This document shows positions 1 through 64,000 of a DNA stretch of 64,000 bases, one piece after another; position 1 is the stretch's first letter, and each line of letters starts with the position of its first letter. This DNA comes from Muriicola soli (lineage in GTDB: Bacteria > Bacteroidota > Bacteroidia > Flavobacteriales > Flavobacteriaceae). Both the position numbers and the translations under genes were made by a program. A model generated the notes under the pieces. The model was given only the letters and a program-made list of their open reading frames with translations. It was not told the origin of the DNA and did no database searches. The stretch covers positions 2,297,501 through 2,361,500 of the forward strand of contig NZ_CP035544.1 in assembly GCF_004139715.1 (NCBI RefSeq), written 5' to 3'.

Positions 1-435
1 AAATTCATACAGGGTTTCACGTGCCCCGCACTACTCAGGATACCACTACTGATAACGCACTTTACCCGTACGGGACTCTCACCCTCTACGGTCCGACTTT
101 CCAGACGGTTCCAGTTCTATTACGCATCAGATCACGTGGTCCTACAACCCCGATATTGCCGAAACAACATCGGTTTGGGCTAATCCGCGTTCGCTCGCCG
201 CTACTTACGGAATCACTTTTGTTTTCTCCTCCTCCGGCTACTTAGATGTTTCAGTTCACCGGGTTTGCTTCCCTTGCGGGATACCATGTCTTCAACATGG
301 TGGGTTGCCCCATTCGGATACCTGCGGATCATATCGTATGTGCCGATCCCCGCAGCTTTTCGCAGCTTATCGCGTCCTTCTTCGCCTCTGAGAGCCTAGG
401 CATTCCCCATACGCCCTTATTTAGCTTGTCGCCTT
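1..435 (-). rRNA. 23S ribosomal RNA, 5' part only
   Basis: The reverse complement shows the conserved 5' domain of bacterial 23S rRNA, including the stretch reading GGGGAAUGCCUAGGCUCUC followed by GAUAAGCUGCGAAAAGC. The gene runs off the left edge of the window, so only about 435 nt are present. The mature 5' end is placed near 430-440 by comparison with the usual distance to the conserved AAUGCC block; it is not exact. It is the third gene of an rRNA operon read leftward (16S, tRNA-Ile, tRNA-Ala, 23S). Confidence 0.93.
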
Positions 436-665
436 TGCCTCGTATTCTAATCTCTTGGGTATATCTTCATACCCTTCTCTATTATTTAAATTCGTGTCTT
501 TACAAAGTTTGCATTCCCTTACCTATACACCATAAAATGACCCATAAGTAAAAAAAATACAAACCCTATCCCAATATGTCAATGAACGTTTCGCTTACCC
601 TTAAAAAACCCGCAATACATCAATGTAATGCCGGTGGTAAGCTGATCCTATAATCAGATCTCTTG

Positions 666-739
666 TGGAGAATATCGGAGTCGAACCGATGACCTCCTGC
701 GTGCAAGGCAGGCGCTCTAGCCAGCTGAGCTAATTCCCC
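666..739 (-). tRNA. tRNA-Ala (anticodon TGC)
   Basis: A 74-nt cloverleaf is readable on the minus strand. The acceptor stem GGGGAAT pairs with ATTCTCC with one G-U pair, and the anticodon loop contains TGC. The T arm reads GGTTCGACTCC. CCA is not encoded (the gene is followed by CA then A). It lies in the spacer between 16S and 23S, the standard place for tRNA-Ala, downstream of tRNA-Ile. Confidence 0.97.
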
Positions 740-755
740 ATTTTCTACGAAATGG

Positions 756-783
756 AAATTCCAAATTCCAAATCCCAAATTCC
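756..783. repeat. four-unit heptamer array in the rRNA spacer
   Basis: Four uninterrupted 7-bp units are readable: AAATTCC, AAATTCC, AAATCCC, AAATTCC. They sit between tRNA-Ala and tRNA-Ile inside the transcribed spacer. The first three units match, in the same order, the last three units of the longer array at 51844-51906, so this appears to be a short copy of the same repeat family. Confidence 0.8.
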
Positions 784-902
784 AATGAGGTCTATTTAAG
801 CTTCAGCCTCTAAAATTTCCTAATTCAATATAATTCTCAATGAACGTGTGCGTTAGACCACTAAGGGCCTACTCTCTTTTGCACCTGATCTACTTTGCCA
901 AG

Positions 903-976
903 TAGTCTCAGGCAGACTCGAACTGCCGACCTCTACATTATCAGTGTAGCGCTCTAACCAGCTGAGCTATGAGACT
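903..976 (-). tRNA. tRNA-Ile (anticodon GAT)
   Basis: A 74-nt cloverleaf on the minus strand. The acceptor stem AGTCTCA pairs fully with TGAGACT. The D arm contains AGCTCAGCTGGTTAGAGC, the anticodon loop contains GAT, and the T arm reads GCAGTTCGAGTCTGC. CCA is not encoded. It is the first tRNA of the rRNA operon spacer, immediately after 16S. Confidence 0.97.
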
Positions 977-1096
977 GCATTTATTTTATAAAATAATGGT
1001 AGACAACTAAAATCATTACCCTTAAAGAAACTACAGAACCGCCTTAATGGCAGTTTGTTATATCACTTTGCTTCACCTTCGTGTAGCATCTTTCTC

Positions 1097-2627
<1,531 letters not shown>

Positions 2628-2852
2628 ATAACATTAATTACTATCAATGCTACTACAAATCCACAAAGTTCACCCGCCTCAAAACGGTTCTCATGTTTCC
2701 TTAAATTTAATGATCTATTCATCTGATAATAACTCCAAAATAAATCCGAAGATCCACCCCGTCATTACTACCAGATTCGCTGTCTACCAATATATCAATG
2801 AACTTATCTATTCTCTACTATAATCACCCAACAATCTCTCGTTAAGCGGGTG
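2628..2852 (-). other. rRNA operon leader region
   Basis: About 220 nt lie between the predicted rRNA promoter and the 16S 5' end. The stretch is A+T-rich, has no credible open reading frame on either strand, and is expected to be the transcribed pre-16S leader. No tRNA is visible in it. The strip from 2884 to 2982, between the promoter and the porin gene end, also contains nothing I recognise. Confidence 0.6.
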
Positions 2853-2883
2853 CAAATATAGAGCCATTTTTTCGGTTGTACAA
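2853..2883 (-). promoter_or_regulatory. rRNA operon promoter (Bacteroidetes type)
   Basis: On the minus strand TTG (2883-2881) is followed after exactly 20 nt by TATATTTG (2860-2853). This fits the Bacteroidetes primary sigma consensus TTG/TANNTTTG at -33/-7. The same motif pair with the same 20-nt spacing occurs before lysS and the initiator tRNA in this window. Transcription would begin around 2845. Confidence 0.8.
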
Positions 2884-2982
2884 CCCTGAACGATAAAATT
2901 TTCTTAAAAGAAAATCTATCCGTCTAACCCCCTGAAAATGAGCATTCATTCTCTAAAAATTTTAAAGTCAACCCAGGAAGAA

Positions 2983-4969
2983 TCAGGAAAAGAAGTTCCA
3001 GACAAGCCCAAAACGAATCACAAAGTCGCGATAAGGATATCCCGGTGCCGCATAATAAGTGTTCCCGGTAAAGGAAGAATTAAAATGTTCAGCCTTTAGA
3101 TATATTCGCGTTTGCCGCACTTTGGCATTAATAAAGAAATCGAGAAGCGGAAAAGCGCCCAACTCCTCGCGGTTCTGCACATAGAATTCCCCCAGCAAAG
3201 GATTATAAGCATCCATATTATATGCCGTGAAATACTTTAAGGTAATTCCGGTTTGCAAAAACATGGCATTTCTGAATATATTACTTGAGTAGTAAAGCGT
3301 ATTGCGAGTGACCAATTGTGGAACATTGAGTACCTCACTAGTCTGACTCACATTCTGATACATCACCGTATTGTTCAGAGCCCATTTCCCATATTTGAAT
3401 TCCTTAGCGTACTTCACCTTGATTAAATTCACCGAATTTCCCTCCTGCTTTGGAGTAACAAAAGAATTCTCTTCTCCATCTGCGATTTGCTGTTCTGTAG
3501 CATTAGAGGAAAAATAAGTGTAATTATCAGTTGTAGAGTATTGGGCAGTCAAATCTCCCCAGACCTGAGAGCTCAAATTAAATTTAAGACTCTGAACATT
3601 TTCATTCTCAAAGGTGTTGCTGTTATTCCAATTGTAATTGGCGTATTCCGACTGATAGAGCAGGAAATTAAAGTTGGGCAGACCCGAAGAGGAATGTGCA
3701 CTAAAACCAATCTCATTTTTTTCATTGAGTTTTAAGCTTGCCGATCCATCAAAAATATAGTTCGTCAATTCTCCTGTAATCCCGTAAGTTAATTTTCCGT
3801 CCAAGGCGAAAGAACCAATTCGTTTGCTGTAACTTCCCCTAGCGCAATCTCATCTCCCCGAAGTTGATTGGGAATGGTCCCCTGTTCCGTGATCAGAATG
3901 CTATTAAAAAGTAATCGTATTGGTACCAGTTTACAAAGCCTTTAAGTGAGCCGAGAAATTTGCTGGAATAATCAAGGCTAACACTATTGAAAAAAGTCTT
4001 CAGACTTGCTTTGTCATCAATCGGGGACACCAGAACTGAGCCGAAATAATCATTCTGCGCATCCTGCTGAAATTGAAAATACTTGGTTTCGTAACTAAAT
4101 TCATGCCCGATCCCTAGTGAGGAGTTTTTTAATGAATCTCTTTTTCTGGCCAGGGTGTAGCGTTGGTCCAAATAATATCGCTTTCCCAATAATTTGTTCC
4201 TCGCGTCGGTAAAAAATACATCTATCCTGGATCTGTCCTGAAATTCAGGATCTTCAGATTCAAATTGCACCTCCTTAGCACTTAAGCCTCCGTTCTCTTC
4301 TGCCAAAATATCCTGTGCCGCGATATGGGCCCTGAGGGAATAACGATTATTCCTGGATAGGTAGTTGACCGTAGTCCTGAAATTTCCCGATTCGTTCTCA
4401 CTGTACTGATATTTCCCAAAAGAACGGAATCCCTTGTAGGCAATAGAAAAATTTAATCTGGGAGAGGTGTTAAAGGTGAGCATAGCATCCAGCATCTGCC
4501 CCTGTTCAAAGGTGGTTTTAAAGAAAAGTTCTGTCAAAGGTGTTGGGACATTATAATAAGGTATATCCCCCACTTCGAGATAATTGAAATGTCGCGCCCT
4601 GGCTCCCAATGCCGGATACAGGTCTGGCCGCTCTCGATCCACACCAAGGCTGTTATACGGCTGCCCAATATTAGCAAATGGCATAAGCTCAAATTCATCG
4701 CGCCTGATAAAATTGTATTTGTATTCCTTTTGGATGGAAAGTGTGGTATCGAGAAAAGTGGTATCTCTGGAAAAGGATATGATCTTGTATTCTTCAATCC
4801 TGGTTATTGATTCACTCTCATCCGATCCCGCAGGTTTTTGCAGATTCCTTTTCATGAACTGTGTTGAATCCTTCTCTTTTCGCTGAGGAGGCAACTTGTC
4901 CTGGGCCTGAACCGGTAATAAGATCAGTAACAGGATTATAAAATATAGGTATCTCATAAATTTGAACAC
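2983..4969 (-). pseudogene. putative outer-membrane porin (PF14121-like), broken by two frameshifts
   Basis: Two adjacent reading frames, 4957-3893 and 3804-2983, are the N- and C-terminal parts of one flavobacterial putative porin. The N part has a signal peptide starting at ATG 4957 (MRYLYF..., ending AQ) and family-typical segments such as YNSLGVDRERPD, GARARHFNYLEVGDI and FNTSPRLNFSIAYKGFRS. The C part has amphipathic beta-strand character and ends in VWNFFS, an aromatic C-terminus typical of outer-membrane barrels. Restoring one T in the T5 run at 3906-3910 (complement) and one G in the G4 run at 3836-3839 (complement) joins the frames through SILITEQGTIP and ALGGSYSKRIGSF to give a 658-residue protein, close to the family length as I remember it. 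Both lesions are single-base losses in homopolymers, so they may be sequencing errors. The frame begins with GTG at 4969, but ATG 4957 is the likelier start. Confidence 0.85.
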
Positions 4970-5138
4970 TCAGGCAAAGTTACTTTTTTTTAATCCTAAA
5001 GAAGTGTGAAACTTTTATAAGAAAAACACATGATTTTCCTATCTTGGGGGGCTTTGATACAAAATCCTTAAAAAAAGGGTCTTTAGAACTAATAAAATTG
5101 AATAATCCTGATTTTTTCTGGATATTAGTAAAAAAAAA

Positions 5139-8100
5139 TTGATGATAAGAAAATTACTCGTGCTCTGCCTTCTGGCGGGTTCCTTCTCCTATGCGCAATT
5201 CAACCAGAATGCACCCTGGCTGGCCGGTCCTGATGAAAGCGAGCTTCGTACACCATCTACGGTTCAACCCCTTTCAATTTTCGAGATCTCAGCATCTGCT
5301 GAGGCCTATTGGAAAAACAAGGACAAAGACGCCAAAGGAAGTGGTTATAAACCTTTTAAGCGATGGGAAGACTACTGGATGCATTTTGTAGACCAGCAAG
5401 GGTACCTGCCCACACCAAAAGAACTCTGGGAGACCTGGGAAAATAAACAGAATCGAATTGGAATGACCACCAATCCCGTCAGCGCCTGGTCATCGGTGGG
5501 ACCCGAAACTGTTGGAGTCTTTTCCGGCAGATTACCTGGTACCGGAAGGACCAACGCTATAGAAGTAGATCCTAATGATCCCAATACATGGTACGTAGGT
5601 GCTCCGGCTGGGGGTATCTGGAAAACTACTGATGCGGGCAATACATGGACCAACCTCTTTGATGATTTTCCACAGATCGGGGTTTCTAGTATCGCTATAG
5701 ATCCTAATGATTCTAACATTATATATATCGCAACAGGTGATGATGACGCTGCGGATTCTTACAGTGTTGGGGTTTTTAAATCCCTGGATGCAGGGGCCAC
5801 CTGGCAGGAAACCGGGCTCAACCCTTCTACATCCAACTTCAGCACACTCATGACAGTGATCTTGATCGATCCTACGGATTCAAACGTTCTGTGGGTGGCA
5901 ACGAATACAGGGCTCTATAAAAGTATCGATGCAGGAGATACCTGGAATATTAAACAAGGCGGTTATATTGCCGACCTTAAATTAAAACCGGGCGATGCCA
6001 ATACAGTCTATGCAATCGTAGGCCGTTATTTAGGCGGATCAGGGAATCAGGTTACTTTTTATAAGTCTACGGACGGAGGTGACACACCTTTCGTAGCTTT
6101 GGATGATCCGCTTCTCCCTACCAGTTCGGGCAGGGCTTTGTTAGGGGTTACCCCTGCAGATCCGGAAGTACTTTACATCCTGACTGCCAATACAGGATCG
6201 AGTAATTTTACTTTTCAGGGGCTTTACAAATCTACAGATAGCGGTGAGACCTTTACCGAGAGTCCGAATACCACAAACATCATGGAATCGAGTCAGGCCT
6301 GGTTTGATTTGGCCTTCGAGGTTTCACCCACCAATGCCAACGAACTCTATATGGGCTGTCTGAATATCTGGAAGAGTGTCAATGGCGGGAATTCTTTTAC
6401 CCGCCTCAATCAATGGTTTACCAATAATGCGGCCTATACACATGCCGATATCCACACCATCAAAATTTTCAACGACCAGGTATTCGCCTGTACAGACGGG
6501 GGTATTTACAGATCTACCAACGGCGGAGGGAGTTTTACCGATTATACCAGCGGGATGGCCGTTGGCCAATTCTACCGGCTTTCCGTTTCGCCCGAGAATT
6601 CCTCTAAAATGATTGGAGGACTACAAGATAATGGCGGGCAGATTCTTCAAAACGGGGTATGGAATAATTATCACGGTGGTGACGGGATGGATAATGTTAT
6701 CGATCCCAACAATGATAATCTGGTCTACGGATTTACTCAATTTGGCGGTTCGCTGAATATATCATCCAACTCGGGACAATCTATTGGCTTTGTCGGACCT
6801 CCAAGGGATGATCAGAACAATACCATACAGGGAAACTGGATTACGCCCCTGGCGATCAGCAGCACCGGGGAAGTCTACTCCGGCTTTGATGCTGTATACA
6901 AATTAGTTGGTAGCGCCTGGGAGAAGTGGTCCAATGATTTTGGCGACGGAAACATCGATGATATAGAAGTAGATCCAACCGACCCGAATGTAATCTATGC
7001 CGCTGAAGGAAATATCATTTACCGCAGTGAAGATGGTGGACAAAATTTTACAACATTTTACCTGGCAGATGCCGATATTTCTGATATGACCGTCAATTCC
7101 AATGATGGTTCTTTTGTTTATTATGTCACGTCTCGCCGCGTTGGAATAAGTCAAGCCAATCAACCTACTCAAAGAGAAATTTATAAAATACCCGTAAATG
7201 AGAATGGTGAAGCCGGACTTGAAGTTGACATTACTTATAATATTCCAGCAGACCAGGCCTTTTTCTCCATTGTACATCAGGGGAGGCACACAGACAATCC
7301 CCTTTACGTAGGCACAAGTCTGGGTGTATATCGCACAGATGATACCCTCAGTGAATGGGAAGATTATTTTACCGATCTACCGAGTGTGGCTGTAAGCGAT
7401 CTGGACATCAGCCTTGACGATGAATTGATTACAGCATCCACCTACGGAAGAGGCGTTTGGCAATCGCCAATCCCTATTCAGGTGCCCGATAACGACGTGC
7501 GCCTTGTTTCTTTGTCTCCGGCTAATGACCTCGTCCTCTGCGGTGAGATCATTCCCGAAATCGTTGTGGAAAACAACGGTCTTAATCCTATAACTTCCGT
7601 AGATGTAAGCTATACCATCGATGGAGGAAACCCGCAGAATTTTAATGCGCCTGTTAACTTGAACAGCGAAGAAACCACTACTATCTCATTACCCTCGCTC
7701 AATCTGACCACAATAGGCCAATATACGCTACAGGTTACAGTTTCTATAACCGGTGATGCCTTTGCGGACAACAATGAAATAAGCCATTCCTTTTTTGTAA
7801 ACGGGTTTGGTGTAGGTGACGAAATAAATCTGTTCGAATCTACTGCTGACAATCTGAATACCTACAATGACGGGGGAGGTGCTCCACTTTGGGAAAGAGG
7901 AGTGCCCGAGGGCAGTCTCTTAAACCAGGCCCGTTCCGGGACTCAGGTTTATGGAACCAACCTGGATGGCAACCATCCCGACGGTACTATTGCTTATCTG
8001 ATTAGCGACTGTTATGAATTGTCGAGCATCCTGGCTCCTGTACTAAAGTTCCAAATGGCCTACGATCTGGAGATCAATTTTGACATTGTTTATGTAGAGT

Positions 8101-9449
8101 ACAGTACGGATGACGGGGCCAACTGGCAGGTATTGGGAAGCGTCAATAGTCAGCCCAACTGGTATAACAGTGACCGTACCAATGAAAGTTCGGGAGCAGA
8201 TGACGATTGCCAGAATTGTCCCGGAGCCCAATGGACGGGAACGGAGGCTACATTAACAGAGTATGCCTATGATTTTACGGCAAACGCTGCCCTGGGGGAA
8301 ACCGATCTTACTAATGAAAACAATGTAATCTTCAGAATCGTATTCCACTCAGATCCTTCAGTTAACCAGGAAGGAGCTATAATTGATGACCTGGTGGTAG
8401 AAGGCTTCCAGGATGATGACGATGATGATAATGACGGCGTTCTTGACGTTGATGATAACTGTCCCTTGGTGGGCAATGCTGATCAACTAGACACAGACGG
8501 CGATGGAGAAGGAGATGCCTGTGATACCGATGATGACAACGACGGGATTGACGATATTGACGACAATTGTCCTTTGATTGCTAATGCTGATCAGGCAGAT
8601 GCCGATGGAGATGGTATTGGAGATGTTTGTGATGACGATGCCGACAATGACGGAGTCCCTAATGCTCAAGATCTATGTGATAATACTCCTCCCGGGGCTG
8701 TAGTTGATGTTACGGGTTGTGAAATATTCACCCTGCCCTCCAACAACTTCAGTTTGCTTGCCGTTGGCGAAACATGTACGTCTAACAACGACGGCAGCAT
8801 TGTGGTCAATGCCACAGAAGCGCTGAATTATACCGCAATCCTTTCCGGCGGGGGCCTTAATCAAAGTCAGAGCTTTAGTGATACCTTTACATTCGAAAAT
8901 CTGGCATCAGGTTCTTATGATTTGTGCATAACAGTAGAAGGTCAGCCCGGTTACGAGGTCTGTTATTCGGTTTCTATCTCCGAACCGGAAGACTTGTCGG
9001 TATCATCGAAGATTGATTCTTTTGACAACAAGGTAACCTTGGATCTGTCCGGAGGTAAATCGTATACCATAAATCTCAATGGAGAGATCTTCCGCACTTC
9101 GGAGAGGGAGATTACCCTGCCTCTGTCACAGGTAGAAAACACTTTAACCGTAAGGACGGACAAAGATTGCCAGGGTGTATATTCGGAGACGATCATGCTG
9201 AGTTCAGAATTGCTGATCTATCCCAATCCTATCGCCTCAGGCGATCTGAATATCTATCTCGGAAACAACAGTTCCTCTCAGGTGGAGGTTGCTTTATTCG
9301 ACCTTAATGGCCGTACGGTTTTCAGAAAAGAGTACAATGTGCAAAACAATGAAATCAAATTTAATGTGGATGCACTTTCAAAAGGCATCTATATGCTGAA
9401 TATCAAAACTTCTTCAAGTTTGATGAATTATAAAATCATAAGAAAATGA
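5139..9449 (+). CDS. large secreted propeller protein with TSP3 calcium repeats and T9SS sorting tail
   Basis: The frame opens with TTG at 5139, but ATG at 5142 is the likelier start (1435 residues). Visible domains, in order: signal peptide ending SYAQ (about 1-19); a sortilin/BNR-like beta-propeller (about 115-780) with many repeats of the kind [12 protein letters not shown] and [13 protein letters not shown]; a CARDB-like adhesive domain (about 785-885); a MAM/jelly-roll-like region ending [10 protein letters not shown] (about 890-1087); an Asp-rich thrombospondin type 3 region (about 1088-1190) with DNCP and [12 protein letters not shown] motifs, expected to bind calcium; an Ig-like region; and a type IX sorting domain (about 1357-1436) starting LLIYPNP and ending YKIIRK. 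The protein should be exported by Sec and then secreted or anchored by T9SS. Function is probably adhesion or surface binding; no hydrolase catalytic motif was recognised. Its stop overlaps the next gene. Confidence 0.88.
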
Positions 9450-10153
9450 AATACAGACTAATATATACAGCCCTACTCTCTGCACTAGTATTATCCTGTG
9501 GAGGAGGGAGTGATCCCGATCCGGATCCGGATCCTCCGGTAGTAATCCCTGCCCCTTCTGCGGCAAGCCTGATCTTCCCGGATGATAACACGGAGTGTAA
9601 CGAAGGGACCATTGTCAATGAAACACAAAGCACCGTTACTTTTAGGTGGTCTGATTCTGAAAACACCGATTCCTATCAGGTGAATCTGCGTAATCTGGAC
9701 AACAACAATACATCCCGAACAAATTCGTCTATCAACAGTGCTGATATAACCATTTTACGAGGCGTTCCTTATGAGTGGTTTGTTGTTTCCAGGGCCGATG
9801 GCACCAATGAAACGGCCAGCAGTCCAACCTGGCGCTTTTACAATCAGGGACCCGGAGTAGAGAATTATGCCCCCTTCCCTGCCGATGTGGTGAGTCCGGA
9901 GAGAGGAGCAACAGTTGCTACAGCAGTAACAGTAAGCCTTGTTTGGGCAGGAAGTGATGTGGATAACGACCTTGAGGACTTCGAAGTGTTTTTCGGCACG
10001 GACAGCGCTGCTTTAGCTTCATTGGGTACGACTACTGAAAGTACTTTTGACGCGGCTGTGGAATCGGGAATGGTATACTATTGGCGAATTGTTTCCCGAG
10101 ACAGCCAGGGTAATACCTCCCAATCAGAAATCTTTGATTTCCGCGTGCAATAA
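9446..10153 (+). CDS. lipoprotein with two fibronectin III-like domains
   Basis: The start ATG overlaps the stop of the upstream T9SS protein by 4 nt (ATGA), so the two are translationally coupled and probably work together. The N-terminus is a lipoprotein signal with Cys18 (LVLSCGGG) followed by an Asp-Pro run ([10 protein letters not shown]) resembling an extended surface-export spacer. Two beta-sandwich repeats follow, about 35-130 and 140-235, each with the fibronectin III-like pattern V-F-W-S...Y-W-R-V ([35 protein letters not shown]). It is 235 residues long with no catalytic motif. A likely role is a surface partner or anchor for the upstream secreted protein; that is inferred only from gene order. 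Confidence 0.78.
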
Positions 10154-10226
10154 TGACAGTTTTTTATTAATATTTCCATGCTGGAATGATATTTGATCCT
10201 TCTTCAGCAACTAAAACAATGAATAC

Positions 10227-10895
10227 ATGATTAAAAGAAATTTTATGCTCGTTTTTGCTCTGGGTGCAACCTTTACCTATGCGCAAAACATTGAATTACC
10301 CACAGAATTCATTAATAATACCACCTTAGGTGGCGTTAACAGTGGATTACCTGATAATGTTCAAGGTTCACCTTATGCCAACGAAGAATTCGTTCTGGGT
10401 AAGGTCTATGCCAAAGGGCAGGATCCCTACAATGGACTATTGAGGTACAATGCTTATCAGGACGGGATAGAAATGAAAACTGACAAGGGAGTCATCACCC
10501 TTTTAAAAAGGGAATATCTCAGTGCCATGATTGACGGCAAGCTATATCGCATAGAAAACTATAAGAACAATGGAGCCATCCGCAAGACCTATTTTGTAGA
10601 GATGAATAAGGGTCATGCGAGATTACTGCTTAAGCAGGGTAAAAAATTCGTGGAGGAACAGTCAGCCACCTCCTCGTATTCAAGGGATAAGCCGGCTAAG
10701 TTTGAAGATGAAAATTCGTATTACATTATTACGGAAGGAAATCCCGGGATTGAAGTAAAACTAAGGAGTAAGGATATCATTGCTGCACTTCCCGATCATA
10801 AGAAAGAAGTTGAGGCTTTTGCCAAGAAGAATAAATTAAAAATGAAGACTGAGGAAGAAGTAATTCAGGTAATGGCCTACTATAATTCCCTGTAA
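10227..10895 (+). CDS. exported protein of unknown function, tandem paralogue 1
   Basis: A 222-residue protein with a signal peptide ending TYAQ. I do not recognise a named family. It is clearly paralogous to the gene at 11044-11730: both share VQGSPYANEEF-type, RYNAY, GAIRKTYFVE-NKG and a C-terminal YYNSL, with similar spacing throughout. The C-terminal third (about 165-222) is Lys/Glu-rich and predicted helical, with a pattern of the kind DHKKEVEAF-KKNKLKMKTEEE. It is followed by a strong terminator, so the two paralogues are separate transcription units. It stands 73 nt after the lipoprotein gene and could be co-transcribed with it. Confidence 0.75.
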   Translation: MIKRNFMLVFALGATFTYAQNIELPTEFINNTTLGGVNSGLPDNVQGSPYANEEFVLGKVYAKGQDPYNGLLRYNAYQDGIEMKTDKGVITLLKREYLSAMIDGKLYRIENYKNNGAIRKTYFVEMNKGHARLLLKQGKKFVEEQSATSSYSRDKPAKFEDENSYYIITEGNPGIEVKLRSKDIIAALPDHKKEVEAFAKKNKLKMKTEEEVIQVMAYYNSL

Positions 10896-10914
10896 CCTCA
10901 ATAACTAAAATCAT

Positions 10915-10942
10915 AACCCGCACCTGGATGCGGGTTTTTTTA
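10915..10942 (+). terminator. rho-independent terminator
   Basis: The 8-bp stem AACCCGCA/TGCGGGTT (10915-10922 with 10929-10936) has a 6-nt loop and is followed by a run of T. It ends the first tandem paralogue transcript. Confidence 0.85.
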
Positions 10943-11043
10943 TGGCCTTTTCTTTATATGAATAAACGCGAATAGTCATTTTTAACAATGCGTTAAAATA
11001 TCTTGGCTGAAGAATTTTGTAACTTTTTATAAAGTCCAAGTCT

Positions 11044-11730
11044 ATGAAAAAAAGCATTCTTCCCTTGATTTTTGTCTTCTGTTTATACCTGAGCCAAGCT
11101 CAGGACATGAGTTACAATCAGCCATGGCTATCGGTAATGCCGGGTGAAAGGTCATTAGCCTTTGGAATTCCTCAGCGATCGGTCTTTTCAGATGTACAAG
11201 GCACGCCTTACGCCAATGAAGAATTCCTTGAAGGAACCCTTTACAGATTTGGCAAAGCCAAATTTAAAGGGCGGTTTCGCTACAATGCCTATACCAATGA
11301 AATAGAAAATGAGTCAAAGAACGGGCCCCTTGTTCTATTGCGAACAGATTATTACCAGGTTACTATTGGGAACGACCTCTACATTATTGCTTCTTATTTG
11401 GAAAAGGGCGCAATCAGAAAATCCTACTTTGTGGAAAAGAATAAGGGTAAAGTATGTCTTTTAAAAAAAGAGAGTAAGGAGTTATCGCAATTGGAATTTC
11501 CCGGATCTTCATACAGGCCGGAGCGTGCAGCCAGATTTAAAGATGAGGTATCTTATTATTTAAAAGTGGGTTCTGATCCTGCAGTTAAGGTAGGTTTAAA
11601 GAAAAAAGATATGGTAAAAGTATTAGCGGATCATCAGAAAGAAGTGCAGGCATTCATCAAAGAAAACTCTTTAAAGATAAGATCGGAAGAAGATGTGTTG
11701 CAACTCCTGGCATATTACAACTCACTTTGA
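11044..11730 (+). CDS. exported protein of unknown function, tandem paralogue 2
   Basis: A 228-residue protein with a signal peptide ending SQAQ, paralogous to the gene at 10227-10895. Shared landmarks are DVQGTPYANEEF, FRYNAYTNEIE, GAIRKSYFVEKNKG and the C-terminal LLAYYNSL. The pair most likely arose by tandem duplication followed by divergence, with the N-terminal 50 residues most different. It has its own upstream region of about 100 nt after the terminator of the first copy. Function is unknown; export to the periplasm or cell surface is all that can be supported. Confidence 0.75.
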   Translation: MKKSILPLIFVFCLYLSQAQDMSYNQPWLSVMPGERSLAFGIPQRSVFSDVQGTPYANEEFLEGTLYRFGKAKFKGRFRYNAYTNEIENESKNGPLVLLRTDYYQVTIGNDLYIIASYLEKGAIRKSYFVEKNKGKVCLLKKESKELSQLEFPGSSYRPERAARFKDEVSYYLKVGSDPAVKVGLKKKDMVKVLADHQKEVQAFIKENSLKIRSEEDVLQLLAYYNSL

Positions 11731-11829
11731 CCAAATGGATAGAATGGATTCTAAATGAGCTGTTTACTCATTACATCAAAACCCCATGGGATGTAAACGA
11801 TGAAGATTACAGCTCAGATCAGATAAACC

Positions 11830-11866
11830 TAAAAATAAAAAAGCCCGCTAATTGCGGGCTCTTTTC
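11830..11866. terminator. bidirectional terminator between convergent genes
   Basis: The 7-bp stem AGCCCGC/GCGGGCT (11842-11848 with 11854-11860) has a 5-nt loop. Read leftward it is followed by a long T run, so it mainly ends the susCD operon. Read rightward it has a shorter C-TTTT tail that could end the second tandem paralogue. Confidence 0.8.
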
Positions 11867-11886
11867 TATGTAAACTAGTGTTTTTA

Positions 11887-12726
11887 CTAGACTTTAGTCA
11901 AAGTAATAGAGGCATTAGCCTGTGCACCACAACTTGCTCCACCCTCGTCATCTGCAAAGTCGATAACTAAAACAGAGTCGTCACCGGCAGTATAACCACC
12001 TGTTGCATTACTGGGTCCGAGAGTTGTAGAAGAACCACAACCTACTCCGGTAGCCTGCCCCGCATCAACTACAACTGTCCCGCAAACAAGGGTAAAGTTA
12101 AAGTCGATTGGACTAAATGTACCTAAGTCCGGATAGATCTGAGCGTTGAATACTCTCGCATCATTACTGGAAGCCCCCTGAGAGATCGTTACAACCCCTT
12201 GTGGGAACACTGTTGATCCAAAAATACCTGTAGCAGTAGTAGTAAGCTGGTAATCTCCTATAAAGAAATCCTCTTCCACAGGACATACCTGGAACATGCT
12301 TATGGTAAGCGTTCCGGGATCAACATTAGCATCACCCGATCCTGTGATTCCTGCTAATTCCAAAGTAACTGTTTTGGTTTCACCGATTTCTATTCCGGCA
12401 TCTATTCCTGTAAAACTTAGCAAACCTACATAAGAATTTGCCGGAATCGTTACAGATCCTGCCACGCTGTACTGATCAGCAGTTGCTTCATCTTCAGCTC
12501 CTGAGACAACATTAACATTTACCGTTCTGTCAGCATCCGAAATAGTTGACACCTCAATAGGAATCTCAATTTCAGCACTGGAATCAAATACAACGGGTAA
12601 GTTAATAGCGCTTGTGTTAAACGTAACAAACGTTTGCCCATTGACGTTGTCGTATATTACCAGGTCCTCTTCACATGAAGTGAAGCTGATGATAGCAATT
12701 ACGATAAGTGCAATATATTTTTTCAT
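11887..12726 (-). CDS. lipoprotein, third gene of the susCD operon
   Basis: A 279-residue lipoprotein with Cys18 (SFTSCEED), the acidic residues after Cys fitting a surface-lipoprotein export signal. The middle (about 30-135) reads like a Calx-beta-like sandwich (VVFDSSAEIEIPIEVSTIS, DADRTVNVNVV), and the C-terminal half (about 140-279) is a second beta-rich domain containing several cysteines (VCPVEEDFF, LVCGTVVV, GVGCGSS, GASCGAQA). It follows susD by 19 nt, the position where SusE/SusF-like or other surface glycan- or peptide-binding lipoproteins usually sit. Ligand unknown. Confidence 0.75.
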   Translation of the reverse strand: MKKYIALIVIAIISFTSCEEDLVIYDNVNGQTFVTFNTSAINLPVVFDSSAEIEIPIEVSTISDADRTVNVNVVSGAEDEATADQYSVAGSVTIPANSYVGLLSFTGIDAGIEIGETKTVTLELAGITGSGDANVDPGTLTISMFQVCPVEEDFFIGDYQLTTTATGIFGSTVFPQGVVTISQGASSNDARVFNAQIYPDLGTFSPIDFNFTLVCGTVVVDAGQATGVGCGSSTTLGPSNATGGYTAGDDSVLVIDFADDEGGASCGAQANASITLTKV

Positions 12727-12745
12727 AATATTTCTTTTTTAAGTG

Positions 12746-14248
12746 TTAGTATCCTGGGTTTTGCTGCTCACGAAGACCTGGGTTCGCATTGAATTCCACG
12801 ATAGGCAGTGGCAATGTAAACCTGAAGTCCGTTGCTGGAAGCGTACAAGCTCCATTAAACGCGCAATCAATCGGGTCTTTTAAGACTCCCTGGTTAGCAC
12901 GGGCACCCAATCTTTTGATGTCCTTGTAACGATGACCTTCAAAGGCCAATTCAATTCTTCTGGCATCAAGGATTGCTGCGAAAGCTTCTGTTTCATTAGC
13001 AAATACCGGTAAAGCAGTATCTGTTCCGAAACGAGCGTCGTTTAACTGCTTTAATAAAGCCGCAGTAGAATTCGTAGCACCGTTAATACTTCCTGCATCG
13101 GCGTAAGCCTCAGCGCGGATAAACAACATTTCTGAAGAACGAAATACTTTGAGGTCGTTCATCAAAGGCTGCCCTTCAGATCCTGGATACTTCTGGATCA
13201 CCAGAATGTCAGTAGCCGGGTTGTTATTCGTCGCATAATCAGGATCAATAACACTTGTTGGTGCCACATTCACATCATAGCGAATATCTGCAGGATCTAA
13301 CAAGTTAAATAAAGAACGTCCCATTTCGAAATAAGGAGAACCAGAAAGGGTAGCATCTACGAAGGCAAAACGAGCACCGGCCCATCCACCTGCGGCAGGA
13401 CTACCTGTAGCACCCTGTCCGTCATAAGGATCATTGTTTGTTCTTTCTAACTTAAAGATGATCTCGGTATTATCAGTATCAAGGAACATCGCCTCGTACT
13501 GAGCTCTGTTTGCAATACCGTACTTGTCTAACAATTGCTGACTCAAAGTAGCAGCCAGAGTGTAGTTCCCACGGTAAGCAGCAATACGAGCCCTTAACGC
13601 TGTTACAGCATCTCTGTTTGCGAATGTCGGATCACTTGTGTCTGCACCAATAAGGGATTGAGCACGATCTAAATCAGCAAGGATCAATGCATAAACCTCT
13701 CCGTTGGTATTTCTCAACAACTGCTCGTCAATGGTAGGAACACGATCGAGAGCAATTACCCCAAGGGCGCTGTCATCCGTATAATCTGTTGTGAAATACT
13801 CCATAAGGAACCAATGAGCCCATGCTCTTAAGAAGTAAGACTGGCCTACAATGTCATTGTATTGAGCTTCTTCTCCTGCTTCAGGCGTGATTCCTTCAGC
13901 AGCTTCGATAAGCCTGTTAGCCGAATTGATAGCACCATATGCGCCTACCCAGAAGCTGGCAGGAGCTGTACTACCTGCATTTAAAACAAAACCGTAATCG
14001 GCAAGTCCCTGGCCTCCATTATCAAAACCGATAGAGAGTTCATCAGTGAAGATCGAACTAAAGGCGATCTCACCGGAAAGGTCGTAATTGGCATAGACCC
14101 CAAAGAGTCCGGCCTGAAGATCCGCTACGTTTTCGAAAGCGGCATCGGCATCCAATCGTCCTGGCTGGTCAATATCGATCGCATCGTTACACGCTACGAG
14201 GACTGTTACCAAGCCAAATAGATAAAATAGTTTTTTATAATTTTTCAT
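12746..14248 (-). CDS. SusD/RagB-family nutrient-binding outer-membrane lipoprotein
   Basis: A 500-residue SusD-like protein. It carries a lipoprotein signal with Cys20 (VLVACNDAID), the SusD N-terminal sequence with QSYFLRAWAHWFLMEYF, TPR-like helices, and the C-terminal RagB/SusD signature (RSSEMLFIRAEAYAD, RRIELAFEGHRYKDIKR, LPIVEFNANPGLREQQNPGY). SusD proteins cap the SusC barrel and bind the incoming oligosaccharide or peptide on the cell surface. The gene starts 14 nt after susC. No carbohydrate-active enzyme, protease or regulator gene lies beside it, so the substrate cannot be inferred from context. Confidence 0.95.
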   Translation of the reverse strand: MKNYKKLFYLFGLVTVLVACNDAIDIDQPGRLDADAAFENVADLQAGLFGVYANYDLSGEIAFSSIFTDELSIGFDNGGQGLADYGFVLNAGSTAPASFWVGAYGAINSANRLIEAAEGITPEAGEEAQYNDIVGQSYFLRAWAHWFLMEYFTTDYTDDSALGVIALDRVPTIDEQLLRNTNGEVYALILADLDRAQSLIGADTSDPTFANRDAVTALRARIAAYRGNYTLAATLSQQLLDKYGIANRAQYEAMFLDTDNTEIIFKLERTNNDPYDGQGATGSPAAGGWAGARFAFVDATLSGSPYFEMGRSLFNLLDPADIRYDVNVAPTSVIDPDYATNNNPATDILVIQKYPGSEGQPLMNDLKVFRSSEMLFIRAEAYADAGSINGATNSTAALLKQLNDARFGTDTALPVFANETEAFAAILDARRIELAFEGHRYKDIKRLGARANQGVLKDPIDCAFNGACTLPATDFRFTLPLPIVEFNANPGLREQQNPGY

Positions 14249-14262
14249 TGCTCTTTTTATTT

Positions 14263-17200
14263 TTAAAATCCTAATTCGAATCCTACTGATAGTGTCTTAG
14301 GTGTTGGATACAAACGTGAAGTATTACTTAACGCTTCTGCATCAAACCCTCTCCATTTTGTAATAGTAAATAGGTTTTCTGCGTTTCCAAATATTCTAAG
14401 TCTTGAGAATCCTGTACCTTCTAGCAGTCTTGCCGGGAAGCTGTATCCGATAGAGGCAAAACGCAATCTGATATAATCAGCATCTGTTACATAGCGGTCA
14501 GAGCCAAATGATGCTCTGTTAAATGCATCGTAAGATGGAATATCAGTGACTCTGTTATCCGGAGTCCACGCTCTAAACAAATCACGAGAAGATCTAAACT
14601 GTCCGATGTTGTCCGGATTCTGGAATGAAGCAAGGTCATTGTCGAACCTGTCTACCCCAACAGTGTAGTTAAACTGTGTCTGAACAAAGAATCCTTTGTA
14701 ATCCAGATTGAAACCAAAACTTCCGTTAAAATCAGGGAAAATGTTCTGATCTGTCCAAACTCTGTCAGTATCTGCATCAGGATTTTCTGTGATGTTACCA
14801 TCTGCATCCAAAAACAACAGGTTACCATTAGCCGGGTTTACACCTGCATAACGAATGGTGTAGTATTCAAATAACTTTCCACCATTTCTACCTGTTCCGA
14901 TGAGTTCCCCATCTTCACTTGGTAAATCACCCAATTCCTGTTTGTTGTAGTTCCCTACAAAATTCAGAACCAGGTTAAGCCCGTCGTCTCCTCCATTAAG
15001 GATGTTATAGTTCAAAGTAAGATCAACACCAGTATTAGTCAATGTTCCTGTGTTCGCATTCAATTGCGTTACCGCATTAATTGCAGAAACGGGAGTACTC
15101 TGGAACAAATCTGATGTTTCTTTTACATATCCGTCTACACTACCTCTCAACCTGCTGTTAAACAACTCAAAGTCGAGACCAACGTTACCCTGGGTAACGG
15201 TTTCCCATCGAAGGGTAGTATTCGCAATTTGAGAAAGGAATGTAGCAGTTTGGTTTGCATATCCCGGCCCTGTGGCAAAGAAGTTCTTTGTAAGGTCAGG
15301 TGAAGAGAAATAAGTATTACCTGCAATCCTCTGGTTACCTGAGGTACCGTAAGAGGCTCTTAACTTCAAGACATCAAAGACTGAATTTTCCATAAAGGCT
15401 TCGTTGTCAATATTCCAACGCCCGGCTACAGAATAGAAAGTCGCGTATCGGTTACTTCCTGCAAAACGGTAGGAAGCATCACGTCTGATTGTACCCGTGA
15501 TCCCATAACGTCCGTCATAATCGTAATCAGCCTGGCTGAATACGGAGAACAGACCTGCATTTCTGATTGTCGCAGTAGGGTTGTCAGGGAACAGTAATGC
15601 GCCCTGAGCAGTATCATAAAATACTGGTACAAGTCCGGCACCATCTCCTGGTGAGAAAGTCTTTGGGTTTAACCCGTTAGCAAAATATCCAAAAGCTCTC
15701 AAATGTGCCTTAAAATATTCTGAGTAAACCCCCATATCCAATGTGTGCTTGCCCCAGGTATTGTTGTAATTCAATGAAGTTACCTGGTTGTAGCTAAACT
15801 GTCTGGTAGAGATTTGCTGCTGGAATCCTGAAGTTGGGTTTTCAGCGCCTCCAAAAAGAAGTGCGTTAAAGGAAGTTGGACCTTCCGCCCTGGTCAAGAA
15901 TTCACTTTGGTAATCAGCACTCATGGTTACATTCGCAGAAAGATTATCAGTAATCTGATATCCCGCCTGGAAGCTTCCGATAAGCTTAACCTCTTCTTCT
16001 TTTCTGGTATAAGTTCTTAACCTGTCTATAAGGAAAAGAGGAGTGTTAGCAAATGTCAATGGTGAAAGAAGGTCAGCACCTGTGGTATAATCATCAGGAG
16101 TGATATAAGGTACCGACTGATAGGCACCAAGGATATAGTTCCTGTTGATAGCACCAGAACCAATAGAGTTAGGCTCGTTAGATTCTGAATAGTTAATCGT
16201 TAGATTAGTGCTGTAATTGAATTTTTCGTTCTCAGATTTTCCTGTAGTATTATTACGAATACTGAAACGCTTAAGGTTTGAATCCTGAAGCACACCTTCC
16301 TGGTCAAAATAACCTAAAGAAGTAAACTGTGTAAAGTTCTCACTACCTGATTGCAGGGTAAGCGTATGATTCTGAGTAAGTCCGGTATCGAAAAAGTAAT
16401 TGGCCCAATCAAAAGTGGGGGCCGCAGCAATTTCTTGATCCGTAAGTGTTGCACCTCGTCCTAGTCCTCTCTGCTGTTCAAGACCAAGCTGCTCTTGAGA
16501 ATCCATGAGGTTGTAGTCATTATCCTGAAGAGTACTAAAACTCATGATTCCGGTATAATTGACTTGAAGGCCCTGATTAAAGTTACCCTGACGTGTCTTG
16601 ATCACAATTACCCCGTTCGCACCCCTGTTACCGTAAATTGCAGTTGCCCCCGCATCTTTCAATACAGAAACTGAAGCGATGTCTTGTGGGTTTAAACTAC
16701 GGAAGTTATTCTCATCTACAGGTACACCGTCTATAATGTAGAGCGGCTGTGTGTTACCGTTGATGGAAGTTACCCCACGAAGGTTTACGTTAGAAGCGGC
16801 ACCGGGCTGTCCGGTAGAAGTGGTAATGTTAAGACCTGCTACCTGTCCGGAAAGTGTCTGGACAAAACTCGCGTTTGGTCTGTTCTCAATAGTCTCCGCA
16901 TTAATCGTTACCGATGCAATACTCGACTTTTCCTTGGTAGAGTTACGATACCCCTGAACTACAACTTCCTGCAGTGCTTCAGCATCATCTTCCATTTGAA
17001 CATTAATGGTACTAGCAGTACCAATAGTTCTCGTCACCGTCTTTTGCCCCAGATAACTGTACCTTAATACCTGTCCAACACGGGCAGAAATAGTATAGTT
17101 TCCGTCAAAATCGGTTTGTGTTCCGGTCGTTGTTCCAACAACTAAAACCGCAACACCAGGTAGAGGCATCCCGCTTTGGTCTGTCACAACACCTGAAATA

Positions 17201-17277
17201 CTCTTCTCTTGTGCAAAAGAAAAGCTCATGCAGAGCACCAATAATGGTGTCAACATCCATGTTAACTTTGATTTCAT
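14263..17277 (-). CDS. SusC/RagA-family TonB-linked outer-membrane transporter
   Basis: A 1004-residue SusC-type protein: signal peptide (about 1-22, ending FAQ), a carboxypeptidase-regulatory-like domain (about 25-100, with SGVVTDQSGMPLPGVAV), a TonB plug (about 110-230, with PLYIIDGVPVDENNF, IASVSVLKDAGATAIYGNRG and ANGVIVIKTRQG), and a 22-strand barrel ending SVGFELGF with a C-terminal Phe. It imports a substrate across the outer membrane using TonB energy together with the SusD partner. It is the first gene of a three-gene operon read leftward, facing rnhB across a 212-nt divergent spacer. No sigma/anti-sigma pair is adjacent and no N-terminal STN domain is visible, so anti-sigma signalling is not suggested. 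Confidence 0.95.
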   Translation of the reverse strand: MKSKLTWMLTPLLVLCMSFSFAQEKSISGVVTDQSGMPLPGVAVLVVGTTTGTQTDFDGNYTISARVGQVLRYSYLGQKTVTRTIGTASTINVQMEDDAEALQEVVVQGYRNSTKEKSSIASVTINAETIENRPNASFVQTLSGQVAGLNITTSTGQPGAASNVNLRGVTSINGNTQPLYIIDGVPVDENNFRSLNPQDIASVSVLKDAGATAIYGNRGANGVIVIKTRQGNFNQGLQVNYTGIMSFSTLQDNDYNLMDSQEQLGLEQQRGLGRGATLTDQEIAAAPTFDWANYFFDTGLTQNHTLTLQSGSENFTQFTSLGYFDQEGVLQDSNLKRFSIRNNTTGKSENEKFNYSTNLTINYSESNEPNSIGSGAINRNYILGAYQSVPYITPDDYTTGADLLSPLTFANTPLFLIDRLRTYTRKEEEVKLIGSFQAGYQITDNLSANVTMSADYQSEFLTRAEGPTSFNALLFGGAENPTSGFQQQISTRQFSYNQVTSLNYNNTWGKHTLDMGVYSEYFKAHLRAFGYFANGLNPKTFSPGDGAGLVPVFYDTAQGALLFPDNPTATIRNAGLFSVFSQADYDYDGRYGITGTIRRDASYRFAGSNRYATFYSVAGRWNIDNEAFMENSVFDVLKLRASYGTSGNQRIAGNTYFSSPDLTKNFFATGPGYANQTATFLSQIANTTLRWETVTQGNVGLDFELFNSRLRGSVDGYVKETSDLFQSTPVSAINAVTQLNANTGTLTNTGVDLTLNYNILNGGDDGLNLVLNFVGNYNKQELGDLPSEDGELIGTGRNGGKLFEYYTIRYAGVNPANGNLLFLDADGNITENPDADTDRVWTDQNIFPDFNGSFGFNLDYKGFFVQTQFNYTVGVDRFDNDLASFQNPDNIGQFRSSRDLFRAWTPDNRVTDIPSYDAFNRASFGSDRYVTDADYIRLRFASIGYSFPARLLEGTGFSRLRIFGNAENLFTITKWRGFDAEALSNTSRLYPTPKTLSVGFELGF

Positions 17278-17489
17278 TTAATTAGATTTTTGAATTAGCC
17301 AGCTGCAAAAATGATAATTATAAGTTAATTTTCCAAACGAGAAGTGAAAGTGGCGTTAAGGCTTGTTAAAATATGGTCATTTATTATTGATAATGTAATC
17401 ATTTTGGCAATTTGATTAACTATCATCAAAACTTTTAACGATATATTTTAAATCCTTATGTTCTTAACTGCCTCAAATTTGGATACTAA

Positions 17490-18092
17490 ATGGCCTTATT
17501 AAAAGAATATCACCGTTTCTTATACGAAGCCGGAACCGACGAGGCGGGCCGGGGATGTCTGGCCGGTCCGGTTACCGCAGCCGCCGTTATTCTCCCTCCG
17601 GGATACATTTCTGACCTACTCAATGACTCAAAGGTTCTTTCGGAGAAACAAAGAGGTATTATCGGTGCTGAAATATTATCGGATGCCCTGAGTTACAGTA
17701 TAGTCCATATTGAGCCTGCCATGGTAGATGAAATTAATGTCCTCAACGCTTCTATCCTTGGAATGCACAAAGCCCTTTCAGGCCTTAGTGTAGAACCCAG
17801 ACATATCCTTGTGGATGGAAATCAATTTAAGCCCTTCAAAAAATATTCACACGAGTGTATCGTAAAAGGAGATGGGAAATACATGAGTATAGCTGCAGCT
17901 TCCGTCCTGGCAAAGAATTCAAGGGACGATTATATGAGGAAGCTACACGAGGAGTACCCGGTCTACAACTGGCAGCAAAACAAAGGCTACCCTACAGCGG
18001 AACATCGCAGGGCGATTCTCAAATACGGACTTACCCCTTATCACAGAAAAAGTTTTAAAATCAGGAATGATCAATTATCACTTGAACTATAA
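17490..18092 (+). CDS. rnhB: ribonuclease HII
   Basis: A 200-residue RNase HII, the usual length. It cleaves the RNA strand of RNA-DNA hybrids, notably at single ribonucleotides in DNA. The catalytic signature TDEAGRG sits at residues 16-22 (Asp17, Glu18), the next acidic residue is Asp109 in ILVDGNQF, and the C-terminal motif AAASVLAKNSRD is intact. The cytoplasmic enzyme is followed after 28 nt by an 815-residue lipoprotein gene that is probably co-transcribed. Confidence 0.97.
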   Translation: MALLKEYHRFLYEAGTDEAGRGCLAGPVTAAAVILPPGYISDLLNDSKVLSEKQRGIIGAEILSDALSYSIVHIEPAMVDEINVLNASILGMHKALSGLSVEPRHILVDGNQFKPFKKYSHECIVKGDGKYMSIAAASVLAKNSRDDYMRKLHEEYPVYNWQQNKGYPTAEHRRAILKYGLTPYHRKSFKIRNDQLSLEL

Positions 18093-18120
18093 AACCCTAA
18101 ATTTGTTCTAAAATTAGTGC

Positions 18121-20568
18121 ATGAGAAGTATCCTGGCGATAGGCTTTATCGCAATCTTCATATCGGCCTGTAATTCTTTGGAACGTACTGAAATTTCATT
18201 AGAAGAGGCGATTCCCTCCAATGCAGCCCTTATCCTTAAAGTAAAGGACCCGGCTTCTTTAAAGCGTGATCTCAGGAACTGCGATTTTATCCCATCTTCT
18301 TCTACTGTGAAATATGGGGCTGATCTACTATATATAATCGGACAATTAAAAGAACTCCAAACTAAAGATGAGGGTTACCTGGTGGCCATACCCAATTCTT
18401 CTGACAGCCTCTCTTACGTTTATATATCTGAAATTGCCCCTAAAGAACAAACGGCAGACAGTGTTGAGACAGACAGTATTAGGGTGGAGCCTGAATTAAT
18501 TGAGGAAACTACAGTATCGTCTGTAAAGTGGTTCACTTCTGAAACGGGAAATCTGAGATTTTCCAGCATAGATTCTTTGCTGGTCGCAGAAAAAAAATGG
18601 TTAAACTCAACCTCCTATCCCGGGAATGAATTACTATCCCTACTTAAAAACCCTGCCCCCGGAAAGGAAGTTTCCCTCTTTTTAAAGTCACCTCAACTCG
18701 ATTCCCTGAATTCCTTAGTGGCAAATAAAAGTAGTTTTAACTGGACTCACTTAGCCAACTCCCTGGCACTGGATCTCAGGGCTTCACAGGACATATTACA
18801 ATGGACAGGTGTTGGCACCGTTACGGATAGTACACCTTCACTCCTATCCCTTTTTTCAAATACCCAACCCGTAGTGAATACCCTTGCCTCCCTCGCCCCT
18901 GAGAGCGCAGACGGATTGCTTACGATTTCATTTACGGATGAGGCGGTCTTCAGGGCAAATCAGCAGCAACAATTTACTGAGGCCAATGACGCAGACGCGC
19001 TGTTTGGAACCACCGAAGAAGTAGGCCTCGTATTTCAAGGGCAAAATAAGGGAATAATCATCAATACATTTGGAGCACTAAGCCTGTCAGAATTTTTACA
19101 GGAATCGCGTAGCTCAGTGTATGATTACCAAGGAAAGGAGATAGGGGTCCTGGCATCTAGCGCTTTACTGGAAGAGGCTTTTCCCGCCTTTATTTCCAAT
19201 TTTAAAGCTACCCACTATACAGTGCTCGACAATGCCTTTATCTTTTGTGAGGATAGAAGATTTATAGAACTTATGATCAGGAATATCAACAGTGAAAAAA
19301 CTTTTGAGACTTCTGCGATATACGAAAGTGCCCGCTCCGAACTGGCGGAGGCTTCTTCTATGCTCTTCCTTGCGGATGGCGGCAAACTGACTGACGAAAT
19401 TTCCCGCTATATCCCCAAAGCCATGTTATTAGGTCAGGGTTCAGACATGCCCGATCATGTCTTCGCCTTTCAGCTCGTCTCAGACCGATCCTTCTCCCAC
19501 CTTAACACTTTTGTTAAAAGAAAAACGAATGCTCAAAAAAAACGGGGAGTTGCACCGCTCTTCACGGTTGAATTGGGGGCACCATTGGCAACTAACCCTC
19601 AATTTGTAACAGATCACAGGAATGATAAAAAAGAGATCGTTGTACAGGACACGGAGAACAACCTCTACCTGATCTCAACATCGGGTAAAGTTTTATGGAA
19701 GAAGAAACTCGAAGGAAGAGTACAAGGCAGAATAGAACAAATAGACCTCTACAAGAACGGTCGCTTACAACTTGCCTTTACGACCAGTAATCAGTTCCTG
19801 GTACTAGACAGGAACGGAAAAGAGGTAGCTCCTTTTGATATGTCCTTTTCCGGCCCCTTACTCAATCCGCTTTCGGTATTCGATTATGAAGGTAATCGCA
19901 ATTACCGCTTTGTGGTGACCCAGGGCAGTGATGTACGTATGTACAACGGAAAGGGCAAAATTGTAGACGGATTCAAATACACAAAGGCTGAAACTGCGGT
20001 TCTCGACAGGCCGAGACATTTCAGGATCGGCAGCAAGGATTACTTAGTTTTTAAACTCGAAGACGGTTCCCTTAGAATTTTAAATCGGGTGGGCGATACA
20101 CGGGTTGCGGTAGATGAAAGAATCGATTTTTCAGAAAACGATGTTTATCTCAACAATAACAAGTTTATTATCACCGATAAAACAGGGACGCTCTTTGCCA
20201 TTGATACCCGTGGAAAGATCACAAAAACCCGTTTTAACCTATCCGAAGACCACGGGATAGACGCTACCACTAAAACCCTTTCAGTGATGAATGACAATGA
20301 GCTCACCATTAAAGGGAACAAGGCTAGCCTGGACCTTGGGGTCTATACAAAACCTCGTATCTTTTATATCTACGACAAGATCTACGTGAGCGTTACGGAT
20401 ATTCAGACGCAAAGGGCCTACCTCTTTGACAGCAATGCAATCTCATTTTCAGGGTTCCCGGTATATGCCGCTTCACCGATCGACCTTTCAGACTTGGATA
20501 ACGACAGGAGGGTGGAGATCGTCTCCAAATTTGAGGAGAATTCAGTGATCGTGTACACGATCAATTAA
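18121..20568 (+). CDS. large lipoprotein with DUF3352-like N half and beta-propeller-like C half
   Basis: An 815-residue lipoprotein: Cys17 in IFISACNSLE. The N-terminal half (about 30-470) consists of alternating alpha/beta segments beginning with a phrase of the type AIPSNAALILKVKDP, reminiscent of DUF3352 surface proteins. The C-terminal half (about 490-815) has repeated short blade-like strands (VVQDTENNLYLISTSGKVLWKK, DRNGKEVAPF, ITDKTGTLFAIDTRGKI), as in PQQ/WD-type propellers, and ends in DLDNDRRVEIVSKF, an FG-GAP-like blade. Family assignment is tentative and the function unknown. It follows rnhB by 28 nt. Confidence 0.72.
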   Translation: MRSILAIGFIAIFISACNSLERTEISLEEAIPSNAALILKVKDPASLKRDLRNCDFIPSSSTVKYGADLLYIIGQLKELQTKDEGYLVAIPNSSDSLSYVYISEIAPKEQTADSVETDSIRVEPELIEETTVSSVKWFTSETGNLRFSSIDSLLVAEKKWLNSTSYPGNELLSLLKNPAPGKEVSLFLKSPQLDSLNSLVANKSSFNWTHLANSLALDLRASQDILQWTGVGTVTDSTPSLLSLFSNTQPVVNTLASLAPESADGLLTISFTDEAVFRANQQQQFTEANDADALFGTTEEVGLVFQGQNKGIIINTFGALSLSEFLQESRSSVYDYQGKEIGVLASSALLEEAFPAFISNFKATHYTVLDNAFIFCEDRRFIELMIRNINSEKTFETSAIYESARSELAEASSMLFLADGGKLTDEISRYIPKAMLLGQGSDMPDHVFAFQLVSDRSFSHLNTFVKRKTNAQKKRGVAPLFTVELGAPLATNPQFVTDHRNDKKEIVVQDTENNLYLISTSGKVLWKKKLEGRVQGRIEQIDLYKNGRLQLAFTTSNQFLVLDRNGKEVAPFDMSFSGPLLNPLSVFDYEGNRNYRFVVTQGSDVRMYNGKGKIVDGFKYTKAETAVLDRPRHFRIGSKDYLVFKLEDGSLRILNRVGDTRVAVDERIDFSENDVYLNNNKFIITDKTGTLFAIDTRGKITKTRFNLSEDHGIDATTKTLSVMNDNELTIKGNKASLDLGVYTKPRIFYIYDKIYVSVTDIQTQRAYLFDSNAISFSGFPVYAASPIDLSDLDNDRRVEIVSKFEENSVIVYTIN

Positions 20569-20689
20569 TTGAACTAAAAGGTATTAGAGGGGGTAAAATA
20601 GGGCTTACTTTCCGGAAATAAACATCAAATTTTTAGTATTTTTAGGAGTACTAATCGGTTTCTGGTATGGAAACCTTAAGAAGATATTC

Positions 20690-21379
20690 ATGAAAAAAAT
20701 AATCCTTAGTCTTTGTTTGATCTTATTTTTAATCGGGGGTGTTTATAGCCAGGACTGCAGCATATATTACCCTATGAAGGAAGGAGCCACATTTCAGTAT
20801 ACCAACTATGATAAAAAAGGAAAAACGGAAGGCGTCCTTGATTACGAGATCACAGAGGTTATCGCGAATGGCGGAGCTACCCAGGCTACCATGGTTATTG
20901 TAATGAAGGATGAAAAAGGTAAGGAAATATACAATACAGACTATAGCTTTACTTGTGAAGACAATAAGGTATCCATTGACTATGAATCCTTAGTGCCTGA
21001 TAATTTGTTTGAGCAAATGGGGGATATGGAAATGGAGATCACCGGAACGGATATAGAATTACCTAACAATTTGGAAGTAGGACAAGTTTTGCCTGATGCC
21101 AATGTCACCATGACCATGAAGATGGGGGGAATGAATATGAAGACCACTGTGAATATCCTTAACCGAAAAGTAGAAAAAATGGAAACCGTCACCACTTCAG
21201 CCGGTTCTTTTAAGTGTTATGTGATCTATAGTGATAGTCAGACTAAGACAATGGGGATGAATAAAACCTTTCCTTCTCGACTGTGGCTGGCTGAAGGCGT
21301 GGGTATGGTAAAGCAGGAAACTTACAAGAAAAATCAGGATTTGATGAGCTGGACGGAGCTTACGGCATACTCTAATTGA
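20690..21379 (+). CDS. exported DUF3108/TapB-like protein
   Basis: A 229-residue protein with a signal peptide ending VYSQ. The mature part begins CSIYYPMKEGATFQYTNYDKKGK, a pattern seen in flavobacterial proteins annotated TapB-family or DUF3108-like, which are beta-rich periplasmic or outer-membrane-associated proteins of uncertain role. A methionine-rich stretch (about 120-150, MTMKMGGMNMKTTV) is notable. The end (about 180-225) is a beta strand-rich KCYVIYSDSQTKTMG...SRLWLAEGVGMVKQE segment typical of this group. It stands alone, with 121 nt upstream and no close downstream partner. Confidence 0.7.
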   Translation: MKKIILSLCLILFLIGGVYSQDCSIYYPMKEGATFQYTNYDKKGKTEGVLDYEITEVIANGGATQATMVIVMKDEKGKEIYNTDYSFTCEDNKVSIDYESLVPDNLFEQMGDMEMEITGTDIELPNNLEVGQVLPDANVTMTMKMGGMNMKTTVNILNRKVEKMETVTTSAGSFKCYVIYSDSQTKTMGMNKTFPSRLWLAEGVGMVKQETYKKNQDLMSWTELTAYSN

Positions 21380-21476
21380 ATTTACCTGCCTGTTATTTCA
21401 ACAGGGATTTATCTTCTGGAATTATAAAATAGGAATACTTACAGATCAGAAAGAGAGTAAACAATGTTTTAATCTC

Positions 21477-21701
21477 TTAACTATAACTGGCCAGGTTAGA
21501 CTCAATATCCTCTTTTTTATCATCGGAAACTTCCCCTTCTTGTGTTTGTTCATACTGGATCTCAGATGAAGGGTTCCGGGCCTGGTTTGCATCAGTATCT
21601 GACGAACTCCACGCCTCATATTGCGAATTCAGCAACATTCCCAGGAAAAAGATTCCCAGCATGATTAGCTTGTGCGATATTTGGGTTCTGATACTAGACA
21701 T
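21477..21701 (-). CDS. small single-membrane-span protein, unknown
   Basis: A 74-residue ORF starting with ATG. It has one hydrophobic segment (about 11-27, KLIMLGIFFLGMLLN), which may be a signal anchor, and a polar acidic tail rich in Ser, Gln, Glu and Asp. Nothing identifies a family. It lies in a gap between convergent neighbours, and no other frame is more plausible here. Its layout (short hydrophobic start, acidic Gln/Glu tail) resembles the 54-residue ORF at 32011-32175, but the similarity is too weak to call homology. Confidence 0.5.
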   Translation of the reverse strand: MSSIRTQISHKLIMLGIFFLGMLLNSQYEAWSSSDTDANQARNPSSEIQYEQTQEGEVSDDKKEDIESNLASYS

Positions 21702-21833
21702 TTTGATAGTTTTTTACTTTGGTTACTTACCTAATAGACGTTTATAGAAGGTAATTGTTACAAAATCAAAACCTTAGAATCATCTTTTTCTTCGATAAGA
21801 CCCGGGAAAATCAATATTTATCGCAATTTCAGC

Positions 21834-22532
21834 TTATTCCAAATGTGCCTCAAACAGCTCACAGAAATGCCCGAGTAGCTTCTGCTTTACCTCTTGCATG
21901 TCCATAGAAGGTCTGCCCAGTTCTACATTGAGTGAAGTCACCCCCTTCCCCTTAATCCCACAGGGGATCATCAGATCAAAATAAGAAAGGTCGGTGTTTA
22001 CATTAAGTGCAAATCCATGCATGGTTACCCATCTGCTGGCCCTGACGCCCATGGCACAGATTTTTCTCGCAAAGGGAGTGCCCACATCTAACCATACCCC
22101 GGTTTCACCTTCCGAGCGTTCTCCCTTAAGGCCGTAATCTGCCAATGTCAGGATGACCATCTCTTCAAGCAACCTCAGATATTTGTGGATGTCAGTAAAG
22201 AAATTATCAAGATCAAGGATGGGATAGCCCACAATCTGGCCAGGGCCATGGTAGGTGATGTCTCCGCCCCTGTTGATCTTGTAAAAAGTTGCACCTCTGC
22301 CGGCCAACTGTTTTTCATCTACCAACAAATTCTCCATATCTCCGCTCTTCCCCAGGGTATACACATGGGGATGTTCCACAAATAAAAAGTGATTTGGTGT
22401 TGGCCGCGTGGTGCCCTCCCTTCGGTTTCTGATCTTTTGATCCACAACCGCCTGAAACAACTGTTCCTGATAATCCCAGGTTTCCTTGTAATCCTTAAAT
22501 CCCAAATCCTGGATGGCCACATGCTTATTCAT
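21834..22532 (-). CDS. lipB: lipoyl(octanoyl) transferase
   Basis: A 232-residue LipB, which moves octanoate from acyl carrier protein to lipoyl domains of 2-oxoacid dehydrogenases and GcvH in the cytoplasm. Motifs visible: FVEHPHVYTLGKSG, the substrate-pocket signature RGGDITYHGPGQIVGYPI, KICAMGVRASRWVTMHGFALN, and the catalytic Cys in MIPCGIKGKGVTSL. The frame extends to a TTG at 22541, but ATG 22532 (MNKHVAIQDLG) fits the family. A TATCTTTG element at 22546-22539 would place transcription start at the ATG, implying almost no leader. The hidden yqaE-like gene lies just upstream. Confidence 0.95.
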   Translation of the reverse strand: MNKHVAIQDLGFKDYKETWDYQEQLFQAVVDQKIRNRREGTTRPTPNHFLFVEHPHVYTLGKSGDMENLLVDEKQLAGRGATFYKINRGGDITYHGPGQIVGYPILDLDNFFTDIHKYLRLLEEMVILTLADYGLKGERSEGETGVWLDVGTPFARKICAMGVRASRWVTMHGFALNVNTDLSYFDLMIPCGIKGKGVTSLNVELGRPSMDMQEVKQKLLGHFCELFEAHLE

Positions 22533-22552
22533 AGGGCACAAAGATACAAGGA

Positions 22553-22708
22553 TCAGTTGGGATTATTTAAAATGATCAGGGCTGCAATAACTCCCGGCAC
22601 CCAACCACAAAGGGTAAGTAGAAAAACAATAATAAAAGAGCCACATCCCTTCCCTATGACAGACAAGGGGGGAAATAAAATGGCGAGCAATACGCGTATA
22701 AAGCTCAT
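22553..22708 (-). CDS. YqaE/Pmp3-family small membrane protein (51 aa)
   Basis: This gene is too short for a 60-residue cut-off. It translates from ATG 22708 to TGA 22555-22553. The protein has the Pmp3/YqaE layout: a first span MSFIRVLLAILFPPLSVIGK containing the family's PPL motif, then a second span ending TLCGWVPGVIAALIIL (family pattern LGWIPGVIHA). The usual charged linker between spans is short and contains KGCG. These proteolipids are about 50-57 residues, and yeast Pmp3 members affect membrane potential under salt stress. It lies 20 nt upstream of lipB in the same direction. The frames on the opposite strand in this interval are shadows. Confidence 0.88.
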   Translation of the reverse strand: MSFIRVLLAILFPPLSVIGKGCGSFIIVFLLTLCGWVPGVIAALIILNNPN

Positions 22709-22806
22709 TCTGAATTGATTTTGATTGATGTACTCTATCAGTCTTCACTAAAGTTAAATTGTTACAAAATGCGGTATTGATTTTTCCTTTCTTCCAAGGA
22801 ATTAGA

Positions 22807-22837
22807 TTGAAAGATTGACCACTTGTCGCTATATTTG
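22807..22837 (+). promoter_or_regulatory. lysS promoter (TTG-N20-TATATTTG)
   Basis: TTG at 22807-22809 and TATATTTG at 22830-22837 are separated by exactly 20 nt, the Bacteroidetes consensus arrangement. The position rules out the upstream in-frame start at 22823 for lysS, since that would lie upstream of the transcript, and supports ATG 22856. Confidence 0.78.
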
Positions 22838-22855
22838 CAGCTCAATTTTGAGTAT

Positions 22856-24544
22856 ATGCAACTGTCTGAACAAGAAGTCATCCGGAGAGATAAACTTTCC
22901 AAACTACGCGAAATGGGTATCAATCCCTATCCTGCTGAACTTTATCCGGTAGATACCCGGTCTTCCCAGGCTAAAAAGAATTACGAAGAAGGCAAAGAGG
23001 TGGTTGTGGCAGGCCGACTCATGTCTCGCCGTATTCAAGGGAAGGCATCTTTTGCAGAACTTCAGGACAGCGAAGGCAGAATACAGTTGTATTTCAACCG
23101 CGACGAGATCTGCCCGGGGGACGACAAAACCCTGTATAATGACGTCTATAAGAAATTACTGGACATTGGGGATATCATTGGGGTAAAAGGCAGCTTATTT
23201 ACCACACAAGTGGGAGAAAAGACCATTATGGTAAAGCACTTTGATCTGTTGAGTAAATCACTAAGACCACTCCCTCTCCCCAAAAAAGATTCGGAAGGAC
23301 ACGTCTATGACGAATTCAATGATCCCGAACAGCGCTATCGCCAGCGTTATGTAGACCTTGTCGTTAATCCCAAAGTAAAGGAGACTTTTGTGAAAAGGAC
23401 AAAGATCACCAACAGTATCAGGGAATTCTTTAACGAGATGGGGTATTTGGAGGTGGAAACACCTATACTACAGCCCATCCCCGGAGGTGCAGCCGCCAGG
23501 CCTTTTGTCACCCACCACAATGCCCTGAACATTCCTCTCTACCTGAGAATCGCTAACGAATTATACCTAAAAAGACTTATTGTAGGAGGATTTGAAGGGG
23601 TCTACGAATTCTCAAAAGACTTCAGGAATGAAGGAATGGACCGGACCCATAACCCGGAATTTACGGTTATGGAACTCTATGTGGCGTACAAGGATTACAA
23701 TTGGATGATGGATACTACGGAACGTCTCCTGGAAAAAGTAGCCATGGATGCTCATGGAAGTACTAAAGTGAAGGTGGGCAAGAACGAGATCGATTTTAAG
23801 GCACCTTATCCCAGAGTACCCTTACTCGGGGCGATAAAAGAGCATACCGGATATGATCTTAATGGAAAAGACGAGATCGAAATTCGCGAAATCGCACAAA
23901 AACTGGGAATTGAAACCGATGAGAGTATGGGGAAAGGCAAGCTGATTGATGAGATTTTCGGTGAAACCTGTGAGAAATTCTACATTCAGCCCACTTTTAT
24001 CATAGATTACCCCAAAGAGATGAGTCCGCTTACCAAAGAACACAGAACCAACCAGGATCTTACCGAGCGATTTGAATTAATGGTCAACGGCAAGGAAATC
24101 GCCAATGCGTATTCGGAGTTGAATGATCCCCTGGACCAGCGCGCACGTTTCGAAGACCAGTTAAAACTTTCGGAAAAAGGAGACGATGAAGCCATGTTTA
24201 TAGACCAGGATTTCCTCAGGGCTTTGGAATACGGAATGCCACCTACTTCAGGGATTGGGATTGGGATAGACCGACTGGTAATGCTGATGACAGACAATGC
24301 CTCCATACAGGAAGTATTGTTCTTCCCGCAGATGAGACCGGAAAAGAAACCACTAGACCTGAGTGAGAACGAAAAAACCATTTTGGGTTATCTGAAGGAA
24401 CAAAACCCAATGCCATTATTATCCCTCAAGGAAAAAGCAGGTTTGAGTAACAAAGCCTGGGATAAGGGCATAAAAGGTCTAAATGCTCATGGCCTGGTAA
24501 AAGTGGTAAAAGAAGGAGAAAATCTGCTCTGCACCCTGCAGTAA
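22856..24544 (+). CDS. lysS: lysyl-tRNA synthetase, class II
   Basis: A 562-residue enzyme that charges tRNA-Lys. It has an N-terminal OB-fold anticodon-binding domain (about 45-140; VVVAGRLMSRRIQGKASFAELQD) and a class II catalytic core: motif 1 around FFNEMGYLEVETPILQPIPGG, motif 2 FEGVYEFSKDFRNEGMDRTHNPEF, motif 3 GIGIGIDRLVML. A roughly 60-residue C-terminal extension (NEKTILGYLKEQNPMPLLSL) beyond the usual ~500 residues looks like a small winged helix. The ORF is open back to 22823, but the promoter places the start at ATG 22856 (MQLSEQEVIRR). Confidence 0.97.
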   Translation: MQLSEQEVIRRDKLSKLREMGINPYPAELYPVDTRSSQAKKNYEEGKEVVVAGRLMSRRIQGKASFAELQDSEGRIQLYFNRDEICPGDDKTLYNDVYKKLLDIGDIIGVKGSLFTTQVGEKTIMVKHFDLLSKSLRPLPLPKKDSEGHVYDEFNDPEQRYRQRYVDLVVNPKVKETFVKRTKITNSIREFFNEMGYLEVETPILQPIPGGAAARPFVTHHNALNIPLYLRIANELYLKRLIVGGFEGVYEFSKDFRNEGMDRTHNPEFTVMELYVAYKDYNWMMDTTERLLEKVAMDAHGSTKVKVGKNEIDFKAPYPRVPLLGAIKEHTGYDLNGKDEIEIREIAQKLGIETDESMGKGKLIDEIFGETCEKFYIQPTFIIDYPKEMSPLTKEHRTNQDLTERFELMVNGKEIANAYSELNDPLDQRARFEDQLKLSEKGDDEAMFIDQDFLRALEYGMPPTSGIGIGIDRLVMLMTDNASIQEVLFFPQMRPEKKPLDLSENEKTILGYLKEQNPMPLLSLKEKAGLSNKAWDKGIKGLNAHGLVKVVKEGENLLCTLQ

Positions 24545-24688
24545 ACACCTATTCGACAAACTACCTGTTAATATTATCTAAAATATTATTAATCAGATAG
24601 TTAGTGGGAGTGCATCTCGTCGAAAAGCTGTTAAAAAATCCAATATCATTGCCCATCAGGCGTTTTATAGACGTGGAACCTCAAATCT

Positions 24689-26095
24689 GTGTTTATGAAA
24701 AAATACTACCTCCTGGGCGTATGCCTGATCCTTTTATACGCGTGTTCTAAAGACGCAAACCCTCTAATTGACGAAAATCCCGACGAAGGACTGGCCCTTA
24801 AGGCTTGTTTCGAATTGAGTGCTACTACAATAAATGTTGGTGAGATGCTCACCATCAATAATTGTTCTGAAGGAGCAACCTCCTATTTGTTTGATTTCGG
24901 CAATGGCAGCAGTAGTGAACTGGAAAGTCCTTCAATAAGTTTTGAAGAAGGTGGAAGCTATGAGATCACCCTTACGGTCACTAATGACGATGAGGAAAGT
25001 GAGTCCGTGTCCAAAACGGTTACCGTTGTGGTCATTGAGGCTTCTTATCTGTTTCCTGAAATCCCGGACGGTTTTACCGGCCTACCCCTTGAAGTAGGGA
25101 TCAATCCTACAACCGGAAATATCTTTTCCCTGGAGTTATACCAGGACAACATAGGTACTGAGGGGTCAAAATTTTTCTACCGAGAATTTGATGAGAATTT
25201 TCAATACGCCTCAAATTACATAGCCGACAAACCTTATAATTCAGGAAGCGGATTTGTAAACTTCTATCCTTCCGGTAAAATGAATTTCGTCTTTTCCAGA
25301 ACGCTGGGCGGCCTCTATGGCACTCAAGAAGTAAATTACACCAGTGTATGGACCTTGCTGAATGCAATTAGTTCTGCAACAAAGCACAGTTACGGTGCCC
25401 TCGCTGACGGCGCAGATGATCTTTACTTTGGAACTGAAGAAGAGGGTGGCATTTACAAAACTGCCATAGAAAAACGAAATAGCAGTGGGGATGCCTTTGA
25501 AGTAATCTTGAATAATTTTGGCCCTGCCGATTCCATGATTGGAGATATGATCGCCGTAGATGGGGGTTATGTAGCCTTTGGGGCAGTCTTCTCCAAGAAC
25601 ATTTCCCTCCCTTATGTTTCAGGGTATAAACCCCTGTTAGTATATATGGATGGGAATCTGAATGTAACCGGCCATGTGATTTACGAAGATACGTCCATCG
25701 CCGAAACTGTTGCCGACTGTAACGACCTAAATGGAAGCTATCAACTTACTCAGCTTAGTAACGGGAACCTGGTCATGTACAGTCATGGTGAGCTCAGGGT
25801 GACCGATCCTGGAGGAAATACGGTAAGTAAATCTTATTTTGAAGGGAGCTCAAACATTCAGGCCCTGATTGAACTGGGAGATTCCTTTGTGATCTCCACA
25901 GATGAATACCTGCGTAAATTCAGTGCTCAGGGTGCTCAAACAGCGCAATTAAAATACAATGGAAACTACCTTCCCGAATTGGTCAAAAAGGACAATGTGC
26001 TCTTTTTTATAGCGGGATATGATCATGAAAGTGAAATAAAAATCTTCTACGGAGCCTGTGACAATGATCTAACACTCATTGATCTGAGCCCGTAA
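24689..26095 (+). CDS. lipoprotein with PKD domain
   Basis: The frame opens at GTG 24689, but ATG 24695 (MKKYYLLG) is the preferred start, giving 466 residues. Cys17 (ILLYACSKDA) is the lipid attachment site. A PKD/Ig-like domain occupies about 35-112 (SYLFDFGNGSSSELESPSISF, GSYEITLTVTND). The remaining 350 residues form beta-rich repeats, plausibly a propeller (VGINPTTGNIFSLELYQDN, LADGADDLYFGTEEEGGIYK, LIELGDSFVISTDEYLRKFS). It is probably surface-exposed; substrate and role unknown. It stands alone between lysS and the SLC13 transporter and ends at a clear terminator. Confidence 0.78.
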   Translation: MFMKKYYLLGVCLILLYACSKDANPLIDENPDEGLALKACFELSATTINVGEMLTINNCSEGATSYLFDFGNGSSSELESPSISFEEGGSYEITLTVTNDDEESESVSKTVTVVVIEASYLFPEIPDGFTGLPLEVGINPTTGNIFSLELYQDNIGTEGSKFFYREFDENFQYASNYIADKPYNSGSGFVNFYPSGKMNFVFSRTLGGLYGTQEVNYTSVWTLLNAISSATKHSYGALADGADDLYFGTEEEGGIYKTAIEKRNSSGDAFEVILNNFGPADSMIGDMIAVDGGYVAFGAVFSKNISLPYVSGYKPLLVYMDGNLNVTGHVIYEDTSIAETVADCNDLNGSYQLTQLSNGNLVMYSHGELRVTDPGGNTVSKSYFEGSSNIQALIELGDSFVISTDEYLRKFSAQGAQTAQLKYNGNYLPELVKKDNVLFFIAGYDHESEIKIFYGACDNDLTLIDLSP

Positions 26096-26115
26096 GGGTT
26101 GGATGCCATGTTCTA

Positions 26116-26146
26116 AAAAGGGAGCGAATCGCTCCCTTTTTTATTT
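26116..26146 (+). terminator. rho-independent terminator
   Basis: An 11-bp stem AAAAGGGAGCG/CGCTCCCTTTT with a 3-nt loop, followed by TTATTTT, 21 nt after the PKD lipoprotein stop. Confidence 0.88.
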
Positions 26147-26192
26147 TCCTAACTAAAAATTTAAGTATAGCTTAGGCCTTAAATAGTGTTAC

Positions 26193-27626
26193 ATGGCATT
26201 GAGTAAAAAAATAGGTCTTTTCCTCGGGCCGCTTATTTTTATCATCCTCATTAATTTACCCGACCTTCTTCCCGGGAAGGTGTACGCCAACGCAGTGATC
26301 GCCACCGCATCCTGGATGATCATCTGGTGGATCACCGAAGCAGTCTCAATTTCTGTAACTGCGCTCCTACCTCTGGTACTGTTTCCCAGTCTTAATGTGA
26401 TGGAAATCTCAGAAGTGGGCTCTAATTACGGCAGTCCGATTATTTTTCTGTTCTTTGGTGGCTTTGTACTAGCTCTTGCCCTGGAGAAGGTAAATCTGCA
26501 CAAGCGGATTGCCCTAACCATCATTAGGATCACGGGTACAACTCCCAACAAAGTGGTACTGGGCTTTATGATCGCCACGGCTTCACTGAGTATGTGGATC
26601 AGCAATACGGCCAGTACCGTGGTCATGCTTCCCATTGCCATGTCGGTCATAGGGCTTTTAATAAACGATGCGGACGGCTTTACAAAAGACGATAAGAATT
26701 TTGCGCTGAGTGTAATGCTGGGAATTGCCTTTTCGGCCAATGCCGGAGGAATCGCAACGGTGATCGGAACACCCCCTAATTCGGTCTTAATTGGGCTACT
26801 CGAAAATCAGTATCAGATCGAGATTTCTTTTTTAAAATGGATGACTTTCGGTCTCCCGTTTTCGGCCTTGTTGCTCTTTATTTGTTATTGGGTTTTGGTT
26901 AAATGGATGTTCCCCAACAAGCAGTTGCAATTCTCAGCTTCTCGTAAGGTGATACAGGATGAACTTATAAAATTGGGGCCAACTTCCGGAAAGGAAAAGA
27001 TGGTCCTGGCCATTTTTGGGGTTACGGTGTTTTTGTGGGTATTTCGCACCGTCATCAACGGAATTTTCCCCTCTCTGGGGCTATCCGATACCATTATTTC
27101 CATGACAGGGGCTATTGCCCTATTTTCCTTGCCTTACAATTTGCGAAAGGGCGATTTTATCATTCAATGGAACGATACCAGCAAACTGGCCTGGGGAATA
27201 CTTATTTTATTCGGGGGAGGTTTGGCTCTCGCCAATGGGATGTCTAGTAGTGGAATCGTAGACGTGGTTTCCGAGGCGATTGCGCAAAGTGAATTGTCTA
27301 TCTTATTTACAGTATCACTGCTGATTCTTTTGATGCTCTTTATGACTGAATTGATGAGCAATGTGGCACTGGTAGCCGTCCTTGCACCTGTCGTAGCTGG
27401 TATCGCGATAGGGCTGGGTATTCCTATGTTACATGTTTTAATTCCGGTAACTATAGCGAGTAGTTGTGCATTTATGCTCCCAATGGCTACTCCCCCTAAT
27501 GCTATAGTCTTTGCGAGTGGATTTATTGAAGTGCATCAAATGGCGAGGGCGGGGATAATTCTGAATCTGATTTCAGTGGTCCTTTTGATTATTATGTTTC
27601 AAATAATTATGCCACTTATATTCTAA
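26193..27626 (+). CDS. SLC13/DASS-family sodium-coupled anion transporter
   Basis: A 477-residue inner-membrane protein with 11-12 predicted spans. The two inverted-repeat DASS signatures are visible: ISNTASTVVMLPIAM (SNT motif, about 130-145) with IGTPPNSVLIG (about 190-200), and the second-half MSNVALVAVLAPVV with MATPPNAIVFASGF. These asparagine/threonine loops form the Na+ and carboxylate sites. The family carries succinate, malate, citrate or sulfate into the cell with Na+; SLC13-type di/tricarboxylate uptake is the most likely activity, and specificity is not readable. It stands alone, with terminators on both sides. Confidence 0.92.
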   Translation: MALSKKIGLFLGPLIFIILINLPDLLPGKVYANAVIATASWMIIWWITEAVSISVTALLPLVLFPSLNVMEISEVGSNYGSPIIFLFFGGFVLALALEKVNLHKRIALTIIRITGTTPNKVVLGFMIATASLSMWISNTASTVVMLPIAMSVIGLLINDADGFTKDDKNFALSVMLGIAFSANAGGIATVIGTPPNSVLIGLLENQYQIEISFLKWMTFGLPFSALLLFICYWVLVKWMFPNKQLQFSASRKVIQDELIKLGPTSGKEKMVLAIFGVTVFLWVFRTVINGIFPSLGLSDTIISMTGAIALFSLPYNLRKGDFIIQWNDTSKLAWGILILFGGGLALANGMSSSGIVDVVSEAIAQSELSILFTVSLLILLMLFMTELMSNVALVAVLAPVVAGIAIGLGIPMLHVLIPVTIASSCAFMLPMATPPNAIVFASGFIEVHQMARAGIILNLISVVLLIIMFQIIMPLIF

Positions 27627-27656
27627 AAAAAAGCTCCGAAATTACTTTCGGAGCTT
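27624..27656. terminator. bidirectional terminator between convergent genes
   Basis: An 11-bp stem AAGCTCCGAAA/TTTCGGAGCTT (27631-27641 with 27646-27656) lies between the SLC13 gene and the repeat-protein gene. The strong T run is on the minus-strand side, so it is mainly the terminator of the leftward gene. Confidence 0.8.
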
Positions 27657-27679
27657 GTGAATCATCTTTGTCTTATTAC

Positions 27680-28087
27680 TTATCTGCCAATATTGGCATC
27701 GAAATTCTCAGGAAGATATTGACGCGTATCAAAATCGAGTTCAAAGAGATCGTTTTCATCGATATACTCTATTGAATGAATATTAAATTCGCATTTGTAA
27801 GGATTGAATCCTTCTGGAAGATACTCACGTGTGTCAAATCCCAATTCTACCTCGTCTGTTTCGTCTATGAAGCTCACGTGTAAACCGTTAACCGGACTGG
27901 CATAAGGATTGAAATCTTCAGGTAAATACGCCTCCGTATCAATTTCCGGAGAGGTAGTTTCCTCATCCTGTAGATAAGTGATTTCCCCTACCATCAGATT
28001 TTTATCATTTAAAGTATCATTCGCCAGGGCGATCTGTCCCGCCGCTAAGAATGAAAGTGCACTAATTTTTATAATATTTGTATTCAT
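27680..28087 (-). CDS. small exported protein with three YLPE-F-PY repeats
   Basis: A 135-residue protein from ATG 28087; the frame extends to TTG 28117, but that codon lies inside the likely -7 element. The signal peptide ends about residue 22 (AALA-like ALAND). The mature part contains three repeats of about 35 residues with the pattern D-T-x-x-Y-L-P-E-x-F-N-P-Y, each followed by a strand of the type HVSFIDE or SIEYIDENDL and then LGFDT. The last unit ends YLPENFDANIGR. The protein is strongly acidic. I know of no characterised family; similar short proteins occur in Flavobacteriaceae as hypotheticals. It is related to the gene at 28442-29050, 354 nt upstream. Confidence 0.75.
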   Translation of the reverse strand: MNTNIIKISALSFLAAGQIALANDTLNDKNLMVGEITYLQDEETTSPEIDTEAYLPEDFNPYASPVNGLHVSFIDETDEVELGFDTREYLPEGFNPYKCEFNIHSIEYIDENDLFELDFDTRQYLPENFDANIGR

Positions 28088-28114
28088 AACGCTTTTTTTG
28101 GTTTTATTTCCAAG

Positions 28115-28122
28115 CAAAGATA
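28115..28122 (-). promoter_or_regulatory. -7 element (TATCTTTG) of the 3-repeat protein gene
   Basis: TATCTTTG on the minus strand matches TANNTTTG and would start transcription near 28109, about 22 nt upstream of ATG 28087. No TTG is found at the matching -33 distance, so the call rests on the -7 box alone. Confidence 0.45.
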
Positions 28123-28441
28123 TAACCCGAAAGCCCCATTTTTATTGTACTTCAGAAATGATTAACATACGTTAGTATAAGCACGAATAATCACTTTCAC
28201 AAAATCTATAGATTTTCCTTATGAAGTTGACAAGGTTTGGACCGAAATGCACATATTAGTGCGATCCGGAGGGCTTTTTATTGCAGTTAACGCAGTTGAT
28301 TTTTTAGCGTTAAACTTCTGTTAAGAAGGCTGCCTAAAGGGGAATTCGTCCTGCCAAAAGAAAAAGCCCCTGCTTAACAAGGGCTTTTCAACTAACTAAT
28401 TCAAATAAGTGATCAAACAAAATTATATTCAGTACAGCTCA
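28123..28441. other. intergenic region between the two repeat-protein genes
   Basis: This interval holds the upstream region of the gene starting at 28087 and the terminator of the gene ending at 28442. I found no further ORF of more than 40 codons with a credible start, and no tRNA-like or riboswitch-like fold. It contains a palindrome-rich patch near 28290-28330 (GCAGTTAACGCAGTT, GCGTTAAAC) whose meaning is unclear. Confidence 0.4.
28355..28388 (-). terminator. terminator of the 4-repeat protein gene
   Basis: Stem AAAAGCCC/GGGCTTTT (28362-28369 with 28381-28388) with an 11-nt loop. Read leftward it is followed by TTTTTC then TTTT, about 55 nt after the stop of the 28442-29050 gene. Confidence 0.75.
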
Positions 28442-29050
28442 CTATAGACTGTAAGGGTTAAAATTTTCTGGTAGATATTGACCAGTGTCAAAACCTAGAT
28501 CCAAATCTTCATCTTCGAGATACACTATGGAATTGAGATCTAATTCCTTTTTATAAGGATCAAAACCTGCAAGCAAATAATCCTCAGTGTCAAATCCAAG
28601 ACTCAGATCCTCCTCTTCTATATAAGAAACATCCATAAAATGAGCAGGAAAAGCAAAAGGATTGAAGTCCTCAGGTAAATTCAGGCTCAGATCCGAGTCA
28701 TGCACTTCTTCTTCAATGATGTTGACATATTCCACTGAGGCGAGATCAAAATACGCCCTGTATGGATCAAAGTTCTGTGGCAGGTAATCTGCAGTATTAA
28801 ATCCGAGATCGAGCTCCTCATTGTCTTCTAAGTACGGGATAGCAGATAGCTCAAGGGTTTTCGATTCAGTTTCTTCAGTGCACTCCCAGTTCGCGACATT
28901 GATCACAAGAGAAGTTGCGACGAAATTTTCATCTAAAAGGATTACCGGGTTTGTTTCAGTTTCAAGTTGAACCTCATCGGGAAAAGATGATTGCGGCGTG
29001 GAGGTAATCCCCAGGAAAACCATTCCACATAAGATTAATAATTTGTTCAT
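28442..29050 (-). CDS. exported acidic protein with four YLPE-F-PY repeats
   Basis: A 202-residue protein from ATG 29050. The N-terminus is a signal peptide (about 1-22, MNKLLILCGMVFLGITSTPQ), followed by a 55-residue linker and then four repeats of about 35 residues: LGFNTADYLPQNFDPY, LNLPEDFNPF, LGFDTEDYLLAGFDPY and LGFDTGQYLPENFNPY, each followed by a strand of the form ASVEYV, DVSYIEEED or NSIVYLEDED. It ends exactly with a repeat (FNPYSL). It is very acidic and has no transmembrane segment after the signal. It is a paralogue of the three-repeat protein at 27680-28087. Function unknown. Confidence 0.75.
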   Translation of the reverse strand: MNKLLILCGMVFLGITSTPQSSFPDEVQLETETNPVILLDENFVATSLVINVANWECTEETESKTLELSAIPYLEDNEELDLGFNTADYLPQNFDPYRAYFDLASVEYVNIIEEEVHDSDLSLNLPEDFNPFAFPAHFMDVSYIEEEDLSLGFDTEDYLLAGFDPYKKELDLNSIVYLEDEDLDLGFDTGQYLPENFNPYSL

Positions 29051-29316
29051 TTTTAGATTGATTTGATGATTGTTATTCTATGTTTATAAGACTCCAAAAA
29101 AGACCTTGTGTTACATCGTTAGCTTAGGTTTAACAATTCCCTTCCTGCGAATTACACCATTGTCGGCAGTGTAAAAATCCTCAAACTTGCTGTTTTTCCT
29201 AATCTCTCAACCTCCTGTTTAATTTATCTAAGCGCTGCTCTACTTATGATAATCTTAACAGAACGTTTGCTTAATTTTTCGGTTCTTTGGCAAATTCAAT
29301 TTTAAAAAGTTAGGAA

Positions 29317-31812
29317 ATGCTAAAGAAATTACTCCCTAAAATTCTTGTGATACTTTTAGTTGCAGGATACTCCCAAAGTACAGAAGCGCAACTTTTCAAA
29401 AAGAAGAAAAAAGCCGAATCTTCAAAACCGGCGGCAAAAACTAAAAAAGGTGATCCGGAACCTTATGATAAGGTGATCACCAAAGATGCAATTACCGATT
29501 CCGGGCTATTTGATGTTCATATTGTTGATGATTCCCACTTTTACGAAATCCCTGATTCACTCTTTAATCGTGAAATGCTTATGGTGAGTCGGATCTCTAA
29601 AACTGCATCAGGCATTGGTTTTGGTGGAGGAAAGATCAATACACAGGTATTGAGATGGGAAAAGAAACCGAAAAAGGTGCTGCTCAGAGTGGTGAGTTAT
29701 GACGTTGTTGCTGCCGATTCACTTCCGGTACACGAGGCTGTCGTAAATTCTAACTTCGAACCCGTTCTCTATTCATTTGATATAAAAGCCTTTAAAAAGG
29801 ATTCCCTGAATCCGGCTACAGTCATTCAGGTAGACGAACTCTTTACCAAAGATGTTCAGGCCCTGGGTATGCCAGACCGTTTAAAGAAGCGCTATAAGGC
29901 TACACGCCTTGATGCGGACAGGAGTTATCTGGAATCGCTAAAGAGCTACCCCCTAAACATTGAAGCAAGACACGTTAAAACATACAATGCAGGAAGTCCT
30001 CCTTCTAACCAGAGTCTAGGATCGATTTCCATCGAGATCAACAATTCTATGATTCTCCTTCCCGCAGAACCCATGAAGCGTCGATATTTCGACAAGCGTG
30101 TGGGGTGGTTTGCAAGAGGACAGGTTGATTACGGCCTGGATGCACAGGAAAGCAAGACCATAACCTTCCTGGATCGCTGGAGACTGGAAGTTAAGGATGA
30201 GGATATGGAAAAGTTCAAAAATGGTGAATTGGTTGAGCCTAAAAAACCTATCGTATATTACGTTGATCGTGCAACACCGAAACAATGGGTACCTTATATC
30301 AAACAAGGGATCGAAGACTGGCAAGTAGCATTTGAAGCTGCAGGTTTTAAAAATGCCATCATCGCAAAAGACCCTCCAACTCCGGAGGAAGATCCTGACT
30401 GGTCGCCGGAAGATGTGCGCTATTCAGTAGTAAGATACCTGGCTTCACCCATCCCCAATGCAAACGGACCTCATGTAAGTGATCCTCGTAGCGGTGAGAT
30501 CCTCGAATCTGACATCAACTGGTACCACAACGTGATGACGCTCTTACGCAATTGGTTCTTCGTACAAACTGCTGCTATCAACCCTGAGGCACGTGGCGTA
30601 GAATTTAAGGATGAGGTGATGGGAAGACTCATTCGTTTTGTCTCTTCACACGAAGTTGGGCATACATTAGGATTACCTCACAATATGGGGAGTAGCGTAG
30701 CATATCCAGTAGATTCCCTTCGTTCAGAATCCTTTACAAAGAAATACGGTACAGCCCCGTCCATTATGGATTATGCTCGTTTTAATTACGTGGCACAACC
30801 CGAAGATGGTGATGTGGCCCTGATGCCGAACATTGGTATTTATGACAAATACGCCATCGAATGGGGTTACAGACCTATCCCCGGGACATCGGCGGAAGAC
30901 GAGAAGTCTATCCTGGATTCCTGGATCTTGGAACATGCGGGAGATCCTTTATATCGTTTTGGACATCAGCAGGTTGGTGATGTAGTAGATCCCAGTTCAC
31001 AAACTGAAGATCTCGGTGACAATGCCATCCTCGCCAGTGAATATGGGATTGCCAACCTCAAACGCATAGTTCCTAACCTAATTGAGTGGACCAAAGAGGA
31101 CGGCAAGAATTACGACGATCTCGAAACCTTATACGGGCAGGTTCTTTCTCAATTCAACAGATATATGGGCCATGTTTCCAACAACATTGGCGGCGTGTAC
31201 GAAAATCACAAGACTTATGACCAGGAAGGGCCGGTATATACCTATGTTCCCAGGGAACACATGGAAAATTGCGTAGCCTTCTTACACGAACAATTATTTG
31301 AAACACCGGAATGGCTGATCAATCCAGACCTATTTGCAAAGATTGAGTATTCAGGTTCTGTAGAACGGGTAAGAGCACTTCAAGTTAGAGCACTCAATAA
31401 TCTGATGAGCCTGGGCAAAATGGCCAGGTTAGTGGAATACGAAGCGATCCATGGCAACGAGGCTTACTCGCTGCTCGACCTTATGACTGATCTTCGCAGG
31501 GGGATTTGGTCTGAGCTCAGATACGGAAGAACTATAGACACCTATCGCAGAAATTTACAGAAAGCTTATGTAGACCGACTGGAATATATCATGAACGCTG
31601 AAGACCAACGCAAACTGCCCGACTTTGGAGGTTATCGTAAATCAACGGCGGTGACCATTAGTCAGTCAGACCTCAGGTCCATCGCTCGTGCTGAACTCAC
31701 TACGCTGAGATCTGCAGCTTTAACAGCTGCCAACCGTACCTCAGACAGAATGAGCAAATTTCACTTACAGGATATTGCAAAACGCATTGAAAAGATCCTG
31801 GATCCGAGTTAA
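29317..31812 (+). CDS. zinc-dependent metzincin-like metalloprotease (DUF5117/DUF5118/DUF4953)
   Basis: An 831-residue exported protein with signal peptide ending TEAQ, then a Lys-rich linker (LFKKKKKAESS). The arrangement is that of Bacteroidetes metalloproteases with DUF5118 (about 50-95), DUF5117 (about 100-300; GIGFGGGKINTQVLRWEKKP, VGWFARGQVDYGL) and a C-terminal DUF4953. The active site SSHEVGHTLGLPHNMGSS is a full HExxHxxGxxH motif with His445, Glu446, His449 and His455, and a likely Met-turn at PSIMDYARFNYV. It should act as a zinc peptidase in the periplasm or at the surface. It stands alone, is of normal family length, and is followed by a terminator. Confidence 0.93.
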   Translation: MLKKLLPKILVILLVAGYSQSTEAQLFKKKKKAESSKPAAKTKKGDPEPYDKVITKDAITDSGLFDVHIVDDSHFYEIPDSLFNREMLMVSRISKTASGIGFGGGKINTQVLRWEKKPKKVLLRVVSYDVVAADSLPVHEAVVNSNFEPVLYSFDIKAFKKDSLNPATVIQVDELFTKDVQALGMPDRLKKRYKATRLDADRSYLESLKSYPLNIEARHVKTYNAGSPPSNQSLGSISIEINNSMILLPAEPMKRRYFDKRVGWFARGQVDYGLDAQESKTITFLDRWRLEVKDEDMEKFKNGELVEPKKPIVYYVDRATPKQWVPYIKQGIEDWQVAFEAAGFKNAIIAKDPPTPEEDPDWSPEDVRYSVVRYLASPIPNANGPHVSDPRSGEILESDINWYHNVMTLLRNWFFVQTAAINPEARGVEFKDEVMGRLIRFVSSHEVGHTLGLPHNMGSSVAYPVDSLRSESFTKKYGTAPSIMDYARFNYVAQPEDGDVALMPNIGIYDKYAIEWGYRPIPGTSAEDEKSILDSWILEHAGDPLYRFGHQQVGDVVDPSSQTEDLGDNAILASEYGIANLKRIVPNLIEWTKEDGKNYDDLETLYGQVLSQFNRYMGHVSNNIGGVYENHKTYDQEGPVYTYVPREHMENCVAFLHEQLFETPEWLINPDLFAKIEYSGSVERVRALQVRALNNLMSLGKMARLVEYEAIHGNEAYSLLDLMTDLRRGIWSELRYGRTIDTYRRNLQKAYVDRLEYIMNAEDQRKLPDFGGYRKSTAVTISQSDLRSIARAELTTLRSAALTAANRTSDRMSKFHLQDIAKRIEKILDPS

Positions 31813-31832
31813 GTAAATACTTAACGATCTTT

Positions 31833-31872
31833 AAAAGGTACTGTTTCATCTATGAGCAGTACCTTTTTTTAT
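31833..31872 (+). terminator. rho-independent terminator
   Basis: An 11-bp stem AAAAGGTACTG/CAGTACCTTTT (31833-31843 with 31857-31867) followed by a T run, 20 nt after the metalloprotease stop. Confidence 0.87.
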
Positions 31873-32010
31873 TTTCTGTCTTCGCCCATTTTCGCAGTTT
31901 ACCACAAGTATTTGGCTTTTCACCACATCAGACCCGCCAATGCACAACATTCCTCCAATTTGCCTCCTTCTTAAGGCTATATTAGTAGTGTAAATAAAAA
32001 ACCCCAGATC

Positions 32011-32175
32011 ATGTCTTATAAAGTTAAAAGTCTGATATACCTGATTTGTTTTGTTGTTTCCGTAGTCATCTATGGACAAATGGAATCAAGTATGAACGAA
32101 CCCGCCTCTGAAGAGATGCAACTCGTTCAAACACAAAGTGAAGATTTTAATCAGGATACAGATAAACCTTTTTAG
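32011..32175 (+). CDS. 54-residue membrane-anchored or exported peptide, unknown
   Basis: This ORF is too short for usual cut-offs. From ATG 32011 it encodes a protein beginning MSYKVKSLIYLICFVVSVVI, a hydrophobic signal or anchor of about 15 residues ending near YGQ, then a polar acidic tail (SEEMQLVQTQSEDFNQDTDK). The stop is followed 38 nt later by a strong terminator pointing the same way, and the next gene starts after that, which supports a real transcript here. The Y-G-Q junction looks like a flavobacterial signal peptidase I site. No family recognised. Confidence 0.6.
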   Translation: MSYKVKSLIYLICFVVSVVIYGQMESSMNEPASEEMQLVQTQSEDFNQDTDKPF

Positions 32176-32213
32176 ACAATTGCCTTTTTCATATTCCCCA
32201 AATCGATTAAATC

Positions 32214-32243
32214 AAAAGCCCGCTATCATGCGGGCTTTTTTTA
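32214..32243 (+). terminator. rho-independent terminator
   Basis: A 10-bp stem AAAAGCCCGC/GCGGGCTTTT with a 6-nt loop and T run. Its only upstream rightward ORF after the previous terminator is the 54-residue gene. Confidence 0.87.
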
Positions 32244-32340
32244 GACAGCATTCTGAGTTAAATTCATCCTAAATCGAATTAAAGGGCTAAACCTTTTGTT
32301 TCTCTTCCGGTCCTAAGGGTGTAATTTAAATGAATAACAC

Positions 32341-32801
32341 ATGAAAAAAATTCTTATCGCTATGTTAACCGTAGCCAGTATTAGTGTCGCCGCCCAGGAA
32401 GGGCACCGACAAGGACCACGCCAAGAAGAAGATCTGCTAACACCGGAGCAAATGGCTGTATTGCAGACCAAAAAGATGACCCTGGCACTCGACCTTACCG
32501 AGGCTCAACAGGAGCAAATTCAGGAATTTCATCTGGAAAATGCCCGCTACCGTCAGGAGAAAATGGAGGCCCGAAAAAAAGACAGATCAGAAGATCCCAA
32601 AAAGATCTCAGTGCCGATGAGCGGTTCACCATACAAAGTGAACGCTTAGATCATATGATCGCCGGAAAGGAGAAGCTGAAATCTATCCTCAATCAGGAAC
32701 AGTTCGAAAAATGGGAGAAGGTGATGCACCACAAAAAAAGAAAAAGACACGGAAAAGGGATAGGTCATAATGAAGACGGACGCCCCCGAGGTAGAAGTTA
32801 A
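32341..32801 (+). pseudogene. Spy/LTxxQ-type periplasmic protein, frameshifted
   Basis: The first frame (32341-32649) encodes a signal peptide ending VAAQ, then LLTPEQMAVLQTKKMTLALDLTEAQQEQIQEFHLENARYRQEKMEA, the helical LTxxQ pattern of Spy/CpxP-like chaperones. The frame then switches to an unrelated tail. The -1 frame continues the expected protein from 32603: DLSADERFTIQSERLDHMIAGKEKL...ILNQEQFEKWEKVMHHKK, ending TAA 32799-32801. Adding one A to the A5 run at 32599-32603 joins them into a 153-residue protein, a normal length for this group. The lesion may be real or a homopolymer sequencing error. Confidence 0.82.
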
Positions 32802-32808
32802 AAAAATG

Positions 32809-32836
32809 AAAGGGCCTATGGGGCCCTTTTTTATTT
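32809..32836. terminator. bidirectional terminator between convergent genes
   Basis: Stem AAAGGGCC/GGCCCTTT (32809-32816 with 32822-32829), followed by TTATTTT rightward and preceded by a run that reads T-rich leftward. It separates the Spy-like gene from hemL. Confidence 0.8.
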
Positions 32837-34120
32837 TAAATCAGAAACTATTTCCGTCAACCCTTCCAGGGTAAAATCAATATCGGAATAGGAGAGCGCA
32901 TCATTGAGAAAATAACTTTCGAAGGCACTTGGTGGAAGATAAACACCTTTGGACAACATTCCGTGAAAATACTTTTTAAAGGTATCGTTGTTCCCTTTCA
33001 TAGCACCCTCAAAATCTTTTACGGGTTTTTCTGTAAAATGCACAGATATCATAGAACCAAACCGATTGATTTGATGTGCAATTCCATTGTCGGAGAGAAT
33101 ACGCTCGATTCCCTGATGTAAATATTCAGTCTTATTAGCCAGGCTTTCAAACACTTCGGGCTTTTCATTCAGTGCAGTCAGCATAGCCAGTCCGGCACTC
33201 ATTGCCAGTGGGTTTCCACTTAGTGTTCCCGCCTGGTAAACCGGGCCGTCTGGGGCCAGATAGTCCATGATCTCTTTTCTTGCGGCAAAAGCGCCAACGG
33301 GTAATCCTCCGCCTATGACCTTGCCGTAGGTAACGATGTCTGCCTTGATATTCAAGACTTCCTGAGCTCCGCCTTTTGCCAGCCTGAAGCCCGTCATGAC
33401 CTCATCAAAAATCAAAAGGATCTTCTTTTCAGTGCATCGTTCCCTTAGGCCCTTAATAAACGAATCATCCGGAATGATACAACCCATGTTCCCTGCTACG
33501 GGTTCTATGATTACTGCAGCAACATTCTCCTTATTAGCTTCCAATAATGCATCTACACTTTCCAGATTATTGTACCTGGCCAACAGTGTGTCTTTAGCTG
33601 TTCCTTCTGTTACGCCAGGACTGTTAGGACTCCCAAATGTGACGGCACCACTTCCGGCCTGAATAAGGAACGCATCGGCATGGCCGTGATAACACCCGGC
33701 AAATTTTATTATTTTATCCTTCCCGGTAAATCCTCTTGCGAGTCGGATCGCACTCATACATGCTTCCGTTCCGCTGTTTACAAATCGAATCTTATCCATA
33801 TTGAGCACCATGGATAGCGCCAGTTTGGCCAGATCAGTCTCAATTTCAGTAGGCATTCCAAAGGAGGTACCCTTTTTTGCCTTTTTTATTACGGCTTCAA
33901 GAACCGGTTCATACGCATGGCCTAAAATTAAAGGCCCCCAGGAGGAAATGTAATCAATCAATCTATTGCCGTCCTCGTCATAGAGATAGGCTCCTTTGGC
34001 CTCCTTGACAAAAACAGGAGTGCCGCCCACAGCTTTAAAGGCCCTAACAGGCGAATTCACACCTCCGGGAATATAGCGTTGTGCCTCCTTAAAAAGGGCA
34101 CTGCTTCTTTGGTACTTCAT
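32831..34120 (-). CDS. hemL: glutamate-1-semialdehyde 2,1-aminomutase
   Basis: A 429-residue class III PLP aminotransferase that converts glutamate-1-semialdehyde to 5-aminolevulinate in the C5 route of tetrapyrrole synthesis. Family motifs: N-terminal [59 protein letters not shown], and the PLP lysine Lys267 in [15 protein letters not shown]. It is the last gene of a leftward operon, starting 4 nt after the glucosaminidase lipoprotein. No other heme gene is adjacent. Confidence 0.97.
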
Positions 34121-34124
34121 ACGA

Positions 34125-34946
34125 TTATCTGATATTGTTGGACTGTATTCTTAATTCCTGTCCTACGGAAATGATATTGTCATTTAGTGAATTGAGTTGC
34201 TTGAGTTCTTCCACGGAAACCAAGTACCTTCGGGAAATGGAATAGAGGGTGTCTCCTTCCCTTACTACATGTACCTTAAAACTCCCTCGCGATGATTTCT
34301 TTGCCACCACGTAGTTGTCCTGCAATACGGCTTTATCAAACTCATGGAGGTCGTATCTTTCTATAAATGAGATGAGCTTATGGGGATATTTCCTGTCGGT
34401 GGCATAACCCGCTTTCTTTAAGCCATAGGCCCATCCTTTATAATCGTCTTTTCTCAGGTCGAACAAGAAAGCATATCGCGATCTGGTGGTCAGGAATAAA
34501 CTGTGATCCCTGAAGGAGTACATGGGATGGTTGTATTTTCTGAAACACTCCCCTCTTTCATCATCATCGTGAAGGGCGTAAGGCCCATCCCATCCGGTAT
34601 GGCATTTAATCCCGAAATGATTGTTCGTCTTAAGTGTGAGTTCTCCTCTACCGAAACCACTTTCCAGAATTCCCTGTGCCAGGGTAATACTCGCCGGAAC
34701 CCCATAAACCTTCATCTCAAACTGGGCGATTTCCGAAAAAGTGTCTATGTAATCTTCGATAGAAGCGATTGGAAATTCCATAAATCTTCCGTTGTCTTCA
34801 GGCAATGGATACTGCCCGGACCTTTCACTTCTGCTATTTTCAACAGTAGTTGTTGTGGATTTCTTTTTACTGTAGGTAGTGCGCTTTTTTGTCCCGCAGG
34901 CGGAAAGCAGGACAATCAGTATTCCGATAAAAAAAATCTTCCTCAT
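34125..34946 (-). CDS. GH73-type glucosaminidase lipoprotein with C-terminal LysM
   Basis: A 273-residue lipoprotein with Cys17 (LLSACGTKK). A glucosaminidase (GH73/FlgJ-like) domain spans about 60-200, with catalytic Glu95 in [17 protein letters not shown] and the family stretch [26 protein letters not shown] and [23 protein letters not shown] LysM peptidoglycan-binding repeat follows (about 227-270, [20 protein letters not shown]). It should cleave peptidoglycan in the periplasm while tethered to a membrane. Its start overlaps the preceding gene's stop by 4 nt, indicating co-translation within the operon. Confidence 0.93.
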
Positions 34947-35848
34947 ATGCTCAGCAAAGGTAAGTTCTTTTTTCTCAAAATGCCATTCATCCCTTCAATC
35001 CCTTGCAACCCTCCTGTGTGAATGGCAAGGATTTTGGCCCCTTTCTTAAATTTTCCTTGCTTGACCATATCGATGATTCCAAACATCATTTTTGCGGTGT
35101 AAATGGGATCCAAAGGAATCTTTGTCTTTTCCTTAAAGGAATTGATAAAGGCAACCAATTCCTTCGTAACCCGGCCATAGCCTCCAAAATGGTAAGTGGT
35201 AATTAGTGTCCAGTTTTTCGCTGTTGTGTACTTGCCAATGTCTTCTTTTAAAAAATCTCCCTTCAGCGCCGGAAAGCCCAGTAGTTTCTGATGTTCGCAA
35301 GCTGAATTGCTAAGCCCGGCCAGGGTTCCTCCTGTCCCCACTGAGCAACAAATAACATCATAAAAACGATCTTCAGTCGTAAGGATTTCTTCACAGCCCT
35401 TTACTCCCAGCGCATTCGTTCCCCCCTCTGGGATCAAATAGGGATTTTTGTGCCGACGAAGAAGATCAGCCTGATAGTCCTTGTTCTCCCGCAACCGATA
35501 TTCCTCGCGTGATACAAATTCAAATTCCATCCCCATTTTAGCAGCACTTACAAGCGTTGGGTTATTCTTCCAGCGATCGGCAAGTTCCTCCCCCCTGATA
35601 ATTCCTCTGGAACTCATACCGTTTGCTGATGCGGCGTAAGCGGCTGCCGGGATATGATTGGAATAGGCTCCTCCGAAAGTCAGGAGGTTTGTACAGTTAC
35701 TCTTTTTAGCTTCCTGAAGGTTGTATTTGAGTTTCCGGAATTTGTTCCCCGAGAGCATGGGGTGTGTCAAATCTTCCCGCCTGAGGTGAAGGCTGATATC
35801 GCGTTGCTTAATTTCCGGGAGTACTATGGTATCTGTTTGCAAATCCAC
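34943..35848 (-). CDS. PLP-dependent ACC deaminase / D-cysteine desulfhydrase family enzyme
   Basis: A 301-residue enzyme of the tryptophan synthase beta fold. It starts with GTG at 35848, overlapping the upstream stop by 1 nt. Motifs: LRREDLTHPMLSGNKFRKLKY, with the PLP lysine in GNKFRK; FGGAYSNHIPAAAYAA; IPEGGTNALGVKGCEEI; and CSVGTGGTLAGL, the phosphate-binding glycine loop. It is somewhat shorter than canonical ACC deaminases (about 338), as in the flavobacterial D-cysteine desulfhydrase-like branch. The reaction is probably deamination of ACC or D-cysteine to pyruvate or 2-oxobutyrate; which substrate cannot be told from sequence. Confidence 0.87.
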   Translation of the reverse strand: MDLQTDTIVLPEIKQRDISLHLRREDLTHPMLSGNKFRKLKYNLQEAKKSNCTNLLTFGGAYSNHIPAAAYAASANGMSSRGIIRGEELADRWKNNPTLVSAAKMGMEFEFVSREEYRLRENKDYQADLLRRHKNPYLIPEGGTNALGVKGCEEILTTEDRFYDVICCSVGTGGTLAGLSNSACEHQKLLGFPALKGDFLKEDIGKYTTAKNWTLITTYHFGGYGRVTKELVAFINSFKEKTKIPLDPIYTAKMMFGIIDMVKQGKFKKGAKILAIHTGGLQGIEGMNGILRKKNLPLLSI

Positions 35849-36192
35849 TAATATCTAGGTTTCTCGAACCAAAGATATTTTATAAAACCGAATCTGTTTC
35901 GCGATCTGAGGTAAGAAGGATCCGACTCGTGAAAATAGGCCTCACGTTCAAAACTGAGATTCTTGTATGCCTTGTAGGTACTCAGATACCAAACAGACTT
36001 ACATATCCATTCTGAAATATACCACAGATAAAAAGGAAGAATTAGTAGTTCGGCCTGTTGCCTGAGATGAATACGTTCGTGATTGATAAGAATTCTGTCC
36101 TGAGTAAGTTCCGGTTCTTTTAAAATTATAAATGGCCACAAAGAAAGGCCTACATAATTCCTGTAAAAAAAATATTTACTGATAATCACCAT
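35848..36192 (-). CDS. small protein with HERIH motif, possible metallopeptidase-like, unknown
   Basis: A 114-residue protein with ATG at 36192. A HExxH-type sequence, HERIHLRQQAELLILPFYLWYISEW, sits at about 39-63, followed by a hydrophobic stretch and a conserved-looking FEREAYFHESDPSYL segment with a third acidic/His cluster. The arrangement HExxH...E resembles BlaR1/M56-like or minigluzincin-type peptidases, and such short Bacteroidetes proteins are annotated only as hypotheticals. It is the first gene of the operon that continues with the PLP enzyme, the glucosaminidase and hemL. Peptidase activity is an inference from the motif. Confidence 0.75.
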   Translation of the reverse strand: MVIISKYFFYRNYVGLSLWPFIILKEPELTQDRILINHERIHLRQQAELLILPFYLWYISEWICKSVWYLSTYKAYKNLSFEREAYFHESDPSYLRSRNRFGFIKYLWFEKPRY

Positions 36193-36358
36193 ACACTGCG
36201 CGTACTGACATTTTAAAATTAAGTTCTTTTACTTCAACTTTAAGAAGAACTTCGACAAATTACCCACAATAAGAGACCATTCTCATAAAGACTGTAAGCT
36301 CAGGAAAATAGGTAGCATCCGGAAATCACAACTGGTTTATTAACAGGAAAACCTTTAA

Positions 36359-36544
<186 letters not shown>

Positions 36545-36615
36545 CAGAACGGTGCGATTCGGCATGATATTTGAGACTTAATAGGAAAAGATGTTAGACT
36601 AAAACAGTTCGTATT

Positions 36616-37194
36616 ATGAAAAAGAAAATATTGTTTTTACTCCCTCTTGCCCTTTTATTAATGGCGTCTTCATGTGTTTCGGTTAGAGTTATTGCAGACT
36701 ACGACCGCAACGCTGATTTTAATACTTATAAGACTTATGCTTTTTACAAAACGGGAATAGACAAAGCCATGATTTCCGATCTCGATAAAAAGAGGATTCT
36801 AAGGGCCATTGAAAATGAAATGGCCAATAAAGGTTTTGTAAAATCTGAAAACCCCGATCTTTTGGTCAGCATCTTCACCAAGGAACGCGAGCAGGTAGAC
36901 ATCTATAACAACGCCGGCTGGGGTTGGGGTTGGGGCTGGGGTCCCGGATGGGGATTCTGGAATCCATGGATGTTCGGAGGCGGAGCAGGCTGGGGAAATA
37001 ACATCAGTACCCGAACAGAAGGCTCACTTTATATCGACCTCATCGATACCAAGTCCAAAGATTTGATATGGCAGGGTCGAGGTGTTGGAACCTTAAACAA
37101 TACGAGTAATATTGAGAAAAAGGAAGAGCGAATAAGAGAATTTGTCACAGAGATCATGGAGAAATATCCCCCTAATTCTCTGGCTTCCAATTAA
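36616..37194 (+). CDS. DUF4136 lipoprotein
   Basis: A 192-residue lipoprotein with Cys20 (MASSCVSVRV). The start of the mature part, VIADYDRNADFNTYKTYAFY, and the segment KRILRAIENEMANKGFVKSENPDLLVSI are characteristic of DUF4136. A low-complexity Trp-Gly stretch (GWGWGWGWGPGWGFW, about 98-115) splits the domain, then SLYIDLIDTKSKDLIWQGRG closes it. Probably located in the periplasm or inner face of the outer membrane; role unknown. It follows the DUF5522 gene by 71 nt and ends with a terminator. Confidence 0.87.
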   Translation: MKKKILFLLPLALLLMASSCVSVRVIADYDRNADFNTYKTYAFYKTGIDKAMISDLDKKRILRAIENEMANKGFVKSENPDLLVSIFTKEREQVDIYNNAGWGWGWGWGPGWGFWNPWMFGGGAGWGNNISTRTEGSLYIDLIDTKSKDLIWQGRGVGTLNNTSNIEKKEERIREFVTEIMEKYPPNSLASN

Positions 37195-37200
37195 AGTACA

Positions 37201-37227
37201 AAAACCGCCTAACGGGCGGTTTTTTAT
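37201..37227 (+). terminator. rho-independent terminator
   Basis: A 9-bp stem AAAACCGCC/GGCGGTTTT with a 5-nt loop and trailing T run directly after the DUF4136 stop. Confidence 0.87.
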
Positions 37228-37292
37228 TCGCCTTTACTTTATCCACAAAGATTACAAGCCAGGAGAATTTCCGGTTTTTATTCCTGATTTCT

Positions 37293-37300
37293 TACCTTTG
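37293..37300 (+). promoter_or_regulatory. -7 element (TACCTTTG) before the aromatic hydroxylase gene
   Basis: TACCTTTG matches TANNTTTG and would start transcription near 37306, 17 nt before ATG 37323. No TTG at the -33 position was found, so support is partial. Confidence 0.4.
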
Positions 37301-37322
37301 AAGAACACTTTAAATTGCCCTA

Positions 37323-39077
37323 ATGAGCTATCAAAGCAATCCTATATTAGACAAATTACCCGAGCACCTGAAGCAGTATATCAAACCACAGAATTATGAG
37401 GAATATACAGCGATTGATCAGGCTGTCTGGAGATATGTGATGCGTAAGAATGTAGACTACCTCAGTGAAGTAGCTCATAATTCTTATCTCGATGGCCTCA
37501 AAATGACCGGGATCTCCATCGATCATATTCCCAATATGTACGGGATGAACAGGATTTTAAAGGAGATAGGCTGGGCGGCAGTCGCCGTAGACGGATTTAT
37601 CCCCCCCTCCGCTTTTATGGAGTTTCAGGCGTACAATGTATTGGTCATCGCAGGAGACATCAGGCAATTGGAACATATTGAGTACACCCCTGCCCCGGAT
37701 ATCATCCACGAAGGGGCCGGTCACGCACCCATCATTGCCAATCCCGAATACGCCGAATACCTTCGCAGGTTTGGAGAAATTGGCTGCAAGGCCATTTCCA
37801 ATGCCAAGGATCATGAACTATACGAGGCGGTAAGGCATTTATCCATTATCAAGGAAGCCTCAGGCACCCCCCAGGAAGCCATTGAAGAAGCGGAGGCGAA
37901 GATCGAAGAACTACAGAACAATATGGGGGAACCCAGTGAAATCGCCCTTATAAGAAACCTTCACTGGTGGACGGTGGAATACGGCTTGATCGGGACTGTT
38001 GAGCATCCAAAATTATACGGGGCAGGCCTGTTGTCGTCCATTGGGGAAAGCGCCTGGTGTATGACGGATAAGGTTAAAAAAGTTCCCTATTCCATAGAAG
38101 CTGCCCATACTTCTTTCGACATCACAAAACCACAACCTCAATTATTTGTCACCCCTGATTTCGCATTTCTTAGTCAGGTTTTAGAAGAATTTGCCAATAC
38201 TATGGCCTTGAGAAAAGGGGGTTTAAGCGGAGTGAAAAAAGTGATCGCCTCCCGGGAATTATGTACGCTGGAATTAAGTACGGGCTTACAGATCTCAGGC
38301 GAGTTCACAAAAGTAATCGAACATCAGAATCTGCCGGCATACATTCAGACTGAGGGTCCTACAGCGCTTTCTTACAGGGAAAAAGAGCTGGTGGGACACA
38401 GCGTTAAGCATCACCCAAACGGATTTGGATCACCTATTGGAAATTTAAAAGGGATCAACCTGGCCATTGAGGATATGAGTCCCAGGGATCTCAAAGCCTA
38501 CAATATCTATGAGGGAGAGCGGGTTACGCTGGAATTTGTGGGGGGTATAAAAGTAAAAGGGGAGATTATTACCGGTACCCGAAATCTCAGAGGAGAAATA
38601 ATTCTGATCACCTTTAAAAATTGTACCGTTACCCATGGCGAAACTGTGTTGTTCGATCCGTCTTCCGGTCTTTATCATATGGCCGTTGGGGAGAAAGTTG
38701 TCTCTGCTTTTAACGGGCCGGCCGACTTGTCGAGTTTTGACCTGATCACTCATAAGGTAACCAGTACTACCATAAAGCCCGTAATATCTCCGGAACGCAG
38801 GAAACTGCAATTGCTCTACCGGCAGATCAGGGAATTCAGGGAAGGGACCAATACCACTATATCCAGAAATAAGGTTTTTAAAGAACTCAAAGCGAATTAT
38901 CCCCACGACTGGTTATTGGCTGTAGAACTCTATGAACTAGCCAAAAACAATCAGGATGAAGAATTTGCCGATGAAATTCTGGACCACCTGCAAGCTGTAA
39001 AACAGGAACATCCCAATTTGGGTCATTTGATTGATGACGGAATTAGCTTGGTGGATAATGCAGGGGTGATCAGCTAA
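37323..39077 (+). CDS. aromatic amino acid hydroxylase, long Bacteroidetes form (phenylalanine 4-monooxygenase-like)
   Basis: A 584-residue pterin-dependent hydroxylase that would convert phenylalanine to tyrosine. The iron ligands are His129 and His134 in IIHEGAGHAP, and Glu219 in HWWTVEYGL. The spacing between His134 and Glu219 is about 85 residues, against about 40 in human PAH, so the core carries an insertion (about 160-205, helical, Glu-rich). A C-terminal extension of roughly 250 residues (about 330-584), partly beta-rich (VTLEFVGGIKVKGEIITG), has no counterpart in the 260-300-residue bacterial enzymes. This long form is seen in other Flavobacteriaceae. It is monocistronic. Confidence 0.92.
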   Translation: MSYQSNPILDKLPEHLKQYIKPQNYEEYTAIDQAVWRYVMRKNVDYLSEVAHNSYLDGLKMTGISIDHIPNMYGMNRILKEIGWAAVAVDGFIPPSAFMEFQAYNVLVIAGDIRQLEHIEYTPAPDIIHEGAGHAPIIANPEYAEYLRRFGEIGCKAISNAKDHELYEAVRHLSIIKEASGTPQEAIEEAEAKIEELQNNMGEPSEIALIRNLHWWTVEYGLIGTVEHPKLYGAGLLSSIGESAWCMTDKVKKVPYSIEAAHTSFDITKPQPQLFVTPDFAFLSQVLEEFANTMALRKGGLSGVKKVIASRELCTLELSTGLQISGEFTKVIEHQNLPAYIQTEGPTALSYREKELVGHSVKHHPNGFGSPIGNLKGINLAIEDMSPRDLKAYNIYEGERVTLEFVGGIKVKGEIITGTRNLRGEIILITFKNCTVTHGETVLFDPSSGLYHMAVGEKVVSAFNGPADLSSFDLITHKVTSTTIKPVISPERRKLQLLYRQIREFREGTNTTISRNKVFKELKANYPHDWLLAVELYELAKNNQDEEFADEILDHLQAVKQEHPNLGHLIDDGISLVDNAGVIS

Positions 39078-39079
39078 GG

Positions 39080-40036
39080 CTATCCAAAGTCCATAAATGG
39101 ATACTCTAGGCTCAAAGCTTCTATTTTCGCCTTAAGGCCCACTCGAAAATCTTTGTAGGCCCTAGCATCGGGATTAAAAGGGCGATGATCTAATCCTTTC
39201 TGAATCTCTTCTACAGACCGCATTGTTGTCAGTGCTTTTTGATCGATACAGCCCGATGTAAATTTTTCCCAGATGTAGTCCACCGCAAGGGAATTCGGAT
39301 GAACCATGTCGGCCTCATAAAATCTGTAATCCCGTAATTCATCCATCATCAGCTCATAGGAAGGAAAGTAAAAAGGCGCTTGACTTGAAAATTCATCGAT
39401 AAGCTCATGCACGGCACAAAGTAAGTGCGCTTTGCTCCGCTGATTCTCCACAAATCCATCCTTGAGATGTCTCACCGGCGAAACCGTGAGAATAATACTT
39501 ATCTCTGGATTAATCTTATAAAGAGCTGCCCTTATGGCGATTAGGTCCTTCTGAATATTTGACGGACTGGAGAGCACCTTATTAAATTCCTTTCGGGCCA
39601 CTTTATAGCAATTGGCAACCCGCATCCCATTGTCCTTCCTTGTGTAACCCCAGGCTGTTCCCAGAGTAATCACCAAATGCGTGGCATTGTGCAACAACTC
39701 CTTTAAGTTTTTCAATTCGCTGTTCAATCCGCTGAGGAGAACATCGGGATCCGACTTGCTCATCTCAGAATGCACATCAAAACAATGCCATAATTCCTGA
39801 TGACAGAACAATTCTTCTCTTCTAAACTCCTTTTCTTCCGAGGCACGGGAAATCAAATTCGAAATAGCCTGAGGGTGGTAAATAATACCGAAAGGGTTTA
39901 CCGTGCTTCTGAATTTGTAGTATGCTAGTTTAGCAGCAATATGAGTTGCAAAACAAGACCCTAGCAACAACACCTTACTCTGATATGAAATTGGATTTGG
40001 GGCCTTGACTACGGGGAGCTGAGTTTGAAGATCCAT
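39080..40036 (-). CDS. GSCFA-domain protein
   Basis: A 318-residue cytoplasmic-looking protein with the family-naming motif LLLGSCFATHI at about 26-36, followed by NPFGIIYHP, TLGTAWGY, VSPVRHLKDG, SYELMMDELRDYRFYEADMVHPN. GSCFA proteins are relatives of SGNH/GDSL hydrolases: the GSC segment corresponds to the nucleophile region with Cys next to Ser, and the D-x-x-H near HPN to the catalytic His. Substrate unknown. It begins 4 nt after alaS, so the pair is an operon, an arrangement worth noting but not explanatory. Confidence 0.9.
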   Translation of the reverse strand: MDLQTQLPVVKAPNPISYQSKVLLLGSCFATHIAAKLAYYKFRSTVNPFGIIYHPQAISNLISRASEEKEFRREELFCHQELWHCFDVHSEMSKSDPDVLLSGLNSELKNLKELLHNATHLVITLGTAWGYTRKDNGMRVANCYKVARKEFNKVLSSPSNIQKDLIAIRAALYKINPEISIILTVSPVRHLKDGFVENQRSKAHLLCAVHELIDEFSSQAPFYFPSYELMMDELRDYRFYEADMVHPNSLAVDYIWEKFTSGCIDQKALTTMRSVEEIQKGLDHRPFNPDARAYKDFRVGLKAKIEALSLEYPFMDFG

Positions 40037-40040
40037 GGCC

Positions 40041-42656
40041 TTAGCTAATTAGGGATCGGACTTGTTTCAGCGCTTTTTGTATTCCCGCCGGATTCTTCCC
40101 ACCTGCTGTAGCGAAGAAAGGTTGCCCGCCGCCACCGCCCTGGATATATTTCCCCAGTTCTTTTACGATCTGGCCGGCATTCCATCCTTTAGAGGCAACC
40201 AATTCTTTGGAAATATAACAACTTAGCAGGGCCTTTCCGCCTTTTGAGGAAGCAAAAAGTAAAAACAATTTATCCTCTTCTTGTCCCATCTCAAAAGCCA
40301 GATCTTTCATAGCTCCCGCATCGAGATCCACCTCCTTTGCCAGGAAATAAAAATCATCTATAGATTCTAATTCTCCTTTGAATTGAATTTTCAGAGACCT
40401 GGCCTTGTCTTTTAACAGCGACTCGATTTCCCTTTTCATTGCATTGTTCTCTTCCAGCAAATGCTCTACCGCTTTAACGGGATCTCCACTGCTTTTCAAA
40501 TGCGATTTGATCTCATCAAGTTGTTGGTTCTTATCTTCGTAGAAATCGCGGACTGCGTCTGAGGTGATTGCCTCAATCCTTCTGACACCGGCTGCTATGG
40601 CACCTTCAGACACTATTTTGAAATGCCAGATGTCTGCCGTGTTACTCACATGAGTACCTCCGCAGAGTTCTATGGAGTCACCAAATCGGACCGTGCGTAC
40701 CTGTTCTCCGTATTTCTCACCGAAAAGCGCAATTGCACCTTCTTTCAGGGCTTTTTCCATAGGAATATTGCGTTCTTCCTGCAGGGGTAGTTTTTCCCGA
40801 ATCCTTTGATTGACAAAATCCTCAACCCGTTGTATTTCTTCCTCCGTCATTTTGGAAAAATGTGAAAAATCGAAGCGCAAATGACCAGAATGCACTGCAG
40901 AGCCTTTTTGCTCAACATGAGTCCCCAAAATCAGTCTTAACCCCTGATGTAAAAGGTGCGTTGCACTGTGATTGCGTTCGGTGGAAGCCCTTTTACCTCT
41001 ATCGACAACGGCCGTCAAAGTCTGTTCCAGATGTTTTGGAAGATTTTTGGCGAAGTGAACAATTTCATTGTTTTCCCGCTTAGTATCCAGGATGTACACC
41101 ACATCTCCATTAGGAACTTCGAGATATCCCTTATCTCCTACCTGCCCTCCTCCTTCAGGATAAAACGGTGTTTTATCAAATACGAGTTGAAATTGAGCTC
41201 CTTCTTTTTTTGAGATCACCTTTCTGTATTTCACCAGGCGAACCTCAGCCTGTAGCTGATCATATCCTAAAAATTCCTGATCTCCTTTCTCAGACACAAT
41301 ATTCCAGTCGTCTTTAGAAACTTCGGAAGCAGAACGGGATCTTTCTTTTTGCCGGGTCATGGCCTTATTAAAACCGGCCTCATCCAGGGCAAGTCCCTTT
41401 TCGCTCAAGATCAGACTGGTAAGGTCTATAGGAAATCCAAAGGTGTCATAGAGTTCAAATGCCTTTTCTCCATCTACGGTCTTTCCTTTGGTTTTCGAAA
41501 TGATTTCATCCAGCAAGATCAGGCCTTGCTCAAGGGTCTTCAGGAAAGAGTGTTCTTCTTCCTTGACCACATTTTCTATCAGGACGATTTGTTTCTTCAG
41601 TTCCGGAAACGCCTCTCCCATGGTCGTCACCAAGACCTTCACCAATTTGTAAATAAAAGGCTCTGATGTTCCCAGAAAGGTAAAGCCATACCGGACTGCC
41701 CTTCTCAGAATTCGTCTGATGACATAGCCAGCACCATTATTACTTGGAAGTTGGCCATCGGCAATGGAAAATGCCACAGCCCTTATGTGATCTGCCACTA
41801 CTCTAATGGCGATATCTGTTTCCTTATCTTTTCCGTAAGACTTTCCGGTTAGGACTTCCAGTTCTCTTACAAGAGGTGTGAAAATGTCGGAGTCGTAGCT
41901 CGAGTGTACCCCTTGCAGAACCATGCACAAACGTTCAAAACCCATCCCGGTATCTACGTGTTTTTCAGGAAGGGATTCAAGAGAACCATCTGCCTTCCGA
42001 TTGTACTGCATAAATACCAGATTCCAGATCTCTATGACCTCAGGATGATCCTTATTGACCAGCTGAGCTCCGGGAATTTTTGCTTTCTCCTCCTTTGATC
42101 GCATATCAACATGGATCTCCGAACAAGGCCCGCAGGGTCCCTGATCTCCCATTTCCCAGAAATTGTCGGCCTTATTCCCATAGATGATCCGTTCTTCAGG
42201 GACGATGGCCTTCCACAATTCCAAAGCCTCCTTATCCATCTGCAGATTATCCTCGTCTTTACTTCCTTCAAATACGGATACATAAAGGCTTTCCTTGTCT
42301 ATCTTGTACACTTTGGTAAGTAGCTCCCAGGCCCATTGAATAGCTTCTTCCTTGAAATAATCTCCGAAACTCCAGTTCCCGAGCATCTCAAACATAGTGT
42401 GATGGTAGGTGTCCTTTCCTACTTCTTCCAGGTCATTGTGCTTTCCACTTACCCTCAGGCATTTTTGAGTATCAGCTACGCGCGGATATTTTGACACGCT
42501 GTTGCCCAAAAAATACTCTTTAAACTGGTTCATACCCGCATTGGTAAACATAAGGGTGGGATCGTCTTTGATCACCATCGGAGCAGAGGGTACAATAGTG
42601 TGACTTTTACCCTTAAAAAATGTCAGGAAATTATCGCGTATTTCGCTCGAAGTCAT
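40041..42656 (-). CDS. alaS: alanyl-tRNA synthetase
   Basis: An 871-residue class II synthetase. The frame is open to 42740, but ATG 42656 ([14 protein letters not shown]) matches the family start and leaves room for a promoter. Domains: catalytic core (about 1-460) with [16 protein letters not shown] and [17 protein letters not shown]; editing domain (about 560-720) with the zinc and editing residues in [13 protein letters not shown] and [11 protein letters not shown]-Ala domain at the end with [14 protein letters not shown]. It charges tRNA-Ala and clears mischarged Ser/Gly. Confidence 0.97.
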
Positions 42657-42706
42657 ATTAAAAAGTAAGGTTTCGGTAATTTTAACGCTTTCTGCAAAAC
42701 AATTTT

Positions 42707-42714
42707 TATATTTG
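42707..42714 (+). promoter_or_regulatory. -7 element (TATATTTG) before the M23 peptidase operon
   Basis: TATATTTG matches TANNTTTG; transcription would start near 42721, 40 nt ahead of ATG 42761. No TTG at the 19-21 nt spacing was seen upstream. Confidence 0.4.
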
Positions 42715-42737
42715 TTTGTTTTGATACACTGGAAGCA

Positions 42738-42745
42738 CAAAAATA
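42738..42745 (-). promoter_or_regulatory. -7 element (TATTTTTG) before alaS
   Basis: On the minus strand TATTTTTG fits TANNTTTG and gives a leader of about 75 nt to ATG 42656. It lies between the divergent alaS and M23 genes. The TTG element is not visible. If right, the in-frame extension of alaS back to 42740 is not translated. Confidence 0.4.
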
Positions 42746-42760
42746 GGATAAATTACCTTC

Positions 42761-43738
42761 ATGTCTAAAGTTAAGTACTATTACGATCCGGACACGCTCT
42801 CCTATCGAAAAATAGAGCTCAAAAAATCCCGTCGATATAGGAACATCTTTCTATTTATCCTCGGTTCTGCCCTCTTTGGCTTTCTCGGATTGATCTTCCT
42901 TCTCAATACCAACATCCTGAATACGCCAAGGGAATTATCCCTGGCACGGGAGGTAAAAAATTACGAACTCAGGTTTGAACTCCTAAACAGGAAACTAGAG
43001 CAAATTGAAGAGGTCCTCGCCAATATTGAAGACAGGGACAACAATATTTACCGACTGTATTTTGAGGCCAATCCTATCCCGGAAGAACAACGACGTGCAG
43101 GTTTTGGTGGGGTCAACCGATACAAGTCGCTCGAAGGGTTCAACAATTCAGAAATGATCATTGCGACCACCAAACGATTAGATGTGATCCAGAAACAAAT
43201 GGTAATTCAGTCGCGCTCCCTCGATGAAATCACAAAACTAGCAGCGGACAAAGAAAAATTATTGGCGGCAATTCCGGCTATTCAGCCCGTGAACAATGAA
43301 AATCTTACCAGGATGGCTTCGGGTTACGGCTGGAGGTCAGATCCCTTTACCAAGGCAAGGAAAATGCACTGGGGGATGGATTTTACTGCACCAAAAGGAG
43401 TGCCTATTTACGCCACCGGTGATGGTACGGTATCCAGGGCAGATAACAGGGCTTCTGGATACGGAAAGCACATCCGAATAGAGCACGGATATGGATATAT
43501 GTCTCTTTATGCGCATTTGAGCAATTACAATGTGAAAAGAGGACAGAAGGTTAAACGTGGAGATTTAATCGGGTTTATCGGAAGTACAGGCCGATCTGAG
43601 GCACCGCATCTGCATTATGAGGTATGGAAAGATGGGGACAGAATTAATCCCATTAATTTCTACTATGGAAGTTTAACTGCCGAAGAATTTGAAAATATGC
43701 TGAAATACGCCAACCAGGAAAACCAATCATTGGATTAA
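42761..43738 (+). CDS. M23-family cell-wall endopeptidase, membrane-anchored
   Basis: A 325-residue protein with one transmembrane span (about 28-50), a periplasmic coiled coil (about 60-175), and a C-terminal LytM/M23 domain (about 185-300). The zinc ligands His203 and Asp207 in MHWGMDF, and His285 in APHLHYEVW, are all present, so the domain could be an active DD-endopeptidase rather than an inactive EnvC/NlpD-type regulator. It sits in front of a MerR regulator with a 1-nt overlap (TAATG), starting a six-gene set. Confidence 0.93.
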   Translation: MSKVKYYYDPDTLSYRKIELKKSRRYRNIFLFILGSALFGFLGLIFLLNTNILNTPRELSLAREVKNYELRFELLNRKLEQIEEVLANIEDRDNNIYRLYFEANPIPEEQRRAGFGGVNRYKSLEGFNNSEMIIATTKRLDVIQKQMVIQSRSLDEITKLAADKEKLLAAIPAIQPVNNENLTRMASGYGWRSDPFTKARKMHWGMDFTAPKGVPIYATGDGTVSRADNRASGYGKHIRIEHGYGYMSLYAHLSNYNVKRGQKVKRGDLIGFIGSTGRSEAPHLHYEVWKDGDRINPINFYYGSLTAEEFENMLKYANQENQSLD

Positions 43739-44067
43739 TGCACATAGAGCTCCCCGAAAAAAGATATTACGGTATTGGCGAGGTGGCCAGGGCATTCAAC
43801 GTCAACACTTCCCTCATCAGGTTTTGGGAAAAGGAATTCGATGTCCTGCAACCCAAAAAAAATGCAAAGGGAAATCGCAAATTCACCCCTGACGACATTA
43901 AACACCTTCAATTGATTTACCATCTTGTTAAAGAAAGGGGCTTTACACTTGAAGGGGCTAAAATCCACCTGAAGGAAGAAAAGAAAAAAACACTTTCCAA
44001 CTTTGAAATCATCCAGAAATTAGAACGCGTTAAAGCAGAGCTTATCAAAATCAAAAATCAACTCTGA
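43738..44067 (+). CDS. MerR-family transcriptional regulator
   Basis: A 109-residue one-domain regulator. Residues about 9-78 form the MerR winged helix (YYGIGEVARAFNVNTSLIRFWEKEF, NRKFTPDDIKHLQLI) and about 80-109 a dimerisation coiled coil. It has no effector-binding domain or cysteine metal site. Short MerR proteins of this type are conserved next to M23/LytM peptidase genes in Flavobacteriaceae, where the link has not been explained as far as I know. The ATG overlaps the M23 stop by one base. Confidence 0.92.
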   Translation: MHIELPEKRYYGIGEVARAFNVNTSLIRFWEKEFDVLQPKKNAKGNRKFTPDDIKHLQLIYHLVKERGFTLEGAKIHLKEEKKKTLSNFEIIQKLERVKAELIKIKNQL

Positions 44068-44125
44068 TGTAACAATACTCAGTTTTTTGATACAAATTAA
44101 TACCTAACCTTTAATTGAGAATCTT

Positions 44126-44725
44126 ATGAAAAAATGGTTAATTCCTGTGATTATCCTGGTAGTTATTGTCTTTGGTATCTACCAATGGGCGGTCGGATTT
44201 AATAATACCGCCGTAGAAAATGAGGCTAACGCAAAAACGGCATGGTCTAATGTAGAGAGCACTTATCAAAGACGGAACGATCTTATCGGAAACCTGGTAA
44301 AAACCGTACAGGGAGCAGCCGATTTTGAGCGCGGAACCCTGACAGATGTAATTGAAGCCCGGGCAAAAGCCACCTCAACCAATATTGATGTCAACGACCT
44401 TACTCCTGAGAAAATGGCAGCCTTTCAGGAAGCACAAACCGGCTTAACCTCAGCTCTGTCCCGTTTGCTCGTCACCGTAGAACGCTATCCCGACCTTAAA
44501 GCCAATCAGAATTTCCTGGAACTTCAGTCGCAATTGGAAGGCACGGAGAATAGAATTAATGTGGCCAGAGACCGCTATAACGAGGCCGTGAATATCTATG
44601 ACATACACACCACCAAATTCCCGAATAAACTCTTGGCGGGTTGGTTCGGTTTTGAGGAAATGGCCAGATACCAGGCAAACCCCGGTTCTGAAAATGCCCC
44701 TGACGTAAACTTTGAATTCGATTAA
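44126..44725 (+). CDS. LemA family protein
   Basis: A 199-residue protein with one N-terminal membrane span (about 3-24, LIPVIILVVIVFGIYQWAVG) and a helical LemA body (NEANAKTAWSNVESTYQRRNDLIGNLVKTVQG...NVARDRYNEAVNIYD). The LemA helical bundle faces the periplasm in other bacteria. Its role is unclear; it is nearly always linked to TPM-domain proteins, as here, with two of them immediately downstream. Confidence 0.95.
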   Translation: MKKWLIPVIILVVIVFGIYQWAVGFNNTAVENEANAKTAWSNVESTYQRRNDLIGNLVKTVQGAADFERGTLTDVIEARAKATSTNIDVNDLTPEKMAAFQEAQTGLTSALSRLLVTVERYPDLKANQNFLELQSQLEGTENRINVARDRYNEAVNIYDIHTTKFPNKLLAGWFGFEEMARYQANPGSENAPDVNFEFD

Positions 44726-44729
44726 TCCC

Positions 44730-45173
44730 ATGCCAGATTCTAAGGTAGAAGCCTTTTTAAGTCCGGAAGAAGAGAAAGAAGTTGTTGAAGCCATCCGCCA
44801 GGCGGAAAAGAACACTTCAGGAGAGATCAGGGTCCACATAGAAGGCAGCTCCGATAAGGACTCCTTTGATAGAGCACAGGAGCTCTTCCACGATCTTAAA
44901 ATGGACGAAACCCGGGATGCTAACGGGGTTTTGATTTATATCGCCGTTCAGGATCGGACATTTGTGATCTATGGTGATAAGGGAATTAATGAAGTAGTTC
45001 CCGATACGTTTTGGGATGATACCAAAGACGTGATCCAGGCTCATTTTAAAAAAGGAAATTTTAAACAAGGTATAGTCGACGGTATTTTAAAAGCCGGGGA
45101 AGAATTGAAAGAACACTTCCCGTATAAGGATAACGACACCAACGAACTGAGTAATGAGGTATCTAAAAGCTAG
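44730..45173 (+). CDS. TPM-domain protein, short soluble form
   Basis: From ATG 44730 (MPDSKVEAFLS) the protein has 147 residues; an in-frame ATG at 44712 overlaps lemA and is less likely. It consists of one TPM/YgcG domain (about 15-135, EVVEAIRQAEKNTSGEIRVHIEG, RDANGVLIYIAVQDRTFVIYGDKGINEVVP), with no signal peptide or membrane span, and should be cytoplasmic. It follows lemA by 4 nt and overlaps the next TPM gene by 20 nt, a tight translational coupling. Confidence 0.9.
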   Translation: MPDSKVEAFLSPEEEKEVVEAIRQAEKNTSGEIRVHIEGSSDKDSFDRAQELFHDLKMDETRDANGVLIYIAVQDRTFVIYGDKGINEVVPDTFWDDTKDVIQAHFKKGNFKQGIVDGILKAGEELKEHFPYKDNDTNELSNEVSKS

Positions 45174-45960
45174 CATCCTAGTCCTATTTCTATCCAGTTT
45201 TTCTCTGGTTTGGGGCCAGTTTGCCATACCTGAAAAGCCCAAATTAGAAACGAGTGTATACGATTATGTTTCCCTACTTTCAAAAGGCGATCAAAAATCG
45301 CTGGAAGATAAGCTCATCAGCTATTCAGATACCACCTCAACGCAGATTGTCGTTGCTATTATCGTCTCAACCGAAGGGGAAGATATAAACTACCTTGCAG
45401 CCCAATGGGGCCAGAAATGGGGCATTGGGCAGGCGAAAGAAGACAACGGTATACTTATCCTCGTCGCAAATGACGATCGAAAGATTGCCATCAATACAGG
45501 TTATGGTGTGGAGGGCCGACTCACCGATGCAATGAGTAAACGAATAATTGACTTGATTATCGTACCAGAATTCAGAGAAGGAGATTATGCATCCGGGCTA
45601 AACAAGGGAACTGATGCAATTTTTCAGGTCCTCAACGGAGAATTTCAGCAAGGTGTGGATACTTATTCCAAAACCAACTCCAACGTAAAAATAGGTTTTG
45701 TCATATTTGTGATTTTCCTGGTAATTTTCATCATTGTACTTATCATCATCTTTGCCAACCGCAATAAAGGGGGCGGAAACAAAGGAGGTCGCAATAAAGG
45801 TCTCGACATCTGGGACGTGATCATTCTCAGCAATATGGGACGTGGCAGTTATAAAGGCGGTTCGGGAAGTTTTGGCGGCGGTGGCTTCGGAGGTGGTGGC
45901 TTCGGAGGCGGCTTTGGTGGTGGAGGTTTCGGAGGTGGTGGTGCTTCCGGTGGCTGGTAA
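45154..45960 (+). CDS. TPM-domain membrane protein with Gly-rich tail (YgcG-like)
   Basis: A 268-residue protein. Signal peptide about 1-23 (LVWGQ), extracytoplasmic TPM domain about 30-155 (YDYVSLLSKGDQKSLEDKL, DNGILILVANDDRKIAINTGYGVEGRLTD), transmembrane span about 175-198, and a glycine-rich tail (about 225-268, alternating FGGGG-type repeats ending SGGW). The tail is typical of YgcG-like proteins and is cytoplasmic if the span is single-pass. The gene overlaps the previous TPM gene by 20 nt. LemA plus a TPM pair forms a conserved envelope-associated module, possibly supporting redox or metallo-protein maturation; that role is not established. Confidence 0.93.
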   Translation: MRYLKASILVLFLSSFSLVWGQFAIPEKPKLETSVYDYVSLLSKGDQKSLEDKLISYSDTTSTQIVVAIIVSTEGEDINYLAAQWGQKWGIGQAKEDNGILILVANDDRKIAINTGYGVEGRLTDAMSKRIIDLIIVPEFREGDYASGLNKGTDAIFQVLNGEFQQGVDTYSKTNSNVKIGFVIFVIFLVIFIIVLIIIFANRNKGGGNKGGRNKGLDIWDVIILSNMGRGSYKGGSGSFGGGGFGGGGFGGGFGGGGFGGGGASGGW

Positions 45961-46009
45961 GAAGCAACCTTTTTGGTGCCTCTTCATCTTTCTTAAAAAT
46001 CGCTCTTCT

Positions 46010-46468
46010 ATGCAGAGAATCTTAGTCGTATTATTTTTTTGTTTGTCTTTATCAAGTTGTAATGAGGAGAATAATATAGATTGTTCTTTAGTCTTGTGTG
46101 CGGCTAATGATTCCATTAATCTGGAGCTGATTGCTGATGGGGAGAACGTGATTTCCAATGGTACCTACACCCTTGAAAATATTGTAGTGGCAGGAAATTC
46201 ATCGGAAGAACTAGAGATACGAGTTTTTCCCGATACCCAGGGCGCAACTACCGGACTATTAGAGATCTCGAGCTTCGACTGGCAGGCGGGCACCTATATC
46301 TACACCATTTCCCTGGACACGGACTACGAATTTAATCTGGAAGTAACTTTTAGTACTACCAATGACCCCTGTTGCGGAGACCGCCTTGTAATTACAGGGC
46401 TAAGTTCTGATGATGTTTTTACTGATGCAGAAACCTATTCTTCCTTCTACACCATTGTACTGAATTAA
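46010..46468 (+). CDS. small lipoprotein, unknown
   Basis: The frame is open upstream through the glycine-rich gene on a shadow reading, but the real start is ATG 46010 (MQRILVVLFFCLSLSSCNEE), which gives a lipoprotein with Cys17 and 152 residues. The mature part is beta-rich with six further cysteines or polar strands (DCSLVLC, DPCCGDRL) and no recognised domain. It lies 49 nt after the YgcG-like gene and may belong to that operon. It converges with der. Confidence 0.78.
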   Translation: MQRILVVLFFCLSLSSCNEENNIDCSLVLCAANDSINLELIADGENVISNGTYTLENIVVAGNSSEELEIRVFPDTQGATTGLLEISSFDWQAGTYIYTISLDTDYEFNLEVTFSTTNDPCCGDRLVITGLSSDDVFTDAETYSSFYTIVLN

Positions 46469-46475
46469 GCGTCAT

Positions 46476-47777
46476 TTATTTCTTACGCATATAGATGGTC
46501 ACCGGTACTCCGGTAAAGTCGAAATGATCCCTGAGTTTGTTTTCCAGAAAACGTTTGTAGGGCTCCCTTACATATTGCGGCAAATTACAGAAAAAGGCAA
46601 ATTGAGGATAAGGCGTTGGCAATTGCGTAATAAACTTGATCTTCACGTATTTCCCTTTGTAAGCCGGGGGTGGTGTATGTTCTATAATGGGGAGCATTAC
46701 GTCATTGAGTTTCCTGGTGGGAATGCGCTTGCTGCGGTTGGTAAAGACCTCTACCGCCGTTTCGATAGCCTTGTAGATCCGTTGCTTGGTTAGGGCAGAT
46801 ATAAACAAAATAGGAACATCTGTAAAGGGCTCTATCGCCTGTTTGATCTTTCGGGTGTATTCTTTTACTGCATGTGTATCTTTATCAACAAGGTCCCATT
46901 TATTGACTAAAATGACGACCCCTTTGTTGTTTCGCTGTGCAAGCCAGAAAATATTCTCCACCTGCCCGTCAAATCCCCTAGTAGCATCCAAAAGAAGAAT
47001 ACAGACATCACTATGCTCTATAGCCCTGACGGATCGCATCACCGAATAGAATTCCAGGTCTTCCTTAACCTTTGCTTTTCTTCTAATCCCAGCTGTATCC
47101 ACCAGATTGAATTCAAAGCCAAAGCGGTTGTATTTGGTATCTATACTGTCTCTGGTGGTTCCCGCCACGTCTGTGACTATATAACGTTCTTCCCCAATCA
47201 GAGCATTGATAAAAGATGATTTGCCGGCGTTGGGTCTTCCTACAATGGCAAATCTTGGCAGTTCACTTTCAGTTTCAGGCTTCTCGGGCAATGCTTTTAC
47301 CAACTCGTCTAACAACTCCCCGCTGCCACTTCCGTTCATACTGGAGATAGAAAAGTATTCTCCGAGGCCTAAAGAATAAAATTCCACGGCATCCTGCGCC
47401 CTTTGGGCATTGTCTACTTTGTTCACCACTAAAAAAATCGGCTTATCCACACGGCGCAGTAATTTGGCCACATCTTCATCCATCCCGGTTACACCGGTTT
47501 CAACATCTACCATAAAAATGATAGCATCGGCTTCGCCTATCGCCAGTTCTACCTGCTTATCAATTTCTTTTTCAAAGATATCATCGCTACCCAGGACGTA
47601 GCCCCCTGTATCGATTACGGTGAACTCCTTTCCATTCCAATCGCTCTTCCCATAGTGGCGATCTCGTGTTACCCCACTCACGGCATCAACAATAGCCTCA
47701 CGGCGTTGAATGAGTCGGTTAAACAAAGTCGACTTCCCAACATTTGGCCTTCCCACAATAGCAACAATAGCGCTCAT
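46476..47777 (-). CDS. der: ribosome-assembly GTPase Der (EngA)
   Basis: A 433-residue tandem GTPase. The first G domain has [14 protein letters not shown] at about 8-21, DTGG, and NKVD; the second has [14 protein letters not shown] at about 180, [11 protein letters not shown], and NKWD. A C-terminal KH-like domain (about 345-433) is present. Der acts in 50S subunit maturation. The length and motif set are normal. Confidence 0.97.
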
Positions 47778-47794
47778 AGCTTAAAACTTGACGG

Positions 47795-47802
47795 CAAAGG
47801 TA
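47795..47802 (-). promoter_or_regulatory. -7 element (TACCTTTG) before der
   Basis: TACCTTTG on the minus strand fits TANNTTTG and would give a leader of roughly 12 nt before ATG 47777. A TTG box was not found. Confidence 0.4.
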
Positions 47803-47863
47803 GTACTATTGATTTTAATAATATTTAGAAATATCTATTACGAAATAAGTGATTTAAGGTGCA

Positions 47864-48595
47864 CTACGGAATCCGGAATAGTTTGTCGAACAGTAAAGTA
47901 TTTTCCTGTGAGTGAAAGGATTCTGATCTATTGGCAAGATAAGGATCTCCCACTTCTCTTTTTCGGATTATTTCTGCAGGGGAACCATATACGACAACAT
48001 TTTTTCCAACGTCCTTTAAAACCAACGAACCTGCACCAATTACGCTATGTTCGTCAATAGATACATTTTCAATGACGTAACTTCCTAAACAAACAGCAGA
48101 ATATTTGCCTAACTTAAAATTTCCACCGGTACATACTCGTGGGGCCAAACTTGAGAATTCTTGTAATACACTGTCGTGATCTAGAGAAGAATAAGTATTA
48201 AGAATACAATGATTTCGGATAGAGGAATTAGCATTGATTACAACTCCGGGAGCTACAACCACACCATTGCCAATAGTAACGTTTTTTCCTATTGAAGTAA
48301 ATGGGTGAATAGTGGATATAAACTTAAAACCTGGACTCAATTTGGAGATCTTATTAACAATAACTTTTCTGGTCCAATTATCCCCAATTGCGACTATACC
48401 ACCAAAAACATAATATTTATCTCGGATATAAGGTAAATCCAGTTCGGTTCCAAGGATTTGATAACCGTTATGTAAATGACCTTTTTTCTTGATGGAATCG
48501 ATAAAACCGACAATTTTATATTTGCCTTCTTTTTCAATACAATCCATCACCACGCTACCGTGACCTGATGCCCCAAATATTACGACGTTCTTCAT
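47864..48595 (-). CDS. NeuD/PglD-like sugar acyltransferase
   Basis: A 243-residue left-handed beta-helix acyltransferase. The N-terminal Rossmann-like part (about 1-95) begins KNVVIFGASGHGSVVMDCIEKEGKY, the typical NeuD/PglD opening, and the hexapeptide-repeat helix follows (about 100-210; TIGNGVVVAPGVVINANSSIRNHCILNTYSSLDHDSVL). His174-type acid/base residue in SLDHDSVL is present. The family transfers acetyl groups to UDP-amino sugars or sialic acid precursors for surface glycans. No sugar-synthesis genes lie nearby, so it is a solitary member. The 130-nt gap upstream contains inexact repeats of ATCGATAAAT that I could not interpret. Confidence 0.85.
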   Translation of the reverse strand: MKNVVIFGASGHGSVVMDCIEKEGKYKIVGFIDSIKKKGHLHNGYQILGTELDLPYIRDKYYVFGGIVAIGDNWTRKVIVNKISKLSPGFKFISTIHPFTSIGKNVTIGNGVVVAPGVVINANSSIRNHCILNTYSSLDHDSVLQEFSSLAPRVCTGGNFKLGKYSAVCLGSYVIENVSIDEHSVIGAGSLVLKDVGKNVVVYGSPAEIIRKREVGDPYLANRSESFHSQENTLLFDKLFRIP

Positions 48596-48725
48596 AGAAT
48601 GATCGTAAATGTATGCATTTCATCGATAAATTCATACGTTTTATCGATAATTAAGGATTTCGATGATTAATTTCATACTTAGATTAAATATTTTTTAATC
48701 AAGTATAAGCTATGACAAGGATAAA

Positions 48726-49229
48726 GTGAAAGGTATAAATACACTTCCCTCGGAGATTGTTTTAAGGCCCCGCTTTCAATTAGAGCAGGAAGCCAGCAAT
48801 GAAAAGCTACTCAACGCTTTTGAAAAAACAAAACGCCCACCCTTTATAATTAAACGTTTGGATGACCACGTCTTTATCAAATTCAACAAGCAAGAAGTGC
48901 ATTTTTGGTCGCCACAGCTTCAGTTGGAGATCGTTGAGAAGGAAGAAGGCGGTAGCACATTATACGGCTTGTTTGGCCCCAACCCTACCCTGTGGACCTT
49001 TTTTATGTTCTTGCATTTTGGAGTAGGAACCTTTTTCGTCATTTTTGGCATATGGGCCTACAGCAGTGCAGCGCTTGATAAGCCGTACGTTTGGCAGTTA
49101 GGCATTATGGGGCTTTTGGTTGCCCTCTGGTTTGTTTTGTATGCCTTTGGGCGAGCGGGAAAAAAGAAAGGCAAATCACAAATGCAAGCGCTGTATTCCT
49201 TTATGGAAGACATCCTGGGAAAGGATTAG
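48726..49229 (+). CDS. two-span membrane protein, unknown
   Basis: A 167-residue protein starting with GTG 48726; an ATG 15 nt upstream meets TGA after five codons, which supports the GTG. The N-terminal ~85 residues are soluble, followed by two predicted spans (about 92-114, TLWTFFMFLHFGVGTFFVIFG, and 124-145, LGIMGLLVALWFVLYAFGRA). The C-terminal tail is positively charged (GKKKGKSQ). No family recognised. It converges with era. Confidence 0.7.
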   Translation: MKGINTLPSEIVLRPRFQLEQEASNEKLLNAFEKTKRPPFIIKRLDDHVFIKFNKQEVHFWSPQLQLEIVEKEEGGSTLYGLFGPNPTLWTFFMFLHFGVGTFFVIFGIWAYSSAALDKPYVWQLGIMGLLVALWFVLYAFGRAGKKKGKSQMQALYSFMEDILGKD

Positions 49230-49232
49230 TAA

Positions 49233-50117
49233 CTAGGATTGGTAGCCAAAACGTTTTAACTGATTACTGTTGCTTCTCCAGTTCTTATTGACTTTTACGT
49301 AGAGTTCAATGTGAACCTGTTTTCCAAAGAATTGTTCAAGGTCTTTCCGGGCTTCAACACCAACCCTTTTAAGTGCACTACCCTTATGGCCGATTAAAAT
49401 CCCTTTTTGAGAGTTTCGCTCTACCATAATCACTGCACTGATCCTGATGATATCTTCTGCCTCCAGGAATTCCTCGGTCTCAATTTCTACGGCATAGGGA
49501 ATTTCTTTTTTGTAGTGCTTTAATATCTTTTCCCGAATGGTCTCGTTCACAAAAAAGCGTTCAGGACGGTCCGTTAACTGATCTTTTGGAAAATAGGGAG
49601 GAGCTTCCGGCAACAAGGCTACTATTCGTTCAAAGACATTCTTGACGTTAAAATTGGTCAGAGCTGAAATGGGATGCAATTCTGCCTCCGGCAATTGTTC
49701 CTGCCAGTATTGCACCTGCTCTTCAAGCAATGCCTGGTCTGCAGTATCGATCTTATTGAGCAACAACAGAACAGGGATCTTACTCTCCTTTAACCTGCTG
49801 AAAAAAGACTCGTCCTTAAGTGCTCTCTCCCCGATCTCAACCATATATAACAAAACATCTGCATCTTCAAAGGCCGACTTCACAAAATCCATCATGGCAC
49901 TTTGCAGTTCGTAGGCGGGTTTTATGATGCCGGGGGTATCAGACAAGATCATTTGAAAATCGTCTCCATTGACGATCCCCAGGATCCTGTGCCGGGTTGT
50001 CTGTGCTTTGGAGGTAATTATAGAGAGCTTTTCCCCGATAAATGCGTTCATCAGCGTAGACTTCCCCACATTGGGATTTCCTATAATATTGACAAAGCCG
50101 GCTTTATGTTTTTCCAT
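49233..50117 (-). CDS. era: ribosome-assembly GTPase Era
   Basis: A 294-residue GTPase: G1 [14 protein letters not shown] at about 13-26, G2 region with TTRHRILG, G3 DTPGII, G4 NKID, and a C-terminal KH domain (about 205-290, GILIGHKGSALKRVG). It binds 16S rRNA near its 3' end during 30S maturation. The start overlaps the 3' end of the upstream agcS gene by 14 nt, so the two are probably co-transcribed, an odd pairing of transport and ribosome assembly. Confidence 0.97.
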   Translation of the reverse strand: MEKHKAGFVNIIGNPNVGKSTLMNAFIGEKLSIITSKAQTTRHRILGIVNGDDFQMILSDTPGIIKPAYELQSAMMDFVKSAFEDADVLLYMVEIGERALKDESFFSRLKESKIPVLLLLNKIDTADQALLEEQVQYWQEQLPEAELHPISALTNFNVKNVFERIVALLPEAPPYFPKDQLTDRPERFFVNETIREKILKHYKKEIPYAVEIETEEFLEAEDIIRISAVIMVERNSQKGILIGHKGSALKRVGVEARKDLEQFFGKQVHIELYVKVNKNWRSNSNQLKRFGYQS

Positions 50118-51468
50118 TTTTTAGTTGAGCAAAGTATTTTTTGGATGCTGCATTTACTTTGGGTGCAAGGTACAACACTGCGATCATATTTGGAATGACC
50201 ATTAAGGCATAAGAAAGGTCGATCAGGTTTTTAACCAGATCGAGGGAAGCTACGGCAGCAAAAACAATCATCAGCACAAAATACACATTGTACCACTTTC
50301 CAATTTTTGCATTAGAAAGGAAGGACAAACTCTTTACTCCGTAATAAGAGTAGGTAAATAAGGTAGAAAGGGCGAAGGCTGAAACGATAATCATAAGTAA
50401 TTCATCTCCATACCCAAAAAGTGTTCGCCTGAACGCTGTGAGTGTCATCACTATCCCGCTTCCATCTTCTAAATACGCTCCACTGAGGATAATAACCACT
50501 GCGGTAAACGTACATACCATAATGGTGTCAATAAACGGGCCGAGCATAGCCACCAGGCCCTCTTTTATAGGCTCATCATTTTTTGACTGCCCGTGATACA
50601 TGGGAGCACTTCCCAGCCCGGCTTCGTTAGAAAACATAGCTCTTCGTATCCCGATAATGACAAGGCCCCAAAAGCCTCCGGTTACTACCGTATTAAAATT
50701 CCATGCTTCTGAAACGATCATTTTAAGGGAAGGCCAGACAAGTTCCGAATTCATTACCATAACCACGATGACAGCTGCCAGGTAGACCAACACCATAAAA
50801 GGGACAATGGCTGAGGCCACTTTTGCAATTTTGGTCAGTCCCCCGAAAATCACAAAAGAGGTAATGACGGCAAGGATAAGACCTATCCCCAGTTTCCAGT
50901 TAAAATCACTGGTGGCATAGAGGGTCTCCGCCGGATTAACCACACTCATAAAGGTCTCTGTAAACTGATTCGCAGTAAACACTCCGAGAAAGCCAAAAAG
51001 GCCACAAATACAAAAGAATACCGCCAGCGGGCGAGCCTTAGCACCCATTCCCTGTGTTATGTAGAACATAGGTCCTCCTTGTAATTTACCTTCTGAGTCT
51101 GTGCCTCTGAACATGATAGACAGGCTACAGGAATAGAATTTAATACACATGCCTATCAGCGCCGTAATCCAGATCCAGAAGACTACCCCGGGGCCTCCAT
51201 CGTGAATGGCTATGGCCACACCGGAGATATTTCCCAGGCCAACAGTTGCCGCCACAGCAGCTGATAGTGCCTGAAAGGAACTTACATCACCTTTTGCATT
51301 TTTATCATCATACTTTCCCGAGGTGATGGCAATAGCGTGACCAAAGAAGCGGTAGGGTAAAAATCTCGAATAAAAAACCAGGAAGAGCCCGCCTCCTATC
51401 AAAAGAATAAACATAGGCCACTCCGTGTAGGGAATCAGGCTGGAGAGAAAATCATTTAATTTTTCCAT
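50104..51468 (-). CDS. sodium:alanine symporter (AGCS family)
   Basis: From ATG 51468 the protein has 454 residues; the frame extends to TTG 51474. It is a multi-span inner-membrane carrier with the AGCS signature ATVGLGNISGVAIAIHDGGPG (the family's Na+/alanine motif) and MFSNEAGLGSAPM. It would take up alanine or glycine with Na+. Its 3' end overlaps the start of era. Confidence 0.95.
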   Translation of the reverse strand: MEKLNDFLSSLIPYTEWPMFILLIGGGLFLVFYSRFLPYRFFGHAIAITSGKYDDKNAKGDVSSFQALSAAVAATVGLGNISGVAIAIHDGGPGVVFWIWITALIGMCIKFYSCSLSIMFRGTDSEGKLQGGPMFYITQGMGAKARPLAVFFCICGLFGFLGVFTANQFTETFMSVVNPAETLYATSDFNWKLGIGLILAVITSFVIFGGLTKIAKVASAIVPFMVLVYLAAVIVVMVMNSELVWPSLKMIVSEAWNFNTVVTGGFWGLVIIGIRRAMFSNEAGLGSAPMYHGQSKNDEPIKEGLVAMLGPFIDTIMVCTFTAVVIILSGAYLEDGSGIVMTLTAFRRTLFGYGDELLMIIVSAFALSTLFTYSYYGVKSLSFLSNAKIGKWYNVYFVLMIVFAAVASLDLVKNLIDLSYALMVIPNMIAVLYLAPKVNAASKKYFAQLKNGKT

Positions 51469-51548
51469 AGGCAAGCTGAAGTTCCGAAGGTAGGTATTTT
51501 TCGTTTTTTAGTCGGGCCCCGGCCATCAAATAATTCTGAGAGCAAATC

Positions 51549-51579
51549 TTGATATTCCTAAAAAACCGTTGTATCTTTG
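51549..51579 (+). promoter_or_regulatory. initiator tRNA promoter (TTG-N20-TATCTTTG)
   Basis: TTG at 51549-51551 and TATCTTTG at 51572-51579 are separated by 20 nt, as in the rRNA and lysS promoters. Transcription would start about 4 nt before the tRNA. Confidence 0.78.
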
Positions 51580-51589
51580 CCGTCCACAT

Positions 51590-51660
<71 letters not shown>

Positions 51661-51662
<2 letters not shown>

Positions 51663-51784
51663 CAAAGAAAACCGGTCGCTGAAAGCGATCGGTTTTTTAT
51701 TTGTGGAAAAGCCAAGCTTGCTTGAGCTTTGGAACAAATGAAAAAGCGGCCAGTGCGCAAGCACTGAGACCGGCTTTCTTTGTA
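51661..51784. repeat. 15-bp inverted repeat at the initiator tRNA 3' end
   Basis: TACAAAGAAAACCGG at 51661-51675, the last bases of the tRNA plus the flank, is matched in inverted orientation at 51770-51784 (CCGGCTTTCTTTGTA) with one mismatch in 15. Between the arms lie the tRNA terminator and two hairpins: CCAAGC...GCTTTGG around 51712-51731, and CAGTGCGCAAGCACTG at 51751-51766, which has a GCAA tetraloop. Confidence 0.8.
51670..51699 (+). terminator. terminator of initiator tRNA
   Basis: Stem ACCGGTCGCT/AGCGATCGGT with one G-U pair and a GAA loop, followed by TTTTTATTT. Confidence 0.85.
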
Positions 51785-51906
51785 AAGCTACCCCCCAGGC
51801 CCTTTCCGAAACGAAGTTGAGGAAAGAATCCAGGCCCCTGGGGAAATTCCAAATTCCAAGCTCCAAGCTCCAAGCTCCAAGCTCCAAATTCCAAATTCCA
51901 AATCCC
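51772..51906. repeat. repeat module A copy 1 plus nine-unit heptamer array
   Basis: A conserved block beginning GGCTTTCTTTGTAAAGCTAC and continuing with CCCTTTCCGAAACGAAGTT, GAGGAAAGAATCCAGG and CCCCTGGGG (51772-51843), followed by nine perfect-period 7-bp units from 51844 to 51906 (AAATTCC twice, AAGCTCC four times, AAATTCC twice, AAATCCC). The block contains a CTTTCC/GGAAAG stem. Open frames here translate into meaningless WNLE repeats and are not genes. Confidence 0.85.
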
Positions 51907-51963
51907 AGAGTATAGCTGGTTTGATGGAGAGCAAAAACCAAAGTCTCGATTTACAAGGCGGAT

Positions 51964-52106
51964 GGCTTTCTTTGTAAAGCTACCCCCAAGGCCCTTTCCG
52001 AAACGAAGTTGAGGAAAGAATCCAGTTTCCTAAGGGAAATTCCAAGCTCCAAATTCCAAGCACCAAGTGCCACGCTACAAGCTCCAAATTCCAAATTCCA
52101 AGTAAC
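51964..52106. repeat. repeat module A copy 2 plus ten-unit heptamer array
   Basis: The same block as copy 1 with small differences (51964-52036), then ten in-phase 7-bp units from 52037 to 52106, some degenerate (AAATTCC, AAGCTCC, AAGCACC, AAGTGCC, AAGTAAC types). Period 7 is kept without slippage. Confidence 0.83.
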
Positions 52107-52220
52107 AAGTATGTGGTCTTTAAGGAACACATAGCTGCAAACCGAGCTCGCTCGAGTTTGCGGAAAAAGGTAAAGACATAACCTCGCAAGGGCGAGGTTG
52201 ATGGGTTTCTTTGTAAAGCC
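52107..52220. repeat. repeat module B copy 1
   Basis: A block of about 55 bp (AAGTATGTGGTCTTTAAGG, AACACATAGCTGCAAACC, a near-palindrome CAAACCGAGCTCGCTCGAG, GTTTGC) followed by a hairpin ACCTCGCAAGGGCGAGGT and GGGTTTCTTTGTAAAGC. A close copy lies at 54791-54845. The block ends 73 nt before the start of the TPR membrane protein gene. Confidence 0.82.
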
Positions 52221-52293
52221 GATAAGAGCCACCATTTCAAACTATTAAAGACTTTTTTGTACATTGAAGTAGTTAATCAAATTGCTCTAAACC

Positions 52294-54495
52294 TTGAAAT
52301 TCTTCGAGGAACTTAAAAAACGTAATGTTTATAAAGCTGGTGCGGCCTATCTGATTACCAGCTGGCTTCTCCTGCAAATTGTGGATGTCATTGGGCCCAA
52401 TCTGGGATGGCCGGATACCCTTGGTACATTACTAACCAAAATTCTCATAGTTGGATTACCAATTACCCTGGTTCTTGCCTGGCTGTATGAGCTAACTCCC
52501 AAAGGGTTTAAAAGAACCGGCACCTATCAGGAGGAGGCAGCAGATAACAAGAAGGCTGGGCGAAGGTTGAATTATTTCATTATAGGCGTCCTTTCGATTG
52601 CTGTTTGCTTTTTGCTAGTCGATAAACTGTTCTTATCCGAAAAATCAAATCAGAACCAGGAGGCCAGCATTGCTGTATTGCCATTTAACTTTTTGAGCAC
52701 GGTCGATAGCCTTTCCTTTATGTCGGAAGCCCTAAGTGGCGCAATTAGTGATAAGTTAAGTAAAGTAAGTGGCTTGGTGGTAATTGGCAAAACTTCAAGT
52801 TCACAGTTCAGAATACAAGGTGATCTTGTTAAGGAAATTAGACAAAAACTGAATGTAAATTACTTAATGGAAGGGGACCTCTTATTGGAAAGTAATCGCA
52901 TTCGATTATCGACCAGACTAATTAATACCTTAAACGGCAGGGTTCAATGGCAAAAGAAGTACGACCAGGATTTTGAAACAGTGATGGACCTTGAAGATGA
53001 CATTGCAGATAACGTAGTTAGAGAATTAAGAGTTGATGTTTTTCCGGATGAGTTCCTTCGGTTACGTAAAAAGGTTGCCAAAAACACTGAAGCATATAAA
53101 CTTTATCTGAAAGGTGAGCAATTAGGTCAAAAGCGTGATCAGGAATCTCTTAGGCAAGCGATTACCTTAATCGAAGAAGCCATTATCCTTGAACCCGATT
53201 TTGCCAAAGCCCATGCAGAACTTGTCATTCTTTATCAACTCCTACATAATTATGGAGAATTGAACCGTGACATAATGGTTGAAAAGATGCAGGATCACCT
53301 TCATAAAGCACAAAGCATAGATGCAGAATTGCCTGAAGTACTTACGGCTTCAGCCAGAGTGGAAGGTGTAATTAACAGGGATACTTCCAAAGCACTAGCC
53401 TATGTCCGAAAGGCTATCCAAATAAATGATAACTATGCCCCGGCATACTATGCATTGGGCAATCAGCTGGAGCGGATGGGTATGCAATCTGGAGCTATCC
53501 AGGCCTTGAAAAAGGCATATCAACTTGACCCCTATAACGACACCTATGTCTACAGATTGGCTGGTGTATACTATTACAATGAAGATGAGCCCGAGAAGGC
53601 CTGGGAACTCATAAATCGTATGTTGGAGGAAGATCCTTCAGCTTGGCTTACTGCAGGAAGAAAGGCCAGTATCCTTTGGAGAGAACCTTATGGTGATTTG
53701 GCCGGATCATTTATTACCATTCATAAAACTCGAGAGGACAATCAGTATGAGGCTTTCCAATTGGCTCTTATGGTAGATCGCTGCTTGAGTCTAGACTTAG
53801 CACCAATAGCAGAAAGATTTGTCAATTTACTACAAGGTAGGTACCCCAGCAACAGATTAATCTTAGGAAGACAATCGAAATTATACTTATTTAATAAGGA
53901 CTTTAGGGACAACATAGATCTGATTAAGGCGTGGGCAGCAAACGGTAAAATATCGGAGGATGAGGCAACTATATCTCTTGTAAAACAATACATTTCATTG
54001 CATCAATATGCGAAGGCAGAAGAACTTTTAAAATCTCTTTATCCAGAACTCTCTAAAACACTCGATTCTATAGATTCCGATGGCAAATTGCCAAATTATG
54101 AGTACCGCATAATCATTTTTTTCTTAGAAATTCGAAAGGCAAAAGGAGAGGACGATAAAATAGATATGATACTCAAGCAACTGTATGAAAATGAAAAAGG
54201 CTGGCATGAAAATTTTTATGCCTTGAAAAACTATTATTATTTGAAAGGTGAGGTTGATTCACTTGTTTACCACTTGGATAAGGCGTGGTTTGAAAAAAAG
54301 GACAGAGGGCGGTATCCTATTCTAGAGAATTATAGAATGGGTGATTTTCAGGACTTAGAGAAGGAACCTCTATTTATGGATTTTATAAATAAAGTTTTGG
54401 ATGAAACCCACCGCCAGCGGGCAGAGGTCATAGAATACCTTAAAGAACAAGGCGACTGGGACCCGGCCTGGGATAAGGAATTATTACTTGAGTAA
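52294..54495 (+). CDS. membrane protein with TolB/FlgO-like domain and TPR repeats
   Basis: A 733-residue protein with TTG start at 52294 (MKFFEELKKRNVYKAGAAYL, the standard opening of this family, so TTG is believed). There are two N-terminal spans (about 17-36 and 45-66) and a third at about 92-110, a TolB/FlgO-like domain (about 128-240; IAVLPFNFLSTVDSLSF, INTLNGRVQWQKKY), and tetratricopeptide repeats (about 265-500) with a helical C-terminal region. Related proteins are often fused to adenylate cyclase or DNA-binding domains, but this one has no such domain. Function unknown. It is flanked on both sides by the repeat modules and has no close partner gene. Confidence 0.82.
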   Translation: MKFFEELKKRNVYKAGAAYLITSWLLLQIVDVIGPNLGWPDTLGTLLTKILIVGLPITLVLAWLYELTPKGFKRTGTYQEEAADNKKAGRRLNYFIIGVLSIAVCFLLVDKLFLSEKSNQNQEASIAVLPFNFLSTVDSLSFMSEALSGAISDKLSKVSGLVVIGKTSSSQFRIQGDLVKEIRQKLNVNYLMEGDLLLESNRIRLSTRLINTLNGRVQWQKKYDQDFETVMDLEDDIADNVVRELRVDVFPDEFLRLRKKVAKNTEAYKLYLKGEQLGQKRDQESLRQAITLIEEAIILEPDFAKAHAELVILYQLLHNYGELNRDIMVEKMQDHLHKAQSIDAELPEVLTASARVEGVINRDTSKALAYVRKAIQINDNYAPAYYALGNQLERMGMQSGAIQALKKAYQLDPYNDTYVYRLAGVYYYNEDEPEKAWELINRMLEEDPSAWLTAGRKASILWREPYGDLAGSFITIHKTREDNQYEAFQLALMVDRCLSLDLAPIAERFVNLLQGRYPSNRLILGRQSKLYLFNKDFRDNIDLIKAWAANGKISEDEATISLVKQYISLHQYAKAEELLKSLYPELSKTLDSIDSDGKLPNYEYRIIIFFLEIRKAKGEDDKIDMILKQLYENEKGWHENFYALKNYYYLKGEVDSLVYHLDKAWFEKKDRGRYPILENYRMGDFQDLEKEPLFMDFINKVLDETHRQRAEVIEYLKEQGDWDPAWDKELLLE

Positions 54496-54581
54496 CTCGG
54501 TCCAATGGGCTGCAGACGTCAGATCAATTATGGTTCCTCCAGTCGTCAAATACCGCTGATAAATATGTTGTGCTATGACAA

Positions 54582-54672
54582 CTTTCTTTGTAAAGCTACC
54601 CCCCAGGCCCTTTCAGAAACGAAGTTGAGGAAAGAATCCAGGCCCCTGGGGAAATTCCAAATTCCAAGCACC
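54582..54672. repeat. repeat module A copy 3 with short heptamer array
   Basis: CTTTCTTTGTAAAGCTACC at 54582 onward is followed by CCCTTTCAGAAACGAAGTT, GAGGAAAGAATCCAGGCCCC and then AAATTCC, AAATTCC, AAGCACC. It is near-identical to copy 1 over about 75 bp; the single change CCG to CAG breaks the CTTTCC half of the inner stem. It begins 87 nt after the TPR gene stop. Confidence 0.83.
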
Positions 54673-54717
54673 AAAATTCAAGATAAAGCAAGCATTTCAG
54701 CAAAGAAGAAGCTAAGA

Positions 54718-54845
54718 CCTCGCTAAGGCGAGGTTGATGGCTTTCTTTGTAAAGCAAGCTCCAAATTCCAAATTCCAAATTCCAAATAGCAAGTATGTGA
54801 ACTTTAAGGAACACATAGCTGCAAACCGAGCTCGCTCGAGTTTGC
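54718..54845. repeat. hairpin, heptamer array and repeat module B copy 2
   Basis: A hairpin CCTCGCTAAGGCGAGG (54719-54734), then TTGATGGCTTTCTTTGTAAAGC, five heptamers from 54756 to 54790 (AAGCTCC, AAATTCC three times, AAATAGC), and module B from 54791 (AAGTATGTGAACTTTAAGG, CACATAGCTGCAAACCGAGC, CGCTCGAGTTTGC). The remaining 100 nt up to the GNAT gene show nothing further recognisable. Confidence 0.82.
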
Positions 54846-54951
54846 AAAAAAGGAAAAAGCAGCGACATGCGAAGCGTGGCGGATAGCTTTCATAAATTAA
54901 TAATCTGCCTTTCACTTCTGGGTTAAACACTATCTTTAGGAAGTACCTAAT

Positions 54952-55485
54952 TTGAAATATTTGAAACCAACACCCATCCTCGAAACCGACCGCCTTGTAT
55001 TAAGGGAACTATGCCCGGATGACGCCGAAGACATGCTGCGATTACATTCCCATCCCGAGGTACAGCGATACACGGGTGAGGCGGTGATCACCACCGGTGC
55101 TGGTATCCGAGAAAAGATCGAGGAAAAAATGCACGACTACATTACCTACGGCTATGGGCGCTGGGCTACCGTTTTAAAAGATGGAAATCAATTTATTGGC
55201 TGGTCCGGGCTGGCTTATTTACCGGAGTTCGACGAGATCGATGTAGGGTATAGATTCCTGCCTCAATTCTGGGGGAAAGGCCTGGCCACCGAGGCCACCC
55301 GAGCGATTTTGGGGTATGCATTCAGCGATCTCGAATTAGAGCGCATCGTCGCTATCGCCATGAAGGAAAACAGGGCCTCGATTCGGGTCATGGAGAAAGC
55401 GGGGATGCACTTTGACAAATATGCCCCCTATTTTCCCGATATGGAAGAGCTCGTCTGGTACACTTGCGAACGAGATAATTATTGA
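54952..55485 (+). CDS. GNAT N-acetyltransferase (RimJ/RimL-like)
   Basis: A 177-residue GNAT. The start is TTG 54952 (MKYLKPTPILETDRLVLREL), which reads through the conserved family opening with no ATG nearby upstream. Motif A GKGLATEATRAILGYAF and the acceptor segment NRASIRVMEKAGMHF are intact. Such enzymes acetylate N-terminal or side-chain amines from acetyl-CoA; the substrate cannot be told. It lies 7 nt upstream of the DUF6090 gene, probably co-transcribed. Confidence 0.9.
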   Translation: MKYLKPTPILETDRLVLRELCPDDAEDMLRLHSHPEVQRYTGEAVITTGAGIREKIEEKMHDYITYGYGRWATVLKDGNQFIGWSGLAYLPEFDEIDVGYRFLPQFWGKGLATEATRAILGYAFSDLELERIVAIAMKENRASIRVMEKAGMHFDKYAPYFPDMEELVWYTCERDNY

Positions 55486-55491
55486 TACACC

Positions 55492-56244
55492 ATGCTAAAA
55501 TTCTTTAGACAAATCAGGCTGGAACTTATGGAGAAAAATAAAACAGGAAAGTATTTAAAATACGCCATTGGAGAAATTGTACTGGTCGTTATCGGGATAC
55601 TGCTGGCCCTTCAGATCAACAACTGGAACCAGGACCGGCTCGATCTGAAAGAAAAGCAAAATCTGCTCCAAAAGGTACAGCTCGAATTCGAGGCTAACAA
55701 AATATTATTGGCCGACTATAAAACCGCCTGTCAACAGACCATGATAAACCTGAATACCCTTCTGGAACTGGTCGGCAGCAACCGGGAGACCCTGGAGGCT
55801 CAAAATCTGGACAGTATTTTTTACAATAGTTTCCTTGGCGAAGAACTCGGGCTTTCTGAGAATTCCATTAACAGCATTATACAAAGCGGACAGTTGAGGC
55901 TCTTCAGGAACGAACCCATCACCACCTTATTTCAGCAATGGAATGCCATTTCTTCCGTTCGGGTGAGGCGGGAGGAAAAACTGGACTACTGGACCAACAA
56001 CCACTTCATCCCATTTTTATTGCCCTTCATTTCATTTAAGGAAATGGATTCTAATGCAGGTTACTTCTGGTCCGGAAATTCCAATTTGAAACCGGATTAT
56101 TATCCCCTATTTCATAAAATAGAGTTTGAAAACATGCTGGACAACACCTTGTGGATGAACCAGCAAGTCCTAATCCGCCTTGAAGAGTCAGAGGTATTGA
56201 TCGAGGAGATCCTCAGGGAAACCCAATCTCAGGTATCGGAATGA
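55492..56244 (+). CDS. DUF6090 family membrane protein
   Basis: A 250-residue protein with the family-typical opening MLKFFRQIRLELMEKNKTGKYLKYAIGEIVLVVIGILLALQINNWNQ, which contains a single span (about 24-44), followed by a helical soluble domain. DUF6090 proteins are abundant in Bacteroidetes; I know no function for them. It directly follows the GNAT gene (7 nt). Confidence 0.9.
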   Translation: MLKFFRQIRLELMEKNKTGKYLKYAIGEIVLVVIGILLALQINNWNQDRLDLKEKQNLLQKVQLEFEANKILLADYKTACQQTMINLNTLLELVGSNRETLEAQNLDSIFYNSFLGEELGLSENSINSIIQSGQLRLFRNEPITTLFQQWNAISSVRVRREEKLDYWTNNHFIPFLLPFISFKEMDSNAGYFWSGNSNLKPDYYPLFHKIEFENMLDNTLWMNQQVLIRLEESEVLIEEILRETQSQVSE

Positions 56245-56333
56245 CTCCCCTTCCGCCGATCTGCAATCGCCAAAACCGGGATATCACCTAAAAAATCAGT
56301 ATCATTGACGACCGAAGTAAGTAATATATCCTC

Positions 56334-57503
56334 ATGGTCAAAATCAAATATATAAAGGTGAACGTAAAACCCAATGTTTTCAGTTCCTTCATGCTTGCCT
56401 TTTTGCTGGTGATCTCCTGTAGTTCCTCAGATGCAGAGCCTGTGCTCAAACCATCGAATCTGACCGTGATCATCACTGTTGTTGGTGCTTCAGATACTCA
56501 ACCTGCTGGTGACGGATCAGGAGAAGTGAGAGTGAGTGCATTTGCCCAGGATGCGGTAGGATACGCCTATAGATTTGACAACGGAGAATTGCAGGAAACC
56601 ACTTCCAGAACCATGAGTCATACCTTTGAGCGGGAAGGAACACATTCCTACGCCGTAGAAGTGCTTGCCTATTCCGCGACCGGAGAATCCATTTCCGAGA
56701 CGCGCTCAGTAAGCATCTTTAAGGGAGCTCTGGAGGAAGAAGCAAGTGAAGAGGAAGAAGAAGGCACCCTGGTATTTTCAGATGAATTTGAATACAATGG
56801 AAGTCCCGACTCCTCAAAATGGCACCACCAGGTGATAGGACCAAATAACGGCAGCTGGTACAATGATGAACTTCAGCACTATACGGACCGGTCGGAAAAC
56901 TCTTTTGTAAGCAATGGCACCCTGAAGATCAAGGCACTAAAGGAGTCGTATACCAGCGGCGGCGTATCTAAATCCTATACATCAGCCCGTTTGAATTCCA
57001 AATTTGCTTTCACTTATGGAAGAGTGGAAGTAAGGGCTAAATTACCTGCCGAAGCCGGTACCTGGCCCGCTATCTGGACCCTGGGGGCCAATATTAACGA
57101 AACTGGAAACTATTTTGGGCAACAGTATGGAAATGTGGGATGGCCTGCTTGTGGGGAAATCGATATCATGGAGCAAAGGGGATGGGATAAGATCAATACC
57201 ATTGCTTATTTCCATTGGGGAAATACGAATACAGGGGCGTATCAAAGTGAAGGATCAGAAACTGCAGTCCCGGATTCAACTCAGGAATTTCACCTGTACG
57301 TACTGGAATGGGATAGCAGCAGTATGAAAGTTTTAGTTGATGACATCCTGGTCTATGAATTGTCAAACACACAGGATAAGCCCTATGACAATCCACATTA
57401 TCTCCTATTGAATATTGCCATGGGAGGCAATTTGGGCGGTGAGATTTCCACAGATTTTACAGATGCTACTTTGGAGATCGACTATGTGAGAGTATATCAA
57501 TAA
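56334..57503 (+). CDS. GH16 beta-glucanase lipoprotein with PKD-like domain
   Basis: A 389-residue lipoprotein with Cys29 (LLVISCSSSD) after an unusually long charged N-terminus. A PKD/Ig-like domain occupies about 42-130, then an acidic linker (EEEASEEEEEGT), then GH16 (about 142-389). The catalytic signature is GEIDIME at 274-280, with nucleophile Glu275, Asp277 and acid/base Glu280, and the surrounding RAKLPAEAGTWPAIWTLG is typical of laminarinases. It should act on beta-1,3(1,4)-glucans such as laminarin at the surface. It is not part of a polysaccharide locus: no SusC/D or other CAZymes are adjacent. Confidence 0.92.
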   Translation: MVKIKYIKVNVKPNVFSSFMLAFLLVISCSSSDAEPVLKPSNLTVIITVVGASDTQPAGDGSGEVRVSAFAQDAVGYAYRFDNGELQETTSRTMSHTFEREGTHSYAVEVLAYSATGESISETRSVSIFKGALEEEASEEEEEGTLVFSDEFEYNGSPDSSKWHHQVIGPNNGSWYNDELQHYTDRSENSFVSNGTLKIKALKESYTSGGVSKSYTSARLNSKFAFTYGRVEVRAKLPAEAGTWPAIWTLGANINETGNYFGQQYGNVGWPACGEIDIMEQRGWDKINTIAYFHWGNTNTGAYQSEGSETAVPDSTQEFHLYVLEWDSSSMKVLVDDILVYELSNTQDKPYDNPHYLLLNIAMGGNLGGEISTDFTDATLEIDYVRVYQ

Positions 57504-57601
57504 TTTATTCTACGCCCTCAATATAGCCCTCAGGTATTGCTCAACTTTACGTTGTTTTTTTTTGTAAATTGAGTTCCTAATAACCAATTAAATACCAAAC
57601 G

Positions 57602-58165
57602 ATGAAAAAACAATTTATTACCCTGGGGATCATGGCGCTATGCGCATTTTCTGCATGTAAACAGGCTACCCCCGAAGAAGAAATGACCCCAAAAGAAACC
57701 CCTGATTATGCCGCATTTGAATCTAAGGTTGCCATTATCAGTGCATTTTACAAAGCTCATGAGGCTGAAAATCTGGAAGCCTTAGGCAATATGCTTTCTG
57801 ATACTCTGCAGTGGAGCCCTCCACAATACAATGGCAACCAGTGGCTTGGCAAAGAAGATCTTTTGGGAGCGTTAAAGAATTATCACGAAAATTTTGAGGA
57901 CATCCAGTTTACTCCCGGAGTAGTCACACCAGAGACCACCGCTAATGGATATTGGTCTGGTTCAGTATTTCCTGAGGGGACTGCCACCGATGAACCTGTT
58001 AATATTCGTGTCTATGGCACCTGGAACGCTACACATACCGAAACCGGGAAACCCATAGGTGTGAAATTCTACGCACTTATTTCTGTTAATGATGAAGGTA
58101 AGATCGCCAGTGCGTCAGATTATTTCGATGTAAACGGGCTTGCTGCTCAAATTGCTGCAGAGTAG
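57602..58165 (+). CDS. NTF2/SnoaL-like lipoprotein
   Basis: A 187-residue lipoprotein with Cys19 (AFSACKQA). The mature part is a single NTF2-like alpha+beta barrel (about 40-180; AIISAFYKAHEAENLEALGNMLSD, IRVYGTWNATHTETGKPIGVKFYALISV). No catalytic motif is evident. Probably binds a small molecule at the envelope. A bidirectional terminator follows, separating it from katG. Confidence 0.85.
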   Translation: MKKQFITLGIMALCAFSACKQATPEEEMTPKETPDYAAFESKVAIISAFYKAHEAENLEALGNMLSDTLQWSPPQYNGNQWLGKEDLLGALKNYHENFEDIQFTPGVVTPETTANGYWSGSVFPEGTATDEPVNIRVYGTWNATHTETGKPIGVKFYALISVNDEGKIASASDYFDVNGLAAQIAAE

Positions 58166-58195
58166 TCCCTAATAAACAAAACACTTAGTTAATAA

Positions 58196-58225
58196 AAATG
58201 GCCCCTTCCGGGGCCATTTATTTTT
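58196..58225. terminator. bidirectional terminator between convergent genes
   Basis: A stem AAATGGCCCC/GGGGCCATTT with a TTCC loop, with T-rich flanks on both sides, between the NTF2-like gene and katG. Confidence 0.88.
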
Positions 58226-58240
58226 AATGTGAGGCTAAGT

Positions 58241-60484
<2,244 letters not shown>

Positions 60485-60513
60485 CTAATTATTTAGGTTT
60501 CTTGAGAATGTAC

Positions 60514-60521
60514 CAAATTTA
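60514..60521 (-). promoter_or_regulatory. -7 element (TAAATTTG) before katG
   Basis: The minus-strand TAAATTTG fits TANNTTTG and lies 33 nt upstream of ATG 60481. No TTG is placed at the expected -33 spacing. Confidence 0.4.
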
Positions 60522-60687
60522 CCAAATGAAACTCTATTATCGAACGGGCTTCGATCGATATAAACTATGGCTCATGTTAATTTCCGATTTTGTATTTTAT
60601 TAGTGGGTATTGATGTGAAGTATTGCCACCCAAATGGTGTAATGATCCAAAAATTACTCCTTAACTTAAACAGACTTATATTGTGAT

Positions 60688-61053
60688 ATGAATTCAGCTC
60701 AAACCTCATTACAAATAATTCCTGTCCTCTCCTCATCTGATATTGAGCGCGATCTGGCATGGTATAAAAAGCATACCGGTTTTAATTATGCTTTTGGTGA
60801 TAAGGGTTATGCAGGTTTACAGAGGGAAAAACTCGAATTCCATTTACAGTTTCATCGTGGAACTGATGAAGATCCGGTTCATGGATCTGTAATAAAAATC
60901 TTTGTTCAGGAAATTGTGCCGTATTTTGAAGAGTTTGTAGAAAGAGGCACTGTTGAAAAGGACAAATTGCGATTAAATACACCCTGGGGTACTCATGAGT
61001 TTGGATTCTTCGATCTCAACAATAATGCTGTGTTCATCGTTCAGGATATCTAA
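60688..61053 (+). CDS. glyoxalase/bleomycin-resistance superfamily protein
   Basis: A 121-residue vicinal-oxygen-chelate domain protein (IIPVLSSSDIERDLAWYKKHTGF, VIKIFVQEIVPYFEEFVERG, LNTPWGTHEFGFFDLNNNAVFIVQDI). The pattern is that of the bleomycin-resistance-like branch rather than glyoxalase I. Substrate unknown; cytoplasmic. It is followed after 27 nt by the DUF1697 gene, probably in one transcript. Confidence 0.88.
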   Translation: MNSAQTSLQIIPVLSSSDIERDLAWYKKHTGFNYAFGDKGYAGLQREKLEFHLQFHRGTDEDPVHGSVIKIFVQEIVPYFEEFVERGTVEKDKLRLNTPWGTHEFGFFDLNNNAVFIVQDI

Positions 61054-61080
61054 TTACAGGGTTCGAATCCCATACAGAAT

Positions 61081-61623
61081 ATGATTACTTATGTAATTTT
61101 TTTAAGGGGAATAAATGTAGGAGGTCATCATAAAGTGCCAATGGCTCAACTTAGGCACGAAATGGAACAGATGGGGTTTACAGAGGTTTCAACCTTGTTA
61201 AATTCCGGCAATGTAATATTCCGAGCGCAGGAGGAAGATGAAGAAAAACTGAGTATCGTGATTTCGTCCCGGATTGCAGATGTATTTGGATTTGAGATAC
61301 CAGTTACTACTATAAAAGCTGACCGAATTTTAAAACTAACAAAGGCGGATCCTTTTAAGGGTGAAGCGTTGAAGGAGGGGATCAAATTTTATGTTACTTT
61401 CTTAAAAGAAGAAAAGGAAGATATGATTCCCAGCCCCTCAGAAAACGAGGATGCCTCAATAAAGATCATCTTTGTCGCCAAAGGAATGGTCTGCAGCGTA
61501 CTCGATCTGAATAAAAGCAAAACCCCCAAGGCCATGGAATTCCTTGAAAAAATCTACGGCAAAGAAATCACAACCAGGAATTGGAATACTGTAATGAAGG
61601 TGGTCAATAAATTAAATTTCTAA
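61081..61623 (+). CDS. DUF1697 family protein
   Basis: A 180-residue DUF1697 protein, opening MITYVIFLRGINVGGHHKVPMAQL, with TLLNSGNVIFRA and a C-terminal TTRNWNTVMKVVNKL, all family features. Cytoplasmic, function unknown; DUF1697 proteins are widespread stand-alone genes. Confidence 0.92.
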   Translation: MITYVIFLRGINVGGHHKVPMAQLRHEMEQMGFTEVSTLLNSGNVIFRAQEEDEEKLSIVISSRIADVFGFEIPVTTIKADRILKLTKADPFKGEALKEGIKFYVTFLKEEKEDMIPSPSENEDASIKIIFVAKGMVCSVLDLNKSKTPKAMEFLEKIYGKEITTRNWNTVMKVVNKLNF

Positions 61624-61674
61624 GACTTATAAATATTGTAAATTACAATTTAGAATGTAGGTTAACCACTTTAG

Positions 61675-62235
61675 ATGGATACAAATACCAATATAAGGAA
61701 GAGGTACCTGTGGCTGGCCGTTCTTATTGTATATCTCACCATACTTTCCACCCTGTTTATCGGGCAACCTCTTGCTAACGAACTCAGGGATCAAAATGTA
61801 CAGGCTGTGTTCTTTCTTTTTGGGATGTTTATGGTTGGGATCGCGGTTTTACTCCACGGCTTAATTAGCAAACCATCAAAGATCGAATACGCGGTATTAT
61901 TCGGAATTATCGGGGTCTATGTCATGTTCTTTTTTCGGCTGGGTGCCCCGGAAAGAAGTCATCTTATAGAATACAGTGCTCTGGCTATCCTCTTGCACAA
62001 AGCAATTCGCAGGGAAATTGCTCCGGAGCGCTCCATATGGCTGCCTGCAATTCTTGCATGGCTATCAGGAATTTTTCTTGGAACACTGGATGAAGGAATC
62101 CAATACTTTCTTCCTGAACGTGTTTTCGACCCTGTTGATATTGTATTTAATAGTATGGCCATTTCTATGGCAATTATCGCTACTATGCTTCTAAACTGGT
62201 TAAATAAAAAGTTCACAAAACGAAAAGTTAACTAA
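61675..62235 (+). CDS. VanZ-like membrane protein
   Basis: A 186-residue protein with about four predicted spans: LWLAVLIVYLTILSTLFIG, QAVFFLFGMFMVGIAVLLHG, YAVLFGIIGVYVMFFFRLG, and a C-terminal span around ISMAIIATMLLNWL. The segment GTLDEGIQYFLPERVFDPVDIVFNS matches the VanZ-like signature (DE-QYFLP-R-FDP-D). VanZ relatives confer weak teicoplanin resistance in some Gram-positives; the role in Bacteroidetes is not known. Confidence 0.87.
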   Translation: MDTNTNIRKRYLWLAVLIVYLTILSTLFIGQPLANELRDQNVQAVFFLFGMFMVGIAVLLHGLISKPSKIEYAVLFGIIGVYVMFFFRLGAPERSHLIEYSALAILLHKAIRREIAPERSIWLPAILAWLSGIFLGTLDEGIQYFLPERVFDPVDIVFNSMAISMAIIATMLLNWLNKKFTKRKVN

Positions 62236-62323
62236 GTAAGGCCCTCATGGAAATCATCATTTTCATTTGCCCTATATTTATTGTGCAATTCTCAAGACTT
62301 TATTACAACAATTAAAATATAAA

Positions 62324-62794
62324 ATGGCTACATCTGCTTTAATCGCCAAACACATAAAGGAATTCTATTTTGGAGGAAATTGGACCGCTGTGAACCTGAA
62401 AGATAGCCTTGGCGGACTCAATTGGGAGCAAGCTGCACATCGCCAGGGCGACTTACACAGCATTGCCGAACTCGTCTACCACATAAATTACTTCGTCCGA
62501 GTCGTGATCCGTGTTTTGGAAGGAATTCCCCTCGAGGGTAAGGACGCAGAAAGCTTTAACTGTCCTCCGATCCAAAATGAAAACGATTGGAAAGAGCTTA
62601 AAAAAAATACCTGGAAAGATGCCGAGGAATTTATCAAGCTGGTACAACAGCTCCCCGACGACCAATTATCGGCATTGCTCGCCGATGAAAAATACGGAAG
62701 CTATGAGCGTAATCTGATGGGCATCATTGAACACTGCCACTACCATTTAGGGCAGATCGTACTTCTCAGAAAATTACTTAAAAAAGGGATTTGA
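62324..62794 (+). CDS. DinB-like metal-binding protein
   Basis: A 156-residue protein from ATG 62324 (MATSALIAKHIKEFYFGG); the open frame back to 62267 reads a non-conserved stretch. DinB/YfiT-type four-helix bundle with three metal-binding His residues: His53 in LVYHINYF, and His137 and His141 in IEHCHYHLGQI. These bind Ni, Zn or Fe in relatives, some of which are thiol transferases. Substrate unknown. Confidence 0.88.
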   Translation: MATSALIAKHIKEFYFGGNWTAVNLKDSLGGLNWEQAAHRQGDLHSIAELVYHINYFVRVVIRVLEGIPLEGKDAESFNCPPIQNENDWKELKKNTWKDAEEFIKLVQQLPDDQLSALLADEKYGSYERNLMGIIEHCHYHLGQIVLLRKLLKKGI

Positions 62795-62878
62795 TCAAAA
62801 ATCATTACATTTAAAATGATAAAAATCAGCCTAATACGCTTCGCAGTATTTTTTGAATAACCTTAAAACCAAAAAACC

Positions 62879-63301
62879 ATGAATCCTATTTTCCGAAATA
62901 TCCTGGCAGTTATCGCAGGCCTTGTGCTGGGCAGTGCTGTAAACATGCTCTTCATTTCGCTAAACGGACGCGTAATTACCCTGCCTGAAGGTGCTGATGT
63001 CAGCACTATGGAAGGCCTGAAGGAGAGTATGTCCCTCTTTGAACCCAAACACTTTATTTTTCCCTTTTTAGCCCATGCCATTGGCACATTAATAGGCGCT
63101 TATTTTGCTGCGAAAATTGCGGCTACAAGAAAAATGATGTTTGCCATGATAGTGGGTATTGGTTTCCTGATTGGCGGAATTATAAACGTAATCAACCTTC
63201 CGGCTCCTGCATGGTTCTCAACCCTTGACCTGATTGCGGCATATATCCCAATGGGATGGTTAGGGGGGCGATTGGGAACCAAACATTCTAAAAAGAACTA
63301 A
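62879..63301 (+). CDS. four-span membrane protein, unknown
   Basis: A 140-residue protein with about four hydrophobic segments: ILAVIAGLVLGSAVNMLFISL, HFIFPFLAHAIGTLIGAYFAA, MMFAMIVGIGFLIGGIINVI and STLDLIAAYIPMGWLGG. Glycine-rich helices suggest a tightly packed bundle. Similar short proteins are common in Bacteroidetes without assigned function. It lies 84 nt after the DinB-like gene. Confidence 0.8.
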   Translation: MNPIFRNILAVIAGLVLGSAVNMLFISLNGRVITLPEGADVSTMEGLKESMSLFEPKHFIFPFLAHAIGTLIGAYFAAKIAATRKMMFAMIVGIGFLIGGIINVINLPAPAWFSTLDLIAAYIPMGWLGGRLGTKHSKKN

Positions 63302-63424
63302 GAAAAGTTAAATCTTTGTTTTTGTTCCAGCCTTGCAAATACATTGACCCGGCCTTCATTTAGCTCATTTAAAATTTTCACGGTTCTCAAAAGCATATTT
63401 TAAAAACCTTAAACCAACCATATC

Positions 63425-64000
63425 ATGTCTGAACAAAAAAAATCCAGGACACCCTGGGATATCATTCAATCGTCCATCCTGCTCCTTACCCCCGTTCTTG
63501 TTGCCGTAATGGGGTACTTTTTTAACAAAAGTCTTACTGAAATTGAAAGTCAGATTGCCAACGTAACTGCCATGAAACCTTTTATGGAAATGATTGCTGA
63601 TCCTGATATTACTACCTCCAAAATGGGAGCTTATGCCATCTACATGCTCAAAAAAGATGATGATCCTCAAATTGCGGCTCAGATGATCTTAGCCCCGGGA
63701 AAACAACATTTACTGGATGTACTTGTGGATATAGGAAATCGGGATACAGCCATTAAGAGTGTAGTAAATCACGTACTTGATAATCTCGATCTGTCCTCAG
63801 GAGATACAAGTCAGTTATCTGATATCCAAAAAAATGCTCTTAGTATTATCGACAAAATTGACAAGCAGACGGCCAGCGAACTAATCGATACTGATGAAGG
63901 AGAACCTTCGGCTACGGACTGGTTATATCTGGGGAATTTTTCACCAGGACAAAAAAATGACCGTATTATCAGTGAACGGCCCCAAAAAGGCCAGGATTAT
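63425..64000 (+). CDS. membrane-anchored protein, C-terminus beyond the window
   Basis: An open frame with no stop before the edge, so it is partial (192 codons shown). From ATG 63425: MSEQKKSRTPWDIIQS, one N-terminal span (about 17-36, SILLLTPVLVAVMGYFF), then a helical soluble part containing ADPDITTSKMGAYAIYMLKK, LLDVLVDIGNRDTAIKSVV and IQKNALSIIDKID, which looks HEAT-like. The recognisable family is not clear from the fragment. It probably starts a new gene at 123 nt from the preceding stop. Confidence 0.72.
   Translation, partial: MSEQKKSRTPWDIIQSSILLLTPVLVAVMGYFFNKSLTEIESQIANVTAMKPFMEMIADPDITTSKMGAYAIYMLKKDDDPQIAAQMILAPGKQHLLDVLVDIGNRDTAIKSVVNHVLDNLDLSSGDTSQLSDIQKNALSIIDKIDKQTASELIDTDEGEPSATDWLYLGNFSPGQKNDRIISERPQKGQDY

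Follow-up and report, generated by a model that had tools for sequence, protein, structure and literature searches.

Foldable DNA modules that copy parts of the adjacent tRNA behind a tRNA-Met gene of Muriicola soli

Results

Organization of the array

The window, that is, the whole stretch of DNA analysed, covers 64,000 nt of the Muriicola soli genome (NZ_CP035544.1, positions 2,297,501-2,361,500). Coordinates below are window positions, and all features described lie on the forward strand. The array's host gene is a tRNA-Met(CAT) at 51590..51663 (ARAGORN; Rfam tRNA, 64.9 bits), which we infer from its sequence to be the initiator. Its trailer (51661..51677) forms the 5' strand of a helix, P1, and is 94% complementary over 17 nt to 51768-51784. 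A hairpin with a T-run, H1 (51671..51698), reads as the terminator of the tRNA, and RNA-type G-T pairs occur in the H1 hairpins of the set. It is followed by a long hairpin, H2 (51699..51746), in which a T-tract pairs with a downstream A-tract at the base, and by a perfect hairpin, H3 (51751..51766); both were seen in a DNA fold of 51660-51842, H3 also in the hairpin analysis. The linker of unit 1 (51768..51784) is an anti-trailer, assigned as the 3' strand of P1 by this complementarity and by the P1 counts below. Unit 1 ends in H4 (51797..51833), a mimic of the T-arm whose last letters, AATCCAG, are those of the host T-stem; the model CM R1 matches 51745-51833 with 84.4 bits, this copy being part of its training set. 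The original prediction had placed an initiator tRNA nearby, with an inverted segment at its end, and both were recovered. Beyond that, the inverted segment proved to be the trailer of the tRNA, and the end of the repeat called module A a copy of its T-stem.

Downstream of a heptamer array (51844..51907; AAATTCC/AAGCTCC), sequence comparison places the linker of unit 2 at 51962..51980, followed by its H4 at 51989..52025 (CM R1, 81.9 bits over 51938-52025). A second heptamer array (52037..52103), a copy of module B with an H2-like hairpin inside (52104..52161), and an H3-like hairpin with a linker and no H4 (52181..52219, sequence comparison) come next. Between two array linkers lies a gene for a 733-aa TPR protein (52294..54495; Pfam TPR families), whose listed homologues in the same-genus genomes G182 and G355 are 23-33% identical, none of them sitting at the fMet arrays of those genomes. 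Beyond the gene follow the linker and H4 of unit 3 (54583..54641; CM R1, 67 bits over 54559-54641), a third heptamer array (54652..54667), another H3-like hairpin and linker lacking H4 (54717..54755; linker comparison and a weak CM R1 match of 24.1 bits at 54712-54789), a fourth heptamer array (54756..54787) and the second copy of module B (54788..54845, by sequence comparison). Units 2 and 3 have neither trailer nor H1, and array growth is therefore at least partly plain duplication.

Repeats within the locus and in the genome

All repeats that had been described were found again: module A at 51774, 51966 and 54582, with copies 2 and 3 being 76% and 95% identical to copy 1 (101 nt); module B, with its flank, at 52071 and 54755 (88% identity over 105 nt); and, by a period-7 search, the four heptamer arrays, of which the first and last also emerged from a genome-wide pattern search. 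A genome search returned three matches to module A, all at this locus, and for module B the two main copies plus weak partial matches; the exact module A core had no match in viral contigs. By plain similarity, then, the modules occur nowhere else, the outcome that the original prediction would have read as a local accident. The same architecture nonetheless stands behind further M. soli tRNAs, and 62 of 397 genomes in the family have a match to the model.

The heptamers behave differently from the modules. Dimers of AAATTCC (up to 2 mismatches) number 18 in the window against a mean of 1.8 and a maximum of 5 in 100 shuffles, and the whole genome holds 52 matches to the heptamer pattern when up to 3 mismatches are allowed, against none for a backwards control. 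Besides the locus itself they occupy about 11 further places, including the tRNA-Ile/Ala spacer in two rRNA operons; by our own reading, 5 of these places are near tRNAs. Given these places and the heptamer-less units in L044, L052 and L324, we rejected the heptamers as a component of the element: although they had been joined into the module family, they are a separate, dispersed repeat.

Matching of units to their host tRNA

By architecture, modules A and B are part of a broader element that seems not to have been described: small foldable DNA modules 3' of tRNA genes that copy part of the adjacent tRNA, in some arrays with genes between them. The linker of a unit is the reverse complement of its own tRNA's trailer, and H4 mimics the T-arm of that tRNA. 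A CM R1 search of 92 chosen sources gave 169 matches, the best 150 of which comprise 113 distinct ones. An intact tRNA lies within 3 kb of 91 of these 113, in every case (91/91) upstream and on the same strand, in line with the element family near a tRNA that the original prediction suggested; among the other 22, 17 stand behind a truncated tRNA 3' part by our own reading.

The T-stem was readable in 87 units, and 73 end exactly in host T-stem positions 61-64, a count that includes related and hence non-independent sequences. tRNA-Met hosts with CCTG carry CCTG units in 11 of 12 cases and those with CCAG carry CCAG units in 54 of 59; the host T-stem is matched by 7 of 11 Asp units and by none of four tRNA-Ser units. 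H4 keeps one plan at fMet, Asp and Cys tRNAs, its T-stem being specific to each host. By eye, linkers are the reverse complement of the array's fMet, Asp, Ser or Cys trailer, with mismatches in Asp. Trailer and linker are spaced 102-113 nt apart in 32 elements (35, minus L131, L146 and L168, which were judged false). In a survey of one fMet locus per genome (131 loci, three dropped as too short), the pairing score reached at least 30 in 9 of 128 loci, compared with 0.23 expected with swapped trailers.

Distribution

In M. soli, units stand behind 16 of 40 tRNA genes, as counted by eye; a pair of Leu modules belonging to another type is not included. Ungapped complementarity across the 40 tRNAs flagged seven that no foreign trailer equalled, one of them false by eye. 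Other genomes (marine flavobacteria) carry units behind fMet, Asp, Ser and Cys tRNAs as well. A class search (E<=0.01) matched 17 of 295 genomes, 15 of them outside the family; a tRNA lies in the best locus of eight of these 15, the other seven being weak matches with no tRNA, as is also lacking in the locus L252 of a family genome. A phylum search (E<=0.001) matched 4 of 395: M. soli, two family genomes and a fourth, L366, with no tRNA within its locus. Counts made with CM R1 are probably low, since the model favours units of the fMet-like kind to which it was tuned.

Pairing in the hairpins

Covariation and wobble pairing were examined across the units. Over 33 fMet elements, most of which had been chosen with a complementarity filter, P1 is 88% Watson-Crick, and 9 of its 14 positions show compensatory changes; its cells include 15 A-C and 15 G-T. 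The H4 stem is 97.1% paired, with 6 of 6 pairs changed on both sides, and H3 columns are about 50% paired, both in an alignment fitted to the model. G-T pairs make up 0.8% of H3 and H4 together. The share is 4.0% in H1 (Fisher 6e-5), 5.5% in the terminators of loci that lack the element (Fisher 1e-13), and 4-8% over a set of four controls, so that G-U is not tolerated as in RNA helices; tRNA stems contrast in the same way. H2 is not free of wobble (7 G-T, 6 A-C, 236 Watson-Crick), and in H2 and P1 G-T is about as frequent as A-C, or no more frequent. Because G-U is nearly absent from H3 and H4, unlike the RNA helices of the same loci, the palindromes look maintained as DNA. The loops of H3 (n=95) are strand-specific, 47 being GNA, GNNA or AAA and three the reverse complements of these. 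This asymmetry and the fold of the locus DNA are compatible with folded-single-strand recombination.

Signs of insertion

In 17 of the 33 fMet elements, about half, the rest of the tRNA 3' end is directly repeated (up to 2 mismatches in 10), and this repeat tracks host variants; past the T-stem of the window's first unit it is not kept (4 of 10). Two units stand behind tRNA-Arg(acg) of M. soli, and each has the tRNA 3' end copied at its close. At L281 one T-stem boundary occurs without H4. After the repeat, L083 and L205 resume like the element-less loci L137 and L139, with displaced terminators. Compared with element-less loci, the post-repeat sequence is closer than the element's own trailer in 9 of 17 cases, worse in 7 and tied in 1, decisively so only at L083 and L205. 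By these comparisons insertion is clear at two loci; the others give a mixed picture.

Recombinases

No recombinase gene was seen inside the units read. M. soli encodes an integron-like tyrosine recombinase (NCBIfam NF040815, 226 bits against a cut-off of 220). Such genes (E<=1e-60) occur in 31 of 62 model-positive genomes, weak model hits included, and in 152 of 335 others (p 0.58); we therefore rejected this enzyme as the missing recombinase, and the linkage of integrase and array known from integrons was not found. Seven truncated fMet loci were read, six of them cut at the anticodon loop, with the modules on the chromosome side downstream of the fragment. Tyrosine integrases adjoin the truncated gene in four of five loci tested (L070, L081, L082, L084); at the fifth, L079, the single ORF tested is FecR-like.

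Discussion

We give about an even chance to the reading that the modules, as remnants and copies, belong to a site-specific family of DNA-level elements, about 130-190 bp long, at tRNA 3' ends, spread by insertion and tandem amplification. A complete unit would supply the tRNA with a trailer and terminator, so that it stays functional; then would come a palindromic interior of H2, H3 and anti-trailer linker and, at the end, H4 as a mimic of the host's T-arm. When such a unit integrates at the T-arm, the tRNA 3' end would be left directly repeated and the old terminator shifted downstream; repeated insertion and ordinary tandem duplication would build arrays, inside which genes such as the TPR gene may come to sit. 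Recombination would be site-specific, probably with one DNA strand folded and with a recombinase acting in trans (the candidate enzyme showed no association with the units). Among the options of the original prediction, a recombination substrate at the DNA level is best supported. In an extension of this reading, which seems to us unlikely, the T-arms would be the primary attachment sites, H4 would be a recombination site on a folded single strand that has to match the T-arm of its host, and arrays behind many tRNA genes would gather small gene cassettes and perhaps release them.

The arrays could also have arisen with no mobility at all: part of the tRNA 3' region would have been duplicated in tandem, template switching between inverted repeats would have created the palindromes and kept them perfect, and slippage and unequal crossing-over would have amplified them. 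The missing trailer and H1 of units 2 and 3, the near-identical tandem units of the tRNA-Ser array L250, the almost entirely Watson-Crick H3 and H4, the equal A-C and G-T cells of P1, the failure to find a recombinase and the seven of 17 post-repeat comparisons that do not favour insertion all agree with this. We nevertheless consider it somewhat unlikely, as fMet, Asp and Cys tRNAs share one H4 plan with host-specific T-stems, L083 and L205 continue as element-less loci past the repeat, and H3 loops favour one strand.

A structured RNA made by readthrough from the tRNA gene, whose linker would pair with the pre-tRNA trailer and affect tRNA maturation or termination, would fit the covariation in P1 and H4, an RNA fold z of -6.3 and the invariable sense orientation 3' of intact tRNAs. 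This option, already raised in the original prediction, is disfavoured by the scarcity of G-U in H3 and H4, unlike terminator and tRNA stems; moreover, the whole structure lies downstream of an intrinsic terminator, and the region holds no Rfam family besides the tRNA (two other matches, Hrs13 with 17.6 bits and RsmY with 15, fall far short of gathering scores of 52 and 57). We judge it decidedly improbable, and a known Rfam RNA was rejected. Still less probable are attachment-site scars left by ordinary integrase islands at tRNA genes. Integrases do adjoin truncated fMet genes, and tandem accretion at tDNA with tmRNA 3'-end repeats is known from the ssrA islands of Dehalococcoides (PMC3146451). 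However, in six of the seven truncated loci the modules lie on the chromosome side of a tRNA cut at the anticodon loop, and the units are a defined structure, with a trailer-linker spacing of 102-113 nt, rather than random remnants.

The DNA-level family shares features with several known systems. Integron attC sites are imperfect hairpins read as a folded single strand, and cassette arrays are unidirectional. The units likewise have imperfect hairpins and one-way arrays, in some of which a hairpin unit follows a gene; they differ in being anchored at tRNA genes, with no attI/intI pair seen and no associated integron-like recombinase, and by eye resemble the R-box consensus loosely at most. 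The rtT repeats behind E. coli tyrT are tandem repeats with a tRNA 3'-end fragment, a composition that the units share; rtT stands at one locus in E. coli, and we know of no anti-trailer or T-arm mimic in it, both of which the units carry. REP/BIME and MITE elements are short, palindromic, non-coding repeats, as are the units. These, however, are not dispersed but bound to tRNA 3' ends, with a sequence that varies per tRNA, so the MITE-like or REP-like identity once proposed was rejected: module A has three copies, all at the locus, rather than many dispersed ones. A survey of REP elements is available (PMC3733652). With tDNA islands and tandem accretion (PMC3146451), the units share a regenerated tRNA or tmRNA gene, a 3'-end direct repeat on the far side (found in 17 of the 33 fMet elements and in the tRNA-Arg array), tandem stacking and some integrase-less units. 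They differ in being gene-free and 130-190 bp long, in standing behind many tRNAs per genome, and in their T-arm mimic and anti-trailer palindrome. Our search of the open-access literature found no non-coding units that fit two separate stretches to a neighbouring tRNA.

The units account for repeats that seemed a local oddity behind one tRNA. Should they insert at T-arms, they would represent tRNA-site integration in a minimal, gene-free form, found by eye behind 16 of the 40 tRNA genes in one genome, and possibly a gene-capturing system in Bacteroidota. As for the heptamers, TAACTGA repeats are described as period-7 arrays between genes, which a few Bacteroidetes carry too (PMC4679880); the arrays here are alike in position and period, differ in heptamer, and serve only as array spacer.

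Architecture and fold of the array

The 3.07-Mb, single-contig host genome carries the array on the + strand, downstream of a tRNA-Met(CAT) gene read as the initiator (fMet; 51590–51663). The order 3' of the tRNA is trailer, terminator hairpin H1, hairpins H2 and H3, a linker, and H4, a T-arm mimic. In the first of these short foldable units, the base of H2 is a T-tract paired with an A-tract, the linker is complementary to the trailer of tRNA-Met(CAT), and H4 ends in AATCCAG. Beyond it lie, in order, a heptamer array, unit 2, further heptamers, repeat module B together with a further H3-linker, the gene for a 733-aa TPR protein, unit 3 and a second module B. Folding of the first unit as single-stranded DNA reproduces this plan (-45.2 kcal/mol, z -6.8), with H1 shortened and the trailer-linker helix (P1) gaining; the bottom strand folds at -40.9 kcal/mol (z -5.5). 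AAATTCC heptamer arrays are also present between tRNA-Ile and tRNA-Ala in two rRNA operons (756–785 of the window and G000:C1:1682398–1682427), and one array elsewhere (L275) has a different, CAGAAGT-like period-7 spacer between units.

Distribution across genomes and tRNA genes

The original prediction had posed the repeats as an element family or, failing copies elsewhere, a local accident. By sequence, modules A (three copies) and B (two main copies) are restricted to this locus within the genome, which speaks against a family, whereas matches to R1, a covariance model covering H3-linker-H4, and the same architecture at other tRNAs speak for one. R1 matches were found in 62 of 397 family genomes and 17 of 295 class genomes (E ≤ 0.01), and in 4 of 395 phylum genomes (E ≤ 0.001). 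The exact core pattern occurs in 19 stretches of the genome collection, all Flavobacteriaceae by title; 11 contain an intact tRNA-Met, seven more show a truncated tRNA 3' part on reading, and one (L085) has neither. Besides fMet, arrays are preceded by tRNA-Asp, tRNA-Ser and tRNA-Cys. Twenty further regions contained tRNA-Asp (7), tRNA-Met (8) or no intact tRNA (5), with a tRNA 3' fragment in three of the last group (L281, L288, L292). In this genome the architecture, decayed in places, is seen by eye behind 16 of the 40 tRNA genes: fMet, Met, Asp, two Ser, two Pro, Leu, two Val, four Arg, Phe and Ala.

The rtT repeats, the attC consensus, and the REP and MITE definitions are general background for comparison. 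No description of such tRNA-matched units was found in the open-access literature searched; PMC4679880, PMC3146451 and PMC9897764 served as comparison papers.

Matching of units to their host tRNAs

By eye, the linker is the reverse complement of its own array's tRNA trailer, with mismatches for Asp. Across 33 fMet elements, 88% of P1 is Watson-Crick paired, and 9 of its 14 positions show compensatory changes. Because most of these elements were selected with a complementarity filter, a filter-free trailer test carries more weight: among 128 fMet loci (one per genome), scores of at least 30 were reached in 9 versus 0.23 expected from swapped trailers, and scores of at least 18 in 24 versus 10.4. 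An intact tRNA lies within 3 kb of 91 of the 113 distinct units among the best 150 of 169 R1 matches, and is upstream on the same strand in all 91. The host's own T-stem ends 73 of the 87 units with a readable T-stem; mismatches to the host occur in Ser (4/4), Asp (4/11) and Met (6/71). In this genome, 7 of the 40 tRNA flanks contain AAT/AAC plus the tRNA's own T-stem, compared with 35 of 1464 foreign combinations (binomial, 4e-5).

Proposed insertion footprints

In 17 of the 33 fMet elements, the copy extends through the remaining tRNA 3' end with at most two mismatches of 10, tracking host variants. The sequence following the repeat in L083 matches the trailer and terminator of L137 (45/49), and that in L205 matches L139; L137 and L139 are element-free by eye, and the model search of family genomes found no R1 match in their genomes (G030 and G024). 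When all 17 were compared with element-less loci, 9 favoured insertion, 7 did not and one was a tie. In this genome, tRNA-Arg(acg) is followed by two units that both terminate in a copy of the tRNA 3' end; a third unit begins after them.

A second type of module, which also expands the T-arm, is present at two tRNA-Leu genes (L326:1–260, tag; L326:1470–1700, cag). It consists of GACGAGAAGTTTAT and a GC-rich hairpin, enlarges the T-loop and terminates in a copy of the tRNA 3' end; at the tag gene, the trailer and terminator are copied as well.

DNA or RNA helices

In the alignment fitted to R1, the H4 stem is 97.1% paired with two-sided changes at all six pairs, while H3 columns are only ~50% paired because H3 aligns poorly. 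Counted sequence by sequence, G-T makes up 12 of 1443 standard pairs (0.8%) in H3 (95 hairpins) and H4 (112). The controls gave 4.0% (H1 of the 33 elements), 5.5% (terminators of 116 element-less loci), and 8.3% and 6.1% (acceptor stems and T-stems of this genome's 40 tRNAs). H2 contains 7 G-T and 6 A-C, and P1 15 of each, with no RNA-like G-T preference. Of the 95 H3 loops, 47 are GNA, GNNA or AAA and 3 are the reverse complements of these; GNA-loop DNA hairpins are stable. Perfect helices could alternatively originate by template switching. The wobble-poor helices, together with the H3 loop asymmetry, fit selection on one folded DNA strand.

Recombinases, islands and genes within arrays

This genome has four Phage_integrase matches, one of them ~3.6 kb behind tRNA-Ser(tga) and scoring as a site-specific recombinase/integron integrase. 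As a candidate enzyme for the units, this recombinase shows no association with them: relatives (E ≤ 1e-60) occur in 31 of 62 R1-positive and 152 of 335 other family genomes. In 183 of the 397 family genomes there are relatives of a 397-aa integron-like tyrosine recombinase (L353:3869–5062), many of them close to contig ends.

Of five truncated fMet loci tested, four have an island integrase next to the tRNA gene; islands therefore use the fMet site, and their integration at this tRNA is frequent. On reading, the modules follow the tRNA fragment on its downstream side and fall outside the islands. In L070, L078, L079, L081, L082 and L084, tRNA-fMet is cut at the anticodon loop, with differing upstream sequences. 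In Arenibacter sp. 6A1, the stretch between two convergent tRNA-Met and module copies (L077:4018–6056) looks like broken transposase genes.

Genes lie between or beside units in five inspected arrays, a small sample chosen for gaps between units. The window array has the 733-aa TPR gene; G150 has two genes, of which the second stops right at an H3-linker-H4 unit. G253 contributes a SnoaL-like gene, G056 a gene of 548 aa, and G198 a gene of 156 aa on the opposite strand to its array. Gene and array directions agree in four of the five, and in this small, chosen sample the genes resemble cassettes. Downstream of tRNA-Arg(tct) and tRNA-Pro(tgg), at distances from ~250 bp to 14 kb, there are paralogues of the TPR gene (G000:C1:967652–969076, 974313–981059 and 940917–943611).
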